Below, in pieces: positions 1 through 64,000 of a DNA stretch of 64,000 nt (position 1 is the stretch's first letter; each line of letters begins with the position of its first letter). Origin of the DNA: Natronorubrum thiooxidans (GTDB lineage Archaea; Halobacteriota; Halobacteria; Halobacteriales; Natrialbaceae). The notes under the pieces were generated by a model. The model saw nothing but the letters and a program-made list of their open reading frames with translations. It was not told the DNA's origin and did no database searches. Made by a program: the position numbers and the translations under genes. The DNA lies in assembly GCF_900156475.1 (NCBI RefSeq), contig NZ_FTNR01000012.1, positions 1 to 64,000 on the forward strand, in the 5' to 3' direction.

Positions 1-443
1 TTCGAATACACACTCACACATAAATGGGTCCACGTTCGGTGACCACAGATCGACGACCGATCAGGCGTCACCGAACTACCAAGGCTAACATCAGACCCCA
101 TCTATACGGCGGACCGCAGGTGTGGAGTCCTCATCTTCTGCGTACTATACCAGTAGTCCCGGATCAATACATAAGGCCTTCGAACCACAACTTCAAAGAT
201 AGTCAGTACCAAGCAGGTATGTAAAACGCACTTTCGTCCAATTTATAACGTGTTCAATGGAAGATCGGTGAGTCGTCTTAGCACCAAATAGTGGTTCAGC
301 CGGCGAAAATAAGCCTGTTCGGACTTGATTAGTCGATAGTTGTACAATTAGTTGCCACTCGAGAGTGACATGAAAACTAGCTTGAGCCGTTCAAATTCGA
401 TTCTGGACAAGTAGTCCTCGAGCATAGTCGAGGTTGCTTCGGA
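1..443. other. Left-edge region without a recognisable gene
   Basis: This stretch is less GC-rich than the rest of the window and lies downstream of the tRNA-Met transcript. The only open frame of note (about 66 codons on the + strand from base 24) shows no domain, no hydrophobic segment and no plausible promoter spacing. I see nothing I can call here, and a gene running in from the left cannot be excluded. Confidence 0.5.
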
Positions 444-551
444 TGGGCCCTGACGGATTCGAACCATCGACCACTCGGTATCTCACACAACCGCAACAAT
501 GTGCAGCCATGTTATGAGCCGAGCGCTCTAACCAGACTGAGCTAAGGGCCC
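444..551 (-). tRNA. Elongator tRNA-Met (CAU) with an intron
   Basis: Read on the minus strand, GGGCCCT at the 5' end pairs with AGGGCCC at the 3' end, followed by discriminator A. The TTAGCTCAG D-arm start and the GGTTCGAATCC T-arm are typical. The anticodon stem CTCGG/CCGAG encloses loop CTCATAA with anticodon CAT. About 33 extra bases (near 480-512) sit after anticodon-loop position 37, the canonical archaeal intron site spliced by the bulge-helix-bulge endonuclease. Intron-bearing elongator tRNA-Met is well known in haloarchaea, which favours Met over a CAU-decoding tRNA-Ile2. The exact intron edge can shift by one A. Confidence 0.93.
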
Positions 552-799
552 TTTCCATTCGAGGCAAAACGCGCGCCGTAGTTAACCGTTGCGTCCTGTT
601 CGAGTGACACAGCCGCCGGAACACAACCCGCAGGCTCACTCGAGGAAGACAACTGTGAGTACTGAACGGAGCACGATACTGGCAGTGGAGGCGACACCGG
701 TGTGGAGTTCGGTTGTGAGCTGCTTGTGGAGAGAGTTGAGAAGTGTGCGCGACGGCGGTACTCGGGCTGGGTGGCCGACAGTGACTGGTCGGTCCCGAC

Positions 800-1348
800 T
801 TACTGATGGCGGGTTGCAAGCCCTGCGAGATGTGGTGCTTCGGGAACGATGAGCTTCTCGCAGGCAGTCTGGCAGGCGTTCGTACTCCCAGGGAGACAGA
901 ACACCGGTGTGTCGACGGCGATACCTGCCGTTGCACGGGAGGCCATCGCACGGGTGCCGACTTCGTCCCACGACAGCGACCGGAACAGTTCACCGAACCC
1001 CGGAAGATCGCGCTCGAACAGCGACTGGGTTGCCTCCGGGGAGACGTCGTCTGCGGTGACGCCCGTGCCGCCGGTAGTGAGCACGAGGTCGATATCTCGA
1101 CGCGCGACCAGGCCACGAACTGCGGTTCGAATCGATGCGTAGTCGTCCCGGACGAGAACCCGTTCACGGACCTCGTGGCCCTCGGCTTCGAAACAGTCCT
1201 GGATCGTGTCTCCGCCTGGATCGTCCGGGTCGTCCTCGGCGGCCTGTGCACGTGAACTCGAGACCGTCACAATTGCGACGTACAGCGGGTTGATGATATC
1301 GTGGCCGTGATCGTCAGTCGTTCTCCGATCGTCTCTATCGGCTGTCAT
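800..1348 (-). CDS. moaB: MoaB/Mog-family molybdopterin biosynthesis protein
   Basis: The family binds molybdopterin and adenylylates it during molybdenum cofactor synthesis in the cytoplasm. Residues include the MoaB/Mog-type signature LTTGGTGVTADDVSPEA, where the GGTG loop contacts the pterin, followed by a GFGELFR segment and a C-terminal FCLPGSTNAC motif that matches the conserved LPGSP-like loop. With the start at 1348 (MTADRDD) the protein is 182 aa, close to the family norm. An in-frame ATG at 1411 would add 21 residues that look non-conserved. No other molybdenum genes are next to it. The general family is clear, but MoaB and Mog cannot be separated here. Confidence 0.9.
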   Translation of the reverse strand: MTADRDDRRTTDDHGHDIINPLYVAIVTVSSSRAQAAEDDPDDPGGDTIQDCFEAEGHEVRERVLVRDDYASIRTAVRGLVARRDIDLVLTTGGTGVTADDVSPEATQSLFERDLPGFGELFRSLSWDEVGTRAMASRATAGIAVDTPVFCLPGSTNACQTACEKLIVPEAPHLAGLATRHQ

Positions 1349-1480
1349 ACTGAGATATCCATGCTGGAAGGCGATAATCTCTCCCCTCGCGGCAGCATTC
1401 CAGTGAGCCATCGGTCGGCGACTGCACGTCGTCGATAGTCGTCCATGAGTGGCACTGCCGAGACGATCACTCGAGGTGAG

Positions 1481-2761
1481 TCAGGACTGCTCGTCGCTCA
1501 CTACGGTCGTCGTGTCGCCCATTCCTGTCGGTACAGGGTTTTCAAAGGTTGACCAGTCGGCGTCCATCTCGGCGTCAGTCAGCAGGCAGTCGTCGAGTCG
1601 GGCCTGCAGGTCGTCCATCGACAGGTTTCGGCCGATGAGTGCGAGTCGTGTCTCGCGGTCGCCCCACTCGTCGTCCCACGAGAGCTCGGGCTGGCTCTGA
1701 CGGTACGTCTCCTGTTGTTGCTCGGAGAAGCTGGCGATCCAGCGACCGGTCACTTCGAGGGTCGTCTCCGTGCCGGCGTAGCTCATCGTGATCGCTTGCC
1801 GTTCGCGGCCGGCGATCCAACACAGGCCCTTCGCGCGTACGAGGCCGTCGGGGAGGTTGGCGAGCAAGGCTGCAAAGCGCTTGGGGTGGAACGGCCGTCG
1901 TCGATGGTAGGTGTCGACGGCGATTCCGTAGCGCGCCTGCGGATGGGTGTGATCGTGGTCATCGTGGCGATGATCGTGTGTCTCGGCGTGGTCGTGATCA
2001 GCCTCGTGAGTATCGGGATCGGCTGCTTTGGACTCTTCGTGGTCTGCATCTCCATGGATTGCCTGCTTCCAGCCTGCCGATTCGGCCGCCGCCTCGAGGT
2101 CGAAGCGCTCGCTCTCGAGGAGCGCCGCGGGATCAACGTCGCCGTACTCGGTCGTCACGATTTCGGCACGGGGCTGGAGCGTCTCGAGGAGTGCCACGAC
2201 GCGCTCGCGTTCGGCGTCGGTGACGAGATCACACTTGTTCATGACGAGCAGATCACAGAACTCGACTTGCTCGAGCAGGAGATCCGCCAGTGGCCGGCTC
2301 CCAGTTTCGTCCGTCCCCTGTCGGGTCGGTGGGTCGTCGACAGCACTGTCGCCGAACCGATCATAGAATCGACGGGCGTCGACGACGGTGACCACTGCGT
2401 CGAGGTCGTACGGGCCGCCCGCGGGACCGCGGACGAACTGGCGTGCGATCGGTTCGGGTTCGCCGACGCCGGAGGCTTCGACGACCAGATACTCGAAGTC
2501 GTGTTCCTTCCAGAGCTGGATGACCGATCGCGAGAGTTCGCCGCCGAGACTACAGCAGATACAGCCGTTCTCGAGGGCGAGTACTTCTTCGCCGGTCGTC
2601 AGGTCGGTTCGGGCTTCCACGAGGTCGGCGTCGACGTTGACCGCGCCGACGTCGTTGACCAGCACTGCGATGTCGCGCTCGTCTGCCTCGAGAAGTCCCG
2701 ACAGCAGGGTTGTCTTGCCAGCGCCGAGTTCGCCACAGAGGATGGTGACCGGAACGCTCAT
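1481..2761 (-). CDS. CobW/COG0523-family metallochaperone GTPase, His-rich
   Basis: This is a G3E-class P-loop GTPase of the CobW family, whose members insert or deliver Zn, Co or other metals to target proteins. It shows the Walker A loop GELGAGKTT (about residues 10-18), the family metal site CICC (67-70), a VEASG switch region and the NKCD guanine motif. A strongly His/Asp-rich segment at about residues 240-285 could buffer metal. The C-terminal CobW domain ends near residue 400. Its ATG directly abuts the stop of the upstream paralogue, so the two are almost certainly cotranscribed. The metal is not determined by the sequence; a zinc role is the common inference for this family. Confidence 0.92.
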   Translation of the reverse strand: MSVPVTILCGELGAGKTTLLSGLLEADERDIAVLVNDVGAVNVDADLVEARTDLTTGEEVLALENGCICCSLGGELSRSVIQLWKEHDFEYLVVEASGVGEPEPIARQFVRGPAGGPYDLDAVVTVVDARRFYDRFGDSAVDDPPTRQGTDETGSRPLADLLLEQVEFCDLLVMNKCDLVTDAERERVVALLETLQPRAEIVTTEYGDVDPAALLESERFDLEAAAESAGWKQAIHGDADHEESKAADPDTHEADHDHAETHDHRHDDHDHTHPQARYGIAVDTYHRRRPFHPKRFAALLANLPDGLVRAKGLCWIAGRERQAITMSYAGTETTLEVTGRWIASFSEQQQETYRQSQPELSWDDEWGDRETRLALIGRNLSMDDLQARLDDCLLTDAEMDADWSTFENPVPTGMGDTTTVVSDEQS

Positions 2762-3967
2762 TTACTCGTTTGCGAGCGCGAGTTCACGTCGTTCTTCCGG
2801 TTCGAACGGATCGGCGTAAGCGTTCCAGTTGTCGGTCATCTCTCGCTCGGTGAGCAGACACTCATCGAGGCGATCAATGAGTGTCTCATCATCGAACTCG
2901 CGGCCGATAAAGACGAGACGGGTCATTCGGTCGCCCCACTGGTCGTCCCAGTCGTCTTTGAGCCCCGGCCGGGCAGCGAAATACCGCTCGCGCTCGGTCT
3001 CGGGAAGCGTCGCGAGCCACTGCCCCGACGGACCGGCTCGGACTGATGTCCCGGCTTTGTCGATCCCCATCGCGACGTCCTCGCGACCGGCACTCCAGAA
3101 GAACCCTTTTGCACGGATGAGTTCGTCCGGCAGGTCCGGAAGCAGCGATGCGATCCGTTCGGGATGGAACGGGCGATCACGCTGGTAGACGAACGAGGTG
3201 ACGCCGTGTTCTTCCTGCGGATCGTGGTGATGGTCGTGTTGTAGTTCGTGTTTCCAGCCCGCCGACCCCTGTGCTTGCTCGAAATCGAACTGCGCAGTAC
3301 CGAGAATATCGTCGGGATCGACGTCCCCGAAGGTCGTTCGAACGAGGTCTGCACGGGGCTGAAGTCGCTCGAGGACGGCTTCGATCTCCTTGAGTGCGCT
3401 GTCGGGGACGAGATCGCATTTGTTGACAAGCAGGACATCACAGAACTCGATCTGATCGAGCAAGACCTCCTCGGGGACGCGTCCGGAATCGTCTTCGAGG
3501 GTGTGATCGGTGAGGGTGGTCCCGGAATCGAACGACTCCCAGATACTGTAGGCGTCGACGACGGTGACCATCGTATCCAGTCTGTACGTGTCGGTCGGAT
3601 CGAAGTCGGCATCTTCAAAGCCCATTGCAAACGTCTGGGCGACCGGGATCGGCTCCGAGATACCCGAGGATTCGACCAGCAGATAGTCGAACTCGAGGCG
3701 ATCGGCAAGGCGGCCGACCTCGTCTAACATATCGCCGCGCAGGCGACAACAGATACAGCCGTTCGAGAGTTCGATAATCTCTTCGTCGCCGCCCAGATCG
3801 GTCTGCTGGGCGACGTGTTCGGCGTCGACATTGACGTCACCCATGTCGTTGACCACGACAGCGACCTCGAGGCCGTGATCAGCGGTCAGGACGTGGTTGA
3901 GAACGGTCGTTTTGCCGGCACCGAGGGGGCCACTCAGGACAGTGACGGGGATTCGATCGTCGGTCAT
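2762..3967 (-). CDS. CobW/COG0523-family metallochaperone GTPase, first of a tandem pair
   Basis: This is a second CobW-type GTPase of 401 aa: Walker A GPLGAGKTT (13-21), CICC metal-binding motif (71-74), VESSG switch and VNKCD specificity motif, then a CobW C-terminal domain. The His-rich insert is much shorter than in its downstream partner (a HDHHHD cluster near residue 245). Tandem CobW paralogues with different His-loops suggest division of labour, for example between metals or clients, but that is inference. It is the promoter-proximal gene of the pair and is divergent from a NikR-like regulator about 110 bases away, which points to metal-dependent control. Confidence 0.92.
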   Translation of the reverse strand: MTDDRIPVTVLSGPLGAGKTTVLNHVLTADHGLEVAVVVNDMGDVNVDAEHVAQQTDLGGDEEIIELSNGCICCRLRGDMLDEVGRLADRLEFDYLLVESSGISEPIPVAQTFAMGFEDADFDPTDTYRLDTMVTVVDAYSIWESFDSGTTLTDHTLEDDSGRVPEEVLLDQIEFCDVLLVNKCDLVPDSALKEIEAVLERLQPRADLVRTTFGDVDPDDILGTAQFDFEQAQGSAGWKHELQHDHHHDPQEEHGVTSFVYQRDRPFHPERIASLLPDLPDELIRAKGFFWSAGREDVAMGIDKAGTSVRAGPSGQWLATLPETERERYFAARPGLKDDWDDQWGDRMTRLVFIGREFDDETLIDRLDECLLTEREMTDNWNAYADPFEPEERRELALANE

Positions 3968-4040
3968 AGATCAGTTGTGATTATGCATCCGAGTCTTGTT
4001 AATGTTAGTTATTACATAGTGGTCCCGTAGCGCATAACAA

Positions 4041-4073
4041 ATTATATTATCGTCACTGGTATTATTCATAATA
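4041..4073 (+). promoter_or_regulatory. TATA-like box and palindromic operator of the NikR-like gene
   Basis: ATTATATTAT (4041-4050) lies about 27-36 bases before the ATG at 4077, the spacing expected for a leaderless haloarchaeal transcript. Between it and the ATG is a perfect inverted repeat, TATTAT-TC-ATAATA (4060-4073), which would cover the transcription start. A looser TAAT...ATTA dyad lies near 4000-4014, towards the divergent CobW operon. Binding by the adjacent ribbon-helix-helix protein would explain autorepression and control of both operons. This is inference from position and symmetry. Confidence 0.55.
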
Positions 4074-4076
4074 ACT

Positions 4077-4499
4077 ATGCCCGTCGTTAGCGTCTCGATG
4101 CCTGCCGAACTGATCGAGCGACTCGATTCCCACGCCACAGCACACGATTACACCGGCCGCAGCGAAGTCGTCCGCGAGGGCGCACGGGCGCTGCTCACCG
4201 AGTTCGACGACGACACGCTCGAGGGCGAATCTCTCGCTGGAGTCATCAGCGTCTTCTACGATTTCGGAACCCAACACGTCGAACGACGCGTCACGGAGCT
4301 TCGTCACGAGCACGACGACCACATCGCTTCGAACGATCACAGCCACGTCGATGACTACTGTGTCGACCTGTTCGTCCTCGAGGCTGCCCTCGAGGATATT
4401 TCGGCGTTCGTCGGCACGCTACGTGCGATCGAAGACGTCGAGACCGTCGACTACTCGCTGGTCCCGATCGAGAGCGTCGGGCAGTTACAGGACGCCTGA
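4077..4499 (+). CDS. NikR-like CopG/ribbon-helix-helix metal-responsive regulator
   Basis: Residues 1-45 form a ribbon-helix-helix DNA-binding domain (VVSVSMPAELIERLD, then GRSEVVREGAR). Residues 52-135 match the NikR ACT-like metal-sensing domain. The four NikR nickel ligands are all present as H77, H88, H90 and C95, but the spacing between H90 and C95 is four residues instead of the five in E. coli NikR (H89-x5-C95). The gene is divergent from two CobW GTPases and not near a nickel transporter, so the metal sensed may be zinc or cobalt rather than nickel. The start at 4077 fits leaderless transcription. Confidence 0.85.
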   Translation: MPVVSVSMPAELIERLDSHATAHDYTGRSEVVREGARALLTEFDDDTLEGESLAGVISVFYDFGTQHVERRVTELRHEHDDHIASNDHSHVDDYCVDLFVLEAALEDISAFVGTLRAIEDVETVDYSLVPIESVGQLQDA

Positions 4500-4526
4500 G
4501 CCGGTTGTCGTACTCCACAGACGATA

Positions 4527-4991
4527 CTAGGGTCGGCGAAGTTCCTCGAGTCGGTTGTCGAGCAGATACTCCCCAGCTCGGTCGATCCCGACACGGTGGT
4601 CGGTCGTCGACTCTCGGAAGCGGAGTTCCATCGTGTCGCGTGTGCTCTCCGAGACGGGGATCAGATACCGGTTGTCGTTGATCGGATCGTAGACCGCGAA
4701 ATACGCCGCAGGGCCGTCGTATCCACACCGATCAGAGCCGTCTCGAGCGGGTTGGGAGCTGACGGTTTCGAATGCAACCGTCCCCTCGCGCTTGCGGTAG
4801 GCCGTCTTGCACTCGATCCGGTAAAACCGACCACCGACTTCAACGACCAGATCGTAGGGTTCAGTGCTGTAAGTCGGCACGAGAACGGGAATATCGCGCA
4901 ACACAAACGCCGACTGAATGATCGCTTCGGTCGCCTGACCGCGTTTTTGCGGTTCCTGCAGTTCTTCGTAACACGCCGTTCGATCGACCAT
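4527..4991 (-). CDS. PD-(D/E)XK endonuclease-like protein (group I intron-associated type)
   Basis: With the start at 4991 this is a 154-aa protein. It has an N-terminal helix with RGQATEA (Glu22), then YDLVVEVGG and FYRIECKTA. This gives Asp47 and Glu60-x-Lys62, the metal-binding PD-(D/E)XK core, as in the small endonuclease family first described with group I introns. A TATA-like sequence at 5013-5020 lies about 25 bases upstream of 4991, supporting that start over 5087. No intron or mobile element is visible here. Haloarchaea often carry such solitary genes, possibly for DNA repair or Holliday-type resolution. The biological role is unknown. Confidence 0.75.
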   Translation of the reverse strand: MVDRTACYEELQEPQKRGQATEAIIQSAFVLRDIPVLVPTYSTEPYDLVVEVGGRFYRIECKTAYRKREGTVAFETVSSQPARDGSDRCGYDGPAAYFAVYDPINDNRYLIPVSESTRDTMELRFRESTTDHRVGIDRAGEYLLDNRLEELRRP

Positions 4992-5225
4992 GGGCGAATT
5001 CGCCGCCCCATCCAATATAAACGACAGTGTGCGATCAACGGCCCTACAAACAGGGGGGGACGTGGTCATCTCACTCGAGTACGCCACGGTATGCCAGTAG
5101 CGACCGGAAAACCTGGCTCGACGACTCGCTACCGATTACCGAGGAAACACTCACACGCGGAACAAGAGCACAACTAGGACACGTTATAATCTAGTCAGTT
5201 CGAAAATGGCTTCGAATGCGTCGGA

Positions 5226-5298
5226 CGCCGAAGCCAGGACTCGAACCTGGGACAACCTCGTTAACAGCGAGGTGCTCTACCATCTGAGCTACTTCGGC
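5226..5298 (-). tRNA. tRNA-Asn (GUU)
   Basis: On the minus strand GCCGAAG pairs with CTTCGGC, followed by discriminator G. The D-arm is TAGCTCAGATGGTAGAGC. The anticodon stem CTCGC... encloses loop CTGTTAA with anticodon GTT, and the T-arm is CCAGGTTCGAGTCCTGG. It has 73 bases, no intron and no encoded CCA. It lies divergent from cca, whose product adds the missing CCA end. Confidence 0.96.
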
Positions 5299-5393
5299 TT
5301 ATCTCCAAGTAGCCGGGTGTATTTGATAGGGCTTTCGTTTTCCCTGCACCGTGTTCGACACCCTTTCACGCACCGCTCGAGTATCCTTGCCCA

Positions 5394-6797
5394 ATGAGTG
5401 AGGAGGATGCCGAGCGTGACGAGCACGAAGCCGCCGAGACGAGCGCCGACAACGTCGAGTCGGTCGTCGACGAGGTCCACGACCGCATCGAACCGGATAC
5501 GGACGAGCGAGAACACCTCCGCGACGTCGCCGCCCGCCTCATCGACAGCGCCGAGACGGCCGCAAAAGAGCGCTGTCCCGACGCCGACGTCTTGCAGGTC
5601 GGCTCGACGGCCAGAGACACCTGGATCAGCGGCGACCGCGATATCGACATCTTCGTTCGCTTCCCCCCGGAGGTCGACCGCGAGGACCTCGAGCGATACG
5701 GCCTCGAAGTCGGCCACGAAACGCTGCCAGAGGGCCACGAGGAGTACGCCGAACATCCCTACGTCAAAGGCACTGTCGAGGGGTTCGACGTCGATGTCGT
5801 CCCCTGTTTTCGCCTCGAGTCGGCAACCGAGATCCGGTCCGCCGTCGATCGCACGCCGTTTCACACCCAGTATCTCGAGGCGCGCCTGGACGACGACCTC
5901 GCTGCGGACGTCCGACTCACGAAACAGTTTTTGAAGGGAATCGGGGCGTACGGCAGCGATCTCCGAACCCGCGGCTTCAGCGGCTATCTCACCGAACTGC
6001 TCGTCTGGGAGTACGGTGGCTTCCGACCGCTGCTCGAGGCCGCAGCCAACTGGCGGCCGCCGGTCGAACTCGATCCCGAAGAGCACGCACGGGCGACATT
6101 CGACGACCCGCTCGTCGTCATCGACCCGACCGATCCCGAACGCAACGTTGCCGCCGTCTGTTCAGCCGAAAACGTCGCCCGGTTTCAACACTACGCCCGT
6201 GCGTTCCTCGCAGCGCCGCGGGTCGAGCTGTTCGAGCCCAACGAGCCGGAGCCGCTCACGGAAGCCGACCTCCGCGAACACATCGACCGCCGAGGCACGA
6301 CCCCCGTTGTCGTCCGGTTTGCGGCCCCGGACCTCGTCGACGACCAACTGTATCCCCAACTCCAGAAGTCCCTCGACGGAATCACGACCGGGCTCGATGA
6401 CCGCGGCTTCGACGTCTTCCGGGCGACGGCGATGGCCGACGAGACGGCCGCGATTCTCGTCGAACTCGCCGTCAGCGAACGGCCCGCTGTCGAACGCCAC
6501 GAGGGCCCCCCAGTCCACGTTCGAAACCATGCCGAGGGGTTCTACGAGGCCTACGCCGACGATTCGGAGGCCTACGGCCCCTTCATCGAAGACGGTCGAT
6601 ACGTCACCGAACGGCCGCGCGAGTTCACCACCGCCCGCGAGTTCCTCGAGAGCGATCGCCTCTTCGATGTCGGCCTCGGTGCCCACGTCGAAACGGCACT
6701 CGAGGACGAGTACACGGTGCTAGTCGGCGAAGAGCTCACGAGGCTTCTCGAGGAGTTCGGGACACAGCTCTCGCGGCACGTCGAGCCGCGTCCCTGA
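5394..6797 (+). CDS. cca: CCA tRNA nucleotidyltransferase (archaeal class I)
   Basis: Adds the CCA 3' end to tRNAs, which are not encoded with CCA in this organism (see the three tRNA genes here). The nucleotidyltransferase signature is clear: LQVGSTARDTW followed by GDRDIDIFV, with the two catalytic Asp residues of the class I DxD motif, and a third carboxylate in VEGFDVDVVPCF. Length (467 aa) is normal for archaeal CCA enzymes; the C-terminal half forms the body/tail. An acidic N-terminal stretch of about 40 residues is a halophilic extension. It stands alone between tRNA-Asn and the convergent deacetylase gene. Confidence 0.96.
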   Translation: MSEEDAERDEHEAAETSADNVESVVDEVHDRIEPDTDEREHLRDVAARLIDSAETAAKERCPDADVLQVGSTARDTWISGDRDIDIFVRFPPEVDREDLERYGLEVGHETLPEGHEEYAEHPYVKGTVEGFDVDVVPCFRLESATEIRSAVDRTPFHTQYLEARLDDDLAADVRLTKQFLKGIGAYGSDLRTRGFSGYLTELLVWEYGGFRPLLEAAANWRPPVELDPEEHARATFDDPLVVIDPTDPERNVAAVCSAENVARFQHYARAFLAAPRVELFEPNEPEPLTEADLREHIDRRGTTPVVVRFAAPDLVDDQLYPQLQKSLDGITTGLDDRGFDVFRATAMADETAAILVELAVSERPAVERHEGPPVHVRNHAEGFYEAYADDSEAYGPFIEDGRYVTERPREFTTAREFLESDRLFDVGLGAHVETALEDEYTVLVGEELTRLLEEFGTQLSRHVEPRP

Positions 6798-6854
6798 CTC
6801 AAAACGCAGAGCGTCGTGGTCCAGAACAGTACGAAACGGCAGCAGAACGCGTTG

Positions 6855-7883
6855 TCAGCTGTCGAGGTCGAGCTCGAGGCCGTGTTCGTCGGCCACATCG
6901 GTCAGCGTCGACTCGGCCTTGTCGCTGCAGTCCGAGTCGGGTTCGATCGGGGCGCGGCCGTCGAACGTCTCGTGGACGATCGCGACGCTGTCGGCGAGAA
7001 CGTCGAGTCCGTACCCGCCCTCGAGGATGAACGCGAGTGCGGCGTCGACGTCGTCGGCGAGTGTCCGCAGTCGGTCGGTCATCAGCGCGTAGGCTTCCGT
7101 CGAGAGTCGAATCCGTGAGATCGGGTCGTGACGGTGGGCGTCGAAGCCGGCACTGATCAGCAGGCAATCGGGGTCGAACTCGGTGAGTGCGCTCGCGATC
7201 GGTCCCTCGACGGCCGAGAGGTAGTCCTGATCGTCCGTGCCGGCGGGCATCGGGACGTTCATCGTCGTTCCGGAGCCGTCTCCGTCGCCGGTTTCGTCGA
7301 CGGCACCGGTGCCGGGATAGAGCCCCTGTTCGTGAATCGAGACGAAGAAGACGTCGTCGCGATCGTAGAAGATATCCTGCGTTCCGTTTCCGTGGTGGAC
7401 GTCCCAGTCGACGATCGCGACCCGCTCGACATCGTGGTCGTCGGCATCGAGGGCGTGCTGGGCGGCGACGGCGACGTTGTTGACGAAACAAAAGCCCATC
7501 GCGTCGTCGTAGACGGCGTGGTGGCCCGGTGGCCGTCCGATCGAAAACGGCGTCTTCCGGCCCGTCTGGCCATCGAGGGCCGCATCGACGGCCCAGCAGG
7601 CGAGCCCTGCGCTGTGGCGAACCGCATCCCAGGTCTCCTCGACGGCCGTCGTATCGGGGTCCCAGTTCCCCCCACCGTCGGCACAGAACTGCTCGACGGA
7701 CTCGAGGTACTCCCGTTCGTGGACGGCCGCCATCGTCTCGAGGTCGCATGGGTCGGCGTCGACGTACTCGACGCCGTGTTTTCGTTTCAGTCGCTCCCGA
7801 ATCGCTCGTAGCCGGTCCGGCGTCTCCGGGTGGCGCGGACCGGGATCGTGTGCGAGACAGATCTCGCTGTAACCAAACTGCAT
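6855..7883 (-). CDS. Histone deacetylase family protein (class II/AcuC-like)
   Basis: A 342-aa zinc-dependent deacetylase. Active-site elements are intact: GRPPGHH (H121/H122), VDWDVHHGNG with zinc ligands D161 and H163, ISAGFDAH with ligand D248, and the catalytic Tyr in LEGGYGLD near the C-terminus. The start MQFGYSEI at 7883 was chosen because the upstream extension overlaps the histone gene in another frame and is Ser/Thr/Arg-rich shadow sequence. It begins directly after the stop of the histone gene, so the two form an operon. Related haloarchaeal proteins are annotated as HDACs; the substrate could be acetylated proteins generally, or small acetylated molecules. Confidence 0.93.
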   Translation of the reverse strand: MQFGYSEICLAHDPGPRHPETPDRLRAIRERLKRKHGVEYVDADPCDLETMAAVHEREYLESVEQFCADGGGNWDPDTTAVEETWDAVRHSAGLACWAVDAALDGQTGRKTPFSIGRPPGHHAVYDDAMGFCFVNNVAVAAQHALDADDHDVERVAIVDWDVHHGNGTQDIFYDRDDVFFVSIHEQGLYPGTGAVDETGDGDGSGTTMNVPMPAGTDDQDYLSAVEGPIASALTEFDPDCLLISAGFDAHRHDPISRIRLSTEAYALMTDRLRTLADDVDAALAFILEGGYGLDVLADSVAIVHETFDGRAPIEPDSDCSDKAESTLTDVADEHGLELDLDS

Positions 7884-7884
7884 C

Positions 7885-8316
7885 TCACTCGAACAACGAG
7901 AAGTACGTCTCGATGTCGTCGTCGATGATCGTCCGGCGGTCAGCGTGGCGTGCGAGAATCGCTGCCGCCCGTGCGACGTTGTCCGCGTAGTCCTCGAGCA
8001 CGTCTGCGAGGGCGACACGGGCATCCATCGAGACACGATACCGATCGTCGATGTCGAGTCTGGCGATGCGGTCGACGGGTGCGACCGGCAACTCGAGGTC
8101 GTCTTTGTCGACGACAGTCTCGACTCCAAAATCCGCCGCCATCAGCGTCTTGCGCCCGTCTTCGGTCGCTCGCTCGGCGGCCCCAATCGCGAGCTCGCTG
8201 CCGTGTTCTTGGATCCGTGTTGCAAGTTCCTTCGACGCGTCGGCACTCACCCGAAGATCGCCCGCGTTCCGCCGGATGATCGTATCCACCGGGGCGAACG
8301 GGAGTTCGACGTTCAT
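7885..8316 (-). CDS. Archaeal doublet histone
   Basis: A 143-aa protein made of two histone folds in one chain, as in haloarchaeal HstA. The first fold begins VELPFAPVDTIIRRNAG and the second LELPVAPVDRIARLDID. Each is followed by a long central helix (SADASKELATRIQEHGSELA; SMDARVALADVLEDYADNVA) and a short third helix (RKTLMAADF; RRTIIDDDI). The two halves align end to end, so one molecule equals a histone dimer. A TATA-like ATTAAGG lies about 28 bases upstream, consistent with leaderless transcription, and HDAC follows within two bases. Haloarchaeal histones are thought to act more like regulators than as bulk packaging proteins. Confidence 0.96.
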   Translation of the reverse strand: MNVELPFAPVDTIIRRNAGDLRVSADASKELATRIQEHGSELAIGAAERATEDGRKTLMAADFGVETVVDKDDLELPVAPVDRIARLDIDDRYRVSMDARVALADVLEDYADNVARAAAILARHADRRTIIDDDIETYFSLFE

Positions 8317-8382
8317 ACAATGATAGGCGAAGGTAACTCCCTTAATGCTTTTCCTAGCTGCTCGAGGTGGTTGCTTGTCGCC

Positions 8383-9846
8383 TCAGAAGACGTCGTTTGC
8401 CTCGAGCTGGCCGTCGCGAACGACTCCTCTGGCGGTTCGTTCCTCGCCGAGGCCGACATCGACGTCCGTCTCGACGCTCATCGTCGTCTCGCCGTCGTCG
8501 AGCACGACCGGATCGCCGGCCTGGACGACGACGCCGGTGAACTCGAGTTCCTCACCATCCGTTGGTTCGCCCGTGTCGCCGGTGTCGTCGGTCGCCGCTG
8601 CCGAGTCGTCGGGTGCAGCGCTTGCACTGTCCGTGTCGCCGTCACCGCTCCCGTCAGCGCCGGCAAACGCTGAGAGGCCGGCATTCTGGTCGCCCGAGTC
8701 GCTCGCCTCACTCGAATCGTCCCCGTCGGCCGTTGCCGATTCGGACTCGAGGACCGTAATCGTCGACTGCCAGCCCGCGGAGGCCTCGAGGTCGTCCTGC
8801 CAGCCGTCCTGAATCTCGACGTCACCCAGTGCGACCTCGTCGCCGGGGCCGATATCGCGATCTGCCTTGTCACCCCAGAGCGCGACGCGGATGTCGTCGG
8901 TCGCGTCCTGGACGCGGATGTTCCGGACCTGTCCCTCTGAGCCGTCGTCGCGGTCGAACGTTCGCTTCGGATCGGCCGAGCGGACAACGCCGGCGATATC
9001 GACTGTTTGGCCGATCTCAACATCCTCGATCGGCGTGCTTTCGGGAACGTACTCGACGTCTTCGTCGACTGCCTCGACAGCACCACGGTTGCCGACGTGG
9101 AGTTCGAGACTGCCGTCCCGTTCTTTGACGTAACCGTCGATCACCTCGACGGTCGTGTTCGATTCGATCTCCGTCGCGAGGTCGGCCTGCTCGTCCCATA
9201 GCGTTACGCGCACGCGCCCGGTGGAATCACCGAGCGTGAGGTTCGACACTTTTCCTTCGGAGCCGTCGTCGCGGTCGAAGGTGCGAACGCTGTCGGTATC
9301 GAGGACGAGCCCGACGAGATTAACGTTCGAGAGGCCAAGCGAGAGCGCCTCGACGGTGTGAGTGTCGCTGACCTGCACCGCATCGATTTCTTCGTCCGGA
9401 TCGGGTTCGACCTGATCGACGCTGACCTCGACGCCGCTAAACCCTTCTTTCGGGCGGCCCTTGATCCGCAACACCTGTCCTTCCTCGAGTTCATTGATCG
9501 CCGCTTCGGCATGCTCATCCCAGAAGGCTGCCCGCACGGCACCGGTCTCGTCGGCGACTTCGACGTTGACGACGCGGCCGTCTTCGTCCTCGCCATCGCG
9601 TTCGAACGTGCGAACCTCACCGATGCTGGTGACTTTGGCGACGAACTTCGCTTCCTCCATTCCGGGTTCGATATCGGCGATCCCACCGACCTCGCTCTCG
9701 CCGACCTCGTGAGCGATGAGCATCGCCGCCGTCTCCTCGTCTGCGAGTCCACCCATCTGCTCGACTTTCTCCTCGACGGCCTCGCGAAACTCCTCGAGAG
9801 AAACGTCGGCCTCGAGGTCTTCATATACGCCCTCGATGTCGCTCAT
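8383..9846 (-). CDS. rpaC: Single-stranded DNA-binding protein, replication protein A (RpaC type)
   Basis: A 487-aa RPA with three consecutive OB-folds. Repeating signatures mark each fold: VRTFERDGEDEDGRVVNVEV..AFWDEHA, VRTFDRDDGSEGKVSNLTL..TLWDEQA and KRTFDRDDGSEGQVRNIRV..ALWGDKA. A low-complexity acidic linker (about 370-435) joins a shorter C-terminal beta-rich segment. The start at 9846 (MSDIEGVYEDLE) follows a TATA-like CTTATGC about 28 bases upstream, whereas 9936 would add 30 unconserved residues. RpaC is the essential RPA in Haloferax and is likewise encoded close to the histone gene there. It protects ssDNA in replication and repair. Confidence 0.93.
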   Translation of the reverse strand: MSDIEGVYEDLEADVSLEEFREAVEEKVEQMGGLADEETAAMLIAHEVGESEVGGIADIEPGMEEAKFVAKVTSIGEVRTFERDGEDEDGRVVNVEVADETGAVRAAFWDEHAEAAINELEEGQVLRIKGRPKEGFSGVEVSVDQVEPDPDEEIDAVQVSDTHTVEALSLGLSNVNLVGLVLDTDSVRTFDRDDGSEGKVSNLTLGDSTGRVRVTLWDEQADLATEIESNTTVEVIDGYVKERDGSLELHVGNRGAVEAVDEDVEYVPESTPIEDVEIGQTVDIAGVVRSADPKRTFDRDDGSEGQVRNIRVQDATDDIRVALWGDKADRDIGPGDEVALGDVEIQDGWQDDLEASAGWQSTITVLESESATADGDDSSEASDSGDQNAGLSAFAGADGSGDGDTDSASAAPDDSAAATDDTGDTGEPTDGEELEFTGVVVQAGDPVVLDDGETTMSVETDVDVGLGEERTARGVVRDGQLEANDVF

Positions 9847-10155
9847 TCTATGCTCGTGCATGGGTAGCCCGCGCATAAGCATTGTCCATTCGGTGTGTTT
9901 GCCCCCATCGACCGATCCGAACCGATCGGTGTACACTGCTCACTCGAGGTCTCGTTTGCCCGGCCGACCGGACAGCGATCGCGTCCGAACGCATACCCCT
10001 GCTGGCCCCGTCTCAGTATATAAACCCACGTGTCGGACGGCCAACGTAACACGGTGTCGTGACAGTCTAAGACACGCACGATCGGGCGATATCGACCGCA
10101 TGCGGCGACTTCCTTTCGAAAGGCCTTTAATGTCCACGCGGTTACGATGAGATGA

Positions 10156-10228
10156 GTCCTGGTAGGGTAGTGGACTATCCTCTTGGCTTGCGGAGCCAGG
10201 GACCGGAGTTCAAATCTCCGTCAGGACG
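10156..10228 (+). tRNA. tRNA-Arg (GCG)
   Basis: GTCCTGG pairs with TCAGGAC (one G-T pair), then discriminator G. The anticodon stem TTGGC/GCCAG encloses loop TTGCGGA with anticodon GCG, which reads the CGC/CGU arginine codons. The T-arm is CGGAG-TTCAAAT-CTCCG. A TATA-like CTTTAATG lies about 30 bases upstream. Its last 13 bases recur 152 bases downstream (see the adjoining repeat). Confidence 0.95.
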
Positions 10229-10380
10229 CTCACTTATCGCGGGCGCTTCACGTTGTTCAGCGCCCGCTCTCGTGTTCGATCCTGACGTGCCCACCGCTCA
10301 CTTCGTCACCGGCGGCGAAGCCGCCGGTTTCCAGCGGGACCTTCGGTCCCGCCCGGTTCGCGTTGGACTCCGTCAGGACG
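10216..10380 (+). repeat. 13-base copy of the tRNA-Arg 3' end bounding three perfect hairpins
   Basis: CTCCGTCAGGACG, the last 13 bases of tRNA-Arg (10216-10228), occurs again at 10368-10380. Between the copies are three perfect inverted repeats: GCGGGCGCT/AGCGCCCGC (10239-10267, 11-base loop), ACCGGCGGC-GAA-GCCGCCGGT (10308-10328) and GCGGGACC-TTC-GGTCCCGC (10334-10352). The second copy runs into six Ts. A tRNA-end duplication is what site-specific integration leaves, and the hairpins could be terminators, a structured RNA or the remnant of a mobile element. No coding sequence is visible between the copies. Confidence 0.6.
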
Positions 10381-10458
10381 TTTTTTCGAACACAACCACA
10401 GCGAATGAAGTCGATCAAATCACAAAACACATCTCGATACGTCAACAATTCATACTGA

Positions 10459-11664
10459 ATGCCCTCCAGACGAGAGTTCCTCCTCGGAGTCGGAGTCGCG
10501 GGTACCGCCACAGTCGCCGGCTGCCTCGGTAGCCGCACCGACGAGCCGGGAACCGACGACGACTACGCGTGGCCGACTGTCGGTGCCGATCTTCGGAACT
10601 CGAGAACCATCGCCGACGGCGCGGCACCACGGGACGAGCCGGATGTCGAGTGGCGAGTCGACCTCGAGTCCGCTCTGGCGACCGGCGAACCGACCGTGAC
10701 CGACGACACCGTCTTCGTGAACACGGGACGCGATATCGTCGCGTTCGACAGGGAGACGAGCGAGCGACGCTGGTCGATCGATCCGGAGAACGAGCCCTAC
10801 TCGTACCAGGGCTCACCGACGGTGTTCGACGACACGGCCTACGTTCCAGAGCGCGAGGTACTGACGGCCCGCGACCTCGAGACGGGCGAGGCTGACTGGA
10901 CGTTCGAACTCGAACGAATCATCAGCGAGAGCGCCCTCACGGTAACGGACACCGACGACGGTCGCGTCTACGTGGCTGGTGGCAACGCCGTCCACGCCCT
11001 CGACGCGAAAAGTGGCGAGGAACTGTGGGAACAGGAGTTGCTCGGCATTGCAAGCTATGCGATCGCGAAGTACGCCGACTGGCTGTTCATCGCGACCAAG
11101 GGCGGCGAACTGTACCGCATCAACCGCTGGGAAGGCCGCGTCGAGTGGCGACGGACGATCGAGGCTGGCATTGCGAGTGCGCCGATCGTGCTCACCTCAA
11201 GCGACCGCCGGCTCGGACACGGTGTCGCGATCGCGGACGGTGACGGATCAGTCATCTACTTCGATAGCAGCGGGAAACGCGAGTGGCAGACGGATCTCGG
11301 CGGCTTCGGAAACGACGGGCTCGCGATCGGCCACCGGACCGTCCTCGCCCGCTCGGGTTCGACGCTGTACGCGCTTGACGCGAACGACGGGGACAACCTG
11401 TGGCGAGCCGACATCGGACGCAGCTCCCGGAACCCACCGATTATCGTCGGCGATACGGTGTACGTCGGCGGTGACCGACTCCGGGCGTTCGACGTCGGTG
11501 GCGGATACGGGATTCGATCACTGCGGATCGGCGGGCAGCGGTTCGACCGCGAGGCAACAGGCGACGTCAACTACGTGACTGCGGCCGATGGGAAGCTGTT
11601 CGTGACGACGGACGTCGGTCGGTTCGAGGGCGATGACACGGCGGCATTGCTCGTGCTCTCGTAG
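10459..11664 (+). CDS. Tat-exported lipoprotein with PQQ-like beta-propeller repeats
   Basis: A 401-aa secreted protein. The N-terminus has the twin-arginine SRREFLLG, a hydrophobic stretch and lipobox VAGC (Cys about 21), so it should be exported by Tat and anchored by a lipid. The body is made of repeating blades with Trp-containing turns (VEWRVDLESAL, ERRWSIDPEN, EADWTFELE, EELWEQELL, VEWRRTIEA, REWQTDLGG, DNLWRADIG), typical of the BamB/PQQ-binding-like propeller family. In haloarchaea these are common surface proteins and need not bind PQQ. It is alone in its direction, with a spacer of about 60 bases to the next gene. Confidence 0.88.
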   Translation: MPSRREFLLGVGVAGTATVAGCLGSRTDEPGTDDDYAWPTVGADLRNSRTIADGAAPRDEPDVEWRVDLESALATGEPTVTDDTVFVNTGRDIVAFDRETSERRWSIDPENEPYSYQGSPTVFDDTAYVPEREVLTARDLETGEADWTFELERIISESALTVTDTDDGRVYVAGGNAVHALDAKSGEELWEQELLGIASYAIAKYADWLFIATKGGELYRINRWEGRVEWRRTIEAGIASAPIVLTSSDRRLGHGVAIADGDGSVIYFDSSGKREWQTDLGGFGNDGLAIGHRTVLARSGSTLYALDANDGDNLWRADIGRSSRNPPIIVGDTVYVGGDRLRAFDVGGGYGIRSLRIGGQRFDREATGDVNYVTAADGKLFVTTDVGRFEGDDTAALLVLS

Positions 11665-11723
11665 GATCCCGGGAGGTGCCTGCATGGGGCCTACTCGTCT
11701 CGAGAGACCATCCGAAACATAGA

Positions 11724-12620
11724 ATGAGCGAACGACACGCACGAGCGAACTGTGAAAGCGACGGCGAAACGAACTCGGCCACCGTCAGCCGCCGTCGAGT
11801 GCTTCGGACGACGGCCGCCACGGCGGTTGGCGCTGGCGGCCTCGCTGGAGCGACCGGATCGGCGTCGGCGTCGGAATTTACGGGCTGTGACGACTGGGAA
11901 AAGCCACCGGCGGAGTATCTGGAGCTCGATCTCACCAGCGGCAATCCGACGGCGTCGAATATCGACGCCCTCGAGGGCGAGGAGGAGGTCGTCGTCTTCG
12001 TCCACGGCTGGTACGGCCTCGAGGAAAGTACCGCACAGGCGTACACGCTGCAGGCGACCCTCAAGGCGAACGACTACGATGTGCCGGTGGTCGCCGCGTC
12101 GTGGGACGCGGACACGCCGAACTACTGGCGCGCCGAAGACGATGCCGAAACGGCCGGTGAGCGGCTCGCATCGTGGCTCGAGGCCGATCACATCGATCTT
12201 GAGGACACTACTGTCCGGCTGGTAGGGCACTCACTCGGCGGGCGGGTCTGTCTCGAGACGCTCACCGCGCTGGAGGAGGAACCAGTCGAAACCGTCGCAC
12301 TGGTCGGCACTGCCGCCGACGACGATTCGGTCTGTACGGACGGGACGTACACGGACGGAATCGAAACCGGTGCTCGAGCGGTCTACAACTACCACTCGGA
12401 GAACGACGATAGCGTCTGTTATGGCTACGGCGTCGTCTCGCTCTCGAGTGGGCTCGGCTGTGGCGGCACAGACTGCAGCAGTGGCTTGATTACCGACGAC
12501 AGCGGCTCGACGCCGGGCAACTACACCGACGTCGACGTCACCGACGAGGTCGACGACCACTGCGACTATACAAAACCAGACCGCGGGTGTGTCCCACAGA
12601 TCGTCAACGATTTCGAGTGA
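11724..12620 (+). CDS. Tat-exported alpha/beta hydrolase (lipase/esterase-like)
   Basis: A 298-aa protein starting at MSERHARANCES. It has a twin-arginine signal (SRRRVLRTTAATAVGAGG) and a probable cleavage near ASA-SEF. The mature part has the alpha/beta-hydrolase oxyanion segment VVVFVHGWYG and nucleophile elbow GHSLGG (Ser about 175). An Asp and a His later in the chain can complete the triad. The C-terminal third is rich in Cys (eight or more), unusual for a haloarchaeal protein and suggestive of disulfides outside the cell. ATG 11724 is preferred over 11676 because the signal peptide then has a normal n-region. The substrate is unknown. Confidence 0.85.
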   Translation: MSERHARANCESDGETNSATVSRRRVLRTTAATAVGAGGLAGATGSASASEFTGCDDWEKPPAEYLELDLTSGNPTASNIDALEGEEEVVVFVHGWYGLEESTAQAYTLQATLKANDYDVPVVAASWDADTPNYWRAEDDAETAGERLASWLEADHIDLEDTTVRLVGHSLGGRVCLETLTALEEEPVETVALVGTAADDDSVCTDGTYTDGIETGARAVYNYHSENDDSVCYGYGVVSLSSGLGCGGTDCSSGLITDDSGSTPGNYTDVDVTDEVDDHCDYTKPDRGCVPQIVNDFE

Positions 12621-12674
12621 ACGGTGGACGAATCCGTTCGAGTCGAGAGCGTCGTCACTCGAGGTCTGAAACTG

Positions 12675-13214
12675 GGTGAGAGGAGTAAGCCCCCTTCTGT
12701 TCATCCCGGCATTCGGCTGAGCGTCCGCACCGTCCACGGCGAGGCCGCGGGGTGTTCGGGCTACCACGGCACGGACTTGCACCGGTGAGGATTCGCCGTT
12801 CCATCGATCCTCGGCCGTCTGTGTGTGGTCGATCGCGCCAGTATCGCCGGCAGTTGCCGGCTGCGACTCGCGGGTTCGCTGAGGAAGCGAACCGCGTCCG
12901 CGATCCACGGGTTCGAACCGTGAGCAGTCGATCACACACCCTCTGCGGGTCAACTCCCCTTCCTCTCGGTCGGGTTCGCACGCATCATTGGTCGGGCCGA
13001 GACGTGTCGTTTCTGTTCCAGAGCCAGCGGTCTCCCGCTCCGGACTTGCGCCCGGTCACCTGCCCGAACAGGTGGGGGGACTTTCCTCGCGAGCGTAATG
13101 CATCCCGACGGGATGGATCACGTTTGGAGCGGTGTGCGACTCGCGGAGTCACACGACGCTGGACAGCCGCGTCGTTGCCGACACAGCCACCGCGGCAGCC
13201 AGGCTCTCTCTCCC
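12675..13214 (-). ncRNA. rnpB: RNase P RNA (archaeal type A)
   Basis: The minus strand carries both universal RNase P core motifs: GAGGAAAGTCCCCCCAC (complement of about 13075-13091; P4 5' strand/CR-I) and, near the 3' end, ACAGAAGGGGGCTTAC (about 12686-12701; CR-V, P4 3' strand). A 5' GGGAGAG near 13214 can pair with CTCCTCTC at about 12678-12685 to form P1. A TATA-like TTATT lies about 28 bases upstream of 13214. The RNA removes 5' leaders from tRNA precursors. At roughly 540 bases it is longer than most archaeal examples. Ends are approximate. Open reading frames across it are artefacts. Confidence 0.93.
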
Positions 13215-13319
13215 AGTCGTTATAGGACCGTGCGCGGAATAAGTCCCCCGGTCGCCGTGGGACGTGATCCCCAGACGGAATAGAAGCGCTTTAGGACGTC
13301 ACCAGCCATGTACAGTTGT

Positions 13320-13919
13320 ATGTCCCAGCGACAGGGCGTCAACCTTTCCTACGAAGACGGTGCACGCGCCGTCGAACTCGCGCGTGAATCCGTCGAATCT
13401 TACGTACAACACGGCCAACGAGAACAACCGGGTAGCATGCGCGAGGCCTTTTACGAGCGAACCGGCGCATTCGTCCGCCTCGAGTCGACACGGGGCCGCG
13501 GCAGCCTGCGTGGCTGTGCCGGCGGCTATCAGTCGGACGACCAGCTTGGACACGTCATCGTCGACGCGGCGATCGAGGCCGCAAGCGAGGACTCGTGTAG
13601 CTCCGAGGTGACACCCTCAGAACTCCCAAACCTCACCGTCTCGGTCTGTACCGTCAAGAGCGTCATCCTGACTGACGACCCGCTGGCCGACCTCGAGCTT
13701 GGAACCCACGGCGTCGCCATCGACGGCGGCGAGGGGGGGTGGCTCTATCCGACGGTTCCCGTCGAGAACGGCTGGAGTGCCCGCGAATATCTCGATCGCA
13801 CGTGCCGGAAAGCCAAACTCGCACCGGGTGCGTGGCAGGACGACGACGTCATCGTCACGCTGTTTGAAGGACAGGTGTTCCGCGAGCGCGAAGCCGACGG
13901 CAGCATCGAAGAACTATAA
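13320..13919 (+). CDS. AMMECR1-domain protein (TIGR00296 type)
   Basis: A 199-aa protein of the widely conserved AMMECR1 family. It shows the diagnostic LRGCAGG motif (family core LRGCIG) and the order GAFVRLES..RGSLRGCAGG..DAAIEAASED..LPNLTVSVCTV..LGTHGVAIDGGEGGWLYPTVPVE. The biochemical function is unknown; a two-subdomain fold with a conserved cleft suggests binding or catalysis on a nucleic acid or small molecule. I chose ATG 13320 (MSQRQGVNLS) over 13308 because homologues commonly begin this way. It is convergent with the nicotinate phosphoribosyltransferase gene. Confidence 0.9.
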   Translation: MSQRQGVNLSYEDGARAVELARESVESYVQHGQREQPGSMREAFYERTGAFVRLESTRGRGSLRGCAGGYQSDDQLGHVIVDAAIEAASEDSCSSEVTPSELPNLTVSVCTVKSVILTDDPLADLELGTHGVAIDGGEGGWLYPTVPVENGWSAREYLDRTCRKAKLAPGAWQDDDVIVTLFEGQVFREREADGSIEEL

Positions 13920-14010
13920 CGAACACTGCGGTACGTAGTAGCACCTCGCACGAGTCGTTCCGACACAGCATCTTCTGGTAGCGATCGATCTCGGAGAGCC
14001 GTCGCTCGAG

Positions 14011-15174
14011 TCAGCGCTCGGTCGGTTGCCGGAAGCCAACTGTGTGGGCGTCGGCCAGACACCGCTCGGTCGCTGCCTCGAGGTCGAACTCACGAACGAT
14101 CTCGCCGTCCCGAACCAGTGGCTCGAGCAGCGAGTCACTGTTGTCCGGTCCGTCACTGTCGGCCAGCGCGACGTGGTGGCCCCCGTCTGCGGTGCGGTAC
14201 ACGTCTTTCACGCCGGAGAGTTTGCCCCGCTTTGAGATTGGGTCGCCTTCAATAGCGACGATATCAAGGCTGAAGTCGACCGAGTCGGCGCTCGTGATGT
14301 GGCTGCCGACGCCGAAGCCGTCGGCGACGTCACGCAGGGTTTCGATCGCGGCAGCATCGAGCCCGCCGCTACAGAAAATATCGACGTCCTCGTGGCCGCG
14401 GGCATCGAGTTCCCAGCGGACTTCGCGGATGATGTGTCGAAAGTCGCCGCGACGGGAGCCCGTGGTGTCGATCCGAACGCCGTCGAGGTCGTCGCCGAGC
14501 GTCTCGGCGGCGAGCAGACTCTCGCTTTTCTCGTCCCAGAAGGTATCAGTGAGAGCGATCCGGGGGACGTCCTCGCCGACGGCCTCGTCGAAGGCGCGCC
14601 ACGCCTCGGCCTGGTTGCCCTCGCCGAAACAGAACATGAGCGCGTGTGGCATCGTCCCGCCCGCCTCGCGACCGAGAATCTCGCCCGCGGCGACGTGGGA
14701 GAAGCCGTCGAGACCGGCGAGCAACGCGGCGCGTTCGACCGTCGCGGCGATCGAGGGGTGGACGTGGCGCGCACCAAAGGAGAGGACGGTCGAATCGGGG
14801 GCTGCCAGTCGCGCCTCGAGGGCGGCCGTCGCAAAGCCACTGGGCTGGGATAAAAAGCCGAGCAGCGAGGTCTCGAGTGCGGCGAACTCGAGGTAGGGGC
14901 CCTCGATCCGCATCACTGGCCCGCCGTCGAACAGCTGGCCGTCGGGCAAGGCATCGATATCGACGTCGCGACCCTCGAACAGCGTGGCGACGTCTTTGAT
15001 GCCGGTAACGACCTCGAACGAACCGGTGGAGAACTGATCAGCGGTTACCTCGGCGACGACGTGGGGGTTTTTGCCCGCGTGCTCGAGGGTGGTGTGCGTG
15101 CGCTCGAAGTACGCATCCGTCGCGCGGCCCTCGAGGATCGCCGCCGCTGGGACGGTTCCGAACGGGTTTGACAT
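14011..15174 (-). CDS. Nicotinate phosphoribosyltransferase
   Basis: A 387-aa enzyme that converts nicotinate and PRPP to nicotinate mononucleotide in NAD salvage. Typical features are the N-terminal ATDAYFERTHTTLE, the ETSLLGFLSQPSGFATAA helix, the SFGARHVHP loop with the conserved His, the IALTDTFWDEK segment, the VRIDTTGSRRGD phosphate-binding strand, and IFCSGGLD before FGVGSHI. Nicotinamidase-like hydrolase at 18560 would provide nicotinate, so both salvage steps are encoded within 5 kb, though not in one operon. Length is normal for archaeal members. Confidence 0.93.
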   Translation of the reverse strand: MSNPFGTVPAAAILEGRATDAYFERTHTTLEHAGKNPHVVAEVTADQFSTGSFEVVTGIKDVATLFEGRDVDIDALPDGQLFDGGPVMRIEGPYLEFAALETSLLGFLSQPSGFATAALEARLAAPDSTVLSFGARHVHPSIAATVERAALLAGLDGFSHVAAGEILGREAGGTMPHALMFCFGEGNQAEAWRAFDEAVGEDVPRIALTDTFWDEKSESLLAAETLGDDLDGVRIDTTGSRRGDFRHIIREVRWELDARGHEDVDIFCSGGLDAAAIETLRDVADGFGVGSHITSADSVDFSLDIVAIEGDPISKRGKLSGVKDVYRTADGGHHVALADSDGPDNSDSLLEPLVRDGEIVREFDLEAATERCLADAHTVGFRQPTER

Positions 15175-15204
15175 GTCGACGACTTCCCGTGGGAGGCAAA
15201 TAAG

Positions 15205-16656
15205 CTACCCGTCTCCCAACGCGACCGCTGGCGACGGCATCGTCACGGACGAGGGGATACCGGGCGCTGCCGTCTCGACAGCACCACGCTCCGGCGAGTC
15301 CGTCTCGCTCGCGTGGATCTCTTCGAGGTCGATCGCCAGCGGCGCGCCGACGATTTCGACCGTGTCACCGGAGACGGTAACCCGGTAAGCTCCGCCGAAG
15401 GGCTCGCTGTCGGGGATCCGGTAGGCGTCGTCGACGGCATTGACCGGCGCACCGCCACGGGTCTCGAGGAGGGTTCGGTAGGCGTCGGCGAACGCCTCGG
15501 CGTCCGCGTCGCGTTGCCAGACGAGCGTCCAGACGTGGCCGGTCCGACTTTCGTCGGTCGTGTCCAGATAGACCTGGAAGGTGTCGCCGGCCCAGCCGTC
15601 GGTCGCCGGGTGGGAGTAGTTGTACGGCGAGAGCTCGGTGCTGCCCTCGCTCAACGGTCGATCGATGACGCCGTTTGCCCACAGCGTCGCGAACAGGGTT
15701 GCCTCACCGATCGTCTCCGTGTGGGGGTCGCCGTCGGGGCTGTAGGGCACCCAGTCGTCGCTCGAGCGATCAGGGATCTCGACGGCGACCGGCCCGTCGT
15801 CCGGGTAGCGCTCGGGATGGATCAGCTGGCTGGTGCTTGTCGGGTGGTTCTCGTGGGCGCGATCGACGGCCGCCCAGCCGTCGCGGTCGTGGAGGTGGGC
15901 AACGAACGGTGGTCCCTCGGCGTACGGCGCGTAGATCGAGAGAAACAGGCCGACGTTGAACGGCCGATCGGTCGCCGGCCCATCGTCGGCTGCCGGTCGC
16001 TCGTGGTCGCTCAGACACTGCCACGTTGTGCCACAGCGCTGCTCGTACAGGTGTGGGACGTAGTTCGCCTCGCCCTCGAGCAGCCCGAGTTCGGCCCGCC
16101 GTTCGTCGATCGTCTCGCCGCGGCGTTCGAGGCCGAAGTGTTGATCCTGCAGCGCATGAACCAGTTCGTGGACCAGCGTCTCGCGGTCGATACGGATGCC
16201 GTCGGCGGTGTCGGCTACGATGACGATCCGGTCGTTCGTGTAGTAACCCTGGACAGCGGTGCCGTAGAGGTCGTTTCGCGCCCGGTTGGCGTCCGTTTCG
16301 CCGTCGACGACGAACGCGCCGCGCCAGAGTTCGTTCAGAAAGGGAGAGGCCGATTCGGGCTCACCGCGCTGGCTCAAATACTCGTCTCTGGAAATGACCT
16401 CGAGTTCCACGTCGTGTTTGAACTTCAGTTCGCGGACGACCTCGATTCGGGCCATCGAGCGGTATTTGACGGCCTCGAGTTGGTCCGCAGTAAGGGCCTC
16501 GTTGTCGTCGAACGCGAAGGTATCGTCGTGGGTGTAGTCGCCGACTGCACCGAGTTCGCGGTCAGTGTCGAACTGATCCGGAGACTGAGGGAGCGTACAG
16601 CCCGAGAGTACGACCAGCGCCACGACCGCAAACAGTGCGAGTCGACTCCGTTGCAT
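15205..16656 (-). CDS. Secreted lipoprotein with HELVH metallopeptidase-like motif (Hvo_1808-like)
   Basis: A 483-aa exported protein. The N-terminal signal ends in a lipobox (LSGC, Cys about 20). Residues near 165-180 read LVHELVHALQDQHFGLE; HExxH is the zinc-peptidase motif, and the surrounding pattern is shared with the haloarchaeal Hvo_1808-type surface proteins. A YYTNDRIVIVAD strand precedes it. It is paralogous, block by block, with the next gene upstream (shared KYRSMARIE, VELEVISRDEY and AVQGYY motifs). A third zinc ligand (Glu) is plausible in LGLLEGEANYVPHLYE. Proteolytic activity is inferred. Confidence 0.8.
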   Translation of the reverse strand: MQRSRLALFAVVALVVLSGCTLPQSPDQFDTDRELGAVGDYTHDDTFAFDDNEALTADQLEAVKYRSMARIEVVRELKFKHDVELEVISRDEYLSQRGEPESASPFLNELWRGAFVVDGETDANRARNDLYGTAVQGYYTNDRIVIVADTADGIRIDRETLVHELVHALQDQHFGLERRGETIDERRAELGLLEGEANYVPHLYEQRCGTTWQCLSDHERPAADDGPATDRPFNVGLFLSIYAPYAEGPPFVAHLHDRDGWAAVDRAHENHPTSTSQLIHPERYPDDGPVAVEIPDRSSDDWVPYSPDGDPHTETIGEATLFATLWANGVIDRPLSEGSTELSPYNYSHPATDGWAGDTFQVYLDTTDESRTGHVWTLVWQRDADAEAFADAYRTLLETRGGAPVNAVDDAYRIPDSEPFGGAYRVTVSGDTVEIVGAPLAIDLEEIHASETDSPERGAVETAAPGIPSSVTMPSPAVALGDG

Positions 16657-16710
16657 TGGGGTTTCGTTTCGACGGACGAGTCATATACTGATCGCTGTTT
16701 CGCGTCGTCC

Positions 16711-18426
16711 TCAGGCAGCGCCGCGTCGCTGGCTGTCCGAGCCGCCACCGGAATCGACACTGGGTGCGCTGTCGGGACGAGTCAGCGCTCGTCGGTGTGC
16801 GATCCAGGCACGAACGGTACCGTCTCGCGTTTTCGCGACGAAGATCCCGATCGAGACGCCGAGCACTGTTCCAGGGACGGCGAATCCGGCGAGCGAGTCA
16901 CTGTCGTCATCATCTGTACCGCCATCGTCACCGTCGCTCGTGTCCACCGCCACGCGCTCGAGCGTGTCGTCACCCTCGGGTGCAGCGCCATCGTTGATTT
17001 CATCGAGGTCGTCAACCGATGGTGCACGGACGATCGTCACCGTTTCGCCGTCGCGATCGATGGCGTACGCGCCGGGGTACTCGTCGTCGACCGTGTACGT
17101 ATCCTGTCGATCCGCGACGGGCTCGGCGTCGTGGATCTCGAGCAGGTCGAGATAGCCCGTGACGAACTGCTGGGCGTCCTCGCTCGAGCGCCACTCGGTC
17201 TCCCAGACGTAGCCGGTGTCGGTCGCCGTGGGATCGTCGACAGTCGCGTCGACGTAGACGGCCAGTTCATCGCCGGTCCAGCCGTCGGTGTACGGCTGAT
17301 CGTAGTCGTATCCCGAAAGACCGTCCGCGAGCATCGCCTCCGAATCGATCACCGACGGCTGGCTCCGGTCATGGATGTCAGCACCGAACATCGACACCAT
17401 CGCGGCCTCACCGACCGTCTGTCTCGCCGGTTCGCCGTCGACCTCGAGAGGGACCCACGCGTCGCCCGAGCGGTCCTCGACCGTGACTTCGACCGGCTCG
17501 CGCTCCTCGTCGGAATGGATCACCGTCGACGAACTCGTCGGTGGGTCGTCGTAGGCCGCGTTCACTGCCGCCCAGCCGCCGTCCTCGCGAAGCGAGTCGA
17601 TGTACGCCGACCCGTCGTTGTAGGGCTGGTAGAGGGTCATATAGAGCCCCCAGTTGAGTTGCGAGAACTGTTCGGAGTTCGGCTCCGACTCGCCGGGCTG
17701 GGCACACGCCCACTCGTCACTACAGCGAGTTTCGTACTCGGTCTCGACCCAGGCGGCATCACCCTCGATGAGCCCGTTCGTAGCGACATCTTGATCGATC
17801 GTCATCCGGTCGTAACTCGAGAGATCGAACTGCTGGTCTTGGAGCGCATGGACCAGTTCGTGGCCCAGAACGGTCTCGTCCAGTTCGGGCGTCTCCGTGG
17901 TGTCCGAGACGACGACGATCCGGTCAGTCTCCGGATCGTAGTAGCCGCCGACGGCGCCGCCGTACATCGACTCGAACTCGTCGCCGGCGTCAGTGTCGCG
18001 GTCGACCATGAACAGCGTCTCGTAGGTGACGTTTTGGATAAGCTGTTCGTCCTCGGTCGTCTCAAGGAAGATGTCTTTGTGCTCGGTCTGGTACTCCTCG
18101 CGGGAGATGACCTCGACCGGCACGTCGTCCTCGAACGTCATGTTGCGAATTTTCTCGACGCGTGCCATCGAGCGGTAGACGACTGGCTCGAGTTCGTCGT
18201 CATCGACGACGGCATCGTCACGGTCGTCGACGGGGAGCTCGTCGTCGTACCAGTAGCCGTTAACGTAGCCGACGGTGTCTTCGGTGGTCGGGTCGTCCGG
18301 TCGGTCGGGCGAGTCGTCCACGAACAGCCCCGGGACCACACCACCGGCCGCGGCCAGTGCCAGAACGAGTGTCGAAATCGCAACGAGCGCGACGAGCAGT
18401 CGCGTCCGCGTCAGTGTGGCCGTCAT
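16711..18426 (-). CDS. Membrane-anchored HELVH surface protein, paralogue of the preceding one
   Basis: A 571-aa protein starting at MTATLTRTRLLVALV. It has an N-terminal hydrophobic signal or anchor, then a domain with YRSMARVEKIRNM, VEVISREEYQ and VLGHELVHALQDQQFDL (zinc-type HELVH). A NGLIEGDAAWVE segment carries the likely distal Glu ligand. Near the C-terminus a Asp/Ser/Thr-rich spacer leads to a transmembrane helix (AGFAVPGTVLGVSIGIF) and a short Arg-containing tail, so unlike its lipoprotein paralogue it is anchored at the C-terminus. The 55-base gap and shared domain point to tandem duplication. ATG 18426 is preferred over any upstream codon. Confidence 0.82.
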   Translation of the reverse strand: MTATLTRTRLLVALVAISTLVLALAAAGGVVPGLFVDDSPDRPDDPTTEDTVGYVNGYWYDDELPVDDRDDAVVDDDELEPVVYRSMARVEKIRNMTFEDDVPVEVISREEYQTEHKDIFLETTEDEQLIQNVTYETLFMVDRDTDAGDEFESMYGGAVGGYYDPETDRIVVVSDTTETPELDETVLGHELVHALQDQQFDLSSYDRMTIDQDVATNGLIEGDAAWVETEYETRCSDEWACAQPGESEPNSEQFSQLNWGLYMTLYQPYNDGSAYIDSLREDGGWAAVNAAYDDPPTSSSTVIHSDEEREPVEVTVEDRSGDAWVPLEVDGEPARQTVGEAAMVSMFGADIHDRSQPSVIDSEAMLADGLSGYDYDQPYTDGWTGDELAVYVDATVDDPTATDTGYVWETEWRSSEDAQQFVTGYLDLLEIHDAEPVADRQDTYTVDDEYPGAYAIDRDGETVTIVRAPSVDDLDEINDGAAPEGDDTLERVAVDTSDGDDGGTDDDDSDSLAGFAVPGTVLGVSIGIFVAKTRDGTVRAWIAHRRALTRPDSAPSVDSGGGSDSQRRGAA

Positions 18427-18559
18427 ATGGGGTGGATAGGCTTTCATAAGAAGGCGAGCAGCAAAAGACCGCTGGTCGACCGGGACGAGCGCTAGCAGCT
18501 GAGACCGAGGGCAACAGCCACGAACGTTTTGCGGAACGCCGGCGTAGTGTTTTATACGC

Positions 18560-19138
18560 ATGCACCTCGAGCCAGCACGCACGGCCGTCGTCGTCGTCGA
18601 CATGCAAAACGGGTTCTGCCACCCCGACGGCTCGCTGTACGCACCGGGCAGCGAGGCGGTTATCGAACCGATCGCCGACCTCGTCTTTCGCGCCCACGAG
18701 GCCGGCACGACAGTGATTTTCACCCGAGACGTCCACCCGCCCGAGCAGTTCGACGACGCACACTACTACGACGAGTTCGAACAGTGGGGCGAACACGTCC
18801 TCGAGGGGTCGTGGGAGGCCGAAATCGTCGACGAACTCCCGGCCGACGAGGCCGATCTCGTCGTCGAAAAGCACACCTACGACGCGTTCTACAACACCGA
18901 ACTCGAGGGGTGGTTGAACGCCCGCGGGATCGACGATCTGGTTCTCTGTGGCACGCTCGCGAACGTCTGTGTCCTCCACACCGGTGGCAGCGCGGGCATT
19001 CGTGATTTCCGGCCGCTCATGGTCGACGACTGTATCGGCGCGATCGAAGACGACCACCACGAGTACGCCTTAGAACACGCCGAGTGGCTGTTCGGCGAGG
19101 TCGTCACGAGCGACGACCTCGAGTTCGACGGTGCGTGA
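18560..19138 (+). CDS. Isochorismatase-family hydrolase, probable nicotinamidase
   Basis: A 192-aa cysteine hydrolase. The catalytic triad of the family is visible: Asp in VVVVDMQNGF (residue 14), Lys in VVEKHTYDAF (about 102) and Cys in GTLANVCVLHT (about 135, after the cis-peptide region). The metal-binding Asp/His region of nicotinamidases is suggested by FTRDVHPPEQFD. Nicotinamidase would convert nicotinamide to nicotinate, feeding the phosphoribosyltransferase encoded at 14011-15174. Other isochorismatase-fold amidases cannot be excluded. Confidence 0.87.
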   Translation: MHLEPARTAVVVVDMQNGFCHPDGSLYAPGSEAVIEPIADLVFRAHEAGTTVIFTRDVHPPEQFDDAHYYDEFEQWGEHVLEGSWEAEIVDELPADEADLVVEKHTYDAFYNTELEGWLNARGIDDLVLCGTLANVCVLHTGGSAGIRDFRPLMVDDCIGAIEDDHHEYALEHAEWLFGEVVTSDDLEFDGA

Positions 19139-19363
19139 TCGGCTCGAAGACCGTTCTTCGGGGCGCAGCCGTCGAGAGCGGAGCGACGAACGGACCGAAG
19201 TGAGAGTGTTTTCAATGGTCCCCGTCAAACAATATGGTATGACCACCCATCGGTCCGCACGGAGACTGGACCGCGAGCGAACGGAGCGATCGACTGGCGA
19301 GCCATCGACCAGCCACCCAGTAACGGAGCCAACAGCCGACAGCACTGCACTCGAGTGGTCGAA

Positions 19364-19525
19364 ATGAGTTCTCGCCGACTGCGCTCGATGTACATCTTCG
19401 GCATCGGGCTGAACGCGGTCGCGTTGGTGTATGCAGCCATGGACGGCTCGCCGCTGTTTGCGGGGACGTTCGGCCTCGTCATGGTGTATCTGGGCGTGCG
19501 CTACTGGATGCTGACGAACGAGTAA
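19364..19525 (+). CDS. Small two-helix membrane protein
   Basis: A 53-residue frame starting MSSRRLRSMYIFGIG and ending RYWMLTNE. It predicts two transmembrane helices (about residues 9-25 and 32-47) after a basic N-terminus, which gives an N-in topology by the positive-inside rule. Codon use matches the host, with GC-ending codons. I do not recognise a family. It sits with another tiny membrane protein gene 56 bases downstream in the same direction. No partner is identifiable. Confidence 0.65.
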   Translation: MSSRRLRSMYIFGIGLNAVALVYAAMDGSPLFAGTFGLVMVYLGVRYWMLTNE

Positions 19526-19581
19526 AAGCGTGTCTCACTGCAGGTTGAGTCGTATACCACCGGGGCTCGAACACGAGTCCA

Positions 19582-19761
19582 ATGCTCGAGTCGGTTCCAG
19601 CCCCCGTCGAAGCAGCGATCTACCTCTACTTCGTCGCCGTCGGTGCAATCGGCTGTTATCTCCACGGATGGCTCTGGCTCAGCCATCGACGCCAGAATCA
19701 AGGCCTTGAGTCCGCCCCATCGCACCCCCAAGCCGACGACGGGGCCCGCTCGGACAGATAA
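19582..19761 (+). CDS. Small single-helix membrane protein
   Basis: A 59-residue frame: MLESVPAPVEAAIYLYFVAV, then a continuing hydrophobic stretch to about residue 33 ending in WLWLSHRR, then a hydrophilic tail with Asp/Arg. This looks like one transmembrane helix with a charged C-terminus. It is codirectional with the 53-residue membrane protein just upstream and ends 22 bases before the stop of the convergent thioesterase gene. Function unknown. The reading frame and host-like codon use support it, but there is no family evidence. Confidence 0.6.
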   Translation: MLESVPAPVEAAIYLYFVAVGAIGCYLHGWLWLSHRRQNQGLESAPSHPQADDGARSDR

Positions 19762-19783
19762 GTCGTCTTGAGGCGAGGTCTCC

Positions 19784-20269
19784 TTACTCCGGTCGGAAGA
19801 TCCGGAACGCGCCCTGTCCGGTCGCGACTTCGCGTGTCTCGCCGTCTGGCGTGGTGCTCTCGACCATGATCTCGCTGACGCCGACGCTGCCGCCGACGCG
19901 GATCACGTTCGCCGTTGCCACGAGGTCGCCGACCGCAGGGCGGAGGTAGTTGACGTTCAGGTTGATCGTCGCGATTCGTGCATCGAAGGGGTTGTCCATG
20001 GCTGTCCGCAGTGCGAGTCCGCCCGCCGTATCGATCAACGTCGCGGCGATTCCGCCGTGAAGGTCCGCCCGTCCGTCACCAGACGGGGACGGGCGCTTGT
20101 TGCTCAGTTTCTCGTCGTAGGGCACCGACAGCGTCATCGTCCCCTTGCCGATGTGTTCGACGGTCGTCCCGATCCACGAGAGGAACTCCTGATTCTCCTC
20201 GATAAAGTACTGCAGCAGACTCTCGAGATCAGCGAACTCCTCGGGGGTGGGCTGCGTGTCGTCGGTCAT
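19784..20269 (-). CDS. PaaI-family hotdog-fold thioesterase
   Basis: A 161-aa protein of the PaaI/4HBT class that hydrolyses acyl-CoA thioesters. The hotdog helix region is DLHGGIAATLIDTAGGLALR, where the family pattern HGG...LxDxAxGxA places the catalytic Asp. The beta strand TINLNVNYLRPAVGDLVATANVIR is the typical second half. A 20-residue acidic N-terminal helix precedes the fold. It is monocistronic and convergent with the small membrane gene. Substrate not predictable. Confidence 0.9.
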   Translation of the reverse strand: MTDDTQPTPEEFADLESLLQYFIEENQEFLSWIGTTVEHIGKGTMTLSVPYDEKLSNKRPSPSGDGRADLHGGIAATLIDTAGGLALRTAMDNPFDARIATINLNVNYLRPAVGDLVATANVIRVGGSVGVSEIMVESTTPDGETREVATGQGAFRIFRPE

Positions 20270-20453
20270 GCCCTGTGGTCTGCTATCGACGCTCTTTACC
20301 GCTACGCTTCTGGGCTGTCACGTTGTCGATCGTTGTTGGCTCGCCGGCGTGATTCGCCGTGACCGTCGAGCAGCACCGAACGCTGTCCAAACTCAAATCG
20401 CGATTTCAGCCTCGAGAAGAAATTTACCGGAACCCGGTGAAGCAAGCGAACAG

Positions 20454-21854
20454 ATGCCGACAGATCGACGGACCCTGCTCGCGTGTTCCGGCGCATTCCT
20501 CGCGGGACTGGCCGGTTGTGCGGGCACGGACGACCCGAACGCGACCGATGATCCGAATTCGAACGGCGAGACGCCGAGCCCCTTCGACGGCGAGGCACCC
20601 GACTTCCCGACACTCGAGTTCGTGACCGATCCCGACCTCGAGGCCGCCCTGCTGGCCGACCAGCTCCGCGGTAACGTCGCCTTCTCGCTCGAGCTCCTCG
20701 CGGAACTCCGCGCGGACGAGCCGGACGAGAACCTGTTTTTCTCGCCGTACAGCGTCTCGGTTGCGCTCGCGATGACCTACGCCGGCGCTCGAGGCGAGAC
20801 AGCCGCGGAGATGGCCGACGCACTGCGCTACGTACTCGAGGGCGAGGACCTCCACGCGGCCTTCGGCGCGCTCGAGACCGAATTCGAGCAGCGAAACGAG
20901 GACGGCGCGACAGTCGAGCAACCGGCGTGGGCAGTCGACGAGTCCGACGGCGATGACGAAGACGCCCTCGGCTTCGAACTCTCGAGTGCGAACGCCGTCT
21001 GGACGGACGAGGGTCTCCCGCTCGAGGCGGGGTTCCGCGAGGTGCTCGAGGCCTACTACGGCGCTGGCGAGCGACTGGTCGATTTTACGGGCAGTCCCGA
21101 GCAAGCACGCCAGGAGATCAACGCGTGGGTCGAATCGCAGACGAACGATCGGATCGAGGAGTTGCTCCCGGAGGGATCGATCGACGCCTCGACTCGGCTC
21201 GTCCTCACGAACGCGGTCTACTTCCTCGCCGCCTGGGAGCACGACTTCGATCCCGCGGAGACCGAGCCCGGCACGTTCACGAGCCTCGACGGCAGCGAGA
21301 CCGAGGTCAACCTGATGCACCAGACCGCCGAGTTGCAGTATGCCGAGGTCGATGGCCACCAGCTCGTCGAACTCCCGTACGCCAACGGCGACACGAGCAT
21401 GATCGTCATCCTCCCCGCCGAGGGCGAGTTCGAGACGTTCGAGGAGGCGTTTACGGTGGATCGACTGGCGACCATGCTCGAGGAGACGTCCCAGCCGCAG
21501 GTCGACCTTACACTCCCAACGTTCGGGATCGAGTCGAAGTTCAGCCTCGTCGACGTGATGCAGGAACTCGGCATGGAGCGGGCGTTTGGCGCTGGGGCGG
21601 ACTTCAGCGGCATGGTCGAGGACGACGTGGGACTGTTCGTTGACGACATCGTCCACCAGAGTTTCGTCTCAGTCGACGAGGAAGGAACCGAAGCGGCAGC
21701 CGCGACGGCAGTCGAAATGGTCGAATCTGCCCCGTCGGAGCGCGTCGAGATGATCGTCGACCGCCGCTTCATGTTCTACATCCGCGATCGGCCGACCGAG
21801 ACGCCGCTGTTCTGGGGTCGGGTCGTCGACGGCGCGACGCTTCAGAACGACTGA
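20454..21854 (+). CDS. Secreted serpin (serine protease inhibitor) lipoprotein
   Basis: A 466-aa serpin. The N-terminus is a lipoprotein signal (RRTLLACSGAF... AGC, Cys about 23) followed by an Asp/Asn-rich linker. Core serpin elements appear in order: NLFFSPYSVSVALAMTYAGARGETAAEM, SSANAVWTDEGLPL, INAWVESQTNDRIEELLPEG, LVLTNAVYFLAAWEHDFD and FVSVDEEGTEAAAATAVEMV. The hinge EEGTEAAAAT matches the inhibitory consensus, which favours true inhibition over a non-inhibitory role. Counting from the hinge Gly as P15 puts P1 at Ser in VESAP, expected to fit subtilisin- or elastase-like proteases. C-terminal RRFMFYIRD..TPLFWGRVVD closes the fold. A cell-surface location is expected. Confidence 0.93.
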   Translation: MPTDRRTLLACSGAFLAGLAGCAGTDDPNATDDPNSNGETPSPFDGEAPDFPTLEFVTDPDLEAALLADQLRGNVAFSLELLAELRADEPDENLFFSPYSVSVALAMTYAGARGETAAEMADALRYVLEGEDLHAAFGALETEFEQRNEDGATVEQPAWAVDESDGDDEDALGFELSSANAVWTDEGLPLEAGFREVLEAYYGAGERLVDFTGSPEQARQEINAWVESQTNDRIEELLPEGSIDASTRLVLTNAVYFLAAWEHDFDPAETEPGTFTSLDGSETEVNLMHQTAELQYAEVDGHQLVELPYANGDTSMIVILPAEGEFETFEEAFTVDRLATMLEETSQPQVDLTLPTFGIESKFSLVDVMQELGMERAFGAGADFSGMVEDDVGLFVDDIVHQSFVSVDEEGTEAAAATAVEMVESAPSERVEMIVDRRFMFYIRDRPTETPLFWGRVVDGATLQND

Positions 21855-21960
21855 CGAGCGGCGGTGATCGCCGCGCTTCATACGGTCTGCTGTAAGTCAT
21901 TCCCGGTGCGACCGCGAGCAGTCCTGCGGTCGCGCCAGTAAATCGTTACAACAAACCGCA

Positions 21961-22830
21961 TCAGCGGCCGTCGCTCGAGCGAACCCGAACCCGCACGCGC
22001 TCGCCCACCTCGAGCGTTCGATCCGGACAGATAAGTTTCGCGCCGAAGTCGGCGTCTCGAGCGCAGAACAGCGACAGGCCGGTGATCGACTCGCCGTTTG
22101 CCGTGACGACCACGTCGTCCCACGTGATCGTGCGCCCATCGGCGACGCCGAGTCGGTCGCCGTTGAGCGAGACGATCCCGTCCTGACTGGCACCGTGGAC
22201 GCCGCCGCCGTCGTAGTGTGGAAGCCCGCCGTCGAGAACGCCCCCGCCGTCGGCACGAACGCCGACAAACGTCTCGCCGGGCGTGGGGTGTGTCGGCGCA
22301 TCGAGCACGGCGTAGGTCTCGCCGGTCGCGACCACCGTTCCGGTGCCGTCCCACGCGAGGGGGCAAACGTCGACACCAACCTCGAGCGGGAGCGATCCAG
22401 TCGCTCGGTGGAGGTTCTGGTCGGGTCGGCGGACGCCGACGTGAAGGTGGTTGTCAACCCACGGGGCGAAAAAGCCAGCCCGAACGAGTTCGCCAAGCGA
22501 CTCGCCCCGCTCGACGTGCTGGCCCGCCTCGACGGACGGGTCGACGTGAAGAATCCGGACGACGAGTCCCTCGAGGTCGGCGGGGCCGTCACACTCGAGC
22601 AGGATCAAGTAATCATGTTCGGGCGCGTAGGGTTTCGACGGCGCGCGAACGGCTCTGGTCTCGAGGACGGTTCCGGAGACGGGACTCGGTGCGGCGGTCG
22701 TCCGGCCGTCCCGGAGCGTGCCGGGATAGAGGTCGATCGCACACCCCTCGTCGTGGGCGGGGTACGGCGAGTTGTACAGTGAGAAGCGTTCGTACTGCGC
22801 AAGCGTCGCCTCGGGGAGCGTCACGGCCAT
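21961..22830 (-). CDS. M23/LytM-like (duplicated hybrid motif) protein
   Basis: A 289-aa protein. Residues about 25-135 resemble the M23 metallopeptidase fold: GCAIDLYP, PVSGTVLETRAV, VRILHVDPSVEAGQHVERGESLGEL and WVDNHLHVGV. The last has the HxH zinc motif and IDLYP holds the family Asp. The His expected just before the Asp (HxxxD) is replaced or displaced (HDEGCAID). A beta-rich C-terminal half follows. Haloarchaea lack murein, so a classical role is unlikely. No signal peptide is visible. The domain assignment is by pattern and the activity is unknown. Confidence 0.65.
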   Translation of the reverse strand: MAVTLPEATLAQYERFSLYNSPYPAHDEGCAIDLYPGTLRDGRTTAAPSPVSGTVLETRAVRAPSKPYAPEHDYLILLECDGPADLEGLVVRILHVDPSVEAGQHVERGESLGELVRAGFFAPWVDNHLHVGVRRPDQNLHRATGSLPLEVGVDVCPLAWDGTGTVVATGETYAVLDAPTHPTPGETFVGVRADGGGVLDGGLPHYDGGGVHGASQDGIVSLNGDRLGVADGRTITWDDVVVTANGESITGLSLFCARDADFGAKLICPDRTLEVGERVRVRVRSSDGR

Positions 22831-22892
22831 CGTGTGTCTGGTTCGTCTGGGCAGCGGGAGCGTTTAGGTCCATCGGGTACAATCGGAGACTG

Positions 22893-23612
22893 ATGCGCGT
22901 GATCCGCGGCCGTGCGGCGACGATCGAGGCCGACCGTGATGTGAGCCGCGAACTCCTCTCAGACGCTGCCGACGGCGAGCCGGCAGTGCGTGTCTGGACG
23001 CCACACCGCCAGATCGCGTTCGGCCGCCGGGACCGACGACTCGAGGGATACGACGCTGCCCTCGAGTTCGCCCGTGAGCGCGGCTTTCCACCCATCGAAC
23101 GCGACGTCGGCGGGCGGGCAGTGGCTTACGACGGCGAGACGACGCTCGCGTTCATCCGCGCCGAACCGGCTGGGGACTTCCGTCGCGGGACAACCGCCCG
23201 GTACGAGCGAGCCACGGAGACCGTCGAACGGGCGCTCCGCTCGCTCGAGGGCGGACTCGAGGTCGTTGCTGGGGAGCCGGACGACTCCTTCTGTCCGGGA
23301 ACCCACTCGCTGTCGGTCGTCGATGCGGCCGGCCGACGACGAAAGCTCGTCGGCCTCGCTCAGCGGGTCAGACAGGACGCTGCCGTCGTCGCCGGGATCG
23401 TCCTCGTCGACCACCGTGACGCGCTCGCGGCCGTCCTCGAGGACGTCTACAACGCGCTCGGGGTGTCGTTCGATCCCGAGTCAGTCGGCACCGTCGCGGC
23501 CGGCGGTGGCCCCGCCGATGCGGCCGTCGTTCGCGCGGCGCTCGAGGACGCCCTCGCCGGCGACGAGGCGACCGACGTGACGATCGACTCCGTCGGCGAA
23601 GACGGCGAGTAA
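22893..23612 (+). CDS. Lipoate--protein ligase A family protein (BPL/LplA fold)
   Basis: A 239-aa protein starting at MRVIRGRAATIEADRD. It shows the biotin/lipoate ligase fold pattern: VWTPHRQIAFGRRDRR, IERDVGGRAVAYDGETTLAF (equivalent to the RxxGGGxVxHD motif), and a VGLAQRVRQDAAVVAGIVLVD core with the usual GAQ...G sequence. The lysine normally used for adenylate binding (RKLVG) is present. Such proteins attach lipoate or octanoate to 2-oxoacid dehydrogenase or glycine cleavage subunits. None of those is in this window. The start is chosen because everything upstream is a shadow of the divergent gene. Confidence 0.82.
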   Translation: MRVIRGRAATIEADRDVSRELLSDAADGEPAVRVWTPHRQIAFGRRDRRLEGYDAALEFARERGFPPIERDVGGRAVAYDGETTLAFIRAEPAGDFRRGTTARYERATETVERALRSLEGGLEVVAGEPDDSFCPGTHSLSVVDAAGRRRKLVGLAQRVRQDAAVVAGIVLVDHRDALAAVLEDVYNALGVSFDPESVGTVAAGGGPADAAVVRAALEDALAGDEATDVTIDSVGEDGE

Positions 23613-23693
23613 CGAGGAGGTAACGTTTTTCCGCTCGAGGGCTTCGGTCTCGAGTATGTACGCTCGAGTGCGACCGCTCGCGGAGGGTGGTCG

Positions 23694-24209
23694 ATGACCG
23701 ACGGTCGGCCCGACGGGGCAGGGACACGCTGGACGGAACTCCTCGAAGACGCGAGAGCTATCGCCGAGGAGTACCGAGAGAACGGCTGGGACGCGATCGT
23801 ACTGGAGCCGACCGCGATCGCGCCGGTCGAACACGCGGACCGAACCGGACTCGATGTGGCGGTCTCGAGCGAGGCCTACGACCTCGTCGAAACCCTTGTC
23901 GAGGACGGCGACGTCACCATCACCGCTGCCGACGTCTACTATCGCCCGCCGGAACGCGACGACCACGAGCGAATCGCCCTCGTTGTCGAGCGCGACGACG
24001 AGCGGGAAACGGCGATTTTCGTCCCGCTGACCTACGACCTCGAGGACTCGCGTGCTGTCTTCGAGACGGCCCTCGCCGAGGAGGAGTTGCTGGTTCACGT
24101 CACGCCAGCGGCGACCGATGCCGAGGCCGACCGGTGGGTCAGCTTCTCGCACGAAGACCCCTCGCTGTTCCTCGAGGAGGCGGACGTTCGAGGCTGGGGC
24201 GAGCAGTAG
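23694..24209 (+). CDS. Conserved acidic haloarchaeal protein, function unknown
   Basis: A 171-aa soluble protein starting MTDGRPDGAGTRWTELLEDA. I recognise no catalytic motif. Predicted structure is an alpha/beta mix with a helical N-terminus (DARAIAEEYRENGWD), strands VTITAADVYYR and RIALVVERDD..TAIFVPLTYD, and a C-terminal helix; WDAIVLEPTAIAPV and DRWVSFSHEDPSLFLEE are noteworthy. No signal or membrane segment. It lies 81 bases after the lipoate ligase-like gene, in the same direction, so cotranscription is possible. Confidence 0.75.
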   Translation: MTDGRPDGAGTRWTELLEDARAIAEEYRENGWDAIVLEPTAIAPVEHADRTGLDVAVSSEAYDLVETLVEDGDVTITAADVYYRPPERDDHERIALVVERDDERETAIFVPLTYDLEDSRAVFETALAEEELLVHVTPAATDAEADRWVSFSHEDPSLFLEEADVRGWGEQ

Positions 24210-24244
24210 TGCGCCGTTAGTCGTGGTGGCCTCTCAATGCGGGG

Positions 24245-25273
24245 TCACTCACGAAGCCAGCGGAGCAGGTCGGTGAGGAACGTGGGTTGTTGCGATGGCC
24301 GATCGCACGGTTCGGAGTCGAACGTCCCGTTGAGCGCCATCGAGTGATCGTCGTAGTAGGCATAGAGGTTCTTCGGGGCTTCGTATCGACCACCGTAGTG
24401 TCCGACGGGGCCGGTCGTGTCGATGATATTGTCCGTGCGATCGTCTGTGAATTTGAAGTTATCGCGTTCGTAGATGGGGTCGCCGTCGAGCCAGTATCGT
24501 ACGACACCGTCTTCGTTGCCGTCGCCGTTGGTCATCGTGTTCACGCGCACATAGTACTCGAAGTCGTACCACACACCCGGTTCGATCTCTGGTGCTGCGA
24601 GCGCGTACGGTTCGCCGTCGATGATGTAGTCGTGGTCGCCAACGCCGCTTCCATTGTTCACGTGGTAGGTGTTCGAGAGGAGGTAGAACGGCCCCTCCGG
24701 ATCGGTATCTCGACTGGTCACGTACATTCGATTGCTCCAGCCGTTGGTCCCGTCGGGAACGCCACCACCGGCGCTCCCGTCGCCCAGCGCGATCGCACAG
24801 TTCCAGAGCCGGCAGTTCGACGGCTGTCGCCCCTCCATCGACCAGTTGGAGTTGAGCGCAAAACTGACGCGTCCGTTGAGTTCCACCAGTCCGTCCTCGA
24901 ACTGATAGTGCGTGCTTGCACCCCAGTGGTCGTCTTCACGAATCCGCATCTGGAGAGCCGTCGCTCCGGAGTTGGTCGGACTCGAGACGAAAGTCAGGTT
25001 GTCGGGGTCGCCGTTCGACAGCCAGTAGATGTCCGCCCAGCTGTCGTAGTCGTCGTACTCGAGGTGAATCTCCTCGTCCGGCCGGTTACACGCCGCGCTC
25101 GCACTGTCGACTGCCGTGCCTGTAACGCCGAGCAGACTGCTGGTACCTAAGAATCCGCCCAGACGAAGCGTTCGTCGTCTGGTGACGCTGGCGGACGCCG
25201 TCGGTTCGCTCGCGTCGGTTCGGTCGCAATCGCCTGATCCGTGCCCATCACGGGAGTTGGTAGTCGTATCCAT
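24245..25273 (-). CDS. Tat-exported polysaccharide lyase-like / lectin-fold protein
   Basis: A 342-aa secreted protein: TRRRTLRLGGFLGTSSLLG is a twin-arginine signal with a cleavage site near SAA-CNRP. The mature part has the pattern ALQMRIREDDHWGASTHYQFEDGLVELNGRVSFAL, which resembles the concanavalin-like jelly-roll fold of the heparin lyase/PL14-type families, and a DGEPYALAAPEIEPGVWYDFEYYVRVNT strand pair typical of these. No lipobox is present. The role may be degradation or binding of extracellular polysaccharide. The fold assignment is moderate; I cannot name a catalytic residue confidently. It is convergent with the upstream conserved gene. Confidence 0.65.
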   Translation of the reverse strand: MDTTTNSRDGHGSGDCDRTDASEPTASASVTRRRTLRLGGFLGTSSLLGVTGTAVDSASAACNRPDEEIHLEYDDYDSWADIYWLSNGDPDNLTFVSSPTNSGATALQMRIREDDHWGASTHYQFEDGLVELNGRVSFALNSNWSMEGRQPSNCRLWNCAIALGDGSAGGGVPDGTNGWSNRMYVTSRDTDPEGPFYLLSNTYHVNNGSGVGDHDYIIDGEPYALAAPEIEPGVWYDFEYYVRVNTMTNGDGNEDGVVRYWLDGDPIYERDNFKFTDDRTDNIIDTTGPVGHYGGRYEAPKNLYAYYDDHSMALNGTFDSEPCDRPSQQPTFLTDLLRWLRE

Positions 25274-25518
25274 CCGAACTGGAGTAGCAACGCACCAGTA
25301 ATAGTATCCGAGTCGTTACCTGAAAATAACGTCGCTATCATCGATGGCTACGGACAGTTGTCGGTACTGGGAGAGTGTACGTCGCGTGACTGTCATCGCA
25401 GCTCATAACTGCGGACACGAGTCGCCGTACTGGACTCGAATCGGTCGCCTGAAATGGCAGTCTACCGTTGCAAGCGGACCGTTTGGTTGTGTGCAACGGA
25501 CTGACGGTCCCGGAACAG

Positions 25519-26157
25519 TTACTCCTCCTCTTGGGCTCGCAGTTCCTCGCTCGCCTCGCGAACCTCTCGCATCACGCTCGAGATCCGCTCTTCGGCCTCG
25601 AGTTCCTCCTCGACCGAGAGGTCGACGCCTTCGACCTCGAGGAGGAACTTGGCGACCTCGGTCGACTCGTACATCACGTCGTCGAGTTCCTCGGCGGTGA
25701 AGAAATCACACATCGCGCCGTAGAGGAAGGTCGCACCCGCCTTGCGGACCTTCTCCTCGAAGGAGGCACGGGCCTGGTTGACCGCCTGTGGCGTGTAGGT
25801 ATCGGTCATGAAGGGCACGAGTTCGGGCAGGTTCTCGCCGATCTTGGTCATCTCGACGCCGGTTTCGGTCCGGAAATCCGAACAGAGGCGGGCAATGGCC
25901 CACTCGCGGGCGGTGACGTAGGTTCGATCACGCAGGAACTCGTTGACGCGATCGTACTGTGCGCCGTCCATCTTTTTGAACCGGGCGTACTTCTGGACGT
26001 CCTCGGGCGGTTCGTCGTCCGCCGGCTCAGGGTCCGGAACGCCCGGCATCGTGCCGTCGTCAGTTCCCGCAGCGTCGGTACTCGTCTCTGATTCGGCATC
26101 GGCTGTGGCGTTCGACTCAGCGTCGAATCGGGCAGCGTCCAGTCCGTCCTCGTCCAT
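25519..26157 (-). CDS. Conserved haloarchaeal protein (DUF5806-like)
   Basis: A 212-aa protein with a low-complexity acidic N-terminus (about 60 residues of Asp/Thr/Pro) followed by a conserved region beginning EDVQKYARFKKMDGAQYDRVNEFLRDRTYVTAREWAIARLCSDF. This helical domain continues to a charged C-terminal helix (EEELEAEERISSVMREV). The family appears restricted to haloarchaea. No enzyme motif is visible; the many Arg/Lys helices could bind nucleic acid or a protein partner. It is monocistronic; the start is the first ATG of the conserved frame. Confidence 0.75.
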   Translation of the reverse strand: MDEDGLDAARFDAESNATADAESETSTDAAGTDDGTMPGVPDPEPADDEPPEDVQKYARFKKMDGAQYDRVNEFLRDRTYVTAREWAIARLCSDFRTETGVEMTKIGENLPELVPFMTDTYTPQAVNQARASFEEKVRKAGATFLYGAMCDFFTAEELDDVMYESTEVAKFLLEVEGVDLSVEEELEAEERISSVMREVREASEELRAQEEE

Positions 26158-26250
26158 GGCTGCGTGTTCGACCGTCGAACGTAAGGCTGTGAAGGTTTTC
26201 GGCTGGCTGGCAGAGTGTCGATCATCGGCCTCGAGTGGATCTCGAACGGT

Positions 26251-26306
26251 AATTCAAACGAGGTAGCGAGGCGGATTCCCCGCCCCACCGTGGGCGGGGT
26301 TGAATT
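26251..26306. repeat. Nested inverted repeats upstream of the thiolase gene
   Basis: An outer pair AATTCAA (26251-26257) and TTGAATT (26300-26306) encloses a GC-rich hairpin, CCCCGCCC (26278-26285) and GGGCGGGG (26292-26299) with loop CACCGT. The 56-base element lies just before the TATA-like GATTTAAG (about 26340) of the thiolase gene. It resembles the hairpin ends of IS200/IS605-type elements or a solo terminator for the divergent side, but no transposase is nearby. Confidence 0.5.
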
Positions 26307-26372
26307 GTAAACCGTTTGTGTGTGTCTGTGAGTTCTACCGGATTTAAGTTCATAAGGGACATTCGGTAGTAT

Positions 26373-27509
26373 ATGTCACAGACGCCAGTCGTAGTCAAGG
26401 CAGTCCGGACCCCGCAGGGAAAAGAAGACGGTGTGTATGCGGATCTCCGCAGTGAAGATCTCTCGATCCCGCTGATCGACGAAATCCTGGCGGAAACGGG
26501 GCTCTCAGGTGACGACATTGACGACCTGATGTGGGGCTGTGCCCAGCAACGCAGCGAGCAGGGCAACAACGTAGCCCGCGTCATCGCCTTGCTCTCCGAA
26601 CTTGGTGAGAGCGTCCCCGCGACGACGATCAACCGCTGGTGTGCCTCCTCGATGCAGTCGGTGATCTCCGCATCCGACGCCATCGCGGCCGGCAACCGGG
26701 ACGCCATCATCGCCGGCGGCGTCGAGAACATGAGCCGCGTTTCGATGGGTGAGAACATGGGCAGTGTCCACCCACGGATGGCCGAACTCTACAACATCGG
26801 CGAGCTCCAGATGGGGATGACCGCCGAGAAAGTCGCCGACGAGTACGGCGTCAGTCGCGACGACCAAGACGAATACGCCGCCCAGAGCCAGCAACGTGCC
26901 ACTGAGGCCACCGAAGAAGGTCGGTTCGACGACGAGATCGTCCCGATCGAAACCGAGGATGGCACCGTCTCCGAAGACGAAGGCATCCGCCCGGGGACGA
27001 CCGCCGAGAAACTCGGCGAACTCCCGACCGTCTTCAAATCCGACGGCACCGTCACGCCCGGCAACGCCTCCCAGATCTCTGACGGCGCGTCGGCGCTGCT
27101 CATCACGAGCGAGGCCTTTGCCGAAGAACACGACCTCGAGATCCTGGCCGAGGTCGGCATGAACAACGTCGCCGGCGTCGACCCGACCGTCATGGGGATC
27201 GGGCCGGTGCCCGCAACCGAGGGCCTGCTCGAGCGCAATGGCCGTGAGATCGACGACTACGACCTGGTCGAACTCAACGAGGCCTTCGCGAGTCAGGCGG
27301 TCTACTCGCGCGATCAGCTCGGGATCGACCCCGAGATTTTCAACGTCAACGGCGGCGCAATCGCCCTCGGGCACCCACTCGGTGCGTCGGGTGCTCGCCT
27401 CCCGGTCACGCTGATCCACGAACTCCAGAAACGCGGCGGCGGCCGCGGCCTGGCGACGCTGTGTGTTGGCTTTGGCCAGGGGGCGGCGATCGAGTTCGAC
27501 GTCAACTGA
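26373..27509 (+). CDS. Thiolase (acetyl-CoA C-acyltransferase)
   Basis: A 378-aa thiolase that condenses or cleaves acyl-CoA in fatty acid and ketone-body/polyhydroxyalkanoate metabolism. Catalytic residues are present: Cys90 in TTINRWCASSM, His in IALGHPLGASGA, and the second Cys in TLCVGFGQGAAIE. The GGVENMSRVSMG loop and ELNEAFASQAV are typical. A TATA-like TTTAAGTT sits about 28 bases before the ATG, so the transcript should be leaderless. No partner dehydrogenase or SCP2-type companion gene is adjacent. Substrate length preference is not predictable. Confidence 0.93.
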   Translation: MSQTPVVVKAVRTPQGKEDGVYADLRSEDLSIPLIDEILAETGLSGDDIDDLMWGCAQQRSEQGNNVARVIALLSELGESVPATTINRWCASSMQSVISASDAIAAGNRDAIIAGGVENMSRVSMGENMGSVHPRMAELYNIGELQMGMTAEKVADEYGVSRDDQDEYAAQSQQRATEATEEGRFDDEIVPIETEDGTVSEDEGIRPGTTAEKLGELPTVFKSDGTVTPGNASQISDGASALLITSEAFAEEHDLEILAEVGMNNVAGVDPTVMGIGPVPATEGLLERNGREIDDYDLVELNEAFASQAVYSRDQLGIDPEIFNVNGGAIALGHPLGASGARLPVTLIHELQKRGGGRGLATLCVGFGQGAAIEFDVN

Positions 27510-27695
27510 GACGGACTCCTGTCAGTCAGTGCCGGCGCGACTACGGGACGGCTCGCGGTTGCGCCGGGGCATCGAGATCGTAGACCGGCTGAGACTGTCG
27601 TCTTTCCTTCCGACAGCATAGCTGCAGACACCACTGTCTTCGAACGGACGGCTGTCTAGAAGAGATGAGAATAACGACTCGAGCGAGACGGTGGC

Positions 27696-29003
27696 CTAGG
27701 AGCGGCGCTCGCCGACGATATCGCGGACGCGGCCGGGGATATCGAGCAGGGAGATCCCGAATCCGAACAGCACCATCAGCACGTAGACGCCGAGTGTCGA
27801 CGTCCAGACGACAAGCAGCGCAAGGATCGCCCAGCCACCCGAGAGGAAATAAAACGCCGCGATTGACATCGCCGTCCCATACAACAAGACGAGATAGGGC
27901 CCCCAGTCGCGGGCGTGGCCGTGGCGGACCCGGCGACGGACGTAGCGTTTGAGTTCGCTCTGGAGCGACTCTTTCCTGACAGTCCGGCGCTCGACGGCAT
28001 CTTCGAACGACTCGACGCGGTCGCGCAGCCGCTCGATCTCCTCGCGGAGTGCTTCGGGATCGTCGGATCGGTCCCGGGTTCGGGCACTCATGCGGGCACT
28101 CGAACCCGTTTCCGCACCCGTCCCTGCGTGGTCCTCCGTCGCCCCCTCGTCGTCACCCGTGGCGTCGTCGGTCATCGCTTCTGTTGGAACCTGTCGAGCG
28201 CCGGGACTTTGTAGCTGCCGATCCATATCACGGGTGGCAAGGACTGCGTTGAGGACCGCCCCGAAGACGAGGATGATCGCGCCGATGTAGAGCCAGATGA
28301 GCACCAGAAAGACCGCCCCCAGTGCGCCATAGACGGCATACTCGGTCGCAAACGCCGTATACAGCGAGAACGTACGACTCAGCACGAACCAGCCGATCGC
28401 GGCCACGACCGTCCCGGGAAGCGCCTCACGGACGTCGATACCCGAGTCCGGAAAGATGACATACAGTGGCAGGAACGTCACAATCAGTCCGGCTACGATG
28501 AAGATCGGCCCGAGAACACTGGCACCGACGAACGGCACGAATCTGATCACGAGCTCGAGGACGCCGACAAGCGTCAGCCCGAGCCCGATCGCGACGAAGA
28601 CGATCGTCGCATCCCAGACCGTATCGAACAGCGATTTCGATCCTGCAGTCCCGTACACCTGTGAAAACGCCCGATCGAGCCCGCGAAGCACCCGGCTTGC
28701 TGCCCACAACAGGCCGAGTGCCCCGAACACGGTTGCGCTCTGTCGCCCGGTGTCGTCTAAGACCGTCTCGGCGAGCAGTTCCTGAGCCGACGGCGTGAGG
28801 ACGCCGCTGGCTGCAGTCGTCAGCCGCGCTGCAAGCATCTCCCCGCCGATCGAGGCGGTGATGCCCAGCCCGAGGAGGGCCAACGGGACAAGCGAGATGA
28901 ACCCATAGAAGGCGACGCCGGCCGCCAACAGCGTCAGCTGTTCGTTGCGCGCGAGGCGGGCGACGTCACGCGTGACCTCCAGACCCTGTCTGTAGTCGAT
29001 CAC
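27696..29003 (-). CDS. YihY/BrkB-family inner membrane protein
   Basis: A 435-aa polytopic membrane protein. The family core includes LTLLAAGVAFYGFISLVPLALLGLG and VFGALGLLWAASRVLRGLDRAFSQVYG, then EYAVYGALGAVFLVLIWLYIGAIILVFGAVLNAVL. About six transmembrane helices are followed by a charged Asp/Glu/Thr-rich segment with a coiled-coil-like stretch (REEIERLRDRVESFEDAVERR), then two more helices at the C-terminus (GWAILALLVVWTSTLGVYVLMV). The coil is an addition to the basic BrkB domain. The family has no firm function; once called RNase BN, it is not a nuclease. Confidence 0.88.
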   Translation of the reverse strand: MIDYRQGLEVTRDVARLARNEQLTLLAAGVAFYGFISLVPLALLGLGITASIGGEMLAARLTTAASGVLTPSAQELLAETVLDDTGRQSATVFGALGLLWAASRVLRGLDRAFSQVYGTAGSKSLFDTVWDATIVFVAIGLGLTLVGVLELVIRFVPFVGASVLGPIFIVAGLIVTFLPLYVIFPDSGIDVREALPGTVVAAIGWFVLSRTFSLYTAFATEYAVYGALGAVFLVLIWLYIGAIILVFGAVLNAVLATRDMDRQLQSPGARQVPTEAMTDDATGDDEGATEDHAGTGAETGSSARMSARTRDRSDDPEALREEIERLRDRVESFEDAVERRTVRKESLQSELKRYVRRRVRHGHARDWGPYLVLLYGTAMSIAAFYFLSGGWAILALLVVWTSTLGVYVLMVLFGFGISLLDIPGRVRDIVGERRS

Positions 29004-29093
29004 GTCCGTCTATATCGGCGGCCAGGGCAATATGCGGTCGTGTCGGAATCGTGATCTGAGAGTGCGAAGAGACGTGAGAGGTGAGGAGGAGCG

Positions 29094-30209
29094 TTAGACG
29101 AGGTTGGCTTCAGTCGCCGCGCGAATCTCGTCGACGCTGGCGTCGGTCTTGAACGTCGTCCCGCCGTAGTGGGCTCTCGACGCGTCGAAGCCGGCGGCCT
29201 GCAGATCAGCGAGGAACTCATCCATCGCGTTGGCCGGCAGCCCCCAGGTGCGACAGAGTTTGTGCTGGTCGTAGTGAGTCGGCTCGTCGAGTTCGGCCAC
29301 GAGCGCATCACAGAGCTCTCGAGCCTCCGGTGCGGTCTCGAACGTGTAGGGAATCTCATTGCGGACTGCAGCGACGAACTCCGGATCCTGAATCGGCCCG
29401 AGCCAGACCGGGCCGGCGGTGAGCAGTCGGTTGCCGCCGCAGTGGGGACACGTCTCGAGCGGATCGGCGATCATCCCGACGTCCGTCTCACGGTAGAGAC
29501 AGTCCTCGCAGTGGTAAATGTAGCCCAGTTCGTCGATCGCCGCGTCCGCAGCGGTGGGCTTGTGCTCGAGTTCGAGATAGGTGCGGACGTAGTGGCTGGT
29601 CGCGTGAGTGAAGATCGGTTCGATGCCGACGTCGAAGCGGGCCCCGCTGCGGGCGAGCGCGGAGATGAGGATCCGGATACCCATCTCGGTGTGGTAGTCG
29701 GTGTTCTGCGGAACGGCGGAGTACGATCGGACACCGCTGTTAAAGTGGGCCCCACACATCGGTGCGGTGTCAGTCGCGGTAACACAGAGCAGATCTCGGC
29801 AGTTCGAAAACGCTGCATCGGCGAACGGCATCGGCGTCCCGTAGGGATCGAGATCGATCACGTCGTACACCTCGTCGTGCATGAGCGCATTGGCGTTCCG
29901 GTGTTTGACGGCTGCCTCGAGGTCGTTTCGCTCGAGGTTCGCCCGCGCGAGGTCGACGGCTTCCTCGGTGACGTCACAGCAGGTCACGTCCCAGCCGTCG
30001 GCGGCCGCCCGGACGCCACGGATCCCGCTTGCCGTCATCGCGTCGAGATAGGTTTCGGCACGCTCCTCGCGCTCGCGATAGGCTCGCAGCGTCGCGATCG
30101 TTAGATCCCGGTTCAACTCCTGTCTCGGGTTGTAAAACACCGACTCCTCGATGCCCTCCGTCTGTTCGCCGGGGACCTCGAGTTCGATCTCCCCCTCGGT
30201 GACACGCAT
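29094..30209 (-). CDS. trm1: tRNA (guanine-26-N2)-dimethyltransferase
   Basis: A 371-aa SAM-dependent methyltransferase that dimethylates G26 of tRNA. It has the archaeal Trm1 start MRVTEGEIELEVPG, EESVFYNPRQELNRDLTIA, the SAM-binding DAMTASGIRGVRAA and the catalytic DLDPYGTPMPFADAAF. Near the C-terminus the zinc-binding CEDCLYRE...CPHCGGNRLLTAGPVWLGP is intact. The start MRVTEGE is the family's normal start. It is divergent from the SWIM-like gene (gap of about 100 bases). Confidence 0.96.
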   Translation of the reverse strand: MRVTEGEIELEVPGEQTEGIEESVFYNPRQELNRDLTIATLRAYREREERAETYLDAMTASGIRGVRAAADGWDVTCCDVTEEAVDLARANLERNDLEAAVKHRNANALMHDEVYDVIDLDPYGTPMPFADAAFSNCRDLLCVTATDTAPMCGAHFNSGVRSYSAVPQNTDYHTEMGIRILISALARSGARFDVGIEPIFTHATSHYVRTYLELEHKPTAADAAIDELGYIYHCEDCLYRETDVGMIADPLETCPHCGGNRLLTAGPVWLGPIQDPEFVAAVRNEIPYTFETAPEARELCDALVAELDEPTHYDQHKLCRTWGLPANAMDEFLADLQAAGFDASRAHYGGTTFKTDASVDEIRAATEANLV

Positions 30210-30307
30210 ACCACCTCTCGTCGGTAGCGGGCGAAAAACGGTGTGGTCTCGAGCGGAATCGTTCGCACAACCAAACCGATTTTACAGTCCGGGACACAGT
30301 TCCGGTC

Positions 30308-30664
30308 GTGCCGAAGGCCAACCCAGTCGAGCGATGGCAGGCAGACCTCGAGGAGACGGGCGAACTCACGCCCGAGATCGTCGAGCAGATCACGCGCATC
30401 CACGGCGACCGCGGAGCGCGCGCGATCGAGGCTGTCAGCGAGAACCGGGTCAAGGCCTACCGTGATTTTACGATCGTCGTCGGCTACGACGACGAGTACA
30501 TCATCGAAGACGGCGGCTGTACCTGCAAGGACAGCGAGTACAATCTCGATCCCGACGATCCAACCGATCGCTGCTGGCACGCCCTCGCCGTCGCGATCGC
30601 CCGCCGAGTCGGTCACGTCGACTACCACGATATGTGGTACTCGGACGTGCGCGAGCTATTGTAA
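30308..30664 (+). CDS. Small SWIM-type zinc-finger-like protein
   Basis: A 118-aa soluble protein beginning at GTG 30308. The C-terminal half contains CTCKDSEYNLDPDDPTDRCWHALA, a CxC...CxH pattern that matches the SWIM zinc finger, which binds DNA or proteins. The N-terminus is helical (VERWQADLEETGELTPEIVEQ) and a VKAYRDFTIVVGYDDEY hairpin precedes the finger. Members are common in haloarchaea and lack an assigned role. It lies between Trm1 (divergent) and a convergent uncharacterised gene. No signal or membrane segments. Confidence 0.78.
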   Translation: MPKANPVERWQADLEETGELTPEIVEQITRIHGDRGARAIEAVSENRVKAYRDFTIVVGYDDEYIIEDGGCTCKDSEYNLDPDDPTDRCWHALAVAIARRVGHVDYHDMWYSDVRELL

Positions 30665-30688
30665 TCGAACAGTGCCGTGTTTTCGCGC

Positions 30689-31522
30689 TCAGACGGTGAG
30701 CGATGGTGTGTCCCCCTCGCGAACGCGCCGAATAACGTCTTTGACGGTATCCGCGTCGGCCGGATACGTGCCGTAGACGACGGCATCCGCGTGGGCCTCG
30801 AGTTGCTGTGTCAGTCCCACGAGTCGGTCAGGATCGACGCCGTCCGCCGAGAGCTGGATGGTAAGCTCCGGCTCGAGGCCCTCGAGTTCGTGAGCGAAGC
30901 CACGCGCCAGCGACTCCACCCAGTAGGTCGTTCCATAGCCAACACCACACAGCGGGACGACGAAACCGTCGACGAAGGGAGCGAGCGAACCGGGATCGAC
31001 GCCGGCGCGTTCGCGGAGGTTTCCGGGGTAGGGATCGGGGTAGAGCGTCGCGAGGAGGTCACCCTCGACGCGCTCCGCCGCGGCGGCGACGAAATCAGCG
31101 ATGACCGCGGTTCGCCACGTATCGCGGTCCTCGTGGTCGCTCGCGGCGAACTCCCGATCACAGCGCTCGCAGTGACAGAACGACGCGCCGGGGAATCCAG
31201 GTGTCGTAAGCCGCACGTCGCCCACCGCGCCGACTCGCTCGAGTCGCTCGAGCAACTTGTCGCGGTAGTCGGGATCGGTCGGGCAGACGGTGCCCCAGTC
31301 GTGTCCCTCCGCATCGGGCGTCGCACGCGTTCCGTCGGCCGTCACGGCGGCGCGCGCTGGTTCATCACGGACCGTCGCCGTATCGCCCCAGCAGGCGACG
31401 GAGTTGACCGCGCCCGGAAGCGGTTCGCGGCGCGTTCCGTCGACGGAGTCGGCGAAAAAGTGCGTGACGGTTCCGATCTCGGCTCGAGCGAGGTCCCGAT
31501 CTGCTGTGAGCATGCCGTACAT
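30689..31522 (-). CDS. Putative TIM-barrel (glycoside hydrolase-like) protein, unknown function
   Basis: A 277-aa protein. I place the start at 31522 (MYGMLTADRDL) since TTTATGA about 26 bases upstream gives a leaderless promoter. The sequence has a repeating strand/helix pattern consistent with a TIM barrel, for example LTTPGFPGASFCHCERCDREF followed by WRTAVIADFVAAAAERVEG and later VDGFVVPLCGVGYG and ELTIQLSADGVDPDRLVGL. A CxCxxC cluster in the middle could bind zinc. Glycoside hydrolase-like families of unknown substrate show this layout, but no catalytic Glu/Asp pair can be named. Cytoplasmic. Gene order places it next to orc1, probably by chance. Confidence 0.6.
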   Translation of the reverse strand: MYGMLTADRDLARAEIGTVTHFFADSVDGTRREPLPGAVNSVACWGDTATVRDEPARAAVTADGTRATPDAEGHDWGTVCPTDPDYRDKLLERLERVGAVGDVRLTTPGFPGASFCHCERCDREFAASDHEDRDTWRTAVIADFVAAAAERVEGDLLATLYPDPYPGNLRERAGVDPGSLAPFVDGFVVPLCGVGYGTTYWVESLARGFAHELEGLEPELTIQLSADGVDPDRLVGLTQQLEAHADAVVYGTYPADADTVKDVIRRVREGDTPSLTV

Positions 31523-31605
31523 AGCCAGACGATCGACGACTGGCATCATAAATGGTGACATCAAAACGGGACGTCCTCGAGAGAGCGCGACTGGGTACTG
31601 ATCCG

Positions 31606-32805
31606 TTAGTCAGACTCGTTACAGGCCGCGATGATAACCTCCGGATCGTCGATCAGCCGGTTTTCCATGTAGTTGCCTTTTCCCTTGCCGGCCCACTTGC
31701 GTTCCTGTTCGATAATCGAGAGGAACTCGAGTTCCGAGAGGATGTCCCGCACCCGCCGGAGCTTGAGGTGGTCCGACTGGTCGCGATCACAGAGCCGCTT
31801 GTAGAGGTCGTACGCCTCGTTGGTTTTGACCGGGACGTCGTCACCCTCCTTTTGCTGGGTGAGCAGCGCCATCGCCTCGAGGACGAGTTTCGCGTGGCTT
31901 GGGCTCTTCGAGATGAGTTCGGCGAGGCGGCTGGTCTCCTCGCGTTCGTGGGCTTGATCGACACAGTCCTCCGTGACCGACTCGAGGTCGTTCTCCTCGG
32001 CGATCTCGCCAGCAAACCGCAGGATGTCGATCGCCTTTCGGGCGTCACCGTGTTCGCGCGCCGCGAGTGCCGCTACGCGCGGGACGACACCGTCCTCGAG
32101 GACGCCCTCGTGGAACGCATCCGAACGCGAGCGCAGTATCTCGCGAATCTGGTTTGCGTCGTACGGCGAGAAGACGTACTCGCGTTCACAGAGACTCGAT
32201 TTGATCCGCTCGTCCAGCGAGTCTTTGTACCGGACCTTGTTCGAGATACCGATGACGCCGACCGTGCTCTCGGTGAGCTTTCCGGATTCGACCGCGCGCG
32301 AGAGTTGCATTAGGATATCGTCGTCTTCGATTTTGTCGACCTCGTCCAAGATGATCAGGGCGACGTCGTAGCGGTCGTCGACGATGCGCCACAGTCGACG
32401 GTAGTACTCGGACGTGCTCAGTCCCGAGTGGGGGATCGAGATCCCCGTTTCCTCCTGCTCGTTGAGCTGGTGGCCGGTCGACTGGACGGCCTGTGTTTCC
32501 GTCGACTCCTGCAGGCAGTCGACGTAGGCGACCCCGATCGAGACGTCGTTGTTCTTCGCGCGCTCGATCGCCTGATTCGTGATGAACTTCGAGCACAGCG
32601 ACTTTCCGGTTCCCGTCTTCCCGTAGACGAGCACGTTGTTCGGCGTGTTGCCTCGAGTCGCCGGCTTGATCGCGTTCGCGAGGTTCGTGAGCTCGTCTTC
32701 GCGACCGATGATCCGGTCGCCATCGGGGAGGTGTGAGACTTGCAGGAGCTCTTTGTTCTGGAAAATTTCGTTTTCGCTCCCGAAGTAGTCCGTGGCGTCC
32801 GACAT
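31606..32805 (-). CDS. orc1: Orc1/Cdc6-type origin-binding AAA+ ATPase
   Basis: A 399-aa archaeal initiator: AAA+ domain with VYGKTGTGKSLCSKF (Walker A), VALIILDEVDKIEDDD (Walker B) and sensor-1 ISNKVRYKDSLDERI. ARLRS-like initiator motif region LCEREYVFSPYDANQIREI is present. The C-terminal third is a winged helix (EAYDLYKRLC..LKLRRVRDILSELEFLSII). It should bind origin recognition boxes and help load the MCM helicase. It is read away from a long non-coding region packed with origin-box repeats, the usual arrangement in haloarchaeal origins. Confidence 0.95.
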   Translation of the reverse strand: MSDATDYFGSENEIFQNKELLQVSHLPDGDRIIGREDELTNLANAIKPATRGNTPNNVLVYGKTGTGKSLCSKFITNQAIERAKNNDVSIGVAYVDCLQESTETQAVQSTGHQLNEQEETGISIPHSGLSTSEYYRRLWRIVDDRYDVALIILDEVDKIEDDDILMQLSRAVESGKLTESTVGVIGISNKVRYKDSLDERIKSSLCEREYVFSPYDANQIREILRSRSDAFHEGVLEDGVVPRVAALAAREHGDARKAIDILRFAGEIAEENDLESVTEDCVDQAHEREETSRLAELISKSPSHAKLVLEAMALLTQQKEGDDVPVKTNEAYDLYKRLCDRDQSDHLKLRRVRDILSELEFLSIIEQERKWAGKGKGNYMENRLIDDPEVIIAACNESD

Positions 32806-32849
32806 TCAGTTGTCGTGGATATTATTCGGAGGTCTCTTAAGCGTTCGGA

Positions 32850-33198
32850 ACCTGACTGCCGCTGTATTAGTGACGATTCTGGGGTGTGAGTACCTGAGAC
32901 GCACAAATAACACCCCTCAGTGCCGCTGTATAGCCGAGAAGAGACCCCGAGTTTCCGCTGTATAGCCGACGTGGGACCCTGGATTTCCGCTGTATTGGAC
33001 ACACACCCCGGAGTGCCGCTGTATCGTGAGTTCAACAACCACTGGAGAGAAGCGAGATTTCCAGGGCCACTCGAGGGCTGATACCGTATTTCCGCTGTAT
33101 GGATTGAAAAGGATTTCTATAGGAATCGAGCCCGTCGTTTGACACCCCTCGGTGCCGCTGTATATGGACACACACACCCCGGAGTGCCGCTGTAACAG
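32850..33198 (+). repeat. Eight direct origin boxes
   Basis: The box starts are 32850, 32911, 32944, 32976, 33005, 33081, 33143 and 33176. Each ends in CCGCTGTA; flanks before the core vary (CACCCCTCAG, ACCCCGAGTT, ACCCTGGATT, ACCCCGGAG, ATACCGTATT, CACCCCTCGG). Distances between neighbouring boxes range from about 29 to 76 bases, and several pairs are multiples of about one to three helical turns. They all face the same way, toward the AT-rich region and away from orc1. Confidence 0.85.
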
Positions 33199-33261
33199 AT
33201 TGGAGGTGTGTGTCGATCCGAAACGACGGTTGGAGGGGGCTCATGTGAGGGTTGATTCCGT

Positions 33262-33341
33262 ATTCAAAACGCGTTATCCGAACTCAAAACACGCTATATG
33301 TGCTCAAACTAGGCGATACGAACTCCAATAAGCGGATATAC
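33262..33341 (+). repeat. Four tandem 20-base repeats in the origin region
   Basis: Four copies, each exactly 20 bases, start at 33262, 33282, 33302 and 33322: ATTCAAAACGCG..., ACTCAAAACACG..., GCTCAAACTAGG..., ACTCCAATAAGC.... The shared pattern is (A/G)(C/T)TCAAAA, then a GC step, then a TAT-type end. Period 20 keeps copies on nearly one face of the helix. They are unrelated to the CCGCTGTA boxes and resemble an iteron array. Confidence 0.75.
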
Positions 33342-33430
33342 GGATAGATACCCAAATCGGTGCCACCAGCACCACGAGACGAATCCAGCGGCAAATACAA
33401 CAGACCGAATCGACTCGAGCGCTGAGTCAA

Positions 33431-33462
33431 CGTTCACTACCGAGTGAACGAATGTACGTTCA
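33431..33462. repeat. Inverted repeat with three TGAACG half-sites in the origin region
   Basis: CGTTCACT (33431-33438) and AGTGAACG (33443-33450) form a perfect 8-base inverted repeat with spacer ACCG, and the second arm is followed by AATGTA and another CGTTCA (33457-33462). This gives three half-sites in alternating orientation. It would suit a dimeric or tetrameric regulator, but no candidate protein is encoded beside it. Confidence 0.6.
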
Positions 33463-33490
33463 ATACTCTCAATGGACTTTGACACAGCAC

Positions 33491-33513
33491 CTATATTTAA
33501 ATATATTGTATTA
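33491..33513. other. AT-rich palindrome, candidate duplex unwinding element
   Basis: TATATTTAAATATA (33492-33505) is a perfect 14-base palindrome within a run of 20 or more A/T bases, the most AT-rich point of the intergenic region. It lies between the direct boxes and the inverted box at 33638, the position expected for the unwinding element of an archaeal origin. It could alternatively serve as a strong TATA element. Confidence 0.6.
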
Positions 33514-33657
33514 GTGCTACAAAGTGCTGCGTTCACACTCTTCGAATAGTCAAATTACTGTCTGTTACCGACCGCTCCTACCCACACTCAACCCGACCAA
33601 TTGCTGGGACTCGAGTGATGGCCACCCCTTCGAATCTATACAGCGGCACTCCGGGGT

Positions 33658-34080
33658 GTGTCTCTCCCGTTCGTCCGATTCTATCGGTCGGCCACGCAAC
33701 GCCCCACGACTACTGATAGGGATTCTCGTCGCCAACCGGGTGTCGCTACCCAGCTGTGCAGGTTCCGTGGCTCGATTTCCGTGCCGCACATCTTTGAATA
33801 TCTACGAGAATCCCTATGACTATCAGACGGGGATATTGGGACCTCGAACGAGGACATCGGAACCTCGAACGAAAATAAACGATCGGGTACACCCCGCAAA
33901 CGAATCAAAAACTGCAATCGAAATAGACCGAGGAACTGCTCGTTCTCGAGTGACTTCCTCCCCGCCCTACTCGCTCCGCTCGCGTTGAGGACGCTTGAGG
34001 ACAGCTGAGGACGCTTAACGACAACTGAGGACCTTGAGGAGACTCTGCGCTACGTCGCTGAAGACGGCTATCGAGACAGC
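33658..34080. other. Gene-free region between the origin and hisH
   Basis: No reading frame here shows a recognisable domain, start context or host-like codon use. The segment 33790-33960 is moderately AT-rich, and a run of near-perfect 10-base repeats ends at about 34040, close before the hisH stop. Confidence 0.6.
33985..34041 (+). repeat. Run of 10-base repeats (YTGAGGACRC)
   Basis: TTGAGGACGC (33985), TTGAGGACAG (33995), CTGAGGACGC (34005), a diverged TTAACGACAA (34015), CTGAGGACC (34025), TTGAGGAG (34034). The units are about one helical turn apart, so the same bases face the same side of the DNA in every copy. It lies about 40 bases downstream of the stop codon of hisH, in the non-coding gap toward the origin. 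Confidence 0.7.
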
Positions 34081-34743
34081 CTACTCTGTGGCACAAATCT
34101 CGACGAAATTCCGCAGGATCTGCAGTCCCGTCTCACCACTTTTTTCGGGGTGGAACTGCGTCCCGAAGACAGTGCCATCGTCGTTGGCGACGATCGAAGG
34201 GAACTCGAGTTCGTAGTCGGTTGTTGCGACCGTTGCGTCCTCGTCATCGGGAACGGCGTAGTAGGAGTGGACGAAGTATGCGTACTGTCCGTCGACGCCC
34301 TCGACCAGCGGGTGGTCGCGTTCGACGTTGAGTTCGTTCCAGCCCATGTGCGGCACTTTCTGGCCTTCGGCGAACCGAACGTTGGTGCCGGGAATCAGAT
34401 CGAGCCCCTGGACGGCCGAGTCGCCGTCGGTTTCCCCTTCCTCGCTCGTCGTCAGCAGCATTTGCATCCCGAGACAGATCCCGAACAGTGGGGTGCCGCC
34501 GGCTGCGACCTCGAGGAGGTCCGCTCGAAGCGGATCGGCGTTCTCGACACCCTCGCGAAACGCGCCGACACCTGGGAGGACGACGCCGTCGGCGTCGGCG
34601 AAGGCGTCCGGATCGTCGGTGATCTCGACGTCAGCACCCGCACGCTCTAAGCCACGGGTAACACTGCGCAGGTTCCCCAATCCGTAGTCCACGACGACGA
34701 CCGACGCGACCGACTGCTCCTGTGAAGACGAAGCGGTGCTCAT
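34081..34743 (-). CDS. hisH: Imidazole glycerol phosphate synthase, glutaminase subunit HisH
   Basis: A 220-aa class I glutamine amidotransferase that supplies ammonia to HisF in histidine biosynthesis. The catalytic Cys is in LFGICLGMQML, with His and Glu in GTQFHPEKSG. The N-terminus VVDYGLGNLRSVTRGLE and DDPDAFADADGVVLPGVGAF are typical of HisH. Other his genes are not adjacent, as is common in haloarchaea, where histidine genes are scattered. Its upstream ABC genes face the same way but are about 150 bases off. Confidence 0.95.
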   Translation of the reverse strand: MSTASSSQEQSVASVVVVDYGLGNLRSVTRGLERAGADVEITDDPDAFADADGVVLPGVGAFREGVENADPLRADLLEVAAGGTPLFGICLGMQMLLTTSEEGETDGDSAVQGLDLIPGTNVRFAEGQKVPHMGWNELNVERDHPLVEGVDGQYAYFVHSYYAVPDDEDATVATTDYELEFPSIVANDDGTVFGTQFHPEKSGETGLQILRNFVEICATE

Positions 34744-34899
34744 ACCCGTACTCGTGGTGGCGTGTTGAAGTCAATTACCCTTCGAGCAATTCGCAGCGAC
34801 GTGGAGGGAATCACAGCGGGGAGAACCAGATCGCGTTGGGAAAACCAGCACAACGTCGGGAGAACGACGAAACGCGACTCCCTACTTGCGGAAATCTCT

Positions 34900-35664
34900 T
34901 CAGGCGCGGACGAGCTCGAGCACGCGCTCGTAGTACTCGCCGAACGCCTCGTCGGTGCGCGACCGGGGCCGTGGCAGGTCAATCTCGACCACGTCGCGGA
35001 TCCGGCCCGGATCTTTCGCCATCACGACGACGCGGTCGGCGAGTTTCACGGCTTCTTCGATGTCGTGGGTGACAAACAGGACGGTCTTGCCCGTCTGCTC
35101 CCAGATCTCGAGCAGTTCGGTCTGGAGCATCTCTTTCGTCTGTGCGTCGACAGCACCGAAGGGCTCGTCCATCAGGAGGAGGGCTGGGTCGACTGCCAGC
35201 GCCCGTGCGAGGCCAACGCGCTGTTTCATGCCACCGGAGAGGTCCTTCGGATAGCTCTCCTCGAACCCGTCTAAACCGACGAGATCGACGAGGTGTTGGA
35301 CACGCCGCTCGCGCTCGTCCGCCGGCATAGCTGCTTGCTCGAGGCCGAATGCGATGTTTCCATGGACGGTCCGCCACGGGAACAGATGGTACTCCTGAAA
35401 CACGATGCCCATGTCGGCGTTGGGCTCCGTGACGGGAGTCCCGTTGAGCGAGACGGTTCCCGACGTCGGCGACTCGAGGCCGGCGACGACGCGAAACAGC
35501 GTCGTCTTCCCGGAGCCAGAGGGACCGACGAGACAGACGAACTCCCCGGGTTCGACCTCGAACGAGACGTCCTCGAGGGCCTGTACTGGGCCCTGTGAAC
35601 CGGTATACTGCTTCCCAACATTGTCGACGCGGACACGGGAGGCGTCGGGGTCGTCTATCGCCAT
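34900..35664 (-). CDS. ABC transporter ATP-binding protein, nitrate/sulfonate/taurine class
   Basis: A 254-aa ATPase starting at MAIDDPDASRVRVDNVG. It has Walker A (CLVGPSGSGKTTLF), Q-loop (MGIVFQEYHLFPWRTV), the ABC signature LSGGMKQRVGLARAL, Walker B (LLLMDEPFGAVDAQ) and H-loop (FVTHDIEEAVKLADR). The pattern matches the SsuB/TauB/NrtD group. The start overlaps the permease stop region by about 10 bases, so translation is coupled. It energises the permease and the lipoprotein encoded just upstream. Confidence 0.93.
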   Translation of the reverse strand: MAIDDPDASRVRVDNVGKQYTGSQGPVQALEDVSFEVEPGEFVCLVGPSGSGKTTLFRVVAGLESPTSGTVSLNGTPVTEPNADMGIVFQEYHLFPWRTVHGNIAFGLEQAAMPADERERRVQHLVDLVGLDGFEESYPKDLSGGMKQRVGLARALAVDPALLLMDEPFGAVDAQTKEMLQTELLEIWEQTGKTVLFVTHDIEEAVKLADRVVVMAKDPGRIRDVVEIDLPRPRSRTDEAFGEYYERVLELVRA

Positions 35665-36470
35665 GCCAGCACCCTCCGTTGGGCCGCGCGGAACGCGGTA
35701 TCGACGATGAGGAACATGATGCTCAGGACGAGGATGTACGTGATCACGACGTCGACCTGTAGGTTGTTCGACGCGCGCAGAATCTCGCGCCCGATTCCGG
35801 GAACGCCGAAGATTTCCGCGGCGACGACGAGCATCCACGAGCGGCCGATTCCGGTCCGAATGCCGGTCATGATCTCCGGCGACGCCGCCGGCACGACGAC
35901 CGACCGGATCTGTTGGAGGTCTCCCTGAACCCCGAGGCTGCGAGCGACGTCAAGCAACTCCTCGGAGACGCCTTCGACACCGCCATAGGTCGCATAGAAA
36001 TTGATCCAGAACGCGCCGACGGCGATGATGAACGCCGCGCCAGCGTGGTTGATGCCGAACCAGGCAATTGCGAAGCCGATCAGCGCAAGCGGCGGCACTG
36101 GCCGGAGCACGCGAACGACCGGTGACGAGATATCGTCGACGAGCGGACTCCACGCCAGCGCAATGCCGACGGCGATGCCGAGGCCCGTCCCGATGACGGC
36201 TCCCGGGAGCCAGTGGCGAACGCTCTGTCCGAGCGCGGTAGTCATCTCGCCGCTTGCGGCCTCCGCGGCGAACGTCTCGGCGACGACGACCGGTGAGGGA
36301 AGAATATACGCCGGTTGGAACAGCGAAACGACCCACCAGAGCCCAACGAAGGCAGCGATACCTCCGATACCGAACAGGAGACGACGAAGGTCGATATCCG
36401 TGAGTGGAAAGCCGACTCCCTGTTCGCCGCTCTCCGAGCGCTCGACCTCTTGTCTCACGTCAGTTGCCAT
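35655..36470 (-). CDS. ABC transporter permease (SsuC/TauC-like)
   Basis: A 271-aa membrane protein with about six helices after a 30-residue charged N-terminus. The EAA-type loop is present as EELLDVARSLGVQGDLQQIRSVVVPAASPEIMTGIRTG, which docks with the ATPase. Its stop overlaps the ATPase start by 10 bases. A substrate cannot be deduced; the family transports nitrate, sulfonates, taurine or thiamine precursors. It is the middle gene of a three-gene importer. Confidence 0.92.
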   Translation of the reverse strand: MATDVRQEVERSESGEQGVGFPLTDIDLRRLLFGIGGIAAFVGLWWVVSLFQPAYILPSPVVVAETFAAEAASGEMTTALGQSVRHWLPGAVIGTGLGIAVGIALAWSPLVDDISSPVVRVLRPVPPLALIGFAIAWFGINHAGAAFIIAVGAFWINFYATYGGVEGVSEELLDVARSLGVQGDLQQIRSVVVPAASPEIMTGIRTGIGRSWMLVVAAEIFGVPGIGREILRASNNLQVDVVITYILVLSIMFLIVDTAFRAAQRRVLAWR

Positions 36471-36510
36471 CTCACTCCCCCCACTTCCGTGGCGTGTTTA
36501 CGTGTCATGG

Positions 36511-37524
36511 TTAGAGACTGTCGTAGACGTCGTAATCGAAAGTCTCCTCGAGCGACAGTTCTTCGTCAATCTGGCCGTTTTGGTGGGCAAACTCGGAGAA
36601 GATCTCCGCACCGCTTTCGATTTCGCGTGGATCGGTGACGAAGTTCGCGAGGGGGCCGTCGAGTGCCTGTCGAGCCTGGTCGGCCGACATCCCGATCCCG
36701 TCCTCAACGATGGTGGCCGTCTCGTCCGGGTTCTCGTTGATGAACTCCGTTGCGCGGACGTGTTGGCGGAGAAACTGTGTTGCGACGTCGGAGTCACGGA
36801 CCTCGTCGCTCATCAGCGTGACAGCTGCGGGCTGTCCGGGCATGATCTCGCTGGACGTCCGGAAGGTCTGGACCGGGAGGTCCTCGGTTCTCGCTCGAGT
36901 CGGGACCGGTTCCATGATGGACGTCCCATCGATCTCGTCGTTCGCGATCGCCTGAAACACCGCGTTTGCGCCGCCGAGTTCGATGATGTCGACGGCTTCC
37001 TCGGGGTCGACACCGACGTCCTCGCGGAGCCAATACCGCAGTAGAACGTCCGGAACGGATCCCTGTGGGAACGTCCCGAATCGGAACTGCTCGCCGTACT
37101 CGTCCTCCCAGACGTCGAACGAGTCCGCGCCGTGATCGTCCCACATCGTCTGGAGCTCTTCGTGAGCGAGGATGGCCATCGGCTCTTTGATGTTCGTCGC
37201 CGTTACCTTCGCCGGCAGGCCGCGATCGATAACGATCATCGACGGAACGATGCCGAACATCGCGATGTCGATTTCGCCCCCACCGTACGCCTGGATAATG
37301 GCCGGGCCGTCGGTGAACTCACGGCTATTTATTTCGGCGTCGAGTTCCCCGAGATATCCCTCGGACTCCATCACGAAGTACTGCAGGTCCGGAAAGATCG
37401 GCATATATGCGACCGTAAGTTCGTCCGAGTTACTCCCCAAGCAGCCGGCAACCCCCGATAGTCCGAGAGCACTGGCCCCAGTGAGATACGACCGCCTCGA
37501 GAGCCGCAGCGAATTGTCAGTCAT
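36511..37524 (-). CDS. ABC transporter substrate-binding lipoprotein (NMT1/SsuA-like)
   Basis: A 337-aa Tat lipoprotein (SRRSYLTGASALGLSGVAGC, Cys about 28). The mature domain follows the NrtA/SsuA pattern: LTVAYMPIFPDLQYFVMESEG, DGPAIIQAYGGGEIDIAMFGIVPSMIVIDRG, FGTFPQGSVPDVLLRYWL, and ANDEIDGTSIMEPVPTRA. Such proteins bind small oxyanions or sulfonates (for instance aliphatic sulfonates, taurine or bicarbonate/nitrate). Ligand not predictable. It is the first gene of the operon; I see no clear nearby regulator. Confidence 0.9.
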   Translation of the reverse strand: MTDNSLRLSRRSYLTGASALGLSGVAGCLGSNSDELTVAYMPIFPDLQYFVMESEGYLGELDAEINSREFTDGPAIIQAYGGGEIDIAMFGIVPSMIVIDRGLPAKVTATNIKEPMAILAHEELQTMWDDHGADSFDVWEDEYGEQFRFGTFPQGSVPDVLLRYWLREDVGVDPEEAVDIIELGGANAVFQAIANDEIDGTSIMEPVPTRARTEDLPVQTFRTSSEIMPGQPAAVTLMSDEVRDSDVATQFLRQHVRATEFINENPDETATIVEDGIGMSADQARQALDGPLANFVTDPREIESGAEIFSEFAHQNGQIDEELSLEETFDYDVYDSL

Positions 37525-37833
37525 CGCCCGTGCTAGCTACTGGAGACGTTTTGAGTGCGTGGTCACGGTAAGTCCAACCCGGAGCCATGACGGCCGCCAG
37601 ACGGCGCTTGTCGCTTTCGAGGCACGCTTCCGTCCGATAAGACCGTGTTCGCCGGATGTGCTGACAGACCGCCAGCGCTACTGCGTCTCGGATAGCGGCA
37701 ATTGTTTCTGAAACAGATGACGCCACCTGACCGGTGTGGACCGGCGCTTTCTCATAGATATCGCTCTCTCGGCGCTGCAAACGACACTATCGGCACATCC
37801 CGACAGGGAGAGCGATGTCTTCACCGAACGGGA
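37525..37833. other. Intergenic region between the ABC operon and the UDG gene
   Basis: About 300 bases with no supported gene. It should carry the ABC operon promoter at its left side (37525-37570) and the end of the UDG transcript at its right. I see no repeat or hairpin of note. Confidence 0.4.
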
Positions 37834-38430
37834 TCAGAACCCATCGAGTCGTGTCTGCCCGCCATCACTACTACCCACACCCGCGAGTTCTGCTGCCCGC
37901 TCGAGGGCGCTTGCGAACGTTTCCTCCTGGCTGCGGTCGTACAGCGTCGCTGCCGGGTGGACACAGAGCAGGACACGCCGTGGCGTCCCCTCGATGCGAA
38001 CCTCCTCGAGCGAGCCGGCCTCGTTCGTGACCGCCACGGAGCGTCCAAGCAGGTGTTCGCTCGGCACTTTCCCCAGCGTGACGATCACGTCGGGGTCGAG
38101 CAGGTCGATTTCCCGCTCGAGATAGCCCCGGCAGTTCTCGAGTTCGTCGGTCGTCGGATCGCGATTCTCCGGCGGTCGACAGCGCACGCAGTTCGTGATC
38201 CTGACGTCCGCACGCGCGAGGCCGACGTCACGAAGGCCGTCGTCGAGGACGGTGCCGCTCCGACCGACGAACGGTTCCCCCTCGCTGTCCTCCTGTGCAC
38301 CCGGCCCTTCGCCGACGAACAGCAGGTCGGCGTCGTCGGGCCCGGTTCCGTTGACGATTCGGCTCCGGGAGTCGACGAGTGCTGGACACCGCGTACACTC
38401 GCCGACACAGAGCCCATCCATCTCTTCCAT
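37834..38430 (-). CDS. Family 4 (thermophile-type) uracil-DNA glycosylase with C-terminal PIP box
   Basis: A 198-aa base-excision enzyme. Key motifs are FVGEGPGAQEDSEGEPFVGRSG (glycosylase motif 1) and VCHPA-type HPAA near the end (VLLCVHPAATLY). Four cysteines (C12, C15, C84, C100; CTRC and VRCRPPENR..NC) match the 4Fe-4S cluster of this family. The last seven residues, QTRLDGF, fit a PCNA-interacting peptide. Start at ATG 38430 (MEEMDGLC) is preferred to GTG 38451. It removes uracil from DNA; the PIP box suggests coupling with the replication clamp. Confidence 0.92.
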   Translation of the reverse strand: MEEMDGLCVGECTRCPALVDSRSRIVNGTGPDDADLLFVGEGPGAQEDSEGEPFVGRSGTVLDDGLRDVGLARADVRITNCVRCRPPENRDPTTDELENCRGYLEREIDLLDPDVIVTLGKVPSEHLLGRSVAVTNEAGSLEEVRIEGTPRRVLLCVHPAATLYDRSQEETFASALERAAELAGVGSSDGGQTRLDGF

Positions 38431-38559
38431 ACTGGTGGCACAGGTGGACACATCCTACGTCTTTCGGGTCACAGCGCTGGTCGGAACCGGCTTGACCCAC
38501 GGCCCGAATCATCCTCCGTCTCAGCCCACCCGGAATCGCTCACCGTCGCAGTCCGGCCA

Positions 38560-39126
38560 TCACTCGAGCGACCGAGCGTACGAATCACCGGCTCGAGCGG
38601 CCTGTCGAGCGATCCGAAGCGGCTCCGGACGACCGCCCTCGGGTGTAAACGCGCGGACGACCGCAGCTGCCTCGTCGCCCTCACAGCCGACGTGTCTAAG
38701 ATAGACCGTGTCGTCGTTGACCGACACAGCTCGGCGGTCGGGCAGCGAGCGATAGCGCTCGAGGCGGGCCTCGAGGTCAGTGCTCGAAAACGCGTCGCGG
38801 AGGCTGGCCTCCAACCCGTCGCTCGCCTCGAACGTGACGGCGATCACCGGCCGCTGGGCGACCTCGTGTATCCGATCGAACTCGAGAAGGTTGTACCACG
38901 CGGGGGCGACGGCACCGACCAGCACGTACTGAACGTCCGGTCGGCCGAGCTCGTCGATGAGTCCGACGACGGCGTCGGTCGCGTCGGTGCCGCCGACGGT
39001 ACACGCACGATACGCGAGCCCGTCGAGGACACGGTCGGCACGAACGACGGCACCGGCGAGCGTGCTCCGTTCGTCATCGTGACCGAACGATTCGGCGATT
39101 CCCAGCGCCCGCGCCCCGGGCTTCAT
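38560..39126 (-). CDS. DUF99 (UPF0215) family protein, endonuclease V-like fold
   Basis: A 188-aa protein with the DUF99 start MKPGARALGIAESFGH and an ERSTLAGAVVRADRVLDGLAYRACTVGGTDAT core. Then DVQYVLVGAVAPAWYNLLEFDRIHEV and RPVIAVTFEAS follow the family. The fold is related to endonuclease V but the catalytic acidic set is only partly conserved, so activity is unproven. Located next to a uracil-DNA glycosylase, compatible with a DNA repair neighbourhood. Ends 9 bases before a tiny acidic gene. Confidence 0.87.
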   Translation of the reverse strand: MKPGARALGIAESFGHDDERSTLAGAVVRADRVLDGLAYRACTVGGTDATDAVVGLIDELGRPDVQYVLVGAVAPAWYNLLEFDRIHEVAQRPVIAVTFEASDGLEASLRDAFSSTDLEARLERYRSLPDRRAVSVNDDTVYLRHVGCEGDEAAAVVRAFTPEGGRPEPLRIARQAARAGDSYARSLE

Positions 39127-39135
39127 CGCATCGGA

Positions 39136-39309
39136 TCAGGTTCCGTCTTTGATCTCTTGGAGTCGATCGAGTAACTCGTCGCTGGACGCGCCGTTTTCGA
39201 ACTCGATCTCCCCGTCGTGGCTGTTCTCGCTTGATTGTACCGCGTTGTCGTCGTCAAAATCAGCGTCGACTTCCTGCTGTTCGGATTCGTCGTAGCTCCC
39301 GAATCCCAT
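39136..39309 (-). CDS. Small acidic protein (DUF5786-like)
   Basis: A 57-residue frame: MGFGSYDESEQQEVDADFD..., ending DELLDRLQEIKDGT. The MGFGSYDESEQ start is shared by a family of tiny haloarchaeal proteins. Highly acidic with one C-terminal amphipathic helix; probably disordered alone. Function unknown. It overlaps no gene and is read in the same direction as DUF99. The next gene (MBL hydrolase) is divergent. Confidence 0.75.
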   Translation of the reverse strand: MGFGSYDESEQQEVDADFDDDNAVQSSENSHDGEIEFENGASSDELLDRLQEIKDGT

Positions 39310-39446
39310 ACACTGTATCCTTTGTTCTTGTGGCTAAAAAATCTCATGTGCTATTTGACACCGCATCACACACTGTACCGCGTGCCAACCGACGCGTCGG
39401 ACAGCAGGACGGCACCGTTTTGGGCCCGGGCCTCGAGCCATCGCGT

Positions 39447-40082
39447 ATGCAAGTCCATCACGTCACCGAGGCGGCGGAGACGTTCACCTGTAACGCGTTT
39501 CTGGCGATCGGCGAGGAGACGACACTGGTCGACGCCGGCGCGTGGGACGGCGTCGTCGACGAGATCCGAACCCACACCGACGACGTCGATGCCGTCGTCA
39601 TGACCCACCAACACGGCGACCACGTCGCCCAGCTCGAGGCCGTCTGTGAGGCGTTCGATCCCGACGTTTACGCCTACGCCGACCATCCGTTGCGAACCCA
39701 TGCGATCGCCGACGGCGACACGGTGACGATCGGCGACGAGTCGTTCGAGGTCGTCTACACGCCGGGCCACGCCGACGATCACGTTTCCTTCGTCTCCGAG
39801 ACGTCGCTGTTCTCGGGTGACGTCGTCGTCCACGACGACGGCGCGTTCGACTACGGCAGTTTCGGCCGCACCGACATGGCCGGCCAGTCCCGCGAGCGAC
39901 TCATCGAGAGCATTCGGACCCTGCTCGAGCGACTCCCCTCGGGAGACGAGCACAGCGAGTCTGCCGGCGTCGAGCACATGTACGCGGGCCACGGCAGCGT
40001 CTTCCACGGCGATGTTCGGGATGTGGTCGAAACGGGACTCGAGCGGGCCGAAAAGCGAGAGCCGAAGTACCCGGACGAATAG
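39447..40082 (+). CDS. Metallo-beta-lactamase fold hydrolase
   Basis: A 211-aa MBL-fold enzyme, starting MQVHHVTEAAETF. Metal motifs are MTHQHGDHV (THxHxDH), TPGHADDHV and LFSGDVVVHD, and a C-terminal YAGHG that supplies the last His. The layout matches the glyoxalase II-like/RNase Z-less group of single-domain hydrolases. The substrate is unknown. ATG 39447 is used because the preceding open frame is non-conserved and overlaps the divergent gene. Confidence 0.9.
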   Translation: MQVHHVTEAAETFTCNAFLAIGEETTLVDAGAWDGVVDEIRTHTDDVDAVVMTHQHGDHVAQLEAVCEAFDPDVYAYADHPLRTHAIADGDTVTIGDESFEVVYTPGHADDHVSFVSETSLFSGDVVVHDDGAFDYGSFGRTDMAGQSRERLIESIRTLLERLPSGDEHSESAGVEHMYAGHGSVFHGDVRDVVETGLERAEKREPKYPDE

Positions 40083-40159
40083 CGTCACAGCTGACCGATC
40101 CAGCCGCTGTTCGGCTGTTGACTCCGTTGAAAATCGAGAAAACGGACGCAGACGGTCGC

Positions 40160-40309
40160 TTACGTTGCTCGTGGTTCTTTCGCCTTGGGACGAAGCTTCT
40201 TGTAGCCGCATTTCCGACAGCGGTTGGCTTCCTTGGAGTTGCGAGCGTTACAGCGCATACAGATCATTTTCTCGAGCGTCCGTTTCTCGGCTTCTTCGAA
40301 ACTGGCCAT
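40160..40309 (-). CDS. rpl40e: 50S ribosomal protein L40e
   Basis: A 49-residue zinc-ribbon ribosomal protein: [20 protein letters not shown], with a second pair in [13 protein letters not shown], a CxxC-CxxC arrangement for zinc. A TATA-like sequence (TTATATG, complement of about 40331-40337) lies about 25 bases upstream of the ATG, so the transcript should be leaderless. Codons are strongly host-like, as expected for a ribosomal protein. It is divergent from the membrane gene at 40377. Confidence 0.95.
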
Positions 40310-40376
40310 ATCGGTCCGTTAGCCCGTGGTACATATAATCGCTGTGATCCCGTAACTAGTAACTAAACCAATAGTT

Positions 40377-41300
40377 ATGTGGCCGAAGAGCTTCGTATCA
40401 CTCATGCATGACGCCCTCGAGTGGCCGGCACTTTCTCGAGAGACGGTGCTCGGGCGGCTGTTGCTGTACGCTCCGTACGGGCTGTTCGGTGGGTTCGGGC
40501 TGGTGGTCGTTGGCGCACTCGGCGTGTTCACGACGTTGCAAGCGGCGCACGACTCGATACATCCACTCATCGTCGTCGCGTTCGTCGGCGGGCCACTCTC
40601 GCTGTTGTCTCTGTTCGTATTGGTGACACAGGGCTCCGATCTCGGGCGGTGGGCGAACGTCCTGTTCCCAGCGGCAAACGCCACGCGTCGCGGACTCGTC
40701 TGGGCCGTCCTGCTCGGCGCACTCGTCGTCGTCGGACTCATTGTACTCTGGCCGGCCGTGGCAATCGCGGTGGTGTTTCTCGGCACACCACTGCTTGCCA
40801 GCATCTCGAGTGCCGTCTCGACGACGGTCTCGCTCGAGCCGACCGATCGGCGCGTGACGCTGTCGACCGATCGAGAAGGTGGCGACTCGGAGCCGACAGA
40901 AATCGATCTCGCGAACGTCTCGGCGGTATCTCGAATCCCGCTCGGGACGACCACTCTCTACGTCTGTCGACGTGTGGGCGCACACGCGGCGTTCGTTCCC
41001 GTTCCCAACGAGCACCGATCGCTGTTCGAGCGGGCGCTCGAGGACGGCATCCGCGCGCCATCGCCCGCTGATCCAGCGTCTGCAAGTACGACGGGCGCGA
41101 TGCGAATCGTGTTAGCCGTTGCTGGCCTGAAATCCGTCGCGATCGCCGCCATCTTCGTCTATCTCGTCCTCGAGACCGGGAACACAGCAGGGGCACGCGC
41201 GTTCGGTGCTCTCGCCAGTCTGGCGCTGTTCGGCCTCGGTATGATCGCCTATGCCGGATACGAGTCGTGGCTCGCCCGTCGCGAGCCGATTGACGGTTAA
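40377..41300 (+). CDS. Polytopic membrane protein of unknown function
   Basis: A 307-aa protein with about five to six transmembrane helices: a pair near residues 30-60 (YGLFGGFGLVVVGALGVF), one at 65-85 (LIVVAFVGGPLSLLSLFVLV), one at 110-145 and two at the C-terminus (GLKSVAIAAIFVYLVLE; FGALASLALFGLGMIAYA). A soluble segment of about 90 residues (LEPTDRRVTLSTD...) sits between. I recognise no family. It appears monocistronic. Confidence 0.7.
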   Translation: MWPKSFVSLMHDALEWPALSRETVLGRLLLYAPYGLFGGFGLVVVGALGVFTTLQAAHDSIHPLIVVAFVGGPLSLLSLFVLVTQGSDLGRWANVLFPAANATRRGLVWAVLLGALVVVGLIVLWPAVAIAVVFLGTPLLASISSAVSTTVSLEPTDRRVTLSTDREGGDSEPTEIDLANVSAVSRIPLGTTTLYVCRRVGAHAAFVPVPNEHRSLFERALEDGIRAPSPADPASASTTGAMRIVLAVAGLKSVAIAAIFVYLVLETGNTAGARAFGALASLALFGLGMIAYAGYESWLARREPIDG

Positions 41301-41352
41301 CACGCCCGTCGGACATGAACCACTCGCGCTTCGGCCACGTCTCTGCCGTCTC

Positions 41353-41877
41353 TTATTCTGGATCGGCCACGCTGTCATCCTCGTCAGCCAAGTAGTCGTC
41401 TTGGACCGCGACGATCTCGCTCGAGTCGGCACACTCGCTGTACCGACGCAGCGGCTCCTCGTTGAGCGTCAGAAAGGTCTCGCCCCAGCGGAACGGCTCG
41501 AGGAGGGCTTCGGCCGTCTCGTACTCGTCGAAGATACAGCAGGCGGCGGCGAGTGCCTCGACGGTGGTCAGCCGGAACGGGCGGCCGTAGTTGACGGGGT
41601 TGGCCGCGACGAGAAACGGGAGTGCCCGGTGGACCCCGTTCATCCGGAACGAGGCCGCTTCGGCGGATTCCCACGAGCAGTCGAGGGCGACGAGCGTTCC
41701 GAGGCCGTCTGCGGCGTCGGCTGGCGACAGCGCCTGCTCGGCGTGGGGATTGAGCACGACGCCGTAGGGGACTTGCTCCATTCGCCGATGGAGGATTGCC
41801 TTGTCGAACTTCTCGAGGCGACGTGCGGTGCATTTCTTCGGATCGTCGTCGCCTTCGTAGTAGACGTGACACTCCAC
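41353..41877 (-). CDS. Tsr3-like rRNA aminocarboxypropyltransferase (DUF367)
   Basis: A 174-aa protein starting at GTG 41877 ([21 protein letters not shown]). It contains the family's [58 protein letters not shown] and the C-terminal [18 protein letters not shown]. Tsr3 transfers the 3-amino-3-carboxypropyl group from SAM to a hypermodified uridine in small-subunit rRNA; archaeal homologues act in the same way or similarly. The preceding open frame to 42045 is Arg/Ser-rich shadow sequence and is excluded. The neighbour is a SnoaL-like gene (divergent). Confidence 0.88.
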
Positions 41878-42005
41878 GAGAGCGGGTACGCGGAGCCGAG
41901 CAAAAAACCACGTGGAACGCGTTGGGAGCCGACCTTGGACGACGGCTGTCGGTCGGTCGGTCGCGTAACTGTGACGTTTTTGATGCCGGCGACGAAACGT
42001 CGGAT

Positions 42006-42329
42006 ATGGATTCTGCTGCTCTCGTTCGACGATACTACGCCGCACTCGACGACCACGAGTACGACGTGCTCGAGGAGCTGCTTGTCCCCCAGTTCACGCA
42101 CTGCCGTCCCGATCGAACGCTCGAGGGCCGCGAGGCGTTCGTTCGGTTTATGCGCGACGGGCGGCCGACCCCAGACACCAGCCACGCCCTCGAGGCGGTG
42201 GTCGCCGACGAAACTACTGTCGCGGTCCGTGGCCGAGTGCTCGATGACGGGACGGAACTGCTCGAGTTCGCGGATTTCTTCACCCTCGAGGCCGGCCGAA
42301 TCGTTCGTCTCGAGACGTACTCGCGGTGA
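42006..42329 (+). CDS. Nuclear transport factor 2 / SnoaL-like domain protein
   Basis: A 107-aa cone-fold protein: [30 protein letters not shown], then [41 protein letters not shown]. This matches the NTF2-like SnoaL pattern (helix, YxA..., W/F repeats). Such small proteins act as enzymes (polyketide cyclases, isomerases) or binding domains; no catalytic Asp/His set can be assigned. Soluble. The start is ATG 42006, with upstream shadow from the divergent Tsr3 gene. Confidence 0.8.
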
Positions 42330-42828
42330 GCCTGCCAAAACGGTCCAGCGGCGCTTGAGAGTTCCTCGACCCTGCTACGGACGCCCGTCGGTCAGTGCCG
42401 GCGCACCCGCGACTCGCCCTGCGGGGTCGCCGGGACACAGTGATGCCAGCCCGTCTGACTGTTGCTCGCGTGTCTATACTGGCTTGCTGCAGTTGTAGAA
42501 ACCATCATACTAATTACTAGTATGTTCGCCGAATTGAGTAGCTGGACAGATAGTATGAAAAATTCTACCGCTCATTAAAACAATCAATCATGTATAATTT
42601 TGTGGGGCTAGTTATCATTACCCTTGTCCCCTTGTGCGTTTTGATGACAATTATTGCGACCATATATGGACTTAACTATCATGATAATTCTATACTGACC
42701 TGCATGAGTGACATTCGTGGCAACAAATCTCACGAAATGAAATATCGTATACAATTATTAGGGTCTCCGGGTGGGCCGTCCGGCTTGCGGTCGACTGGGA
42801 CGCGCGGGATTTCGGGTGAGTTTAGCCG
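42330..42828. other. AT-rich intergenic region before the symporter operon
   Basis: Nearly 500 bases, of which 42480-42765 is clearly AT-rich. It holds a perfect inverted repeat ATACTA-ATTAC-TAGTAT (42507-42523) and a TATA-like GTATACAATTATTA (about 42748-42761), some 70 bases before the DUF4212 ATG, so the operon should have a short leader. A frame of 80 codons from 42590 begins with a hydrophobic stretch (NFVGLVIITLVPLCVLMTII) but ends in this promoter and lacks host codon use, so I do not call it as a gene. Confidence 0.6.
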
Positions 42829-43248
42829 ATGACCGACGACGAGTCATCTGCGACTGACGAGCAGGATCACCGACTCGAGACCGATGGTGGTCGCGAGACC
42901 GTCGACTATCTCGACGAGAAGATCCATATGTTCAAGCCTGCGACGCCGTTCATGAAAGATCACCTGAAGGTGATCTGGGGACTGTTTGCCGTCTGGGTGC
43001 TGTTTACGTTCGGCCCCGTGACCGCGACCTGGGTCGCGACGGATTTCATGACGAGTACAGAACTGCTTGGGTTCCAGCTTCATTACTTCCTGACCGCGAT
43101 CGGATCGCCGGTCGGCGCGCTCGTCCTGTGTGCGGTGTACGCGTGGCAGCGTGATCGACTGGACGCCCAGTACGATATCAGCCACGAGACCGAAACCGAG
43201 GCCGAGGCCGGACAGGCCGTCGCCGCTGACGGTGGTGAGGAGGCGTGA
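42829..43248 (+). CDS. DUF4212-family small subunit of a sodium:solute symporter
   Basis: A 139-aa protein with two transmembrane helices: VIWGLFAVWVLFTFGPVTATWVA and FLTAIGSPVGALVLCAVYAW, with charged ends (SATDEQDHRLETD at the start). DUF4212 proteins sit just before SSS-family acetate/solute permeases and act with them. Its stop overlaps the symporter start by four bases, so the pair is translationally coupled. The AT-rich region upstream is the likely promoter. Confidence 0.92.
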   Translation: MTDDESSATDEQDHRLETDGGRETVDYLDEKIHMFKPATPFMKDHLKVIWGLFAVWVLFTFGPVTATWVATDFMTSTELLGFQLHYFLTAIGSPVGALVLCAVYAWQRDRLDAQYDISHETETEAEAGQAVAADGGEEA

Positions 43249-44900
43249 TCGAGTCAATCCCGCTCCAGTCAGCAACGGGACTTTTCGACGGCGGATTCAA
43301 ACTTATTCCAGCACTGACACTTGCTACGATGCTCGCGCTGTTCCTGGGCGTCGGCTGGTTCTTCCGCGTCGCGTCAGTTGACGACATGTGGGTCGCTGGT
43401 CGATCGATTGGGAGCATCGAGAACGGAATGGCGATCGCGGCAAACTGGATGAGCGTTGCCGCCTATCTCGGCGTCGCCTCGCTCGTCGCCTTCCTCGGCT
43501 ACTTCGGACTGGCCTACGTCGTCGGCTGGACGACGGGATATTTCATCCTGCTCATCTTCATGGCCGCCCAGTTCCGCCGATTCGGGAAGTACACTGCACC
43601 CGACTTCGTCGGTGACCGGTACTACTCCGATCTGGGACGGGCGATCGCGGCAACGACGACGCTGTTGATCGCGTTCGTCTACATCATCGCTCAGGGGAAC
43701 GGCCTCGGGTTGATGGCTCAGTACATTTTCGGCGTCTCCTACGAGGTCGGCGTCGTCTTGCTGATGACGATCACGATCGGCTACGTCGCGCTCTCGGGGA
43801 TGCTCGGGACGACGAAGAACATGACGCTGCAGTACGTCATCCTCATCGGTGCGTTCCTGCTCGGCCTCTATGCAACTGGCTGGACGCAGGGCTGGTCGAC
43901 AGTGCTGCCCTTCATTGAGTACGGTGAGCAGTCGACGGAGATCGCGACGGAGATCGACCGGCAGTTCACCGAGCCGTTTGCGGACGCAGGCTACTACCAC
44001 TGGATTGCGCTGTGTGTCAGCCTGATCGCCGGGACGTGTGGCCTTCCACACGTCCTCGTGCGTTTCTACACCGCTGACAACGAGCGCAACGCCCGCTGGG
44101 GGACCGTCTGGGGACTGTTCTTCACCCTGCTGTTGTTCCTCGGAACGACCGCCTACGCCGCCTACGGGACGCTGCTGTATCAGGAAAACGTCGGCGAGTA
44201 CACCGAGATGACCGGGACGGAGTCCGACACGCTCGTCGTGCTCACCGCCCACCTCGCTGAACTTCCTGACTGGCTCGTCGGCATCGTCGCCGCGGGCGCA
44301 GTTGCGGCCGGGCTAGCGACGACCGCAGGACTGTTCATCTCCGCATCCTCGGCCGCCGCCCACGACATCTACACGAACCTCTACAAAGAAGACGCAAGCC
44401 AGCGCGAGCAGATGATCGTCGGTCGACTGACGATCCTCGGACTCGGTGCAGTCGTGACGTATCTGGCACTCAACCCGCCGGCGCTCATCGCCGAAGTCGT
44501 CGGGATGTCCTTCGCACTCGCCGGCACCGTCCTCTTCCCGGTGTTCTTCCTCGGTCTCTGGTGGGAAGATGCCACGCGAGAGGGAGCGATCGCCGGCATG
44601 TTCGTCGGGCTGTTCTTCGGCTTCGGCTCGATCGTCAACGAGGTCCTGCCGCAGTACGTCGGTGCAATTTCCGGTGACGCGATCGTTCCGGCGTTCGCGA
44701 TGGTCGTCCCCGCGACGTCCTCGTCGCTCGTCGGTGTCCCGGCAGTCATGCTCACGATCATCGTCGTCTCGATGTTCACCGAGGACCCGCCGGAGGACGT
44801 CAAGCGCCTCGTCCGACAGTGTCACAGCCCCAAACCGATGGAAAAGATGGATTCGGCCGAAGACGTCGCCACTGACGGCGGCACTCCCGCAGACGACTAA
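43245..44900 (+). CDS. Sodium:solute symporter (ActP/acetate-type)
   Basis: A 551-aa SSS-family carrier with about 13 transmembrane helices, starting at GTG 43245. Typical pieces: DDMWVAGRSIGSIENGMAIAANWMSVAAYLG, YTAPDFVGDRYYSDLGRAI, and LPHVLVRFYTADNERNARWGT. The family imports acetate, pyruvate or related monocarboxylates with Na+. It follows DUF4212 and precedes a UspA protein by 2 bases, so all three appear as one operon; acetate uptake is plausible given the closeness to central metabolism, but it is inference. Confidence 0.93.
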   Translation: MIESIPLQSATGLFDGGFKLIPALTLATMLALFLGVGWFFRVASVDDMWVAGRSIGSIENGMAIAANWMSVAAYLGVASLVAFLGYFGLAYVVGWTTGYFILLIFMAAQFRRFGKYTAPDFVGDRYYSDLGRAIAATTTLLIAFVYIIAQGNGLGLMAQYIFGVSYEVGVVLLMTITIGYVALSGMLGTTKNMTLQYVILIGAFLLGLYATGWTQGWSTVLPFIEYGEQSTEIATEIDRQFTEPFADAGYYHWIALCVSLIAGTCGLPHVLVRFYTADNERNARWGTVWGLFFTLLLFLGTTAYAAYGTLLYQENVGEYTEMTGTESDTLVVLTAHLAELPDWLVGIVAAGAVAAGLATTAGLFISASSAAAHDIYTNLYKEDASQREQMIVGRLTILGLGAVVTYLALNPPALIAEVVGMSFALAGTVLFPVFFLGLWWEDATREGAIAGMFVGLFFGFGSIVNEVLPQYVGAISGDAIVPAFAMVVPATSSSLVGVPAVMLTIIVVSMFTEDPPEDVKRLVRQCHSPKPMEKMDSAEDVATDGGTPADD

Positions 44901-44902
44901 CG

Positions 44903-45364
44903 ATGTACGATACCATACTCATCCCGACCGACGGAAGCGACGTCGCCGAGAACGCGATCGATCACGCGATCGATCTCGCGAAACGATACGACGCGACGCT
45001 GCACACGCTGTACGTCGTCGACACCGACGCGATCGATATCAGCCTCGGCACCGAACAGGTCCAGCGCATCAAAGACGGCAAGTTCGGGGAGATGTCCGAA
45101 CTGAAAGATCGTGCCACGGCAGCGACCAGCACCGTCGCCGACCGGGCCAGAGCCGACCTCGAGGTCGTGCAATCGGTTAAAGCCGGCCAACCCCATCGGG
45201 TGATCAGCGCCTACGCAACCGACAACGACGTCGACCTCATCGTGATGGGGTCGGCTGGACGCGGTGGTGTCCGCCGTGCGATCCTGGGCAGCGTTGCCGA
45301 ACGCACGCTCAGAACCACGCGGGTTCCGGTGTTGGTCGTCGATATGCACGAAAACGACGACTGA
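44903..45364 (+). CDS. Universal stress protein (UspA family)
   Basis: A 153-aa USP. ILIPTDGSDVAENAIDHAIDLAKRY begins the fold, and the ATP-binding motif VMGSAGRGGVRRAILGSVAERTLRT (G-2x-G-9x-G-S/T) is present. It starts 2 bases after the symporter stop, so it is cotranscribed. USP proteins linked to transporters probably sense nucleotide or energy state and modulate the carrier; that is inference here. Confidence 0.94.
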   Translation: MYDTILIPTDGSDVAENAIDHAIDLAKRYDATLHTLYVVDTDAIDISLGTEQVQRIKDGKFGEMSELKDRATAATSTVADRARADLEVVQSVKAGQPHRVISAYATDNDVDLIVMGSAGRGGVRRAILGSVAERTLRTTRVPVLVVDMHENDD

Positions 45365-45545
45365 TAGGGTAGCTGGCCGCTCCGTCTGTCGATTGCCGGC
45401 GGTACCCACTTATTGCCGCCCGTTCTCGACACAATCTTTCCCTCGATATAGAGGGATTAACCCGCCGGATTTCTTACTAGATAGGAAGTGTAACTTGGAT
45501 TCAAGTAAATATGTTGCCTACATCTATCTGTAAGGGTGATTCACA

Positions 45546-46079
45546 ATGTCAACAACTGCGAAAAATAGATTAGAAAGCCGCCTCGGTGGCGTCACTCTCG
45601 AGGGCCAGCCCCATCATCTGAGTGCGTGGGCGATCGTCGGCCTTCGGCTCCTGATGGGCTGGGTGATGCTGTCTGCGGGCTGGGGAAAGCTGACCGGTGA
45701 GTTCAGCGCCGCCGGCTATCTCGCGAACGTCGATCCGGCGAGTCCGGCAAGCGGGCTCTACGGGGCGATGGCCGAAAGCGCCGGGCTGATGAGCGCAATC
45801 GACGTGATCGTGCCAGTCACGCAACTCCTGATCGGCGTTGCGCTGATCGCCGGCGTGTTCGTCCGGCTGGCCGCGTTCGGAGCAGCCACCCAGATGGTGC
45901 TGTTCTACTTTGGCAGCTGGGACGTCGCGGGTGGGCTGGTCAACAGCCAGTTCGTCTATGCCGCGGTTTTCCTGACGCTGGGCGCGCTGGCGGCCGGCCG
46001 CATCCTCGGACTGGATCGCTACGTCGAGACGCACCCGATTGTCGACCGCGTCCCCCAGCTTCGATACCTGCTCGGCTGA
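45546..46079 (+). CDS. DoxX-family membrane protein
   Basis: A 177-aa protein with four helices. WAIVGLRLLMGWVMLSAGWGKL is the DoxX start, followed by GLMSAIDVIVPVTQLLIGVALIAGVFVRLAAFGA and QFVYAAVFLTLGALAAGRI. DoxX proteins are quinol-linked or redox-associated subunits in some archaea and stress-related membrane proteins in others. A TATA-like AAATATG lies about 35 bases upstream. It stands alone, 180 bases after the symporter operon, and an N-terminal extension of about 20 residues is host-specific. Confidence 0.88.
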   Translation: MSTTAKNRLESRLGGVTLEGQPHHLSAWAIVGLRLLMGWVMLSAGWGKLTGEFSAAGYLANVDPASPASGLYGAMAESAGLMSAIDVIVPVTQLLIGVALIAGVFVRLAAFGAATQMVLFYFGSWDVAGGLVNSQFVYAAVFLTLGALAAGRILGLDRYVETHPIVDRVPQLRYLLG

Positions 46080-46222
46080 GCGCTCTGTTTCCTCTTTTCG
46101 AGACCCGCCGCGTCTCGTTTCTCGAGTGGAGCCGTCGGCAGTGGCTCCGACGACAATACGAACGCGCCATTCAACAATCGAACGTTCAACTCATTTAACT
46201 GGTTTCCGACCGATGGCCCAGT

Positions 46223-47752
46223 ATGGTCCTCTCCGATGCCGTTAGTGCCGTCGTCGCCGTGATCCGTCGCCGCCCGGCTGACATTCTGCCGTGGTATCTC
46301 CTCGGTGCTGCGGTTCCCGCAGTCGCCCGCGTGATCCCGTTTCTCGCCTTCGCGATCGGCTTCGTCTATCTCGAGGTCACCGGTCGTCTCGCGGCGGCCC
46401 GGGAGGCACTGACCGGACTCGAGACTGATCCACCGGATCCAGACGCCGATCCCGAGGCGTTCGAGGCGTGGGCAACCGGGTTCGAACCCGTCGTCGAACA
46501 GCTGTTCACGCCGGGACTCGTCCTCCTCGTCGCCATGACGATCGTGGCGACGCTGCTCGTGGGTGTAATCCTCTATGCAGCCGTCACTGCCGGACAGCTG
46601 ACGGCCTGTGACTCCCGGCTGCGTAACGAGCGCGGGCTGACCGCCGGGCTCGCGGGCGCGCGCCACTACTGGCTGCGGTTTCTCGGCCTGTACGTTCTAG
46701 AGTTCCTGCTGTGGCTCGCCGTGTTGCTGACGGTCGGACTCGGAGTCGCGTTCGTCGCCGGTATCGTCGCAGTGGCGACCGGCTCGATGCTGATCGCCGG
46801 CGTCGTGGCACTGTTTGCGGGATTCGTCCTCGTTGCCGCGCTCGCCGTCGTCCGGGCGCTGTTTGCGTTCGCGCCGGTGTCGGTCGTCGTCGACGACGCG
46901 ACCGTCGTCGGATCGCTGTCGAACACCGTCTCGTTCGTCCGCGCTCGCCCCGTCAGGGCGGGGTTTTATTATGTCGTCTCCATTGGAACGATAATCGCGT
47001 TCTCGGTCATTTCGGGCGTGTTCTCGCTCGTCGATGTCGTCGCCTTTCCCTCGTTGCTCACCGTCTTGCTCGTCTTCCCCGCACTCGATCTATTGAAGAC
47101 GGCGCTTTACAGCGGCTACCGGGGTCGGCTCACCCCACCGTCCATGCCCGAACGATCGCTTCGGAGGCAGTTCCGGGACGGCGTTCGACGCGGCTGGGCC
47201 GAACTGACGGCGTTCGTTCGGGCAACGCTCGGCACGCACGCGCTCGTCGTCGCCCTCGCCGTCGGCAGCTTCTGGGTCGGCTGGGAGTTCTCTGAGCCGC
47301 TCGTCGGCTCGTTCGAGACGTCGATCTCGGCCCGCCTCGAGGGCCATATCGCGCCGGCAGCGGCCCTCGAGTTCTTTGGCAACAACTGGCTGGTTGCGCT
47401 GACGACGGCCCTCTCCGGGCTCGTACTCGTGATTCCGGCGATCGTCTCGCTGCTGTTCAACGGGCTCGTCATGGGCGTCTACGCCCGAACCGAGGTCGCT
47501 CCGATGGAACTGCTCGCCTTCGTTGTTCCCCACGGGATCCTCGAGATCCCGGCAATCTTCATCGCCACGGCGCTCGGTGTCCACCTCGGGCTCGCCGGCT
47601 GGCGGACGGCCCGCGGTCAGGCGTCTCGAGCGGCGCTCGCCGATACCCTCGAGCGGGCGTTCTGGGTGCTCGTCGGCGTCGGTATCCTACTGGCGATCGC
47701 GGCGGTGATCGAGGGCTTCGTGAGTCCATACTACTTCCGGCTGTTCCTTTAA
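46223..47752 (+). CDS. Large membrane protein with a C-terminal SpoIIM-like domain
   Basis: A 509-aa polytopic protein. The N-terminal half (about 1-300) has six to seven helices in the DUF7847/GDPD-membrane-like pattern (RRRPADILPWYLLGAAV, VLLTVGLGVAFVAGIVAVATGSM). The C-terminal half fits SpoIIM: AAALEFFGNNWLVALTTALSGLVLVIPAIVSLLFNGLVMGVY, then PHGILEIPAIFIATALGVHLGLAGWR. Separate proteins in many archaea, they are fused here. SpoIIM-like proteins may be involved in membrane remodelling or transport. A TATA-like TTTAACT lies about 28 bases before the ATG. Function unknown. Confidence 0.8.
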   Translation: MVLSDAVSAVVAVIRRRPADILPWYLLGAAVPAVARVIPFLAFAIGFVYLEVTGRLAAAREALTGLETDPPDPDADPEAFEAWATGFEPVVEQLFTPGLVLLVAMTIVATLLVGVILYAAVTAGQLTACDSRLRNERGLTAGLAGARHYWLRFLGLYVLEFLLWLAVLLTVGLGVAFVAGIVAVATGSMLIAGVVALFAGFVLVAALAVVRALFAFAPVSVVVDDATVVGSLSNTVSFVRARPVRAGFYYVVSIGTIIAFSVISGVFSLVDVVAFPSLLTVLLVFPALDLLKTALYSGYRGRLTPPSMPERSLRRQFRDGVRRGWAELTAFVRATLGTHALVVALAVGSFWVGWEFSEPLVGSFETSISARLEGHIAPAAALEFFGNNWLVALTTALSGLVLVIPAIVSLLFNGLVMGVYARTEVAPMELLAFVVPHGILEIPAIFIATALGVHLGLAGWRTARGQASRAALADTLERAFWVLVGVGILLAIAAVIEGFVSPYYFRLFL

Positions 47753-47773
47753 TCACCCGCGAGATCGTCTCTT

Positions 47774-49153
47774 CTACTGGTAGGCCTCGAACTCCGAACC
47801 GAACAGCAGGAAGTAGACCGTCCCGACCAGCCCGATCACCGTCGCGATGGTGAACGCGAGCGTCGGCGAGCCGGCGAGGAACTCCTCGCCGGTAACGGGG
47901 TTCGAAATCCCCGCCCAGAGCAGGCCACCGAGTGCGGCACTCGGGATGACGAGCAGGTTTCGCAGGAGGTAGTACGTACCCGTGACACGGCCGCCAGCGC
48001 CCCGTTCGGCCGGGCCAACGATCAGCGCTTTGTGCGCGGGCAAGCCAGCGAATCGCAACCCCGAAAAGGCAAAGAGCGCGGCGAGGACGGCCGCGCTCTC
48101 GGCGGCGTTGATCAGCAGGATCGGAAAGATTGCGTAGACGGCAAAGCCGACGGCGACCACGGGTTTTAGCCCCACGCGCTCGGCGGCCTTCGCCGCCGGA
48201 ATCATCACCAGTAAGGCGACGAGCATCTCGAGGCCGAGCAACACGCCGAAGTACGATTGTGGGCTGAGCTCGAGCGTTCCGATCGCAGGTACGGGAAGGG
48301 AGAGCCCGACCTCGAGAAACCGGGTGATGACGATGACGAAGAAGACGTAGACCATCCCGTTGCCGAAGCGAACGAGCGTGTCGCCGATCAACAACGGGCG
48401 GAGTTCCGCTGGCATCGCTCGCAGATCAGCGACGACCTGTGCCAGCCCGTCGAACTCTTTGCCAAAGCTGTCGGCGTCAGTCTCGTAGAGGACGTGCTGG
48501 ACGACGGTGCCGAGGACGCCGAAGACGACGGCGACGAGCAAAATGAGCTGGAAGGCGACCACGACATCACTATCGCTCGAGCCAAACGGAAAGAAGAGCG
48601 CGGCGGCGAGCAGCGGGCCGACGAGAAAGGCACTCCGGCGGAACGTCTCGGTGCTTGCGAAGCCGGCAGCTAGCTGGGACGGCGACACTGACTGTTTGAC
48701 GATCGCGAAACTCGCCCCCAGCCCGAACGATTTCCACGCCTGTGCCAAGAGCAGGCCGACGAAGATCGCGACGATCGCGAGCGACGTCGGACCGACGGCG
48801 ATGTCTGCGAGCGCGGGCGCGACGAGCCAGAGCCCGAAGCCGATGGTCGAACACAGCCCGAACGCGGTCAGGGCGTACCGTGAGCCGATCCGATCGGAGA
48901 TTGCCCCGCCGGGATAGGGGTAGACGGCGCTGACGACGTTGCCAACGGTCCCAAACAAGCCGATAACGAGCACTGTCGCGCCCAGTGCCGACATGTACTC
49001 AGCCATGTATCGGCTGGTCATCTGGAAGCCGAGACTGAACGCGAACATCGCTATCGAGAGCACGAGGACGTCGCGCTCGAGGGCGAAGAACTGCCGAAAC
49101 GCGTCGAGCGGGTCGGCCTCCTCGCTGTCCGATGGCTCCTGCTCGAGGCTCAC
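47774..49153 (-). CDS. Major facilitator superfamily transporter
   Basis: A 459-aa carrier starting at GTG 49153. It has twelve predicted helices with the classic MFS loop between helices 2 and 3 (YPGGAISDRIGSRYALTAFG, equivalent to GxxxDRxGRR). A long acidic N-terminus (SLEQEPSDSEEADPLDAF) and cytoplasmic loop (YETDADSFGKEFDGLAQ) are present. Substrate not assignable; drug, sugar or metabolite export/import are all possible. It is convergent with the SpoIIM fusion gene (22 bases). Confidence 0.9.
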   Translation of the reverse strand: MSLEQEPSDSEEADPLDAFRQFFALERDVLVLSIAMFAFSLGFQMTSRYMAEYMSALGATVLVIGLFGTVGNVVSAVYPYPGGAISDRIGSRYALTAFGLCSTIGFGLWLVAPALADIAVGPTSLAIVAIFVGLLLAQAWKSFGLGASFAIVKQSVSPSQLAAGFASTETFRRSAFLVGPLLAAALFFPFGSSDSDVVVAFQLILLVAVVFGVLGTVVQHVLYETDADSFGKEFDGLAQVVADLRAMPAELRPLLIGDTLVRFGNGMVYVFFVIVITRFLEVGLSLPVPAIGTLELSPQSYFGVLLGLEMLVALLVMIPAAKAAERVGLKPVVAVGFAVYAIFPILLINAAESAAVLAALFAFSGLRFAGLPAHKALIVGPAERGAGGRVTGTYYLLRNLLVIPSAALGGLLWAGISNPVTGEEFLAGSPTLAFTIATVIGLVGTVYFLLFGSEFEAYQ

Positions 49154-49296
49154 TACCGGTCATCTCTCGGTCCGTCGACTTCGGTGTTTCCGTCCGATAG
49201 CGACTCGAAAGCGAACGTCCCGCGGTCGACGCCTGAACTGCCCGCTGGCTGGTGAACACCGAACCAATAAAGACCAACGGCTCCGTCGTCAGGCAC

Positions 49297-50256
49297 ATGA
49301 CGACGACGCTCGGAACGGCGAGCGCGAGGCCCGGCGAGATCGATACGGGCCGTCTCGAGGTCGGCGAAACCCGGGACGGAAGTCCGTTCGGTCTGCCCGT
49401 CGCCGTAATCAACGGCGAACGGTCGGGAAAAACGCTCTACATGCAGGCGGCGAGCGACGGTGACGAACTCAACGGTGTCGGTGTCCTCCAGCGTGTTGTC
49501 CCACAACTCGACCCTGCCGAGATCGCGGGTACGATCCTGATTGTCGGGATCGTTAACTACCACGCCTTTCAGGTCGCCGAACACCGCAATCCGATCGACG
49601 ATACGAAAATGAACCGGGCCTACCCCGGCAACGAGAACGGGACCTCGAGCGAACGGATCGCGGCCGCAACGTTCGAGGCTGCGACCCGAGCGGATCTGAT
49701 TCTCGATCTCCACCAGGGCTCGACCAGCCGCATGATCGACGAGGTCCGGGTTCGCTGTGGTGGCCGCCACCGACTCCACGACAAGTGTCTCGAACTCGCG
49801 AAGGTGTTTGGCTGTGGCTACATCCTGGATCAGAAAGGCCCCGACGGCCAGCTTGCCCGGGCCGCACCGAACGACGGCGTCCCGACCATCGACCCCGAAC
49901 TCGGCGGCTGTGTCGGCTGGGACGAGTCGAGCATCGAGAAGGGTGTCAACGGCGTCTTCAATGTGCTCTCCTACTACGGCTTTCTCGACGGCGACGTCAC
50001 GCTCGAGCCCCAGACGCGCGCCCGCGGGTTCGAACAGTTCGGCGCACCGAACGGCGGCCTCGTTCGCTTCCGGACAGCGCTCGGAGCGCGCGTTCACAGC
50101 GGTGACCTCCTGTTCGAGGTGACGACCCCCTTCGGCGAGTCGAAAGCCGAGGTGACGGCCGATAGCAACGGGATCTTCTGGCGAAGCCGCCGACTGCCAC
50201 AGGTCGCGACGGGCGAGTACGTCTGCTCCGTGGCGACTGATATCGACAAGTACTGA
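49297..50256 (+). CDS. Succinylglutamate desuccinylase/aspartoacylase-like deacylase
   Basis: A 319-aa metallohydrolase starting at MTTTLGTASARPGEID. Zinc-site motifs: YMQAASDGDELNGVGVLQ (first ligands), NRAYPGNENGTSSERIAA, DLILDLHQGSTSRM (H ligand) and TIDPELGGCVG (catalytic Glu). The C-terminal domain GGLVRFRTALGARVHSGDLLFEV is the beta-barrel. The TATA-like CAATAAAG about 27 bases upstream fits ATG 49297 rather than 49252. Substrate may be an N-acylated amino acid. It precedes a threonine synthase-like gene by one base, so an operon is likely. Confidence 0.88.
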   Translation: MTTTLGTASARPGEIDTGRLEVGETRDGSPFGLPVAVINGERSGKTLYMQAASDGDELNGVGVLQRVVPQLDPAEIAGTILIVGIVNYHAFQVAEHRNPIDDTKMNRAYPGNENGTSSERIAAATFEAATRADLILDLHQGSTSRMIDEVRVRCGGRHRLHDKCLELAKVFGCGYILDQKGPDGQLARAAPNDGVPTIDPELGGCVGWDESSIEKGVNGVFNVLSYYGFLDGDVTLEPQTRARGFEQFGAPNGGLVRFRTALGARVHSGDLLFEVTTPFGESKAEVTADSNGIFWRSRRLPQVATGEYVCSVATDIDKY

Positions 50257-50257
50257 C

Positions 50258-51418
50258 ATGCCATCTGCCCTCCACTGTCCGGCCTGTGATCGTGTCTACG
50301 AGCCCGGCCCCGACGAGCCGTGGCGCTGTGCGTGTGGCCACGCCCTTGAGTTCGAGGATCGGCCACATCCACAGGGCGACCCGCTCCCGCTGCACCGACT
50401 CGACACCAGCGACGGCCTCTGGACATTCTTCGAGTTCCTGCCGATCGAGAAACACGTCACGTTCCACGAGGGATTTACACCGCTCGTCGACGCCCCAGAC
50501 TGGAACGCCGGGTTCAAACTCGAGTACGTCTTTCCGACGGGGTCGTTCAAAGACCGCGGCGCGACGACGACGCTCTCTCGAGCCGTTTCTCTCGGCGTCG
50601 AGAAGGTCATCGAGGACTCATCGGGCAACGCCGGGGCGTCGATTGCGACGTACGCCGCTCGTGCGGGCCTCGAGGCCGACATCTACGTCCCGGCGGACGT
50701 CAAACAGTCGAAGCTGATGGCGATCCAGCGGACCGACGCCCGCCCGGTCCGAATCGAGGGCGACCGACAGGCCGTCACGACAGCCTGTCTCGAGGCCGTC
50801 GAAGGCGAGGCGGGGCGTGGGGTGGACGGTCCGAACAGGAACGGGGACGTCCCGCGACAGACGGGCACGGGCTGGTACGCCAGTCACGCCTGGAACCCGG
50901 CCTTCTATGCGGGCACGATGACGTTCGCCTTCGAACTCGCAGCCCAGCAGGGCTGGACCGTGCCGGATGCCGTCGTGCTCCCGATCGGTCACGGAACGCT
51001 CTTTCTCGGTGCTTATCGTGGCTTTTCACTGCTCAACGAGGCCGGCATCGTCGACGGAATGCCGCGACTGCTCGGTGCCCAGATGGCGGGCTACGCTCCG
51101 ATCGTCGACGCACTCGGCGGGCGGACGATCGCCGAAGACGATACCGACACCGACATCGCCGACGGTATTCGGATCGCCGAACCCGCCCGCAAGGACGAGA
51201 TCCTTGAGGCTATCGCGGAAACCGACGGCGACGCCATCGCACTGGGCTCGGACCCCATCGAGAGCGCGCTCGATCGACTCCACCGCGGTGGGTTCTACGT
51301 CGAACCGACCTGTGCGGTCGCGCCCGCGGCACTCGAGGCGTACCGCGAGGCCGGGACCATCGCCGAAGACGACGACGTCGTCGTTCCCCTGACCGGGAGC
51401 GGACTGAAAACCCTATGA
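50258..51418 (+). CDS. Threonine synthase-like PLP-dependent enzyme
   Basis: A 386-aa fold-type II PLP enzyme. The N-terminus has a zinc ribbon (CPACDRVYEPG..WRCACGHALE). The PLP lysine is in FPTGSFKDRGATTT, with the phosphate-binding SSGNAGASIATYAARAG and a late GSGLKTL motif. Threonine synthases show this order, but so do related cysteine/serine-lyase-like enzymes; the substrate is unconfirmed. It begins right after the deacylase gene, so the two are probably cotranscribed, and a Nudix gene follows 25 bases later. Confidence 0.88.
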   Translation: MPSALHCPACDRVYEPGPDEPWRCACGHALEFEDRPHPQGDPLPLHRLDTSDGLWTFFEFLPIEKHVTFHEGFTPLVDAPDWNAGFKLEYVFPTGSFKDRGATTTLSRAVSLGVEKVIEDSSGNAGASIATYAARAGLEADIYVPADVKQSKLMAIQRTDARPVRIEGDRQAVTTACLEAVEGEAGRGVDGPNRNGDVPRQTGTGWYASHAWNPAFYAGTMTFAFELAAQQGWTVPDAVVLPIGHGTLFLGAYRGFSLLNEAGIVDGMPRLLGAQMAGYAPIVDALGGRTIAEDDTDTDIADGIRIAEPARKDEILEAIAETDGDAIALGSDPIESALDRLHRGGFYVEPTCAVAPAALEAYREAGTIAEDDDVVVPLTGSGLKTL

Positions 51419-51443
51419 ACACCGAGTGCTGACGATGCGGTAG

Positions 51444-51980
51444 ATGGTCAGCCGTCCAGCCGACTACTGTCCTCACTGCGGTGAGTCACTCGAGACGATC
51501 ACGTTCGATGGCCGCGAGCGCAGCCGCTGTCCGACCTGTGACGACGTGGTCTGGCACAACCCGGTCCCCTGTGCGAGCGTCGCGGTCGTCGATCGGTCGC
51601 GAGCGGAGCCGGCAGTGCTCTGTGTCGAACGGGCCGTTCCGCCGGGCATCGGCGAGTGGACGCTCCCCGGCGGCCACATGGAAGCCGGCGAGGAGCCCGC
51701 GGTCGCCGCCGTCCGCGAACTCGAGGAGGAAACCGGCGTCGCCGTCGATCCCGACACGCTCGAGATTCTCGATGCGACGTCGATGCCGCCCCGGAACGGC
51801 AAACACGTGACGACGATCCATTACGTCGCCGACTGGGCCGACGCTGCGGGCGAACTGCTGGCTGGCAGCGACGCGAGCGCGGCGCGATTCTGGTCGCCAG
51901 CGACGTTCGACGCGTCGGGCGAGACGTTCCGACCGATCCACGAACGGCGGTTTCGAGCGGCGGCCGCGTATTTCGAGTGA
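51444..51980 (+). CDS. Nudix hydrolase with N-terminal zinc ribbon
   Basis: A 178-aa protein: YCPHCGESLE..CPTCDDVVWHNP forms a four-Cys zinc ribbon, followed by a Nudix domain whose box is GGHMEAGEEPAVAAVRELEEETGV (Gx5Ex7REUxEExGU). This pattern fits NADH pyrophosphatase/ADP-ribose-type or nucleotide-cleaning enzymes. It lies just upstream of argS in the same direction (70 bases). The exact substrate is not evident. Confidence 0.93.
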   Translation: MVSRPADYCPHCGESLETITFDGRERSRCPTCDDVVWHNPVPCASVAVVDRSRAEPAVLCVERAVPPGIGEWTLPGGHMEAGEEPAVAAVRELEEETGVAVDPDTLEILDATSMPPRNGKHVTTIHYVADWADAAGELLAGSDASAARFWSPATFDASGETFRPIHERRFRAAAAYFE

Positions 51981-52050
51981 TCGCCGGCCCGCCGACCGAC
52001 GAGCGGCGAAACCCGACATTCCTTTACTTGCCCCCTGAATACGAGCGGGT

Positions 52051-53838
52051 ATGTTCCTCTCCCTACGCACGGAGGTCGAGGCCGCCCTCGAGGAGGCACT
52101 CTCGGCACTCGACTTCCCGACTGACGATCTCGGGATCGAAGAACCGCCGGAAGACGTGCCGAGCGTACTCGCCTCGAGCGTCGCCTTCCGACTCGCCGGC
52201 GAAGCCGGGGCCGCGCCGCCACAGGTCGCGGGCCAGCTCGCCGATGCGATCGCCCTGGACGACCTGACGTACGTCTCGGCCGTCGAGACGCAGGGCCCGT
52301 ATCTCAACTTCCTGCCGAGTGAGGCCTACTTCGCGGACACCCTCGAGACCGCCACTGACGAGACCTACGGCGAACTCGAGGACCGCGAGGAGTCCGTCGT
52401 CGTCGAACACACGAGCGCGAACCCGACCGGGCCGGTCCACGTCGGCCGCGCTCGAAACCCCATCATCGGCGACGCGGTGGCGAACCTGCTCGACGTCGCC
52501 GGCTACGACGTCGACCGCCACTACTACGTCAACGACGCCGGCCGGCAGATGGCCGTCTTCACCTGGGCCTACGAGACGTTCGACGAGGCCGACCTCGAGA
52601 ACGAGCCCGAACGCGACCGCATCGAGTACGACCTCGTCCGCTACTACCGCAAGGGTAACGCCTACCTCGAGAACGCTTCCGAGAGCGAAGTCGAGGCGGC
52701 CGAAGCCGAGATCGAGTCGATCATGCAGGGCCTCGAGGCCGGCGACGAGGAGGCCTACGACCGCGTCAGCGAGGTCGTCGATCAGGTGCTCTCGGGCATG
52801 AACGCCTGTCTCGGCCGGCTGCCCGCGGAGTTCGACGAGTTCGTCAAGGAGACACGCTTTATGCGAAACGGCGATACTGACGACCTCGTCGCCCGACTCA
52901 AAGAACTCGACGAGGCCGTCTACGAAGAAGACGCTTGGCAGCTCGAACTCGACGACCGCGGCATCGACAAGAACCTCGTCTTCCTGCGCTCGGACGGCAC
53001 CTCGCTGTACGCCACCCGCGACCTGGCCCACCACGAGTGGAAGTTCGATAACTACGACCGCGCGGTGACGGTCCTCGGCGAGGACCACAAACTGCAGGCC
53101 AAACAGGTCCGGCACACGCTCGAGTTGCTCGGCAACGACACCGACGGGCTCCGACAGGTGCTGTACTCCTATGTCAACCTTCCCGAAGGGAAGATGTCCA
53201 CCCGCCGTGGAACCGGCGTCGACTTGGACGATCTGTTAGATGAGGCGATCGACCGCGCCCGCGAGGAGGTCGAGGACCGACTCGACGACCGCATCCGTGA
53301 CGACGATCTGGACGAGTCCGACATCGAACGGATTGCCCACCAGGTCGGGATCGGCGCGGTCCGCTACGACATCGTCTCGAAACAGCCGACGAAAGCGATC
53401 ACCTTCGAGTGGGAGCAGGCGCTCGACTTCGAGGCCCAGTCCGCGCCGTACGTCCAGTACGTCCACGCGCGCTGTTGTGGCATTCTGGAAGAAGCCGGTC
53501 TCGACCCCGACGTCGACCTCGCACGACAGGATATCGAACTCGAGGCCCTCGAGGCCGGCCTGCTCGAAACCGATGCCGAACGGGACCTCCTCGAGACGAT
53601 CGCCCGGTTCCCGGCGGTCGTCGACGAGGCGGCCGACGACCTCGAACCGCACCAGATCGCGACCTTCACGCGCGAGTTCGCCGATCGGTTCAACGGCTTC
53701 TACCGGGAGTGTCCGGTGCTCGCCGACGACGTCGATCCCGACGTTCAGGAGGCTCGACTCGCGCTCGTGGCCGCATCGAAACACACGGTCGCGAACGCGC
53801 TGTCGATCCTCGGTGTGGAACCGCCCCGGTCGATGTAA
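52051..53838 (+). CDS. argS: Arginyl-tRNA synthetase
   Basis: A 595-aa class I synthetase. The HIGH-like motif is in [15 protein letters not shown] (HVGR 130-133), the tRNA-binding N-terminal domain precedes it, and the KMSK-like loop is [13 protein letters not shown]. An [27 protein letters not shown] segment precedes the C-terminal anticodon-binding domain. It charges tRNA-Arg, one copy of which is at 10156. A TATA-like CTTTACT lies about 28 bases upstream. Length is typical of haloarchaea. Confidence 0.97.
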
Positions 53839-53889
53839 GCGAGGCGACGTTATCGATCACTTTCCGCGGTCTCGTTTCGTCACGTCCTG

Positions 53890-53969
53890 ATACTACCGGA
53901 CAGAAGTCAATGAAGAGAATTCGCCGGACGGAAGCGGCGAATGCTCACAATAGTTCTGTCCGGCAGTAT
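53890..53969. repeat. 80-base element with 16-base terminal inverted repeats and an inner hairpin
   Basis: The left end ATACTACCGGACAGAA (53890-53905) and the right end TTCTGTCCGGCAGTAT (53954-53969) are inverted copies with one mismatch. Inside, ATTCGCC (53919-53925) and GGCGAAT (53936-53942) form a second hairpin. The whole element can fold into a two-tiered cruciform. It lies between argS and a convergent lipoprotein gene and contains no coding sequence. It looks like a miniature inverted-repeat element or a bidirectional terminator. A related CCGGACAGAA motif occurs before minD. Confidence 0.7.
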
Positions 53970-54050
53970 GAGCCCGTATAGCGTTCCCGCCGCTACTCGG
54001 TTGTTCGCTCCAAAAAGTCCATGTCACCGGCTTGAGGGCTGGACGAACTG

Positions 54051-54620
54051 TCAGTATTTCGTCTCTGTGCCTTTGATCGCCTCGAGCAACTGTGCTCTCG
54101 TCTTCTTGCCGTCGCGATACCAGACGATCCACTGCACGTCGATGGAGTAGGAGACGACTTTCTCCCCGTCGTGTTTGACGATCAGTTCGATGGTCTCGAT
54201 GTGGTCCGCAAACGTCTCGAGGTCGATGATGCTCTCGTCGACGTCGTCGGCGAGCGACTCGAGGTCTGCGTACAGTTTCTCCTGGTCGGTCGTCTCGCTG
54301 TCGACGACGAGCTTGACCGTGTCGCCCTTGCGTTTGAGGACCGAAATCGACATGTAGTCGCCCTTCAGCTCGAAGTTGTCTTTTTCGAACCCGGGAATGT
54401 CGTCGTGTTTGTCGTGCTTTTTATCCTTGCCCTTCTCGCCTTTCTCTCCCTGCTCGCCGTCCTCACCGTTGTCACCAGTGTCATCGTTGTCACCGTTGGT
54501 CGGCGAGTCGGACCCGTCGTCGTTCGAGCCGTCATCGTCGCTTGTGTCTTCACTGGAACAACCAGCCAGGAGGGTCGCGAGCGCAGCACCACTGCCGAGG
54601 AGTACGTTTCGTCGCTCCAT
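54051..54620 (-). CDS. Lipoprotein of unknown function with charged linker
   Basis: A 189-aa exported protein. Signal with lipobox (LLAGC, Cys about 21), then a long Asp/Asn/Gly/Lys spacer (GEQGEKGEKGKDKKHDKHDD), then a folded domain of about 100 residues: KGDYMSISVLKRKGDTVKLVVD, DLESLADDVDESIIDLETFADHIET and SYSIDVQWIVWYRDGKKTRAQLL. No enzymatic motif is seen; a small alpha/beta extracellular domain is likely. Monocistronic. Confidence 0.78.
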   Translation of the reverse strand: MERRNVLLGSGAALATLLAGCSSEDTSDDDGSNDDGSDSPTNGDNDDTGDNGEDGEQGEKGEKGKDKKHDKHDDIPGFEKDNFELKGDYMSISVLKRKGDTVKLVVDSETTDQEKLYADLESLADDVDESIIDLETFADHIETIELIVKHDGEKVVSYSIDVQWIVWYRDGKKTRAQLLEAIKGTETKY

Positions 54621-54801
54621 GCTCGAGCCGTCGATATCGTCAGTGATTAGTAATCAGTTTGTTACTCTCTCACGATTCTGACTGTTTGATTCGACTGGAC
54701 AACAGCCCGTGACTGGCCGGTATTCGGCGCAACCGGGCCCGTGTGAAGCGGTTTCACGTCAGGCATGAAGACAGTATGGATTGCATTACGATCAGCAATC
54801 C

Positions 54802-55698
54802 CTACTCGGTGCTGGTACTGGATTCGGCTTCCGTGATTGCACTCGAGACGTCGTCGTGTGCTGCTTCCCGTTCCTCGCGCTCGTCGTCGCTCTTGATGGC
54901 GGTCTCGTCTTCCGATCGCTCGGTTTTTACTCCCAGTTGTCCGGATCCTGTCTCGCCGTCGGCAGCGTCGCTCGTCGCCTCTGGTACGTCGATATCAGCC
55001 AAGTCAGCCGCGAGTTTCCGGTAGGCGGCGGCGGCAGGCCCATCGGGTTCGTACACGATCAGCGGTGTGCCGGCGTAGACGCTTTCTCGAGCCGCGGCGT
55101 CTTCTGGGATCGTTCCCAACAGATCCGTCTCCAGGCGCGTGGCAATTTCCTCGTGGGAGATGTCGCTGTCGGGTAGCGTGCGGGTCACGACGAGTCCGGC
55201 GACCGTGCCCCCGGCACGCTCGGTCAACTCGAGTGTTTTCTTCGAGTCGTGGACGGCCGCCGGCTCGGGCGTCGACACGAGGATGACGGCGTCGGCTAGT
55301 CCCAGCGGGAGGACGGTTTCGTGATTGACGCCCGCGCCAACGTCGAGAAAGACGTAGTCGAATCGATCTCGAAGCTCGGAAACGACCTCCCGGAGTCCTT
55401 CGGGGGAGGTGTCGGCGTACTCGTCGAGGCTCGTACCGCTCGGAACGGCGACGATGTTTTCGGTCACACTGTAGATGGCGTCGTCGATCGATGCGTCTCC
55501 GGACAACACGTCGTGAAGCGTCGTCGAGTCGGGGGTCAGGCTGACGAACCCGGCGAGATTCGCCATTCCGAGGTCGGTGTCGACGATGGCGACGCGCTCG
55601 CCGGCCTGTGCGAGCGCCGTGCCGAGATTGACCGTCGTCGTCGTCTTCCCGACGCCTCCTTTTCCGCTCGCGATCGCATAGACCGTCTCATGAGACAT
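54802..55698 (-). CDS. MinD/ParA-type ATPase
   Basis: A 298-aa ATPase with deviant Walker A SGKGGVGKTTTTVN (signature Lys13, Lys18), the VAIVDTDLGMANLAGF switch and a FDYVFLDVGAGVNHE Walker B-like strand. The C-terminal 60 residues are acidic and low in complexity, possibly disordered. Archaeal MinD proteins position cellular machinery, such as archaella or chemosensory arrays, and lack a MinC partner. It is divergent from aRF1 by about 190 bases. Confidence 0.92.
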   Translation of the reverse strand: MSHETVYAIASGKGGVGKTTTTVNLGTALAQAGERVAIVDTDLGMANLAGFVSLTPDSTTLHDVLSGDASIDDAIYSVTENIVAVPSGTSLDEYADTSPEGLREVVSELRDRFDYVFLDVGAGVNHETVLPLGLADAVILVSTPEPAAVHDSKKTLELTERAGGTVAGLVVTRTLPDSDISHEEIATRLETDLLGTIPEDAAARESVYAGTPLIVYEPDGPAAAAYRKLAADLADIDVPEATSDAADGETGSGQLGVKTERSEDETAIKSDDEREEREAAHDDVSSAITEAESSTSTE

Positions 55699-55705
55699 AC
55701 TGGTG

Positions 55706-55721
55706 TACTGTCCGGACAGAA
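55706..55721 (+). promoter_or_regulatory. Palindromic TACTGTCCGGACAGAA site before minD
   Basis: The core TCTGTCCGGACAG-like TGTCCGGACA is palindromic and starts only eight bases upstream of the minD ATG. It resembles the ends of the 80-base element at 53890-53969. It may be a regulatory site in the minD leader or a relic of the same element. Confidence 0.45.
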
Positions 55722-55888
55722 GAACGGGAGCACCTTAAATCGTCACCTCACCTCCCAACCCATGGTGTGTGGCCGACATGTCGGTGCTGTCTCCGAGACG
55801 GAGTCGCGCCGGCTGTGTTCCGGCAGCCGTTGACAGGTCGACAGGTGTGTCAAAGGATTCTTACCCACAGCACCGTTTTGTATGGACA

Positions 55889-57148
55889 ATGAGCCAGGAG
55901 GGCGATCAGGAGCAATCCGATCGGAAAAAATACGAGTTCCGGAAGGTCATCGAAGATCTCAAAGATTTCGATGGCTCCGGGACACAGCTCGTGACGATCT
56001 ATATTCCCGAGGACAGACAGATCAGTGACGTCGTCCAACACGTCACCCAGGAACACAGCGAAGCGGCTAACATCAAGTCAAAACAGACGCGAACGGCCGT
56101 CCAAGACGCGCTGACGAGTATCAAAGACCGACTTCGGTACTACGACGTCTATCCACCGGAAAACGGGATGGTGCTGTTTTCGGGGGCCGTCGACTCCGGT
56201 GGTGGCCGGACCGACATGGTCACGAAAGTTTTGGAGAGCCCACCCCAACCCGTCGAATCGTTCCGCTATCACTGCGACTCGGATTTCCTTACCGAGCCGC
56301 TCGAGCACATGCTGGCGGACCAGGGCCTCTACGGGCTGATCGTCCTTGACCGTCGTGAAGCCAACGTCGGCTGGCTGAAAGGCAAACGCATCGAGCCGGT
56401 CAAATCCGCCTCGTCGCTCGTCCCTGGCAAACAGCGTAAAGGTGGCCAGTCCGCCCAGCGTTTCGCCCGCCTGCGTCTCGAGGCCATCGACAACTTCTAT
56501 CAGGAGGTCGCGGGGATGGCAAACGACCTGTTCGTCGCCAAACGCCACGAACTCGACGGCATCCTCGTCGGCGGTCCCTCGCCCACCAAAGACGAGTTCC
56601 TCGACGGTGACTACCTCCACCACGAAATTCAGGACAACGTCATCGGGAAGTTCGACGTCGCCTACACCGACGAGTCCGGCCTGAAAGACTTAGTCGACAA
56701 CGCCGAGGAGGCGCTTGCCGACGCCGAGGTGATGAAGGACAAAAATGAGATGGAGGAGTTCTTCAAGGAACTCAACGCGGGCGACCTCGCGACCTACGGG
56801 TTCGAGCAGACCCGACGGAACCTCGTGATGGGCGCGGTCGACCGGCTCCTGATCAGCGAGGACCTCCGGAAAGACGTCGTCGTCTACGACTGTGCGGAGT
56901 GTGGGAATACGGATTACGAGGTGCTCGATCGGCGCAAGTCGACGCCGTCGCACACCTGTAGCGACTGTGGCGCCGAGGTCGACGTCACGGACGACGACCG
57001 CGAGGACGCGATCGACCACCTCATCGAGATTGCCGAACAGCGCGGTACTGAGACCAAGTTCATCTCGACGGACTTCGAGAAGGGCGAACAGCTCTACAAC
57101 GCCTTTGGCGGTTTCGCCGGCATCCTGCGGTACAGTACCGGCGTCTAG
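55889..57148 (+). CDS. prf1: Peptide chain release factor aRF1
   Basis: A 419-aa release factor. It has NIKS (61-64) and YHCDSDF (127-133) for stop codon reading, and GGQ (185-187) for peptidyl-tRNA hydrolysis. A zinc-binding mini-domain is present at the C-terminus: CAECGNTDYEVLDRR..CSDCGAEVD. The start is at MSQEGDQEQSDRKKY. A GTPase partner is not nearby. It is read toward the PRC-barrel gene (convergent, 37 bases). Confidence 0.97.
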   Translation: MSQEGDQEQSDRKKYEFRKVIEDLKDFDGSGTQLVTIYIPEDRQISDVVQHVTQEHSEAANIKSKQTRTAVQDALTSIKDRLRYYDVYPPENGMVLFSGAVDSGGGRTDMVTKVLESPPQPVESFRYHCDSDFLTEPLEHMLADQGLYGLIVLDRREANVGWLKGKRIEPVKSASSLVPGKQRKGGQSAQRFARLRLEAIDNFYQEVAGMANDLFVAKRHELDGILVGGPSPTKDEFLDGDYLHHEIQDNVIGKFDVAYTDESGLKDLVDNAEEALADAEVMKDKNEMEEFFKELNAGDLATYGFEQTRRNLVMGAVDRLLISEDLRKDVVVYDCAECGNTDYEVLDRRKSTPSHTCSDCGAEVDVTDDDREDAIDHLIEIAEQRGTETKFISTDFEKGEQLYNAFGGFAGILRYSTGV

Positions 57149-57184
57149 GGCTGCCGACTGATCGCCTCTTGGGCGTGGCCCCTC

Positions 57185-57430
57185 TCAGAGCGTGCCCCGG
57201 AGATAGACCGCATTGTCGGTGATTTTCTCGATACTCCCTTCGTCAAGCGGATGTGCCTCGTCGCTTCGCGTGGCCCAACCGAGTTTTGCTTTGATCGTCC
57301 CCAACAGACTCGGATTCGGCTCGACGTACCCGTAGCCGTCACGGACGTCGACGAGGCGGCCGACCTCGGTGCCGTCCGTGTTCAGGACTCGTTTCCCTTC
57401 ATCGGCTTTCGTAAGCGTATCCTCGGGCAT
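57185..57430 (-). CDS. PRC-barrel-like small protein
   Basis: An 81-aa protein: MPEDTLTKADEGKRVLNTDG, then TEVGRLVDVRDGYGYVEPNPSLLGTIKAKLGW. The strand pattern with GTEVGRLVDV is PRC-barrel-like, as found in RimM, photosynthetic and stress proteins. Common in haloarchaea as single-domain proteins of unknown role. The start at 57430 gives the typical N-terminus; the extension to 57454 is not conserved. Convergent with prf1. Confidence 0.8.
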   Translation of the reverse strand: MPEDTLTKADEGKRVLNTDGTEVGRLVDVRDGYGYVEPNPSLLGTIKAKLGWATRSDEAHPLDEGSIEKITDNAVYLRGTL

Positions 57431-57677
57431 TAGTGAGTAACTCGCCGTCTCCATGCCGATCGAACCCGGCCGTCGCCGGTAATCGAATCACTGGCACCAT
57501 GGCTGCGCGCGTAATAAAGCGCAGAAATCGTTTCCCTTACCACGGCACTGTTACACGCCGTGTCGTCGATTACCGGCAAGTAGGATCCGCTTACGCCACG
57601 GACTCGTCGTTCGATTTTGGCCGTGCTCGAGCACAACAGAAGGGTTATACTGGTAGTCACGTATTACCAGTCGATCA

Positions 57678-58427
57678 ATGGCCGAATCCCCGCCGTTTGC
57701 CGCGTCGTTCGACGACCCGCGGATCACCCCGCAGTTCTGCCGGCGGGTGACCGGGTCGGCAGGCGAGTATCTCCTTCTCGGCGTCGTCCACGACCACCCC
57801 GCAAGCGTCGCCCGCGTCGACCGTGTTCTCGAGTCAGTCGAGCCCGATACGCTCGCTCTCGAACTTCCGACGGCTGCCCTCCCGCTGTACCGCGCCTACG
57901 CTCGCGAGGGCACGGCCCAGAGCCCGCCACGGTTCGGTGGCGAGATGAGCGCTGCGATCACTGCCGCGCCCGAGGCCACGACTGTCGGGATCGATGCGCC
58001 GAACTGGTCGTTCCTGCGACGACTCGTGACGCGGTTGATCGCCGATCGGGTCTCTACGACGACGGCCCGACGCGTCATCTCGAGTCTCGGTGGGGCGACG
58101 CGGGAGGCGCTGACCTGCCGGATCGCGGCGACGCTGACCCACGCGACGTCGATGACTGTCGCCTGTGACAACCCGATCGAGTACGACTGCGCGGACGGCG
58201 ATTCGCCCGCCGAGCAGGCTGCCCATGAGCGGTCACACGTCGCCAGCGTTCAGGCGCTGCTCGGCAGCGTCCAGACGGCTGACAGCGCGCTCACCTACCG
58301 CGACGAAACCCGCGAACGCTGTATGATCGACCGCCTCGAGGCGCTTCGAGCGACGACCGACGGTACCGTCGTCGCCGTCATCGGTGTCGATCACCTCGAG
58401 ACGGTTGCGGACGGACTTTCCGCCTAA
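57678..58427 (+). CDS. TraB/PrgY-like family protein
   Basis: A 249-aa soluble protein. It has the N-terminal LLLGVVHDHPASVARVDRVLESVEPDTLALELPTAALPLY, which matches the TraB/ChaN-like GxxH...E motif, then GGEMSAAITAAPEATTVGIDAPNW and a late VVAVIGVDHLETVADG. No transmembrane helices are seen, unlike longer TraB proteins. The proposed proteolytic or pheromone-inhibiting role of PrgY is not established for archaea. It stands alone upstream of the zinc-ribbon gene (convergent). Confidence 0.72.
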   Translation: MAESPPFAASFDDPRITPQFCRRVTGSAGEYLLLGVVHDHPASVARVDRVLESVEPDTLALELPTAALPLYRAYAREGTAQSPPRFGGEMSAAITAAPEATTVGIDAPNWSFLRRLVTRLIADRVSTTTARRVISSLGGATREALTCRIAATLTHATSMTVACDNPIEYDCADGDSPAEQAAHERSHVASVQALLGSVQTADSALTYRDETRERCMIDRLEALRATTDGTVVAVIGVDHLETVADGLSA

Positions 58428-58503
58428 CATCGGGCCCCCGTTCGTGCCGAGAGAGTCCTGCGTTTCGTCCCGGAAGCTGTCTGCATCGGCGTGACTTGTT
58501 GGC

Positions 58504-58833
58504 TTACTGCCGGAGCGAGGAAATACAGTTCCAGCAGTACGTAAACGTCTGATCGGCCTCGTTTCGGACGCCACAGTGTGGACAGCGGATCGTCTCCTCG
58601 TCGAACTCGAGGTCGCGGTCGTCCTCGAGGTCCTCGGGGTCATCGACGTCGTCGGACGAACGTGGATAGTGGTCGGGACCGGTTGGCGTGTGTGGACGTA
58701 CACGATCGGGATCAGCAAACGACGGTGACCTCGCATTATCACCGTCTTCTCCCCGGACGTAGACGTAATACAGTAACAGGTGCAGGAGGGCAAACAGCAC
58801 GACGTATCCGATGAGCCAGCCCCAGAGCTCCAT
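58504..58833 (-). CDS. Membrane-anchored zinc-ribbon protein
   Basis: A 109-aa protein: an N-terminal transmembrane helix (MELWGWLIGYVVLFALLHLL) followed by an acidic linker and a C-terminal zinc ribbon, IRCPHCGVRNEADQTFTYCWNC. The ribbon should sit on the cytoplasmic side. Such DUF7577-like proteins are haloarchaeal-specific and unassigned. It is convergent with the TraB-like gene and follows the acyltransferase gene in the same direction. Confidence 0.82.
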   Translation of the reverse strand: MELWGWLIGYVVLFALLHLLLYYVYVRGEDGDNARSPSFADPDRVRPHTPTGPDHYPRSSDDVDDPEDLEDDRDLEFDEETIRCPHCGVRNEADQTFTYCWNCISSLRQ

Positions 58834-58919
58834 TAGTGTGCCATAGGTTCTCAGGGCACTTGGATATTCCCTGCGTCGGGATTCCGAGACAATGAGCCGA
58901 CAAAGAGTATCCGACCCGT

Positions 58920-59807
58920 CTAGAGGTTTCGACCGAACTCGTCGAAGACCTCGAGGTCGTCGGGGAGGTCGTACTCGAGACGGCGCTGTTCCTGCCGGTT
59001 GACGCCGGCATCCTCGATGGGGATGGCGACGTCTTCCCAGCCGGGTTTGATTTTGACGCTTTTAGCCGGTGCGCCGATGGCGATGTGATGTGCCGGAACG
59101 TCGTGTTGAACGATCCCGCGTGCGCCGACGATGGCGTTTTCGCCGACCAGACAGCCGGCACGAATCATCGCGTCGTAGGTGAGTCGCACGTCGTCTTCGA
59201 CGATCGTGTGATAGTTGCGGACCTCGGTCTGGTCGACGACGTCGTGGTCGTGGCTGTAGATGTGCACGCCATCGGACACCGAGACGCGGTCGCCGATCGT
59301 GAGTTTCCCCCGGTCGTCTAGATGCACGTTGTCGTGGACGACGGCGTTGTCACCGATGGTGATGTTGTGGCCGTAGGTGAACGTGATGCCCTTGAAAAAC
59401 CGGCAGTCGTCGCCACACGCCTCGAAGAGGTGGTCGGCGAGCATCCGTCGGAACCGCAGGGCGAACTCGACGTTGTCCGCGATCGGCAGACTGTCGAACT
59501 GTCGCCAGAGCCACTGGAGGTGCTTCGAACGACGGAACCGCTCCTCGTCTTTTTCGGCGTAGTACTCGCTCTCGAGGGTCGTGTTACAGGGGTCGTAACT
59601 CTGCAAGCGGACGCGTTCGGCCGGCGAGACGTCGCCGCCGTCCTGCCAGTGTTCGTAGGCCTCGCGGTCGCCGGAGAGATCGATCAGGACGTCCTCGACG
59701 ACCGAACAGGTGTCTTCCTCGCTCGCCAGCCGTTGATCGACCTCGTCGATGAACTCACGCATTCCCGCCTCCGCCTCGTCGGGGAGCGAGACGTACCGCT
59801 TTGTCAT
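58920..59807 (-). CDS. Hexapeptide-repeat (left-handed beta-helix) acyltransferase-like protein
   Basis: A 295-aa protein. Residues about 150-245 form a left-handed beta-helix: FTYGHNITIGDNAVVHDNVHLDDRGKLTIGDRVSVSDGVHIYSHDHDVV and VRLTYDAMIRAGCLVGENAIVGARGIVQHDVPAHHIAIGAPAKSVKI. The GAPAK ending and catalytic-type His resemble maltose/galactoside O-acetyltransferases. An N-terminal helical domain of about 140 residues (LPDEAEAGMREFIDEVDQRL) is additional. It probably transfers an acyl group to a sugar; substrate unknown. Confidence 0.85.
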   Translation of the reverse strand: MTKRYVSLPDEAEAGMREFIDEVDQRLASEEDTCSVVEDVLIDLSGDREAYEHWQDGGDVSPAERVRLQSYDPCNTTLESEYYAEKDEERFRRSKHLQWLWRQFDSLPIADNVEFALRFRRMLADHLFEACGDDCRFFKGITFTYGHNITIGDNAVVHDNVHLDDRGKLTIGDRVSVSDGVHIYSHDHDVVDQTEVRNYHTIVEDDVRLTYDAMIRAGCLVGENAIVGARGIVQHDVPAHHIAIGAPAKSVKIKPGWEDVAIPIEDAGVNRQEQRRLEYDLPDDLEVFDEFGRNL

Positions 59808-60100
59808 ACTCCGACGTATTGCCCGCCGAGTTCATAGGGGTTCGGTTGTGCGGACGCCTTGCCAGCACTCGCCCAAGCGAGGGCTGATGGGCCGCCCAGT
59901 AACGTCGTTTGCCCAGCCGGTAGCACAGGATTGTCACAGCCTGCTGCAATATTTTCTGGTATCGCCGACGCAATCGACAACGATTAAGTGGCCCGATCCG
60001 GAGGGATCGAACGAATGTCGTCCGATGGACGGAGTCGTGGTCGCTTGTCGGCTGTACTGATGGACAGTGTTCCGATTGCTCAGCCGGTCGATACGTGTCC

Positions 60101-60235
60101 ATGATTGCCGTCCGACAGTATCTCGCGTCGATCCGCTCCCAGTGGACCGCCCTCGAGCGAGATTGGCAAAGCGTTGCCGTCGGGGCAGCGATCGTCGCAC
60201 TGACTGCCGCCGTCGAGATACAGATCCCCTGGTAG
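60101..60235 (+). CDS. Small single-helix membrane protein upstream of YeiH
   Basis: A 44-residue frame: MIAVRQYLASIRSQWTALER then DWQSVAVGAAIVALTAAVEIQIPW, which has one hydrophobic helix at the end. It finishes four bases before the YeiH ATG, so it would be cotranscribed and translationally linked. No family recognised; it could be a subunit of the transporter. Because it is short, real translation is not certain. Confidence 0.6.
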   Translation: MIAVRQYLASIRSQWTALERDWQSVAVGAAIVALTAAVEIQIPW

Positions 60236-60239
60236 CCAT

Positions 60240-61223
60240 ATGTCCGCCGACCGGTTTCTTCCGGGGCTTGTATTCCTCTGTCTCGGTGCGCTCGCCGCGC
60301 GAGCCATCGGCCTGACCGTCGGCCTCAACCACCTGCTCGTCGCGATCGCGCTTGGCTTCGTGCTGGCCAACGGCCCCGGTGTGCCCGACCGTCTCAGGCC
60401 GGGAATCGCGACCCACAAGCTCTGGCTGGGTGCCGGAATCGTCCTCATGGGCGCGTCGTTGACCCTCGAGGCGATCCTCGAGGTCGGTGCCACCGTCCTG
60501 TTTGTTGTCGTCCTCGTCATCGGTGTCACGATCGTCGTCGTTGAAACGCTCTCGCGAACCGTCTTCGGGCTCGCCGAACGTCTCGGCTCGCTGCTTGCTG
60601 CCGGGGCCGGGATCTGTGGGGTGTCGGCGGTCGTCGCCGTTGCGGGAGCGATACGCGCTCGCGAAGACCAGATCGCCTACGCGGCGGCGACGGTCCTGTT
60701 GTTCGATGCGATCACCATCGTCGTCTATCCGATCGTCGGCGAACTGCTCGGCCTCTCAGATGTCGTCTTCGGGGTCTGGGCCGGCGTCAGCATGTTCTCG
60801 ACGGGGCCAGTCGTCGCGGTCGGATTCGCCCACTCGGAGGCCGCGGGTCAGTGGGCGACGATGACGAAACTCTCGCGGAACGCCCTGATCGGACTCGTCG
60901 TCCTCGCCTACGCGAGCTATTATGCGCAGACAGGAGATGGGGGTCGTCCCTCCATCCGACTGCTCTGGGCGGAGTTCCCGAAATTCGTCCTCGGCTTTCT
61001 CGCACTCGTCGTGCTGGCGAGTGCGGGCGTGTTCTCCCCGGCCCAACAGACCGCGATCGAGAACGCTTACAACTGGCTGTTCCTCCTTGCGTTCGTGGGG
61101 CTGGGTACCGAAATCAGACTCGACGAACTCCGTACCACCGGTATCACACCCGCGCTCGCGGTTCTGGTGTCGTTGCTCGTCGTCAGCGCGTTCTCGCTTG
61201 CGCTGCTCGTACTGTTGTTCTAA
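60240..61223 (+). CDS. YeiH-family putative sulfate exporter
   Basis: A 327-aa membrane protein with about ten helices. Typical pieces are FLPGLVFLCLGALAARAIGLTVGLNHLLVAIALGFVLANGPGVP, LLAAGAGICGVSAVVAVAGAIRAREDQIAYAAATVLLFDA and FLLAFVGLGTEIRLDELRTTG. YeiH proteins are annotated as putative sulfate exporters; function remains largely unproven. It follows the tiny membrane gene, and the next gene is the pst phosphate operon 330 bases away. Confidence 0.9.
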   Translation: MSADRFLPGLVFLCLGALAARAIGLTVGLNHLLVAIALGFVLANGPGVPDRLRPGIATHKLWLGAGIVLMGASLTLEAILEVGATVLFVVVLVIGVTIVVVETLSRTVFGLAERLGSLLAAGAGICGVSAVVAVAGAIRAREDQIAYAAATVLLFDAITIVVYPIVGELLGLSDVVFGVWAGVSMFSTGPVVAVGFAHSEAAGQWATMTKLSRNALIGLVVLAYASYYAQTGDGGRPSIRLLWAEFPKFVLGFLALVVLASAGVFSPAQQTAIENAYNWLFLLAFVGLGTEIRLDELRTTGITPALAVLVSLLVVSAFSLALLVLLF

Positions 61224-61556
61224 TTTCCCGTCGGAGGCGACGGCAACACTTACAATTCCGGGTGTGACCCCTCGTTACTGCGGAATCAAGCAGGCAGTTA
61301 CCCCTTCTTCAGGCTGACCACTGGGAATTTCGGCTCGAGTCCCGTCATTTTGTCCGTTCTCACACGATTCGATATCCGACTTTCGTCCGACCGTGGCGGC
61401 TGTCAGCCCAGTGTTGCTGTGTCGGCCCCCTGAGCAGTGTCCATGTGTGGAACTTACTTGCACGAACATGAGAGGCTTGCTGCTTTCGGATTGAACGCCA
61501 AAGAATTGCAGGGGAGCAAGCTGGTACAAGTCCCGAGTGAATACGGGGTGATACTC
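61224..61556. other. Intergenic region between yeiH and pstS
   Basis: About 330 bases, GC-moderate, no supported gene. It ends in GGGGTGAT about seven bases before the pstS ATG, a good Shine-Dalgarno match, so unlike most genes here pstS seems to have a leader. A phosphate-responsive promoter is expected; I cannot point to an operator with confidence. Confidence 0.5.
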
Positions 61557-62540
61557 ATGGAACGCACCTATTCGCGTCGTTCTGCGCTACAGCTTGCCGG
61601 AGTTGGCTCGGTTGTCTCGCTTGCGGGCTGTTCGTCTGTTCTCGGCGGCGGCTCTTCGGTTCGTATCTCGGGTGGGGTCGGCCCACTGCCGATGGTCGAA
61701 GTCTGGGCTGATCTCTACAGCGACGACACTGACACGTCGTTCGACATCTCCGGCGGCGGCACTGGTGTCGGTGTCTCCGACGTCTTAAACGGCCAGGTCG
61801 ATATCGCGATGATGGGTCGCAAACCCGAACCGGAAGAGATCGATCAGGGGCTGTTCGCCGTCCCCATGCTTATCGACACCGTCGTTGCGACGGTCAACGC
61901 CGACAACCCCGTTCTCGAGGCGCTCCAGGAACATGGCCTGAGCCGCGAAGATCTCGAGGCCATCTTCACGAAGGAGGTCACGAACTGGAACGAGGTCGTC
62001 GACGCCGACGTCGACGCAGAGATCACTGTCTACGGGCGCTCGGACGCCTCGGCAGCGTACAAACAGTGGGGCGATTTCCTCGGTGGCGAGGACGACGCCT
62101 ACACGCAGAGCGACCTCGAGGATCTCTCGGACGGGAACCACAACGGTGACCAGCCGGTCGCCGCCGCCGTCGGCTCGAACGAGACCGCCATCTCGCTAAA
62201 CAACATCAACTACGTCTACGAGTTAGAAAGCGGCGAACTCGAGGGCGACATTCGCCCGGTACCACTCGATCACGACGGCGACGGAACGATCTCCGAGGAG
62301 GAGGACTTCTACGACACCCGCGAGGACTTTCTCGCCGCCGTCGAGGAGGGTCGGTATCCGGCCCCGCCGGCACGCGAGATGTTCCTCGCTTCCGACGGCG
62401 CATTCAACGAGGAGGCACACGACTTCGTCGAGTGGGTGCTGACTGAGGGGCAAGAGTACGTTCGAGACAACGGCTACGTCCCGCTCGAGGCGGATCGACT
62501 CGAAGAGGCACAGGACGACCTGGCCGAGGGGCCTAACTAA
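61557..62540 (+). CDS. pstS: Phosphate ABC transporter substrate-binding lipoprotein
   Basis: A 327-aa PstS-type protein: Tat/lipoprotein signal (YSRRSALQLAGVGSVVSLAGC, Cys about 25), then VRISGGVGPLPMVEVWADLY, DISGGGTGVGVSDVLNGQVDIAMMGRKPEPEEI and IFTKEVTNWNEV..ITVYGRSDASAAYKQW. This is the phosphate-binding type II fold. The start ATG 61557 has a good ribosome-binding site. It is followed by permeases PstC and PstA in one operon; the ATPase gene lies past the window. Confidence 0.93.
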   Translation: MERTYSRRSALQLAGVGSVVSLAGCSSVLGGGSSVRISGGVGPLPMVEVWADLYSDDTDTSFDISGGGTGVGVSDVLNGQVDIAMMGRKPEPEEIDQGLFAVPMLIDTVVATVNADNPVLEALQEHGLSREDLEAIFTKEVTNWNEVVDADVDAEITVYGRSDASAAYKQWGDFLGGEDDAYTQSDLEDLSDGNHNGDQPVAAAVGSNETAISLNNINYVYELESGELEGDIRPVPLDHDGDGTISEEEDFYDTREDFLAAVEEGRYPAPPAREMFLASDGAFNEEAHDFVEWVLTEGQEYVRDNGYVPLEADRLEEAQDDLAEGPN

Positions 62541-62543
62541 CCG

Positions 62544-63470
62544 ATGGCAGGGTCGACGGAGTCCAGTAGTCACCGTCTCGACCGGCGGCTGCTGATCGAA
62601 CGACTGAGCAGCCGCTGGTTGCAGGGGGCTGGTTACTTCGCCATCGCGCTGTTTGCCCTGATCGTCCTGGCGTTGCTCTACCAGTCGCTGCCGCTGTTGT
62701 CGGAGTACTCGCTGGTGCAGGCGCTGACGTCCTCGAACTGGGACCCCGCACAGAATCAGTTCGGCTTCTTGCCAGCGATCGTCGGCACGATATACGTCAC
62801 CGCGCTCACGATGGCGATGGGGACACCGATCGCGATCCTCGCGGCGATCTACATCGCCGAGTACGCCGAGGGACGGGCGAAGACGCTCGTCTCGTCGTTT
62901 ATCGACGTACTTGCGGCGATCCCGAGTGTGATCTTCGGGCTGGTCGCGCTGATCGTCGTCGTCCCCGTCGTCGGCGACTACCTCGCGCCGGCCGTCGGCT
63001 CGAGTGCGACCGGGCTCGGGATCTTCACCGTCAGTCTCGTGATGGCGATCGTCGTTACCCCGTTTATGATCTCGCTGTCGGTCGAGTCGCTCGAGGCGCT
63101 GCCGGACGAGCTTCGGGAGTCCTCGCTCGGCGTCGGCGCGACGAAGTGGGAGACGATCCGGTCGGTGTTGTTGCGGGCTGCTGGCCCAGGTATCTTCTCG
63201 GCCGTGTTGCTCGGTTTCGGTCGTGTCTTCGGGGCAACGATCGTGCCCGCAATGCTCATCGGCGGCCAGACTCACCTGCCGAGTTCGCCGTTTGCGACGG
63301 GCCAGACGCTGCCGACGCTGATCGTCAACGATTTCGGTGAGCTGATGAGCCTGCCGTTGACCCAGTCGGCGCTGATCTTCGTCGGCCTCATGCTCGTGGT
63401 CGTCGTCTGGCTGTTCAACTTCACGGCGATGTTCGTCCGCCGGCGACTCCAGCGGAGGTGGCAGTACTGA
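62544..63470 (+). CDS. pstC: Phosphate ABC transporter permease PstC
   Basis: A 308-aa permease with six helices after a short N-terminus. FAIALFALIVLALLYQSLPLL is the first helix; the EAA-type region is EALPDELRESSLGVGATKWETIRSVLLRAAGPGIFSAVLLGFGR. Four bases after pstS. It forms the membrane channel with PstA; the stop codon shares one base with the pstA start. Confidence 0.93.
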   Translation: MAGSTESSSHRLDRRLLIERLSSRWLQGAGYFAIALFALIVLALLYQSLPLLSEYSLVQALTSSNWDPAQNQFGFLPAIVGTIYVTALTMAMGTPIAILAAIYIAEYAEGRAKTLVSSFIDVLAAIPSVIFGLVALIVVVPVVGDYLAPAVGSSATGLGIFTVSLVMAIVVTPFMISLSVESLEALPDELRESSLGVGATKWETIRSVLLRAAGPGIFSAVLLGFGRVFGATIVPAMLIGGQTHLPSSPFATGQTLPTLIVNDFGELMSLPLTQSALIFVGLMLVVVVWLFNFTAMFVRRRLQRRWQY

Positions 63471-64000
63471 TGGACCGATACGCCAAAGGGCGGCTGTTCG
63501 GTCTGCTCGCTCGTGGCGCCGCTGCACTCGTCGTCGCCGTGATGGTGCTAGTCGTCGCCGTGACGATCTACCGTGGTGGCCGGGTCTTCCTGACCGACCC
63601 CGTAATCGCGTTCACGCCGCCGGGCTCTCGATACATGCTCGAGGGCGATGGCGGCTTCCTCCATGCCGTCCTCGGGAGTTTGTTCATTGTCGTTCCGGCG
63701 ACGGTCGTCTCGGCGGTGCTTGCCGTCTCGACGGCGATCTATCTCCAGAGCGATTACTCGAGCGAGCGGTTCTCGGATCTCGTGAACATGTTCCTGAACG
63801 TGCTCTGGGGGACGCCGCCGATCGTCTACGGGGTGTTCGTCCTGACGATCATCATCGCAATCGGTGCCCGAACGAGTCTGTTCTTCGGGATCATCGCGAT
63901 CGCGATCTTCCAGTACCCGATCATGACTCGCTACACCGATGAGGCGTTGCGGTCGGCTCCTGAGACGGTCAAGGAGGCGACGTACGGCCTCGGCGGGACG
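63470..64000 (+). CDS. pstA: Phosphate ABC transporter permease PstA (cut by window end)
   Basis: The visible 177 codons begin MDRYAKGRLFGLLARGAAAL and include the helix stretch VVAVMVLVVAVTIYRGG and FLNVLWGTPPIVYGVFVLTIIIAIG. The EAA loop starts at LRSAPETVKEATYGLGGT at the very end. The ATG overlaps the pstC stop by one base (TGATG). The remaining part and the pstB/phoU genes lie beyond base 64000. Confidence 0.9.
   Translation, partial: MDRYAKGRLFGLLARGAAALVVAVMVLVVAVTIYRGGRVFLTDPVIAFTPPGSRYMLEGDGGFLHAVLGSLFIVVPATVVSAVLAVSTAIYLQSDYSSERFSDLVNMFLNVLWGTPPIVYGVFVLTIIIAIGARTSLFFGIIAIAIFQYPIMTRYTDEALRSAPETVKEATYGLGGT

Follow-up and report, generated by a model that had tools for sequence, protein, structure and literature searches.

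Gene-free DNA cassettes bounded by copies of the tRNA 3′ end lie in arrays behind tRNA genes of haloarchaea

The segment 10229-10380 of the window (the whole stretch of 64,000 nucleotides of Natronorubrum thiooxidans DNA analysed here) is one cassette of a widespread haloarchaeal (Halobacteriales) repeat system. It is best explained, with a probability of roughly one half, as one of a class of small, non-autonomous, gene-free DNA cassettes that have the tRNA 3′ arm as their recombination junction. That this arm is the junction is shown by the cassette boundaries, which fall there. Inner parts common to different tRNAs strongly suggest, by sequence comparison, that cassettes move between tRNAs; judged from related genomes, they are also shuffled, and probably gained and lost, between species.

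The cassette behind tRNA-Arg(GCG)

The last 13 bases of tRNA-Arg, CTCCGTCAGGACG, recur exactly 152 bases downstream, as had been noticed in the original prediction. The window holds these two occurrences and no other, while local composition would yield 3.7e-5 exact copies per kb by chance. The three hairpins described between the copies are present as well, with arms at 10239-10247/10259-10267, 10308-10316/10320-10328 and 10334-10341/10345-10352. The segment folds far below its shuffles, both as RNA (z -6.2) and as DNA (+ strand, z -5.3; - strand, z -6.3). It was said to lack coding potential, and we agree: the open reading frames that cross it in several frames follow the GC-rich palindromes and are otherwise unsupported.

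At the same place behind tRNA-Arg(GCG), relatives have homologous cassettes of 85-106 bp. Comparison with these units defines the anatomy collected in Table 1: a left palindrome, the tRNA end in inverted orientation (anti-tail), a right palindrome and the closing direct copy. The anti-tail is complementary to both tRNA-end copies at 8 of 9 bases and forms with them a larger palindrome, which the original prediction did not contain. Both lesser palindromes show paired substitutions: among 21 relatives, the two bases have both changed in 7/11 pairs of the left one, and a comparison of relatives shows the same for 7/9 pairs of the right one.

Table 1 Features of the tRNA-Arg(GCG) locus in the window.
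Feature	Position	Strand	Basis or detail
tRNA-Arg(GCG), array anchor	10156-10228	+	ARAGORN, Rfam RF00005
First copy of the tRNA end, CTCCGTCAGGACG, within the tRNA (upstream junction)	10216-10228	+	
Cassette type A, 152 bp including the 50-bp insert, closed by the tRNA-end copy	10229-10380	+	Homologues in relatives
Left palindrome	10239-10267		Arms of 9 bp; TC/TC mismatches and a loop of 3 bases at the tip
Anti-tail ATCCTGACG, inverted copy of the tRNA end	10279-10287	-	
Right palindrome	10291-10366		Arms at 10291-10297 and 10360-10366, with the insert interrupting the tip
Double-hairpin insert of 50 bp within the right palindrome’s tip	10307-10356		Hairpins 10308-10328 and 10334-10352
Second tRNA-end copy, downstream cassette boundary	10368-10380	+	
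Apparent start of a decayed type B cassette (TTTTTTCGAACACAACCACAGCGAA)	10381-10405	+	Judged by eye

The second and third hairpins are real structures that do not belong to the cassette core, since both lie within a 50-bp insert. Without it the cassette measures 102 bp, and the relatives’ units behind tRNA-Arg(GCG) 99-102 bp. Relatives with a 101-bp unit lack the insert; G037, G078 and G081 have it, and G106 has part of it; related inserts occur elsewhere at the same palindrome tip, in the arrays of G037, G078, G081, G030, G096 and G106. A genome-wide repeat was considered and ruled out, the insert being single copy in its own genome. By its position it resembles an element that targets palindrome tips. 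SMR-A of Haloquadratum likewise inserts into palindromes; unlike the insert, it is ~110 bp long and present in high copy number (PMC3119063).

Six Ts do follow the second tRNA-end copy, at 10381-10386. They look like the opening of a cassette that is of a different type and has decayed, with TTTTTTCGAACACAACCACAGCGAA resembling TTTCTGTCGACACCAAACCGCGAGCG, the start of type B cassettes in relatives; by itself, the T run is no evidence of a terminator.

Arrays at the same tRNA in relatives

Further tRNA-end copies, counted within 2.6 kb downstream with at most 2 mismatches, stand behind tRNA-Arg(GCG) in 86/96 Natrialbaceae loci, where they usually delimit one or more cassettes. The units of these arrays fall into type A (~100 bp), short A (33-66 bp), type B (~150 bp) and long B (~200 bp). 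The same arrays follow tRNA-Arg(GCG) in other families, as read in 20 loci that had been picked for having a match. Of 243 genomes sampled from the order, 112 have a detectable module A; when the phylum was sampled, every one of the matches listed fell in Halobacteriales. Unit tails track the host tRNA: a CCGG acceptor goes with CCGG tails, and a CAGG acceptor with CAGG tails. Some tail copies differ slightly from their tRNA, which counts against the reading as mobile cassettes. A pattern search of the genome collection matched 29 named contigs. One contig labelled as a Nitriliruptoria MAG (L221) has the haloarchaeal tRNA-Arg cassette pattern; it is probably mis-binned.

The original prediction proposed the remnant of a tRNA-targeting element with its left and right attachment sites. 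Its junction at the tRNA end is real, and the presence, number and order of the units vary between related species; what did not hold is the single element, in place of which we find a family at many tRNAs. The prediction had also named the pattern that would count against it, namely the same segment in all relatives with no second tRNA-end copy, and relatives have the second copy. The narrower idea, in which the window segment is the scar that a single integrative element left at its attachment site when it was deleted, draws on the fact that integrase elements do use the tRNA-Arg end, in G003, G006 and G048. In G006 and G048, the element separates the tRNA from an array that was already there, and therefore came later. 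Homologous cassettes occupy this position in many genera and are found at many other tRNAs as well, which makes a single scar very improbable. The integrase elements at tRNA-Arg (L034, L037 and L378) start with TAACGGGCTACGCCCGTCCTGCAG or CTACGGGCTACGCCCGTCCTGCAG, that is with the tRNA end, a hairpin and a partial anti-tail; the one of G048 is ~24 kb long.

Cassettes at other tRNAs

Similar cassettes accompany about a quarter to a third of the tRNA genes in N. thiooxidans and in Natronorubrum bangense. We counted copies of each tRNA’s own tail as at least 17/21 matches to its 3′ end within 260 nt, for tRNAs with enough flanking sequence. Downstream copies were found at 10/40 tRNAs in N. thiooxidans and 16/44 in N. 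bangense, upstream copies at 1/42 and 2/44, respectively, and none in shuffled sequence. The downstream cases include tandem tRNA-Asp genes, one in N. thiooxidans and two in N. bangense; with these excluded, the contrast between the two sides has a p-value of 4e-8, taking the three upstream cases to be those same tandem genes.

The cassettes share a common plan: tRNA end, left palindrome, inverted T-arm copy, right palindrome, and a direct copy of T-arm and tail. They mostly measure 65-210 bp and hold no plausible genes. Between different tRNA species, 15 pairs of right and 23 pairs of left inner segments are at least 75% alike (none in shuffled sequence), and the closing copy nevertheless fits the local tRNA. 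For the anti-T copy alone, specificity for its own tRNA is statistically inseparable from the conservation of the T-loop.

The hairpin motif of the left palindrome, CGAACAANNNCGTGAGC, follows a tRNA end in 8/8 of its exact genome matches. One of these (G000:C40:242695, L254) stands after a tRNA-like end, GTTCAAATCCCTCCGACCCCA, which was absent from the output of the tRNA search and is perhaps a missed or remnant tRNA. On an N. bangense megaplasmid, a tRNA-Gly(TCC) gene bears a cassette array (L268, 2890-3140), with a matching locus on the chromosome.

Variation, reassortment and inversion

We followed the variation of arrays at tRNA-Leu(TAG) in ten Natronorubrum genomes, where the upstream sequence is conserved and the common downstream flank is recognised in eight. 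The arrays hold 1-3 cassettes, in varying order and number. Whole-cassette clustering proved unworkable because halves reassort, and the cassettes were typed by halves: left types L1-L4 join right types R1-R5 in many combinations, R1 for instance being found with L2, L3 and L4. The orders L2-L3-L4, L3-L4-L2 and L4-L2-L3 suggest cyclic permutation, weakly so, as the chance of such a set is about 1 in 10, itself an estimate on orders partly read by eye.

At tRNA-Ala(GGC), a cassette is present in G002 and G003 and absent from seven orthologous loci. The flanks beyond the tRNA-Ala arrays have diverged, and gain and loss are not separable there. An apparent empty site in G000 was dismissed, its locus being paralogous, and orthologous loci were compared instead.

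Inner segments may also turn around. Two tRNA-Met copies of N. thiooxidans differ by the orientation of a 35-bp inner segment, 97% identical once flipped, which lies between inverted T-arm copies; in three units of type A or similar to it, hairpin tips are flipped. Active inversion of the shufflon kind was rejected, with one inverted pair against 139 forward ones.

Palindromes of DNA or a structured RNA

In an alignment of 21 type A units (one row being the window unit with its insert removed), 97% of cells are paired and 15/29 pairs change on both sides; double changes occupy 76 cells, compared with a mean of 24 in shuffles. These figures would suit a functional RNA, that is a tRNA trailer with a conserved structure serving in termination, processing or regulation, and perhaps switching between two states, the anti-tail being paired either with the tRNA end or with the downstream copy. 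Folding well below shuffles agrees with it, and so do the complementarity of the anti-tail to both copies in nearly all sequences, the T-rich start of type B, and the persistence of the arrays at tRNA-Arg throughout the order, which could be a sign of function.

The manner of change speaks otherwise. G-T pairs take up 4/591 paired cells (0.7%) in the cassettes versus 30/657 (4.6%) in the acceptor and T stems of tRNAs from two of these genomes (p 1e-5), an imperfect comparison in that homologous units are set against different tRNAs. GNA triloops are especially stable in DNA, and we find them, on either strand, in 187 of the 263 tips flanked by GA. Loop inversions, and compensatory changes that bypass G-U, are known footprints of replication template switching (PMC8794818). 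Strong covariation nearly without G-T pairs, tips on both strands, the triloop preference and these footprints thus argue for palindromes kept at the level of DNA rather than for an RNA gene. The other proposal of the original prediction, a small structured RNA derived from the transcript of the tRNA, is disfavoured by this pattern: G-T pairs are nearly absent, tips flip strand, array order and number vary, and cassettes may be decayed or missing altogether. We consider a functional RNA improbable.

An Rfam scan of the window returned tRNAs and RNase P RNA only, and no family matches the cassette. The archaeal RNase P RNA gene (RF00373, window 12674-13106, - strand) is an ordinary one.

Possible mechanism

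We propose that recombination at the tRNA 3′ arm would bring cassettes into arrays and release them, with integrases most likely supplied in trans by tRNA-targeting elements. Replication template switching would repair the palindromes and flip their tips. The cassettes would then be passengers, selfish or neutral, and the tRNA would stay intact, as every junction restores its 3′ end.

Archaeal integrases are known to use 3′ parts of tRNAs, some as short as 13-14 bp (PMC8371274), and the N. thiooxidans genome has 8 tyrosine-recombinase genes. Counting against mobile cassettes, no integrase is coupled to them. The tested type A and B sequences had no match on viruses or phages, and no free or circular form was found; a search of plasmids gave as its sole match the tRNA-Gly array of the N. 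bangense megaplasmid, which is again behind the tRNA. One of the 8 tyrosine-recombinase genes, a tyrosine integrase gene, lies directly behind tRNA-His (G000:C37:17329-17400; L377, G000:C37:1-17900), and N. bangense has a cassette behind tRNA-His where the genome of the window has an integrase element.

Classic integrase attachment sites are element-specific, whereas cassette ends match each local tRNA, and an ordinary integrase site would not explain this. The match makes a serious rival of a process with no dedicated enzyme: template switching at a self-complementary tRNA gene would create the arrays, and homologous recombination would then shuffle them from strain to strain. Such switching should leave copies of the local tRNA end in both orientations, and among its described footprints (PMC8794818) are compensatory changes of several bases that skip the G-T intermediate, as well as flipped tips and the inversion. 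Alone, however, it does not account for left and right inner segments common to different tRNAs, nor for boundaries placed exactly at many tRNA ends and not upstream; for homologous recombination, the junctions of 13-24 bp are short. We hold this enzyme-free origin to be rather doubtful, and retain the cassettes recombining at the tRNA 3′ arm as the preferred reading.

It is possible to go further, and we do so tentatively: direct and inverted copies may target a cassette by complementarity to the tRNA 3′ arm, so that one machinery would serve many tRNAs and a cassette would be re-matched to its new tRNA upon transfer. Integron-like, tRNA-anchored arrays throughout haloarchaea would in that case be a new kind of mobile DNA. 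If the cassettes are what we propose, a large fraction of the tRNA genes across an entire archaeal order bears shuffling arrays of tiny integrative cassettes, the target copies of each array being matched to its own tRNA. Three questions would become testable: the way in which tRNA ends serve as recombination hot spots, a possible action of integrases in trans on very small sites, and the part that palindrome repair in DNA can have in covariation taken as evidence for RNA. For annotation, the arrays call for caution, as they resemble structured RNA genes or short open reading frames.

Comparison with known systems

No earlier description of such cassettes was found in the open-access full-text literature, outside which most subscription papers lie. 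In integrons, tandem cassettes are gathered at a fixed anchor, shuffled, and bounded by palindromic attC sites. The arrays described here are alike in their tandem cassettes, fixed anchor, shuffling and palindromic boundaries; they differ in that the anchor is a tRNA, each tRNA having its own site sequence, and that no cassette genes were seen. Among the large open reading frames adjoining the window array there is no integron integrase.

To our knowledge, REP and BIME repeats are not tied to tRNA ends. They otherwise offer a parallel as mosaic arrays of palindromes downstream of genes (PMC3733652). PATEs, SMRs and MITEs of Haloquadratum resemble the cassettes as short, transposase-free mobile elements with palindromes or inverted repeats; unlike the cassettes, the Haloquadratum elements are not described as tRNA-bound or as ending in tRNA copies (PMC3119063). 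Scattered insertion, a feature of MITEs and PATEs, is not what we see here: the motifs that were tested, and module A, are located at tRNA ends.

The cassettes also recall the archaeal integrative elements that target tRNAs, such as SSV, pT26-2, SNJ2 and other families with tyrosine recombinases: these join the tRNA 3′ end, leave the tRNA intact and carry a direct copy of its 3′ part at their far end, and the att sites of SNJ2 are reported to be as short as ~13-14 bp (PMC8371274). In contrast to such elements, the cassettes have neither genes nor an integrase, measure ~100-200 bp, and stand in arrays at many tRNAs with inner parts common between them. At tRNA-Arg, the tRNA copy of the integrase elements extends over ~44-48 bp, compared with 13-24 bp in the cassettes.
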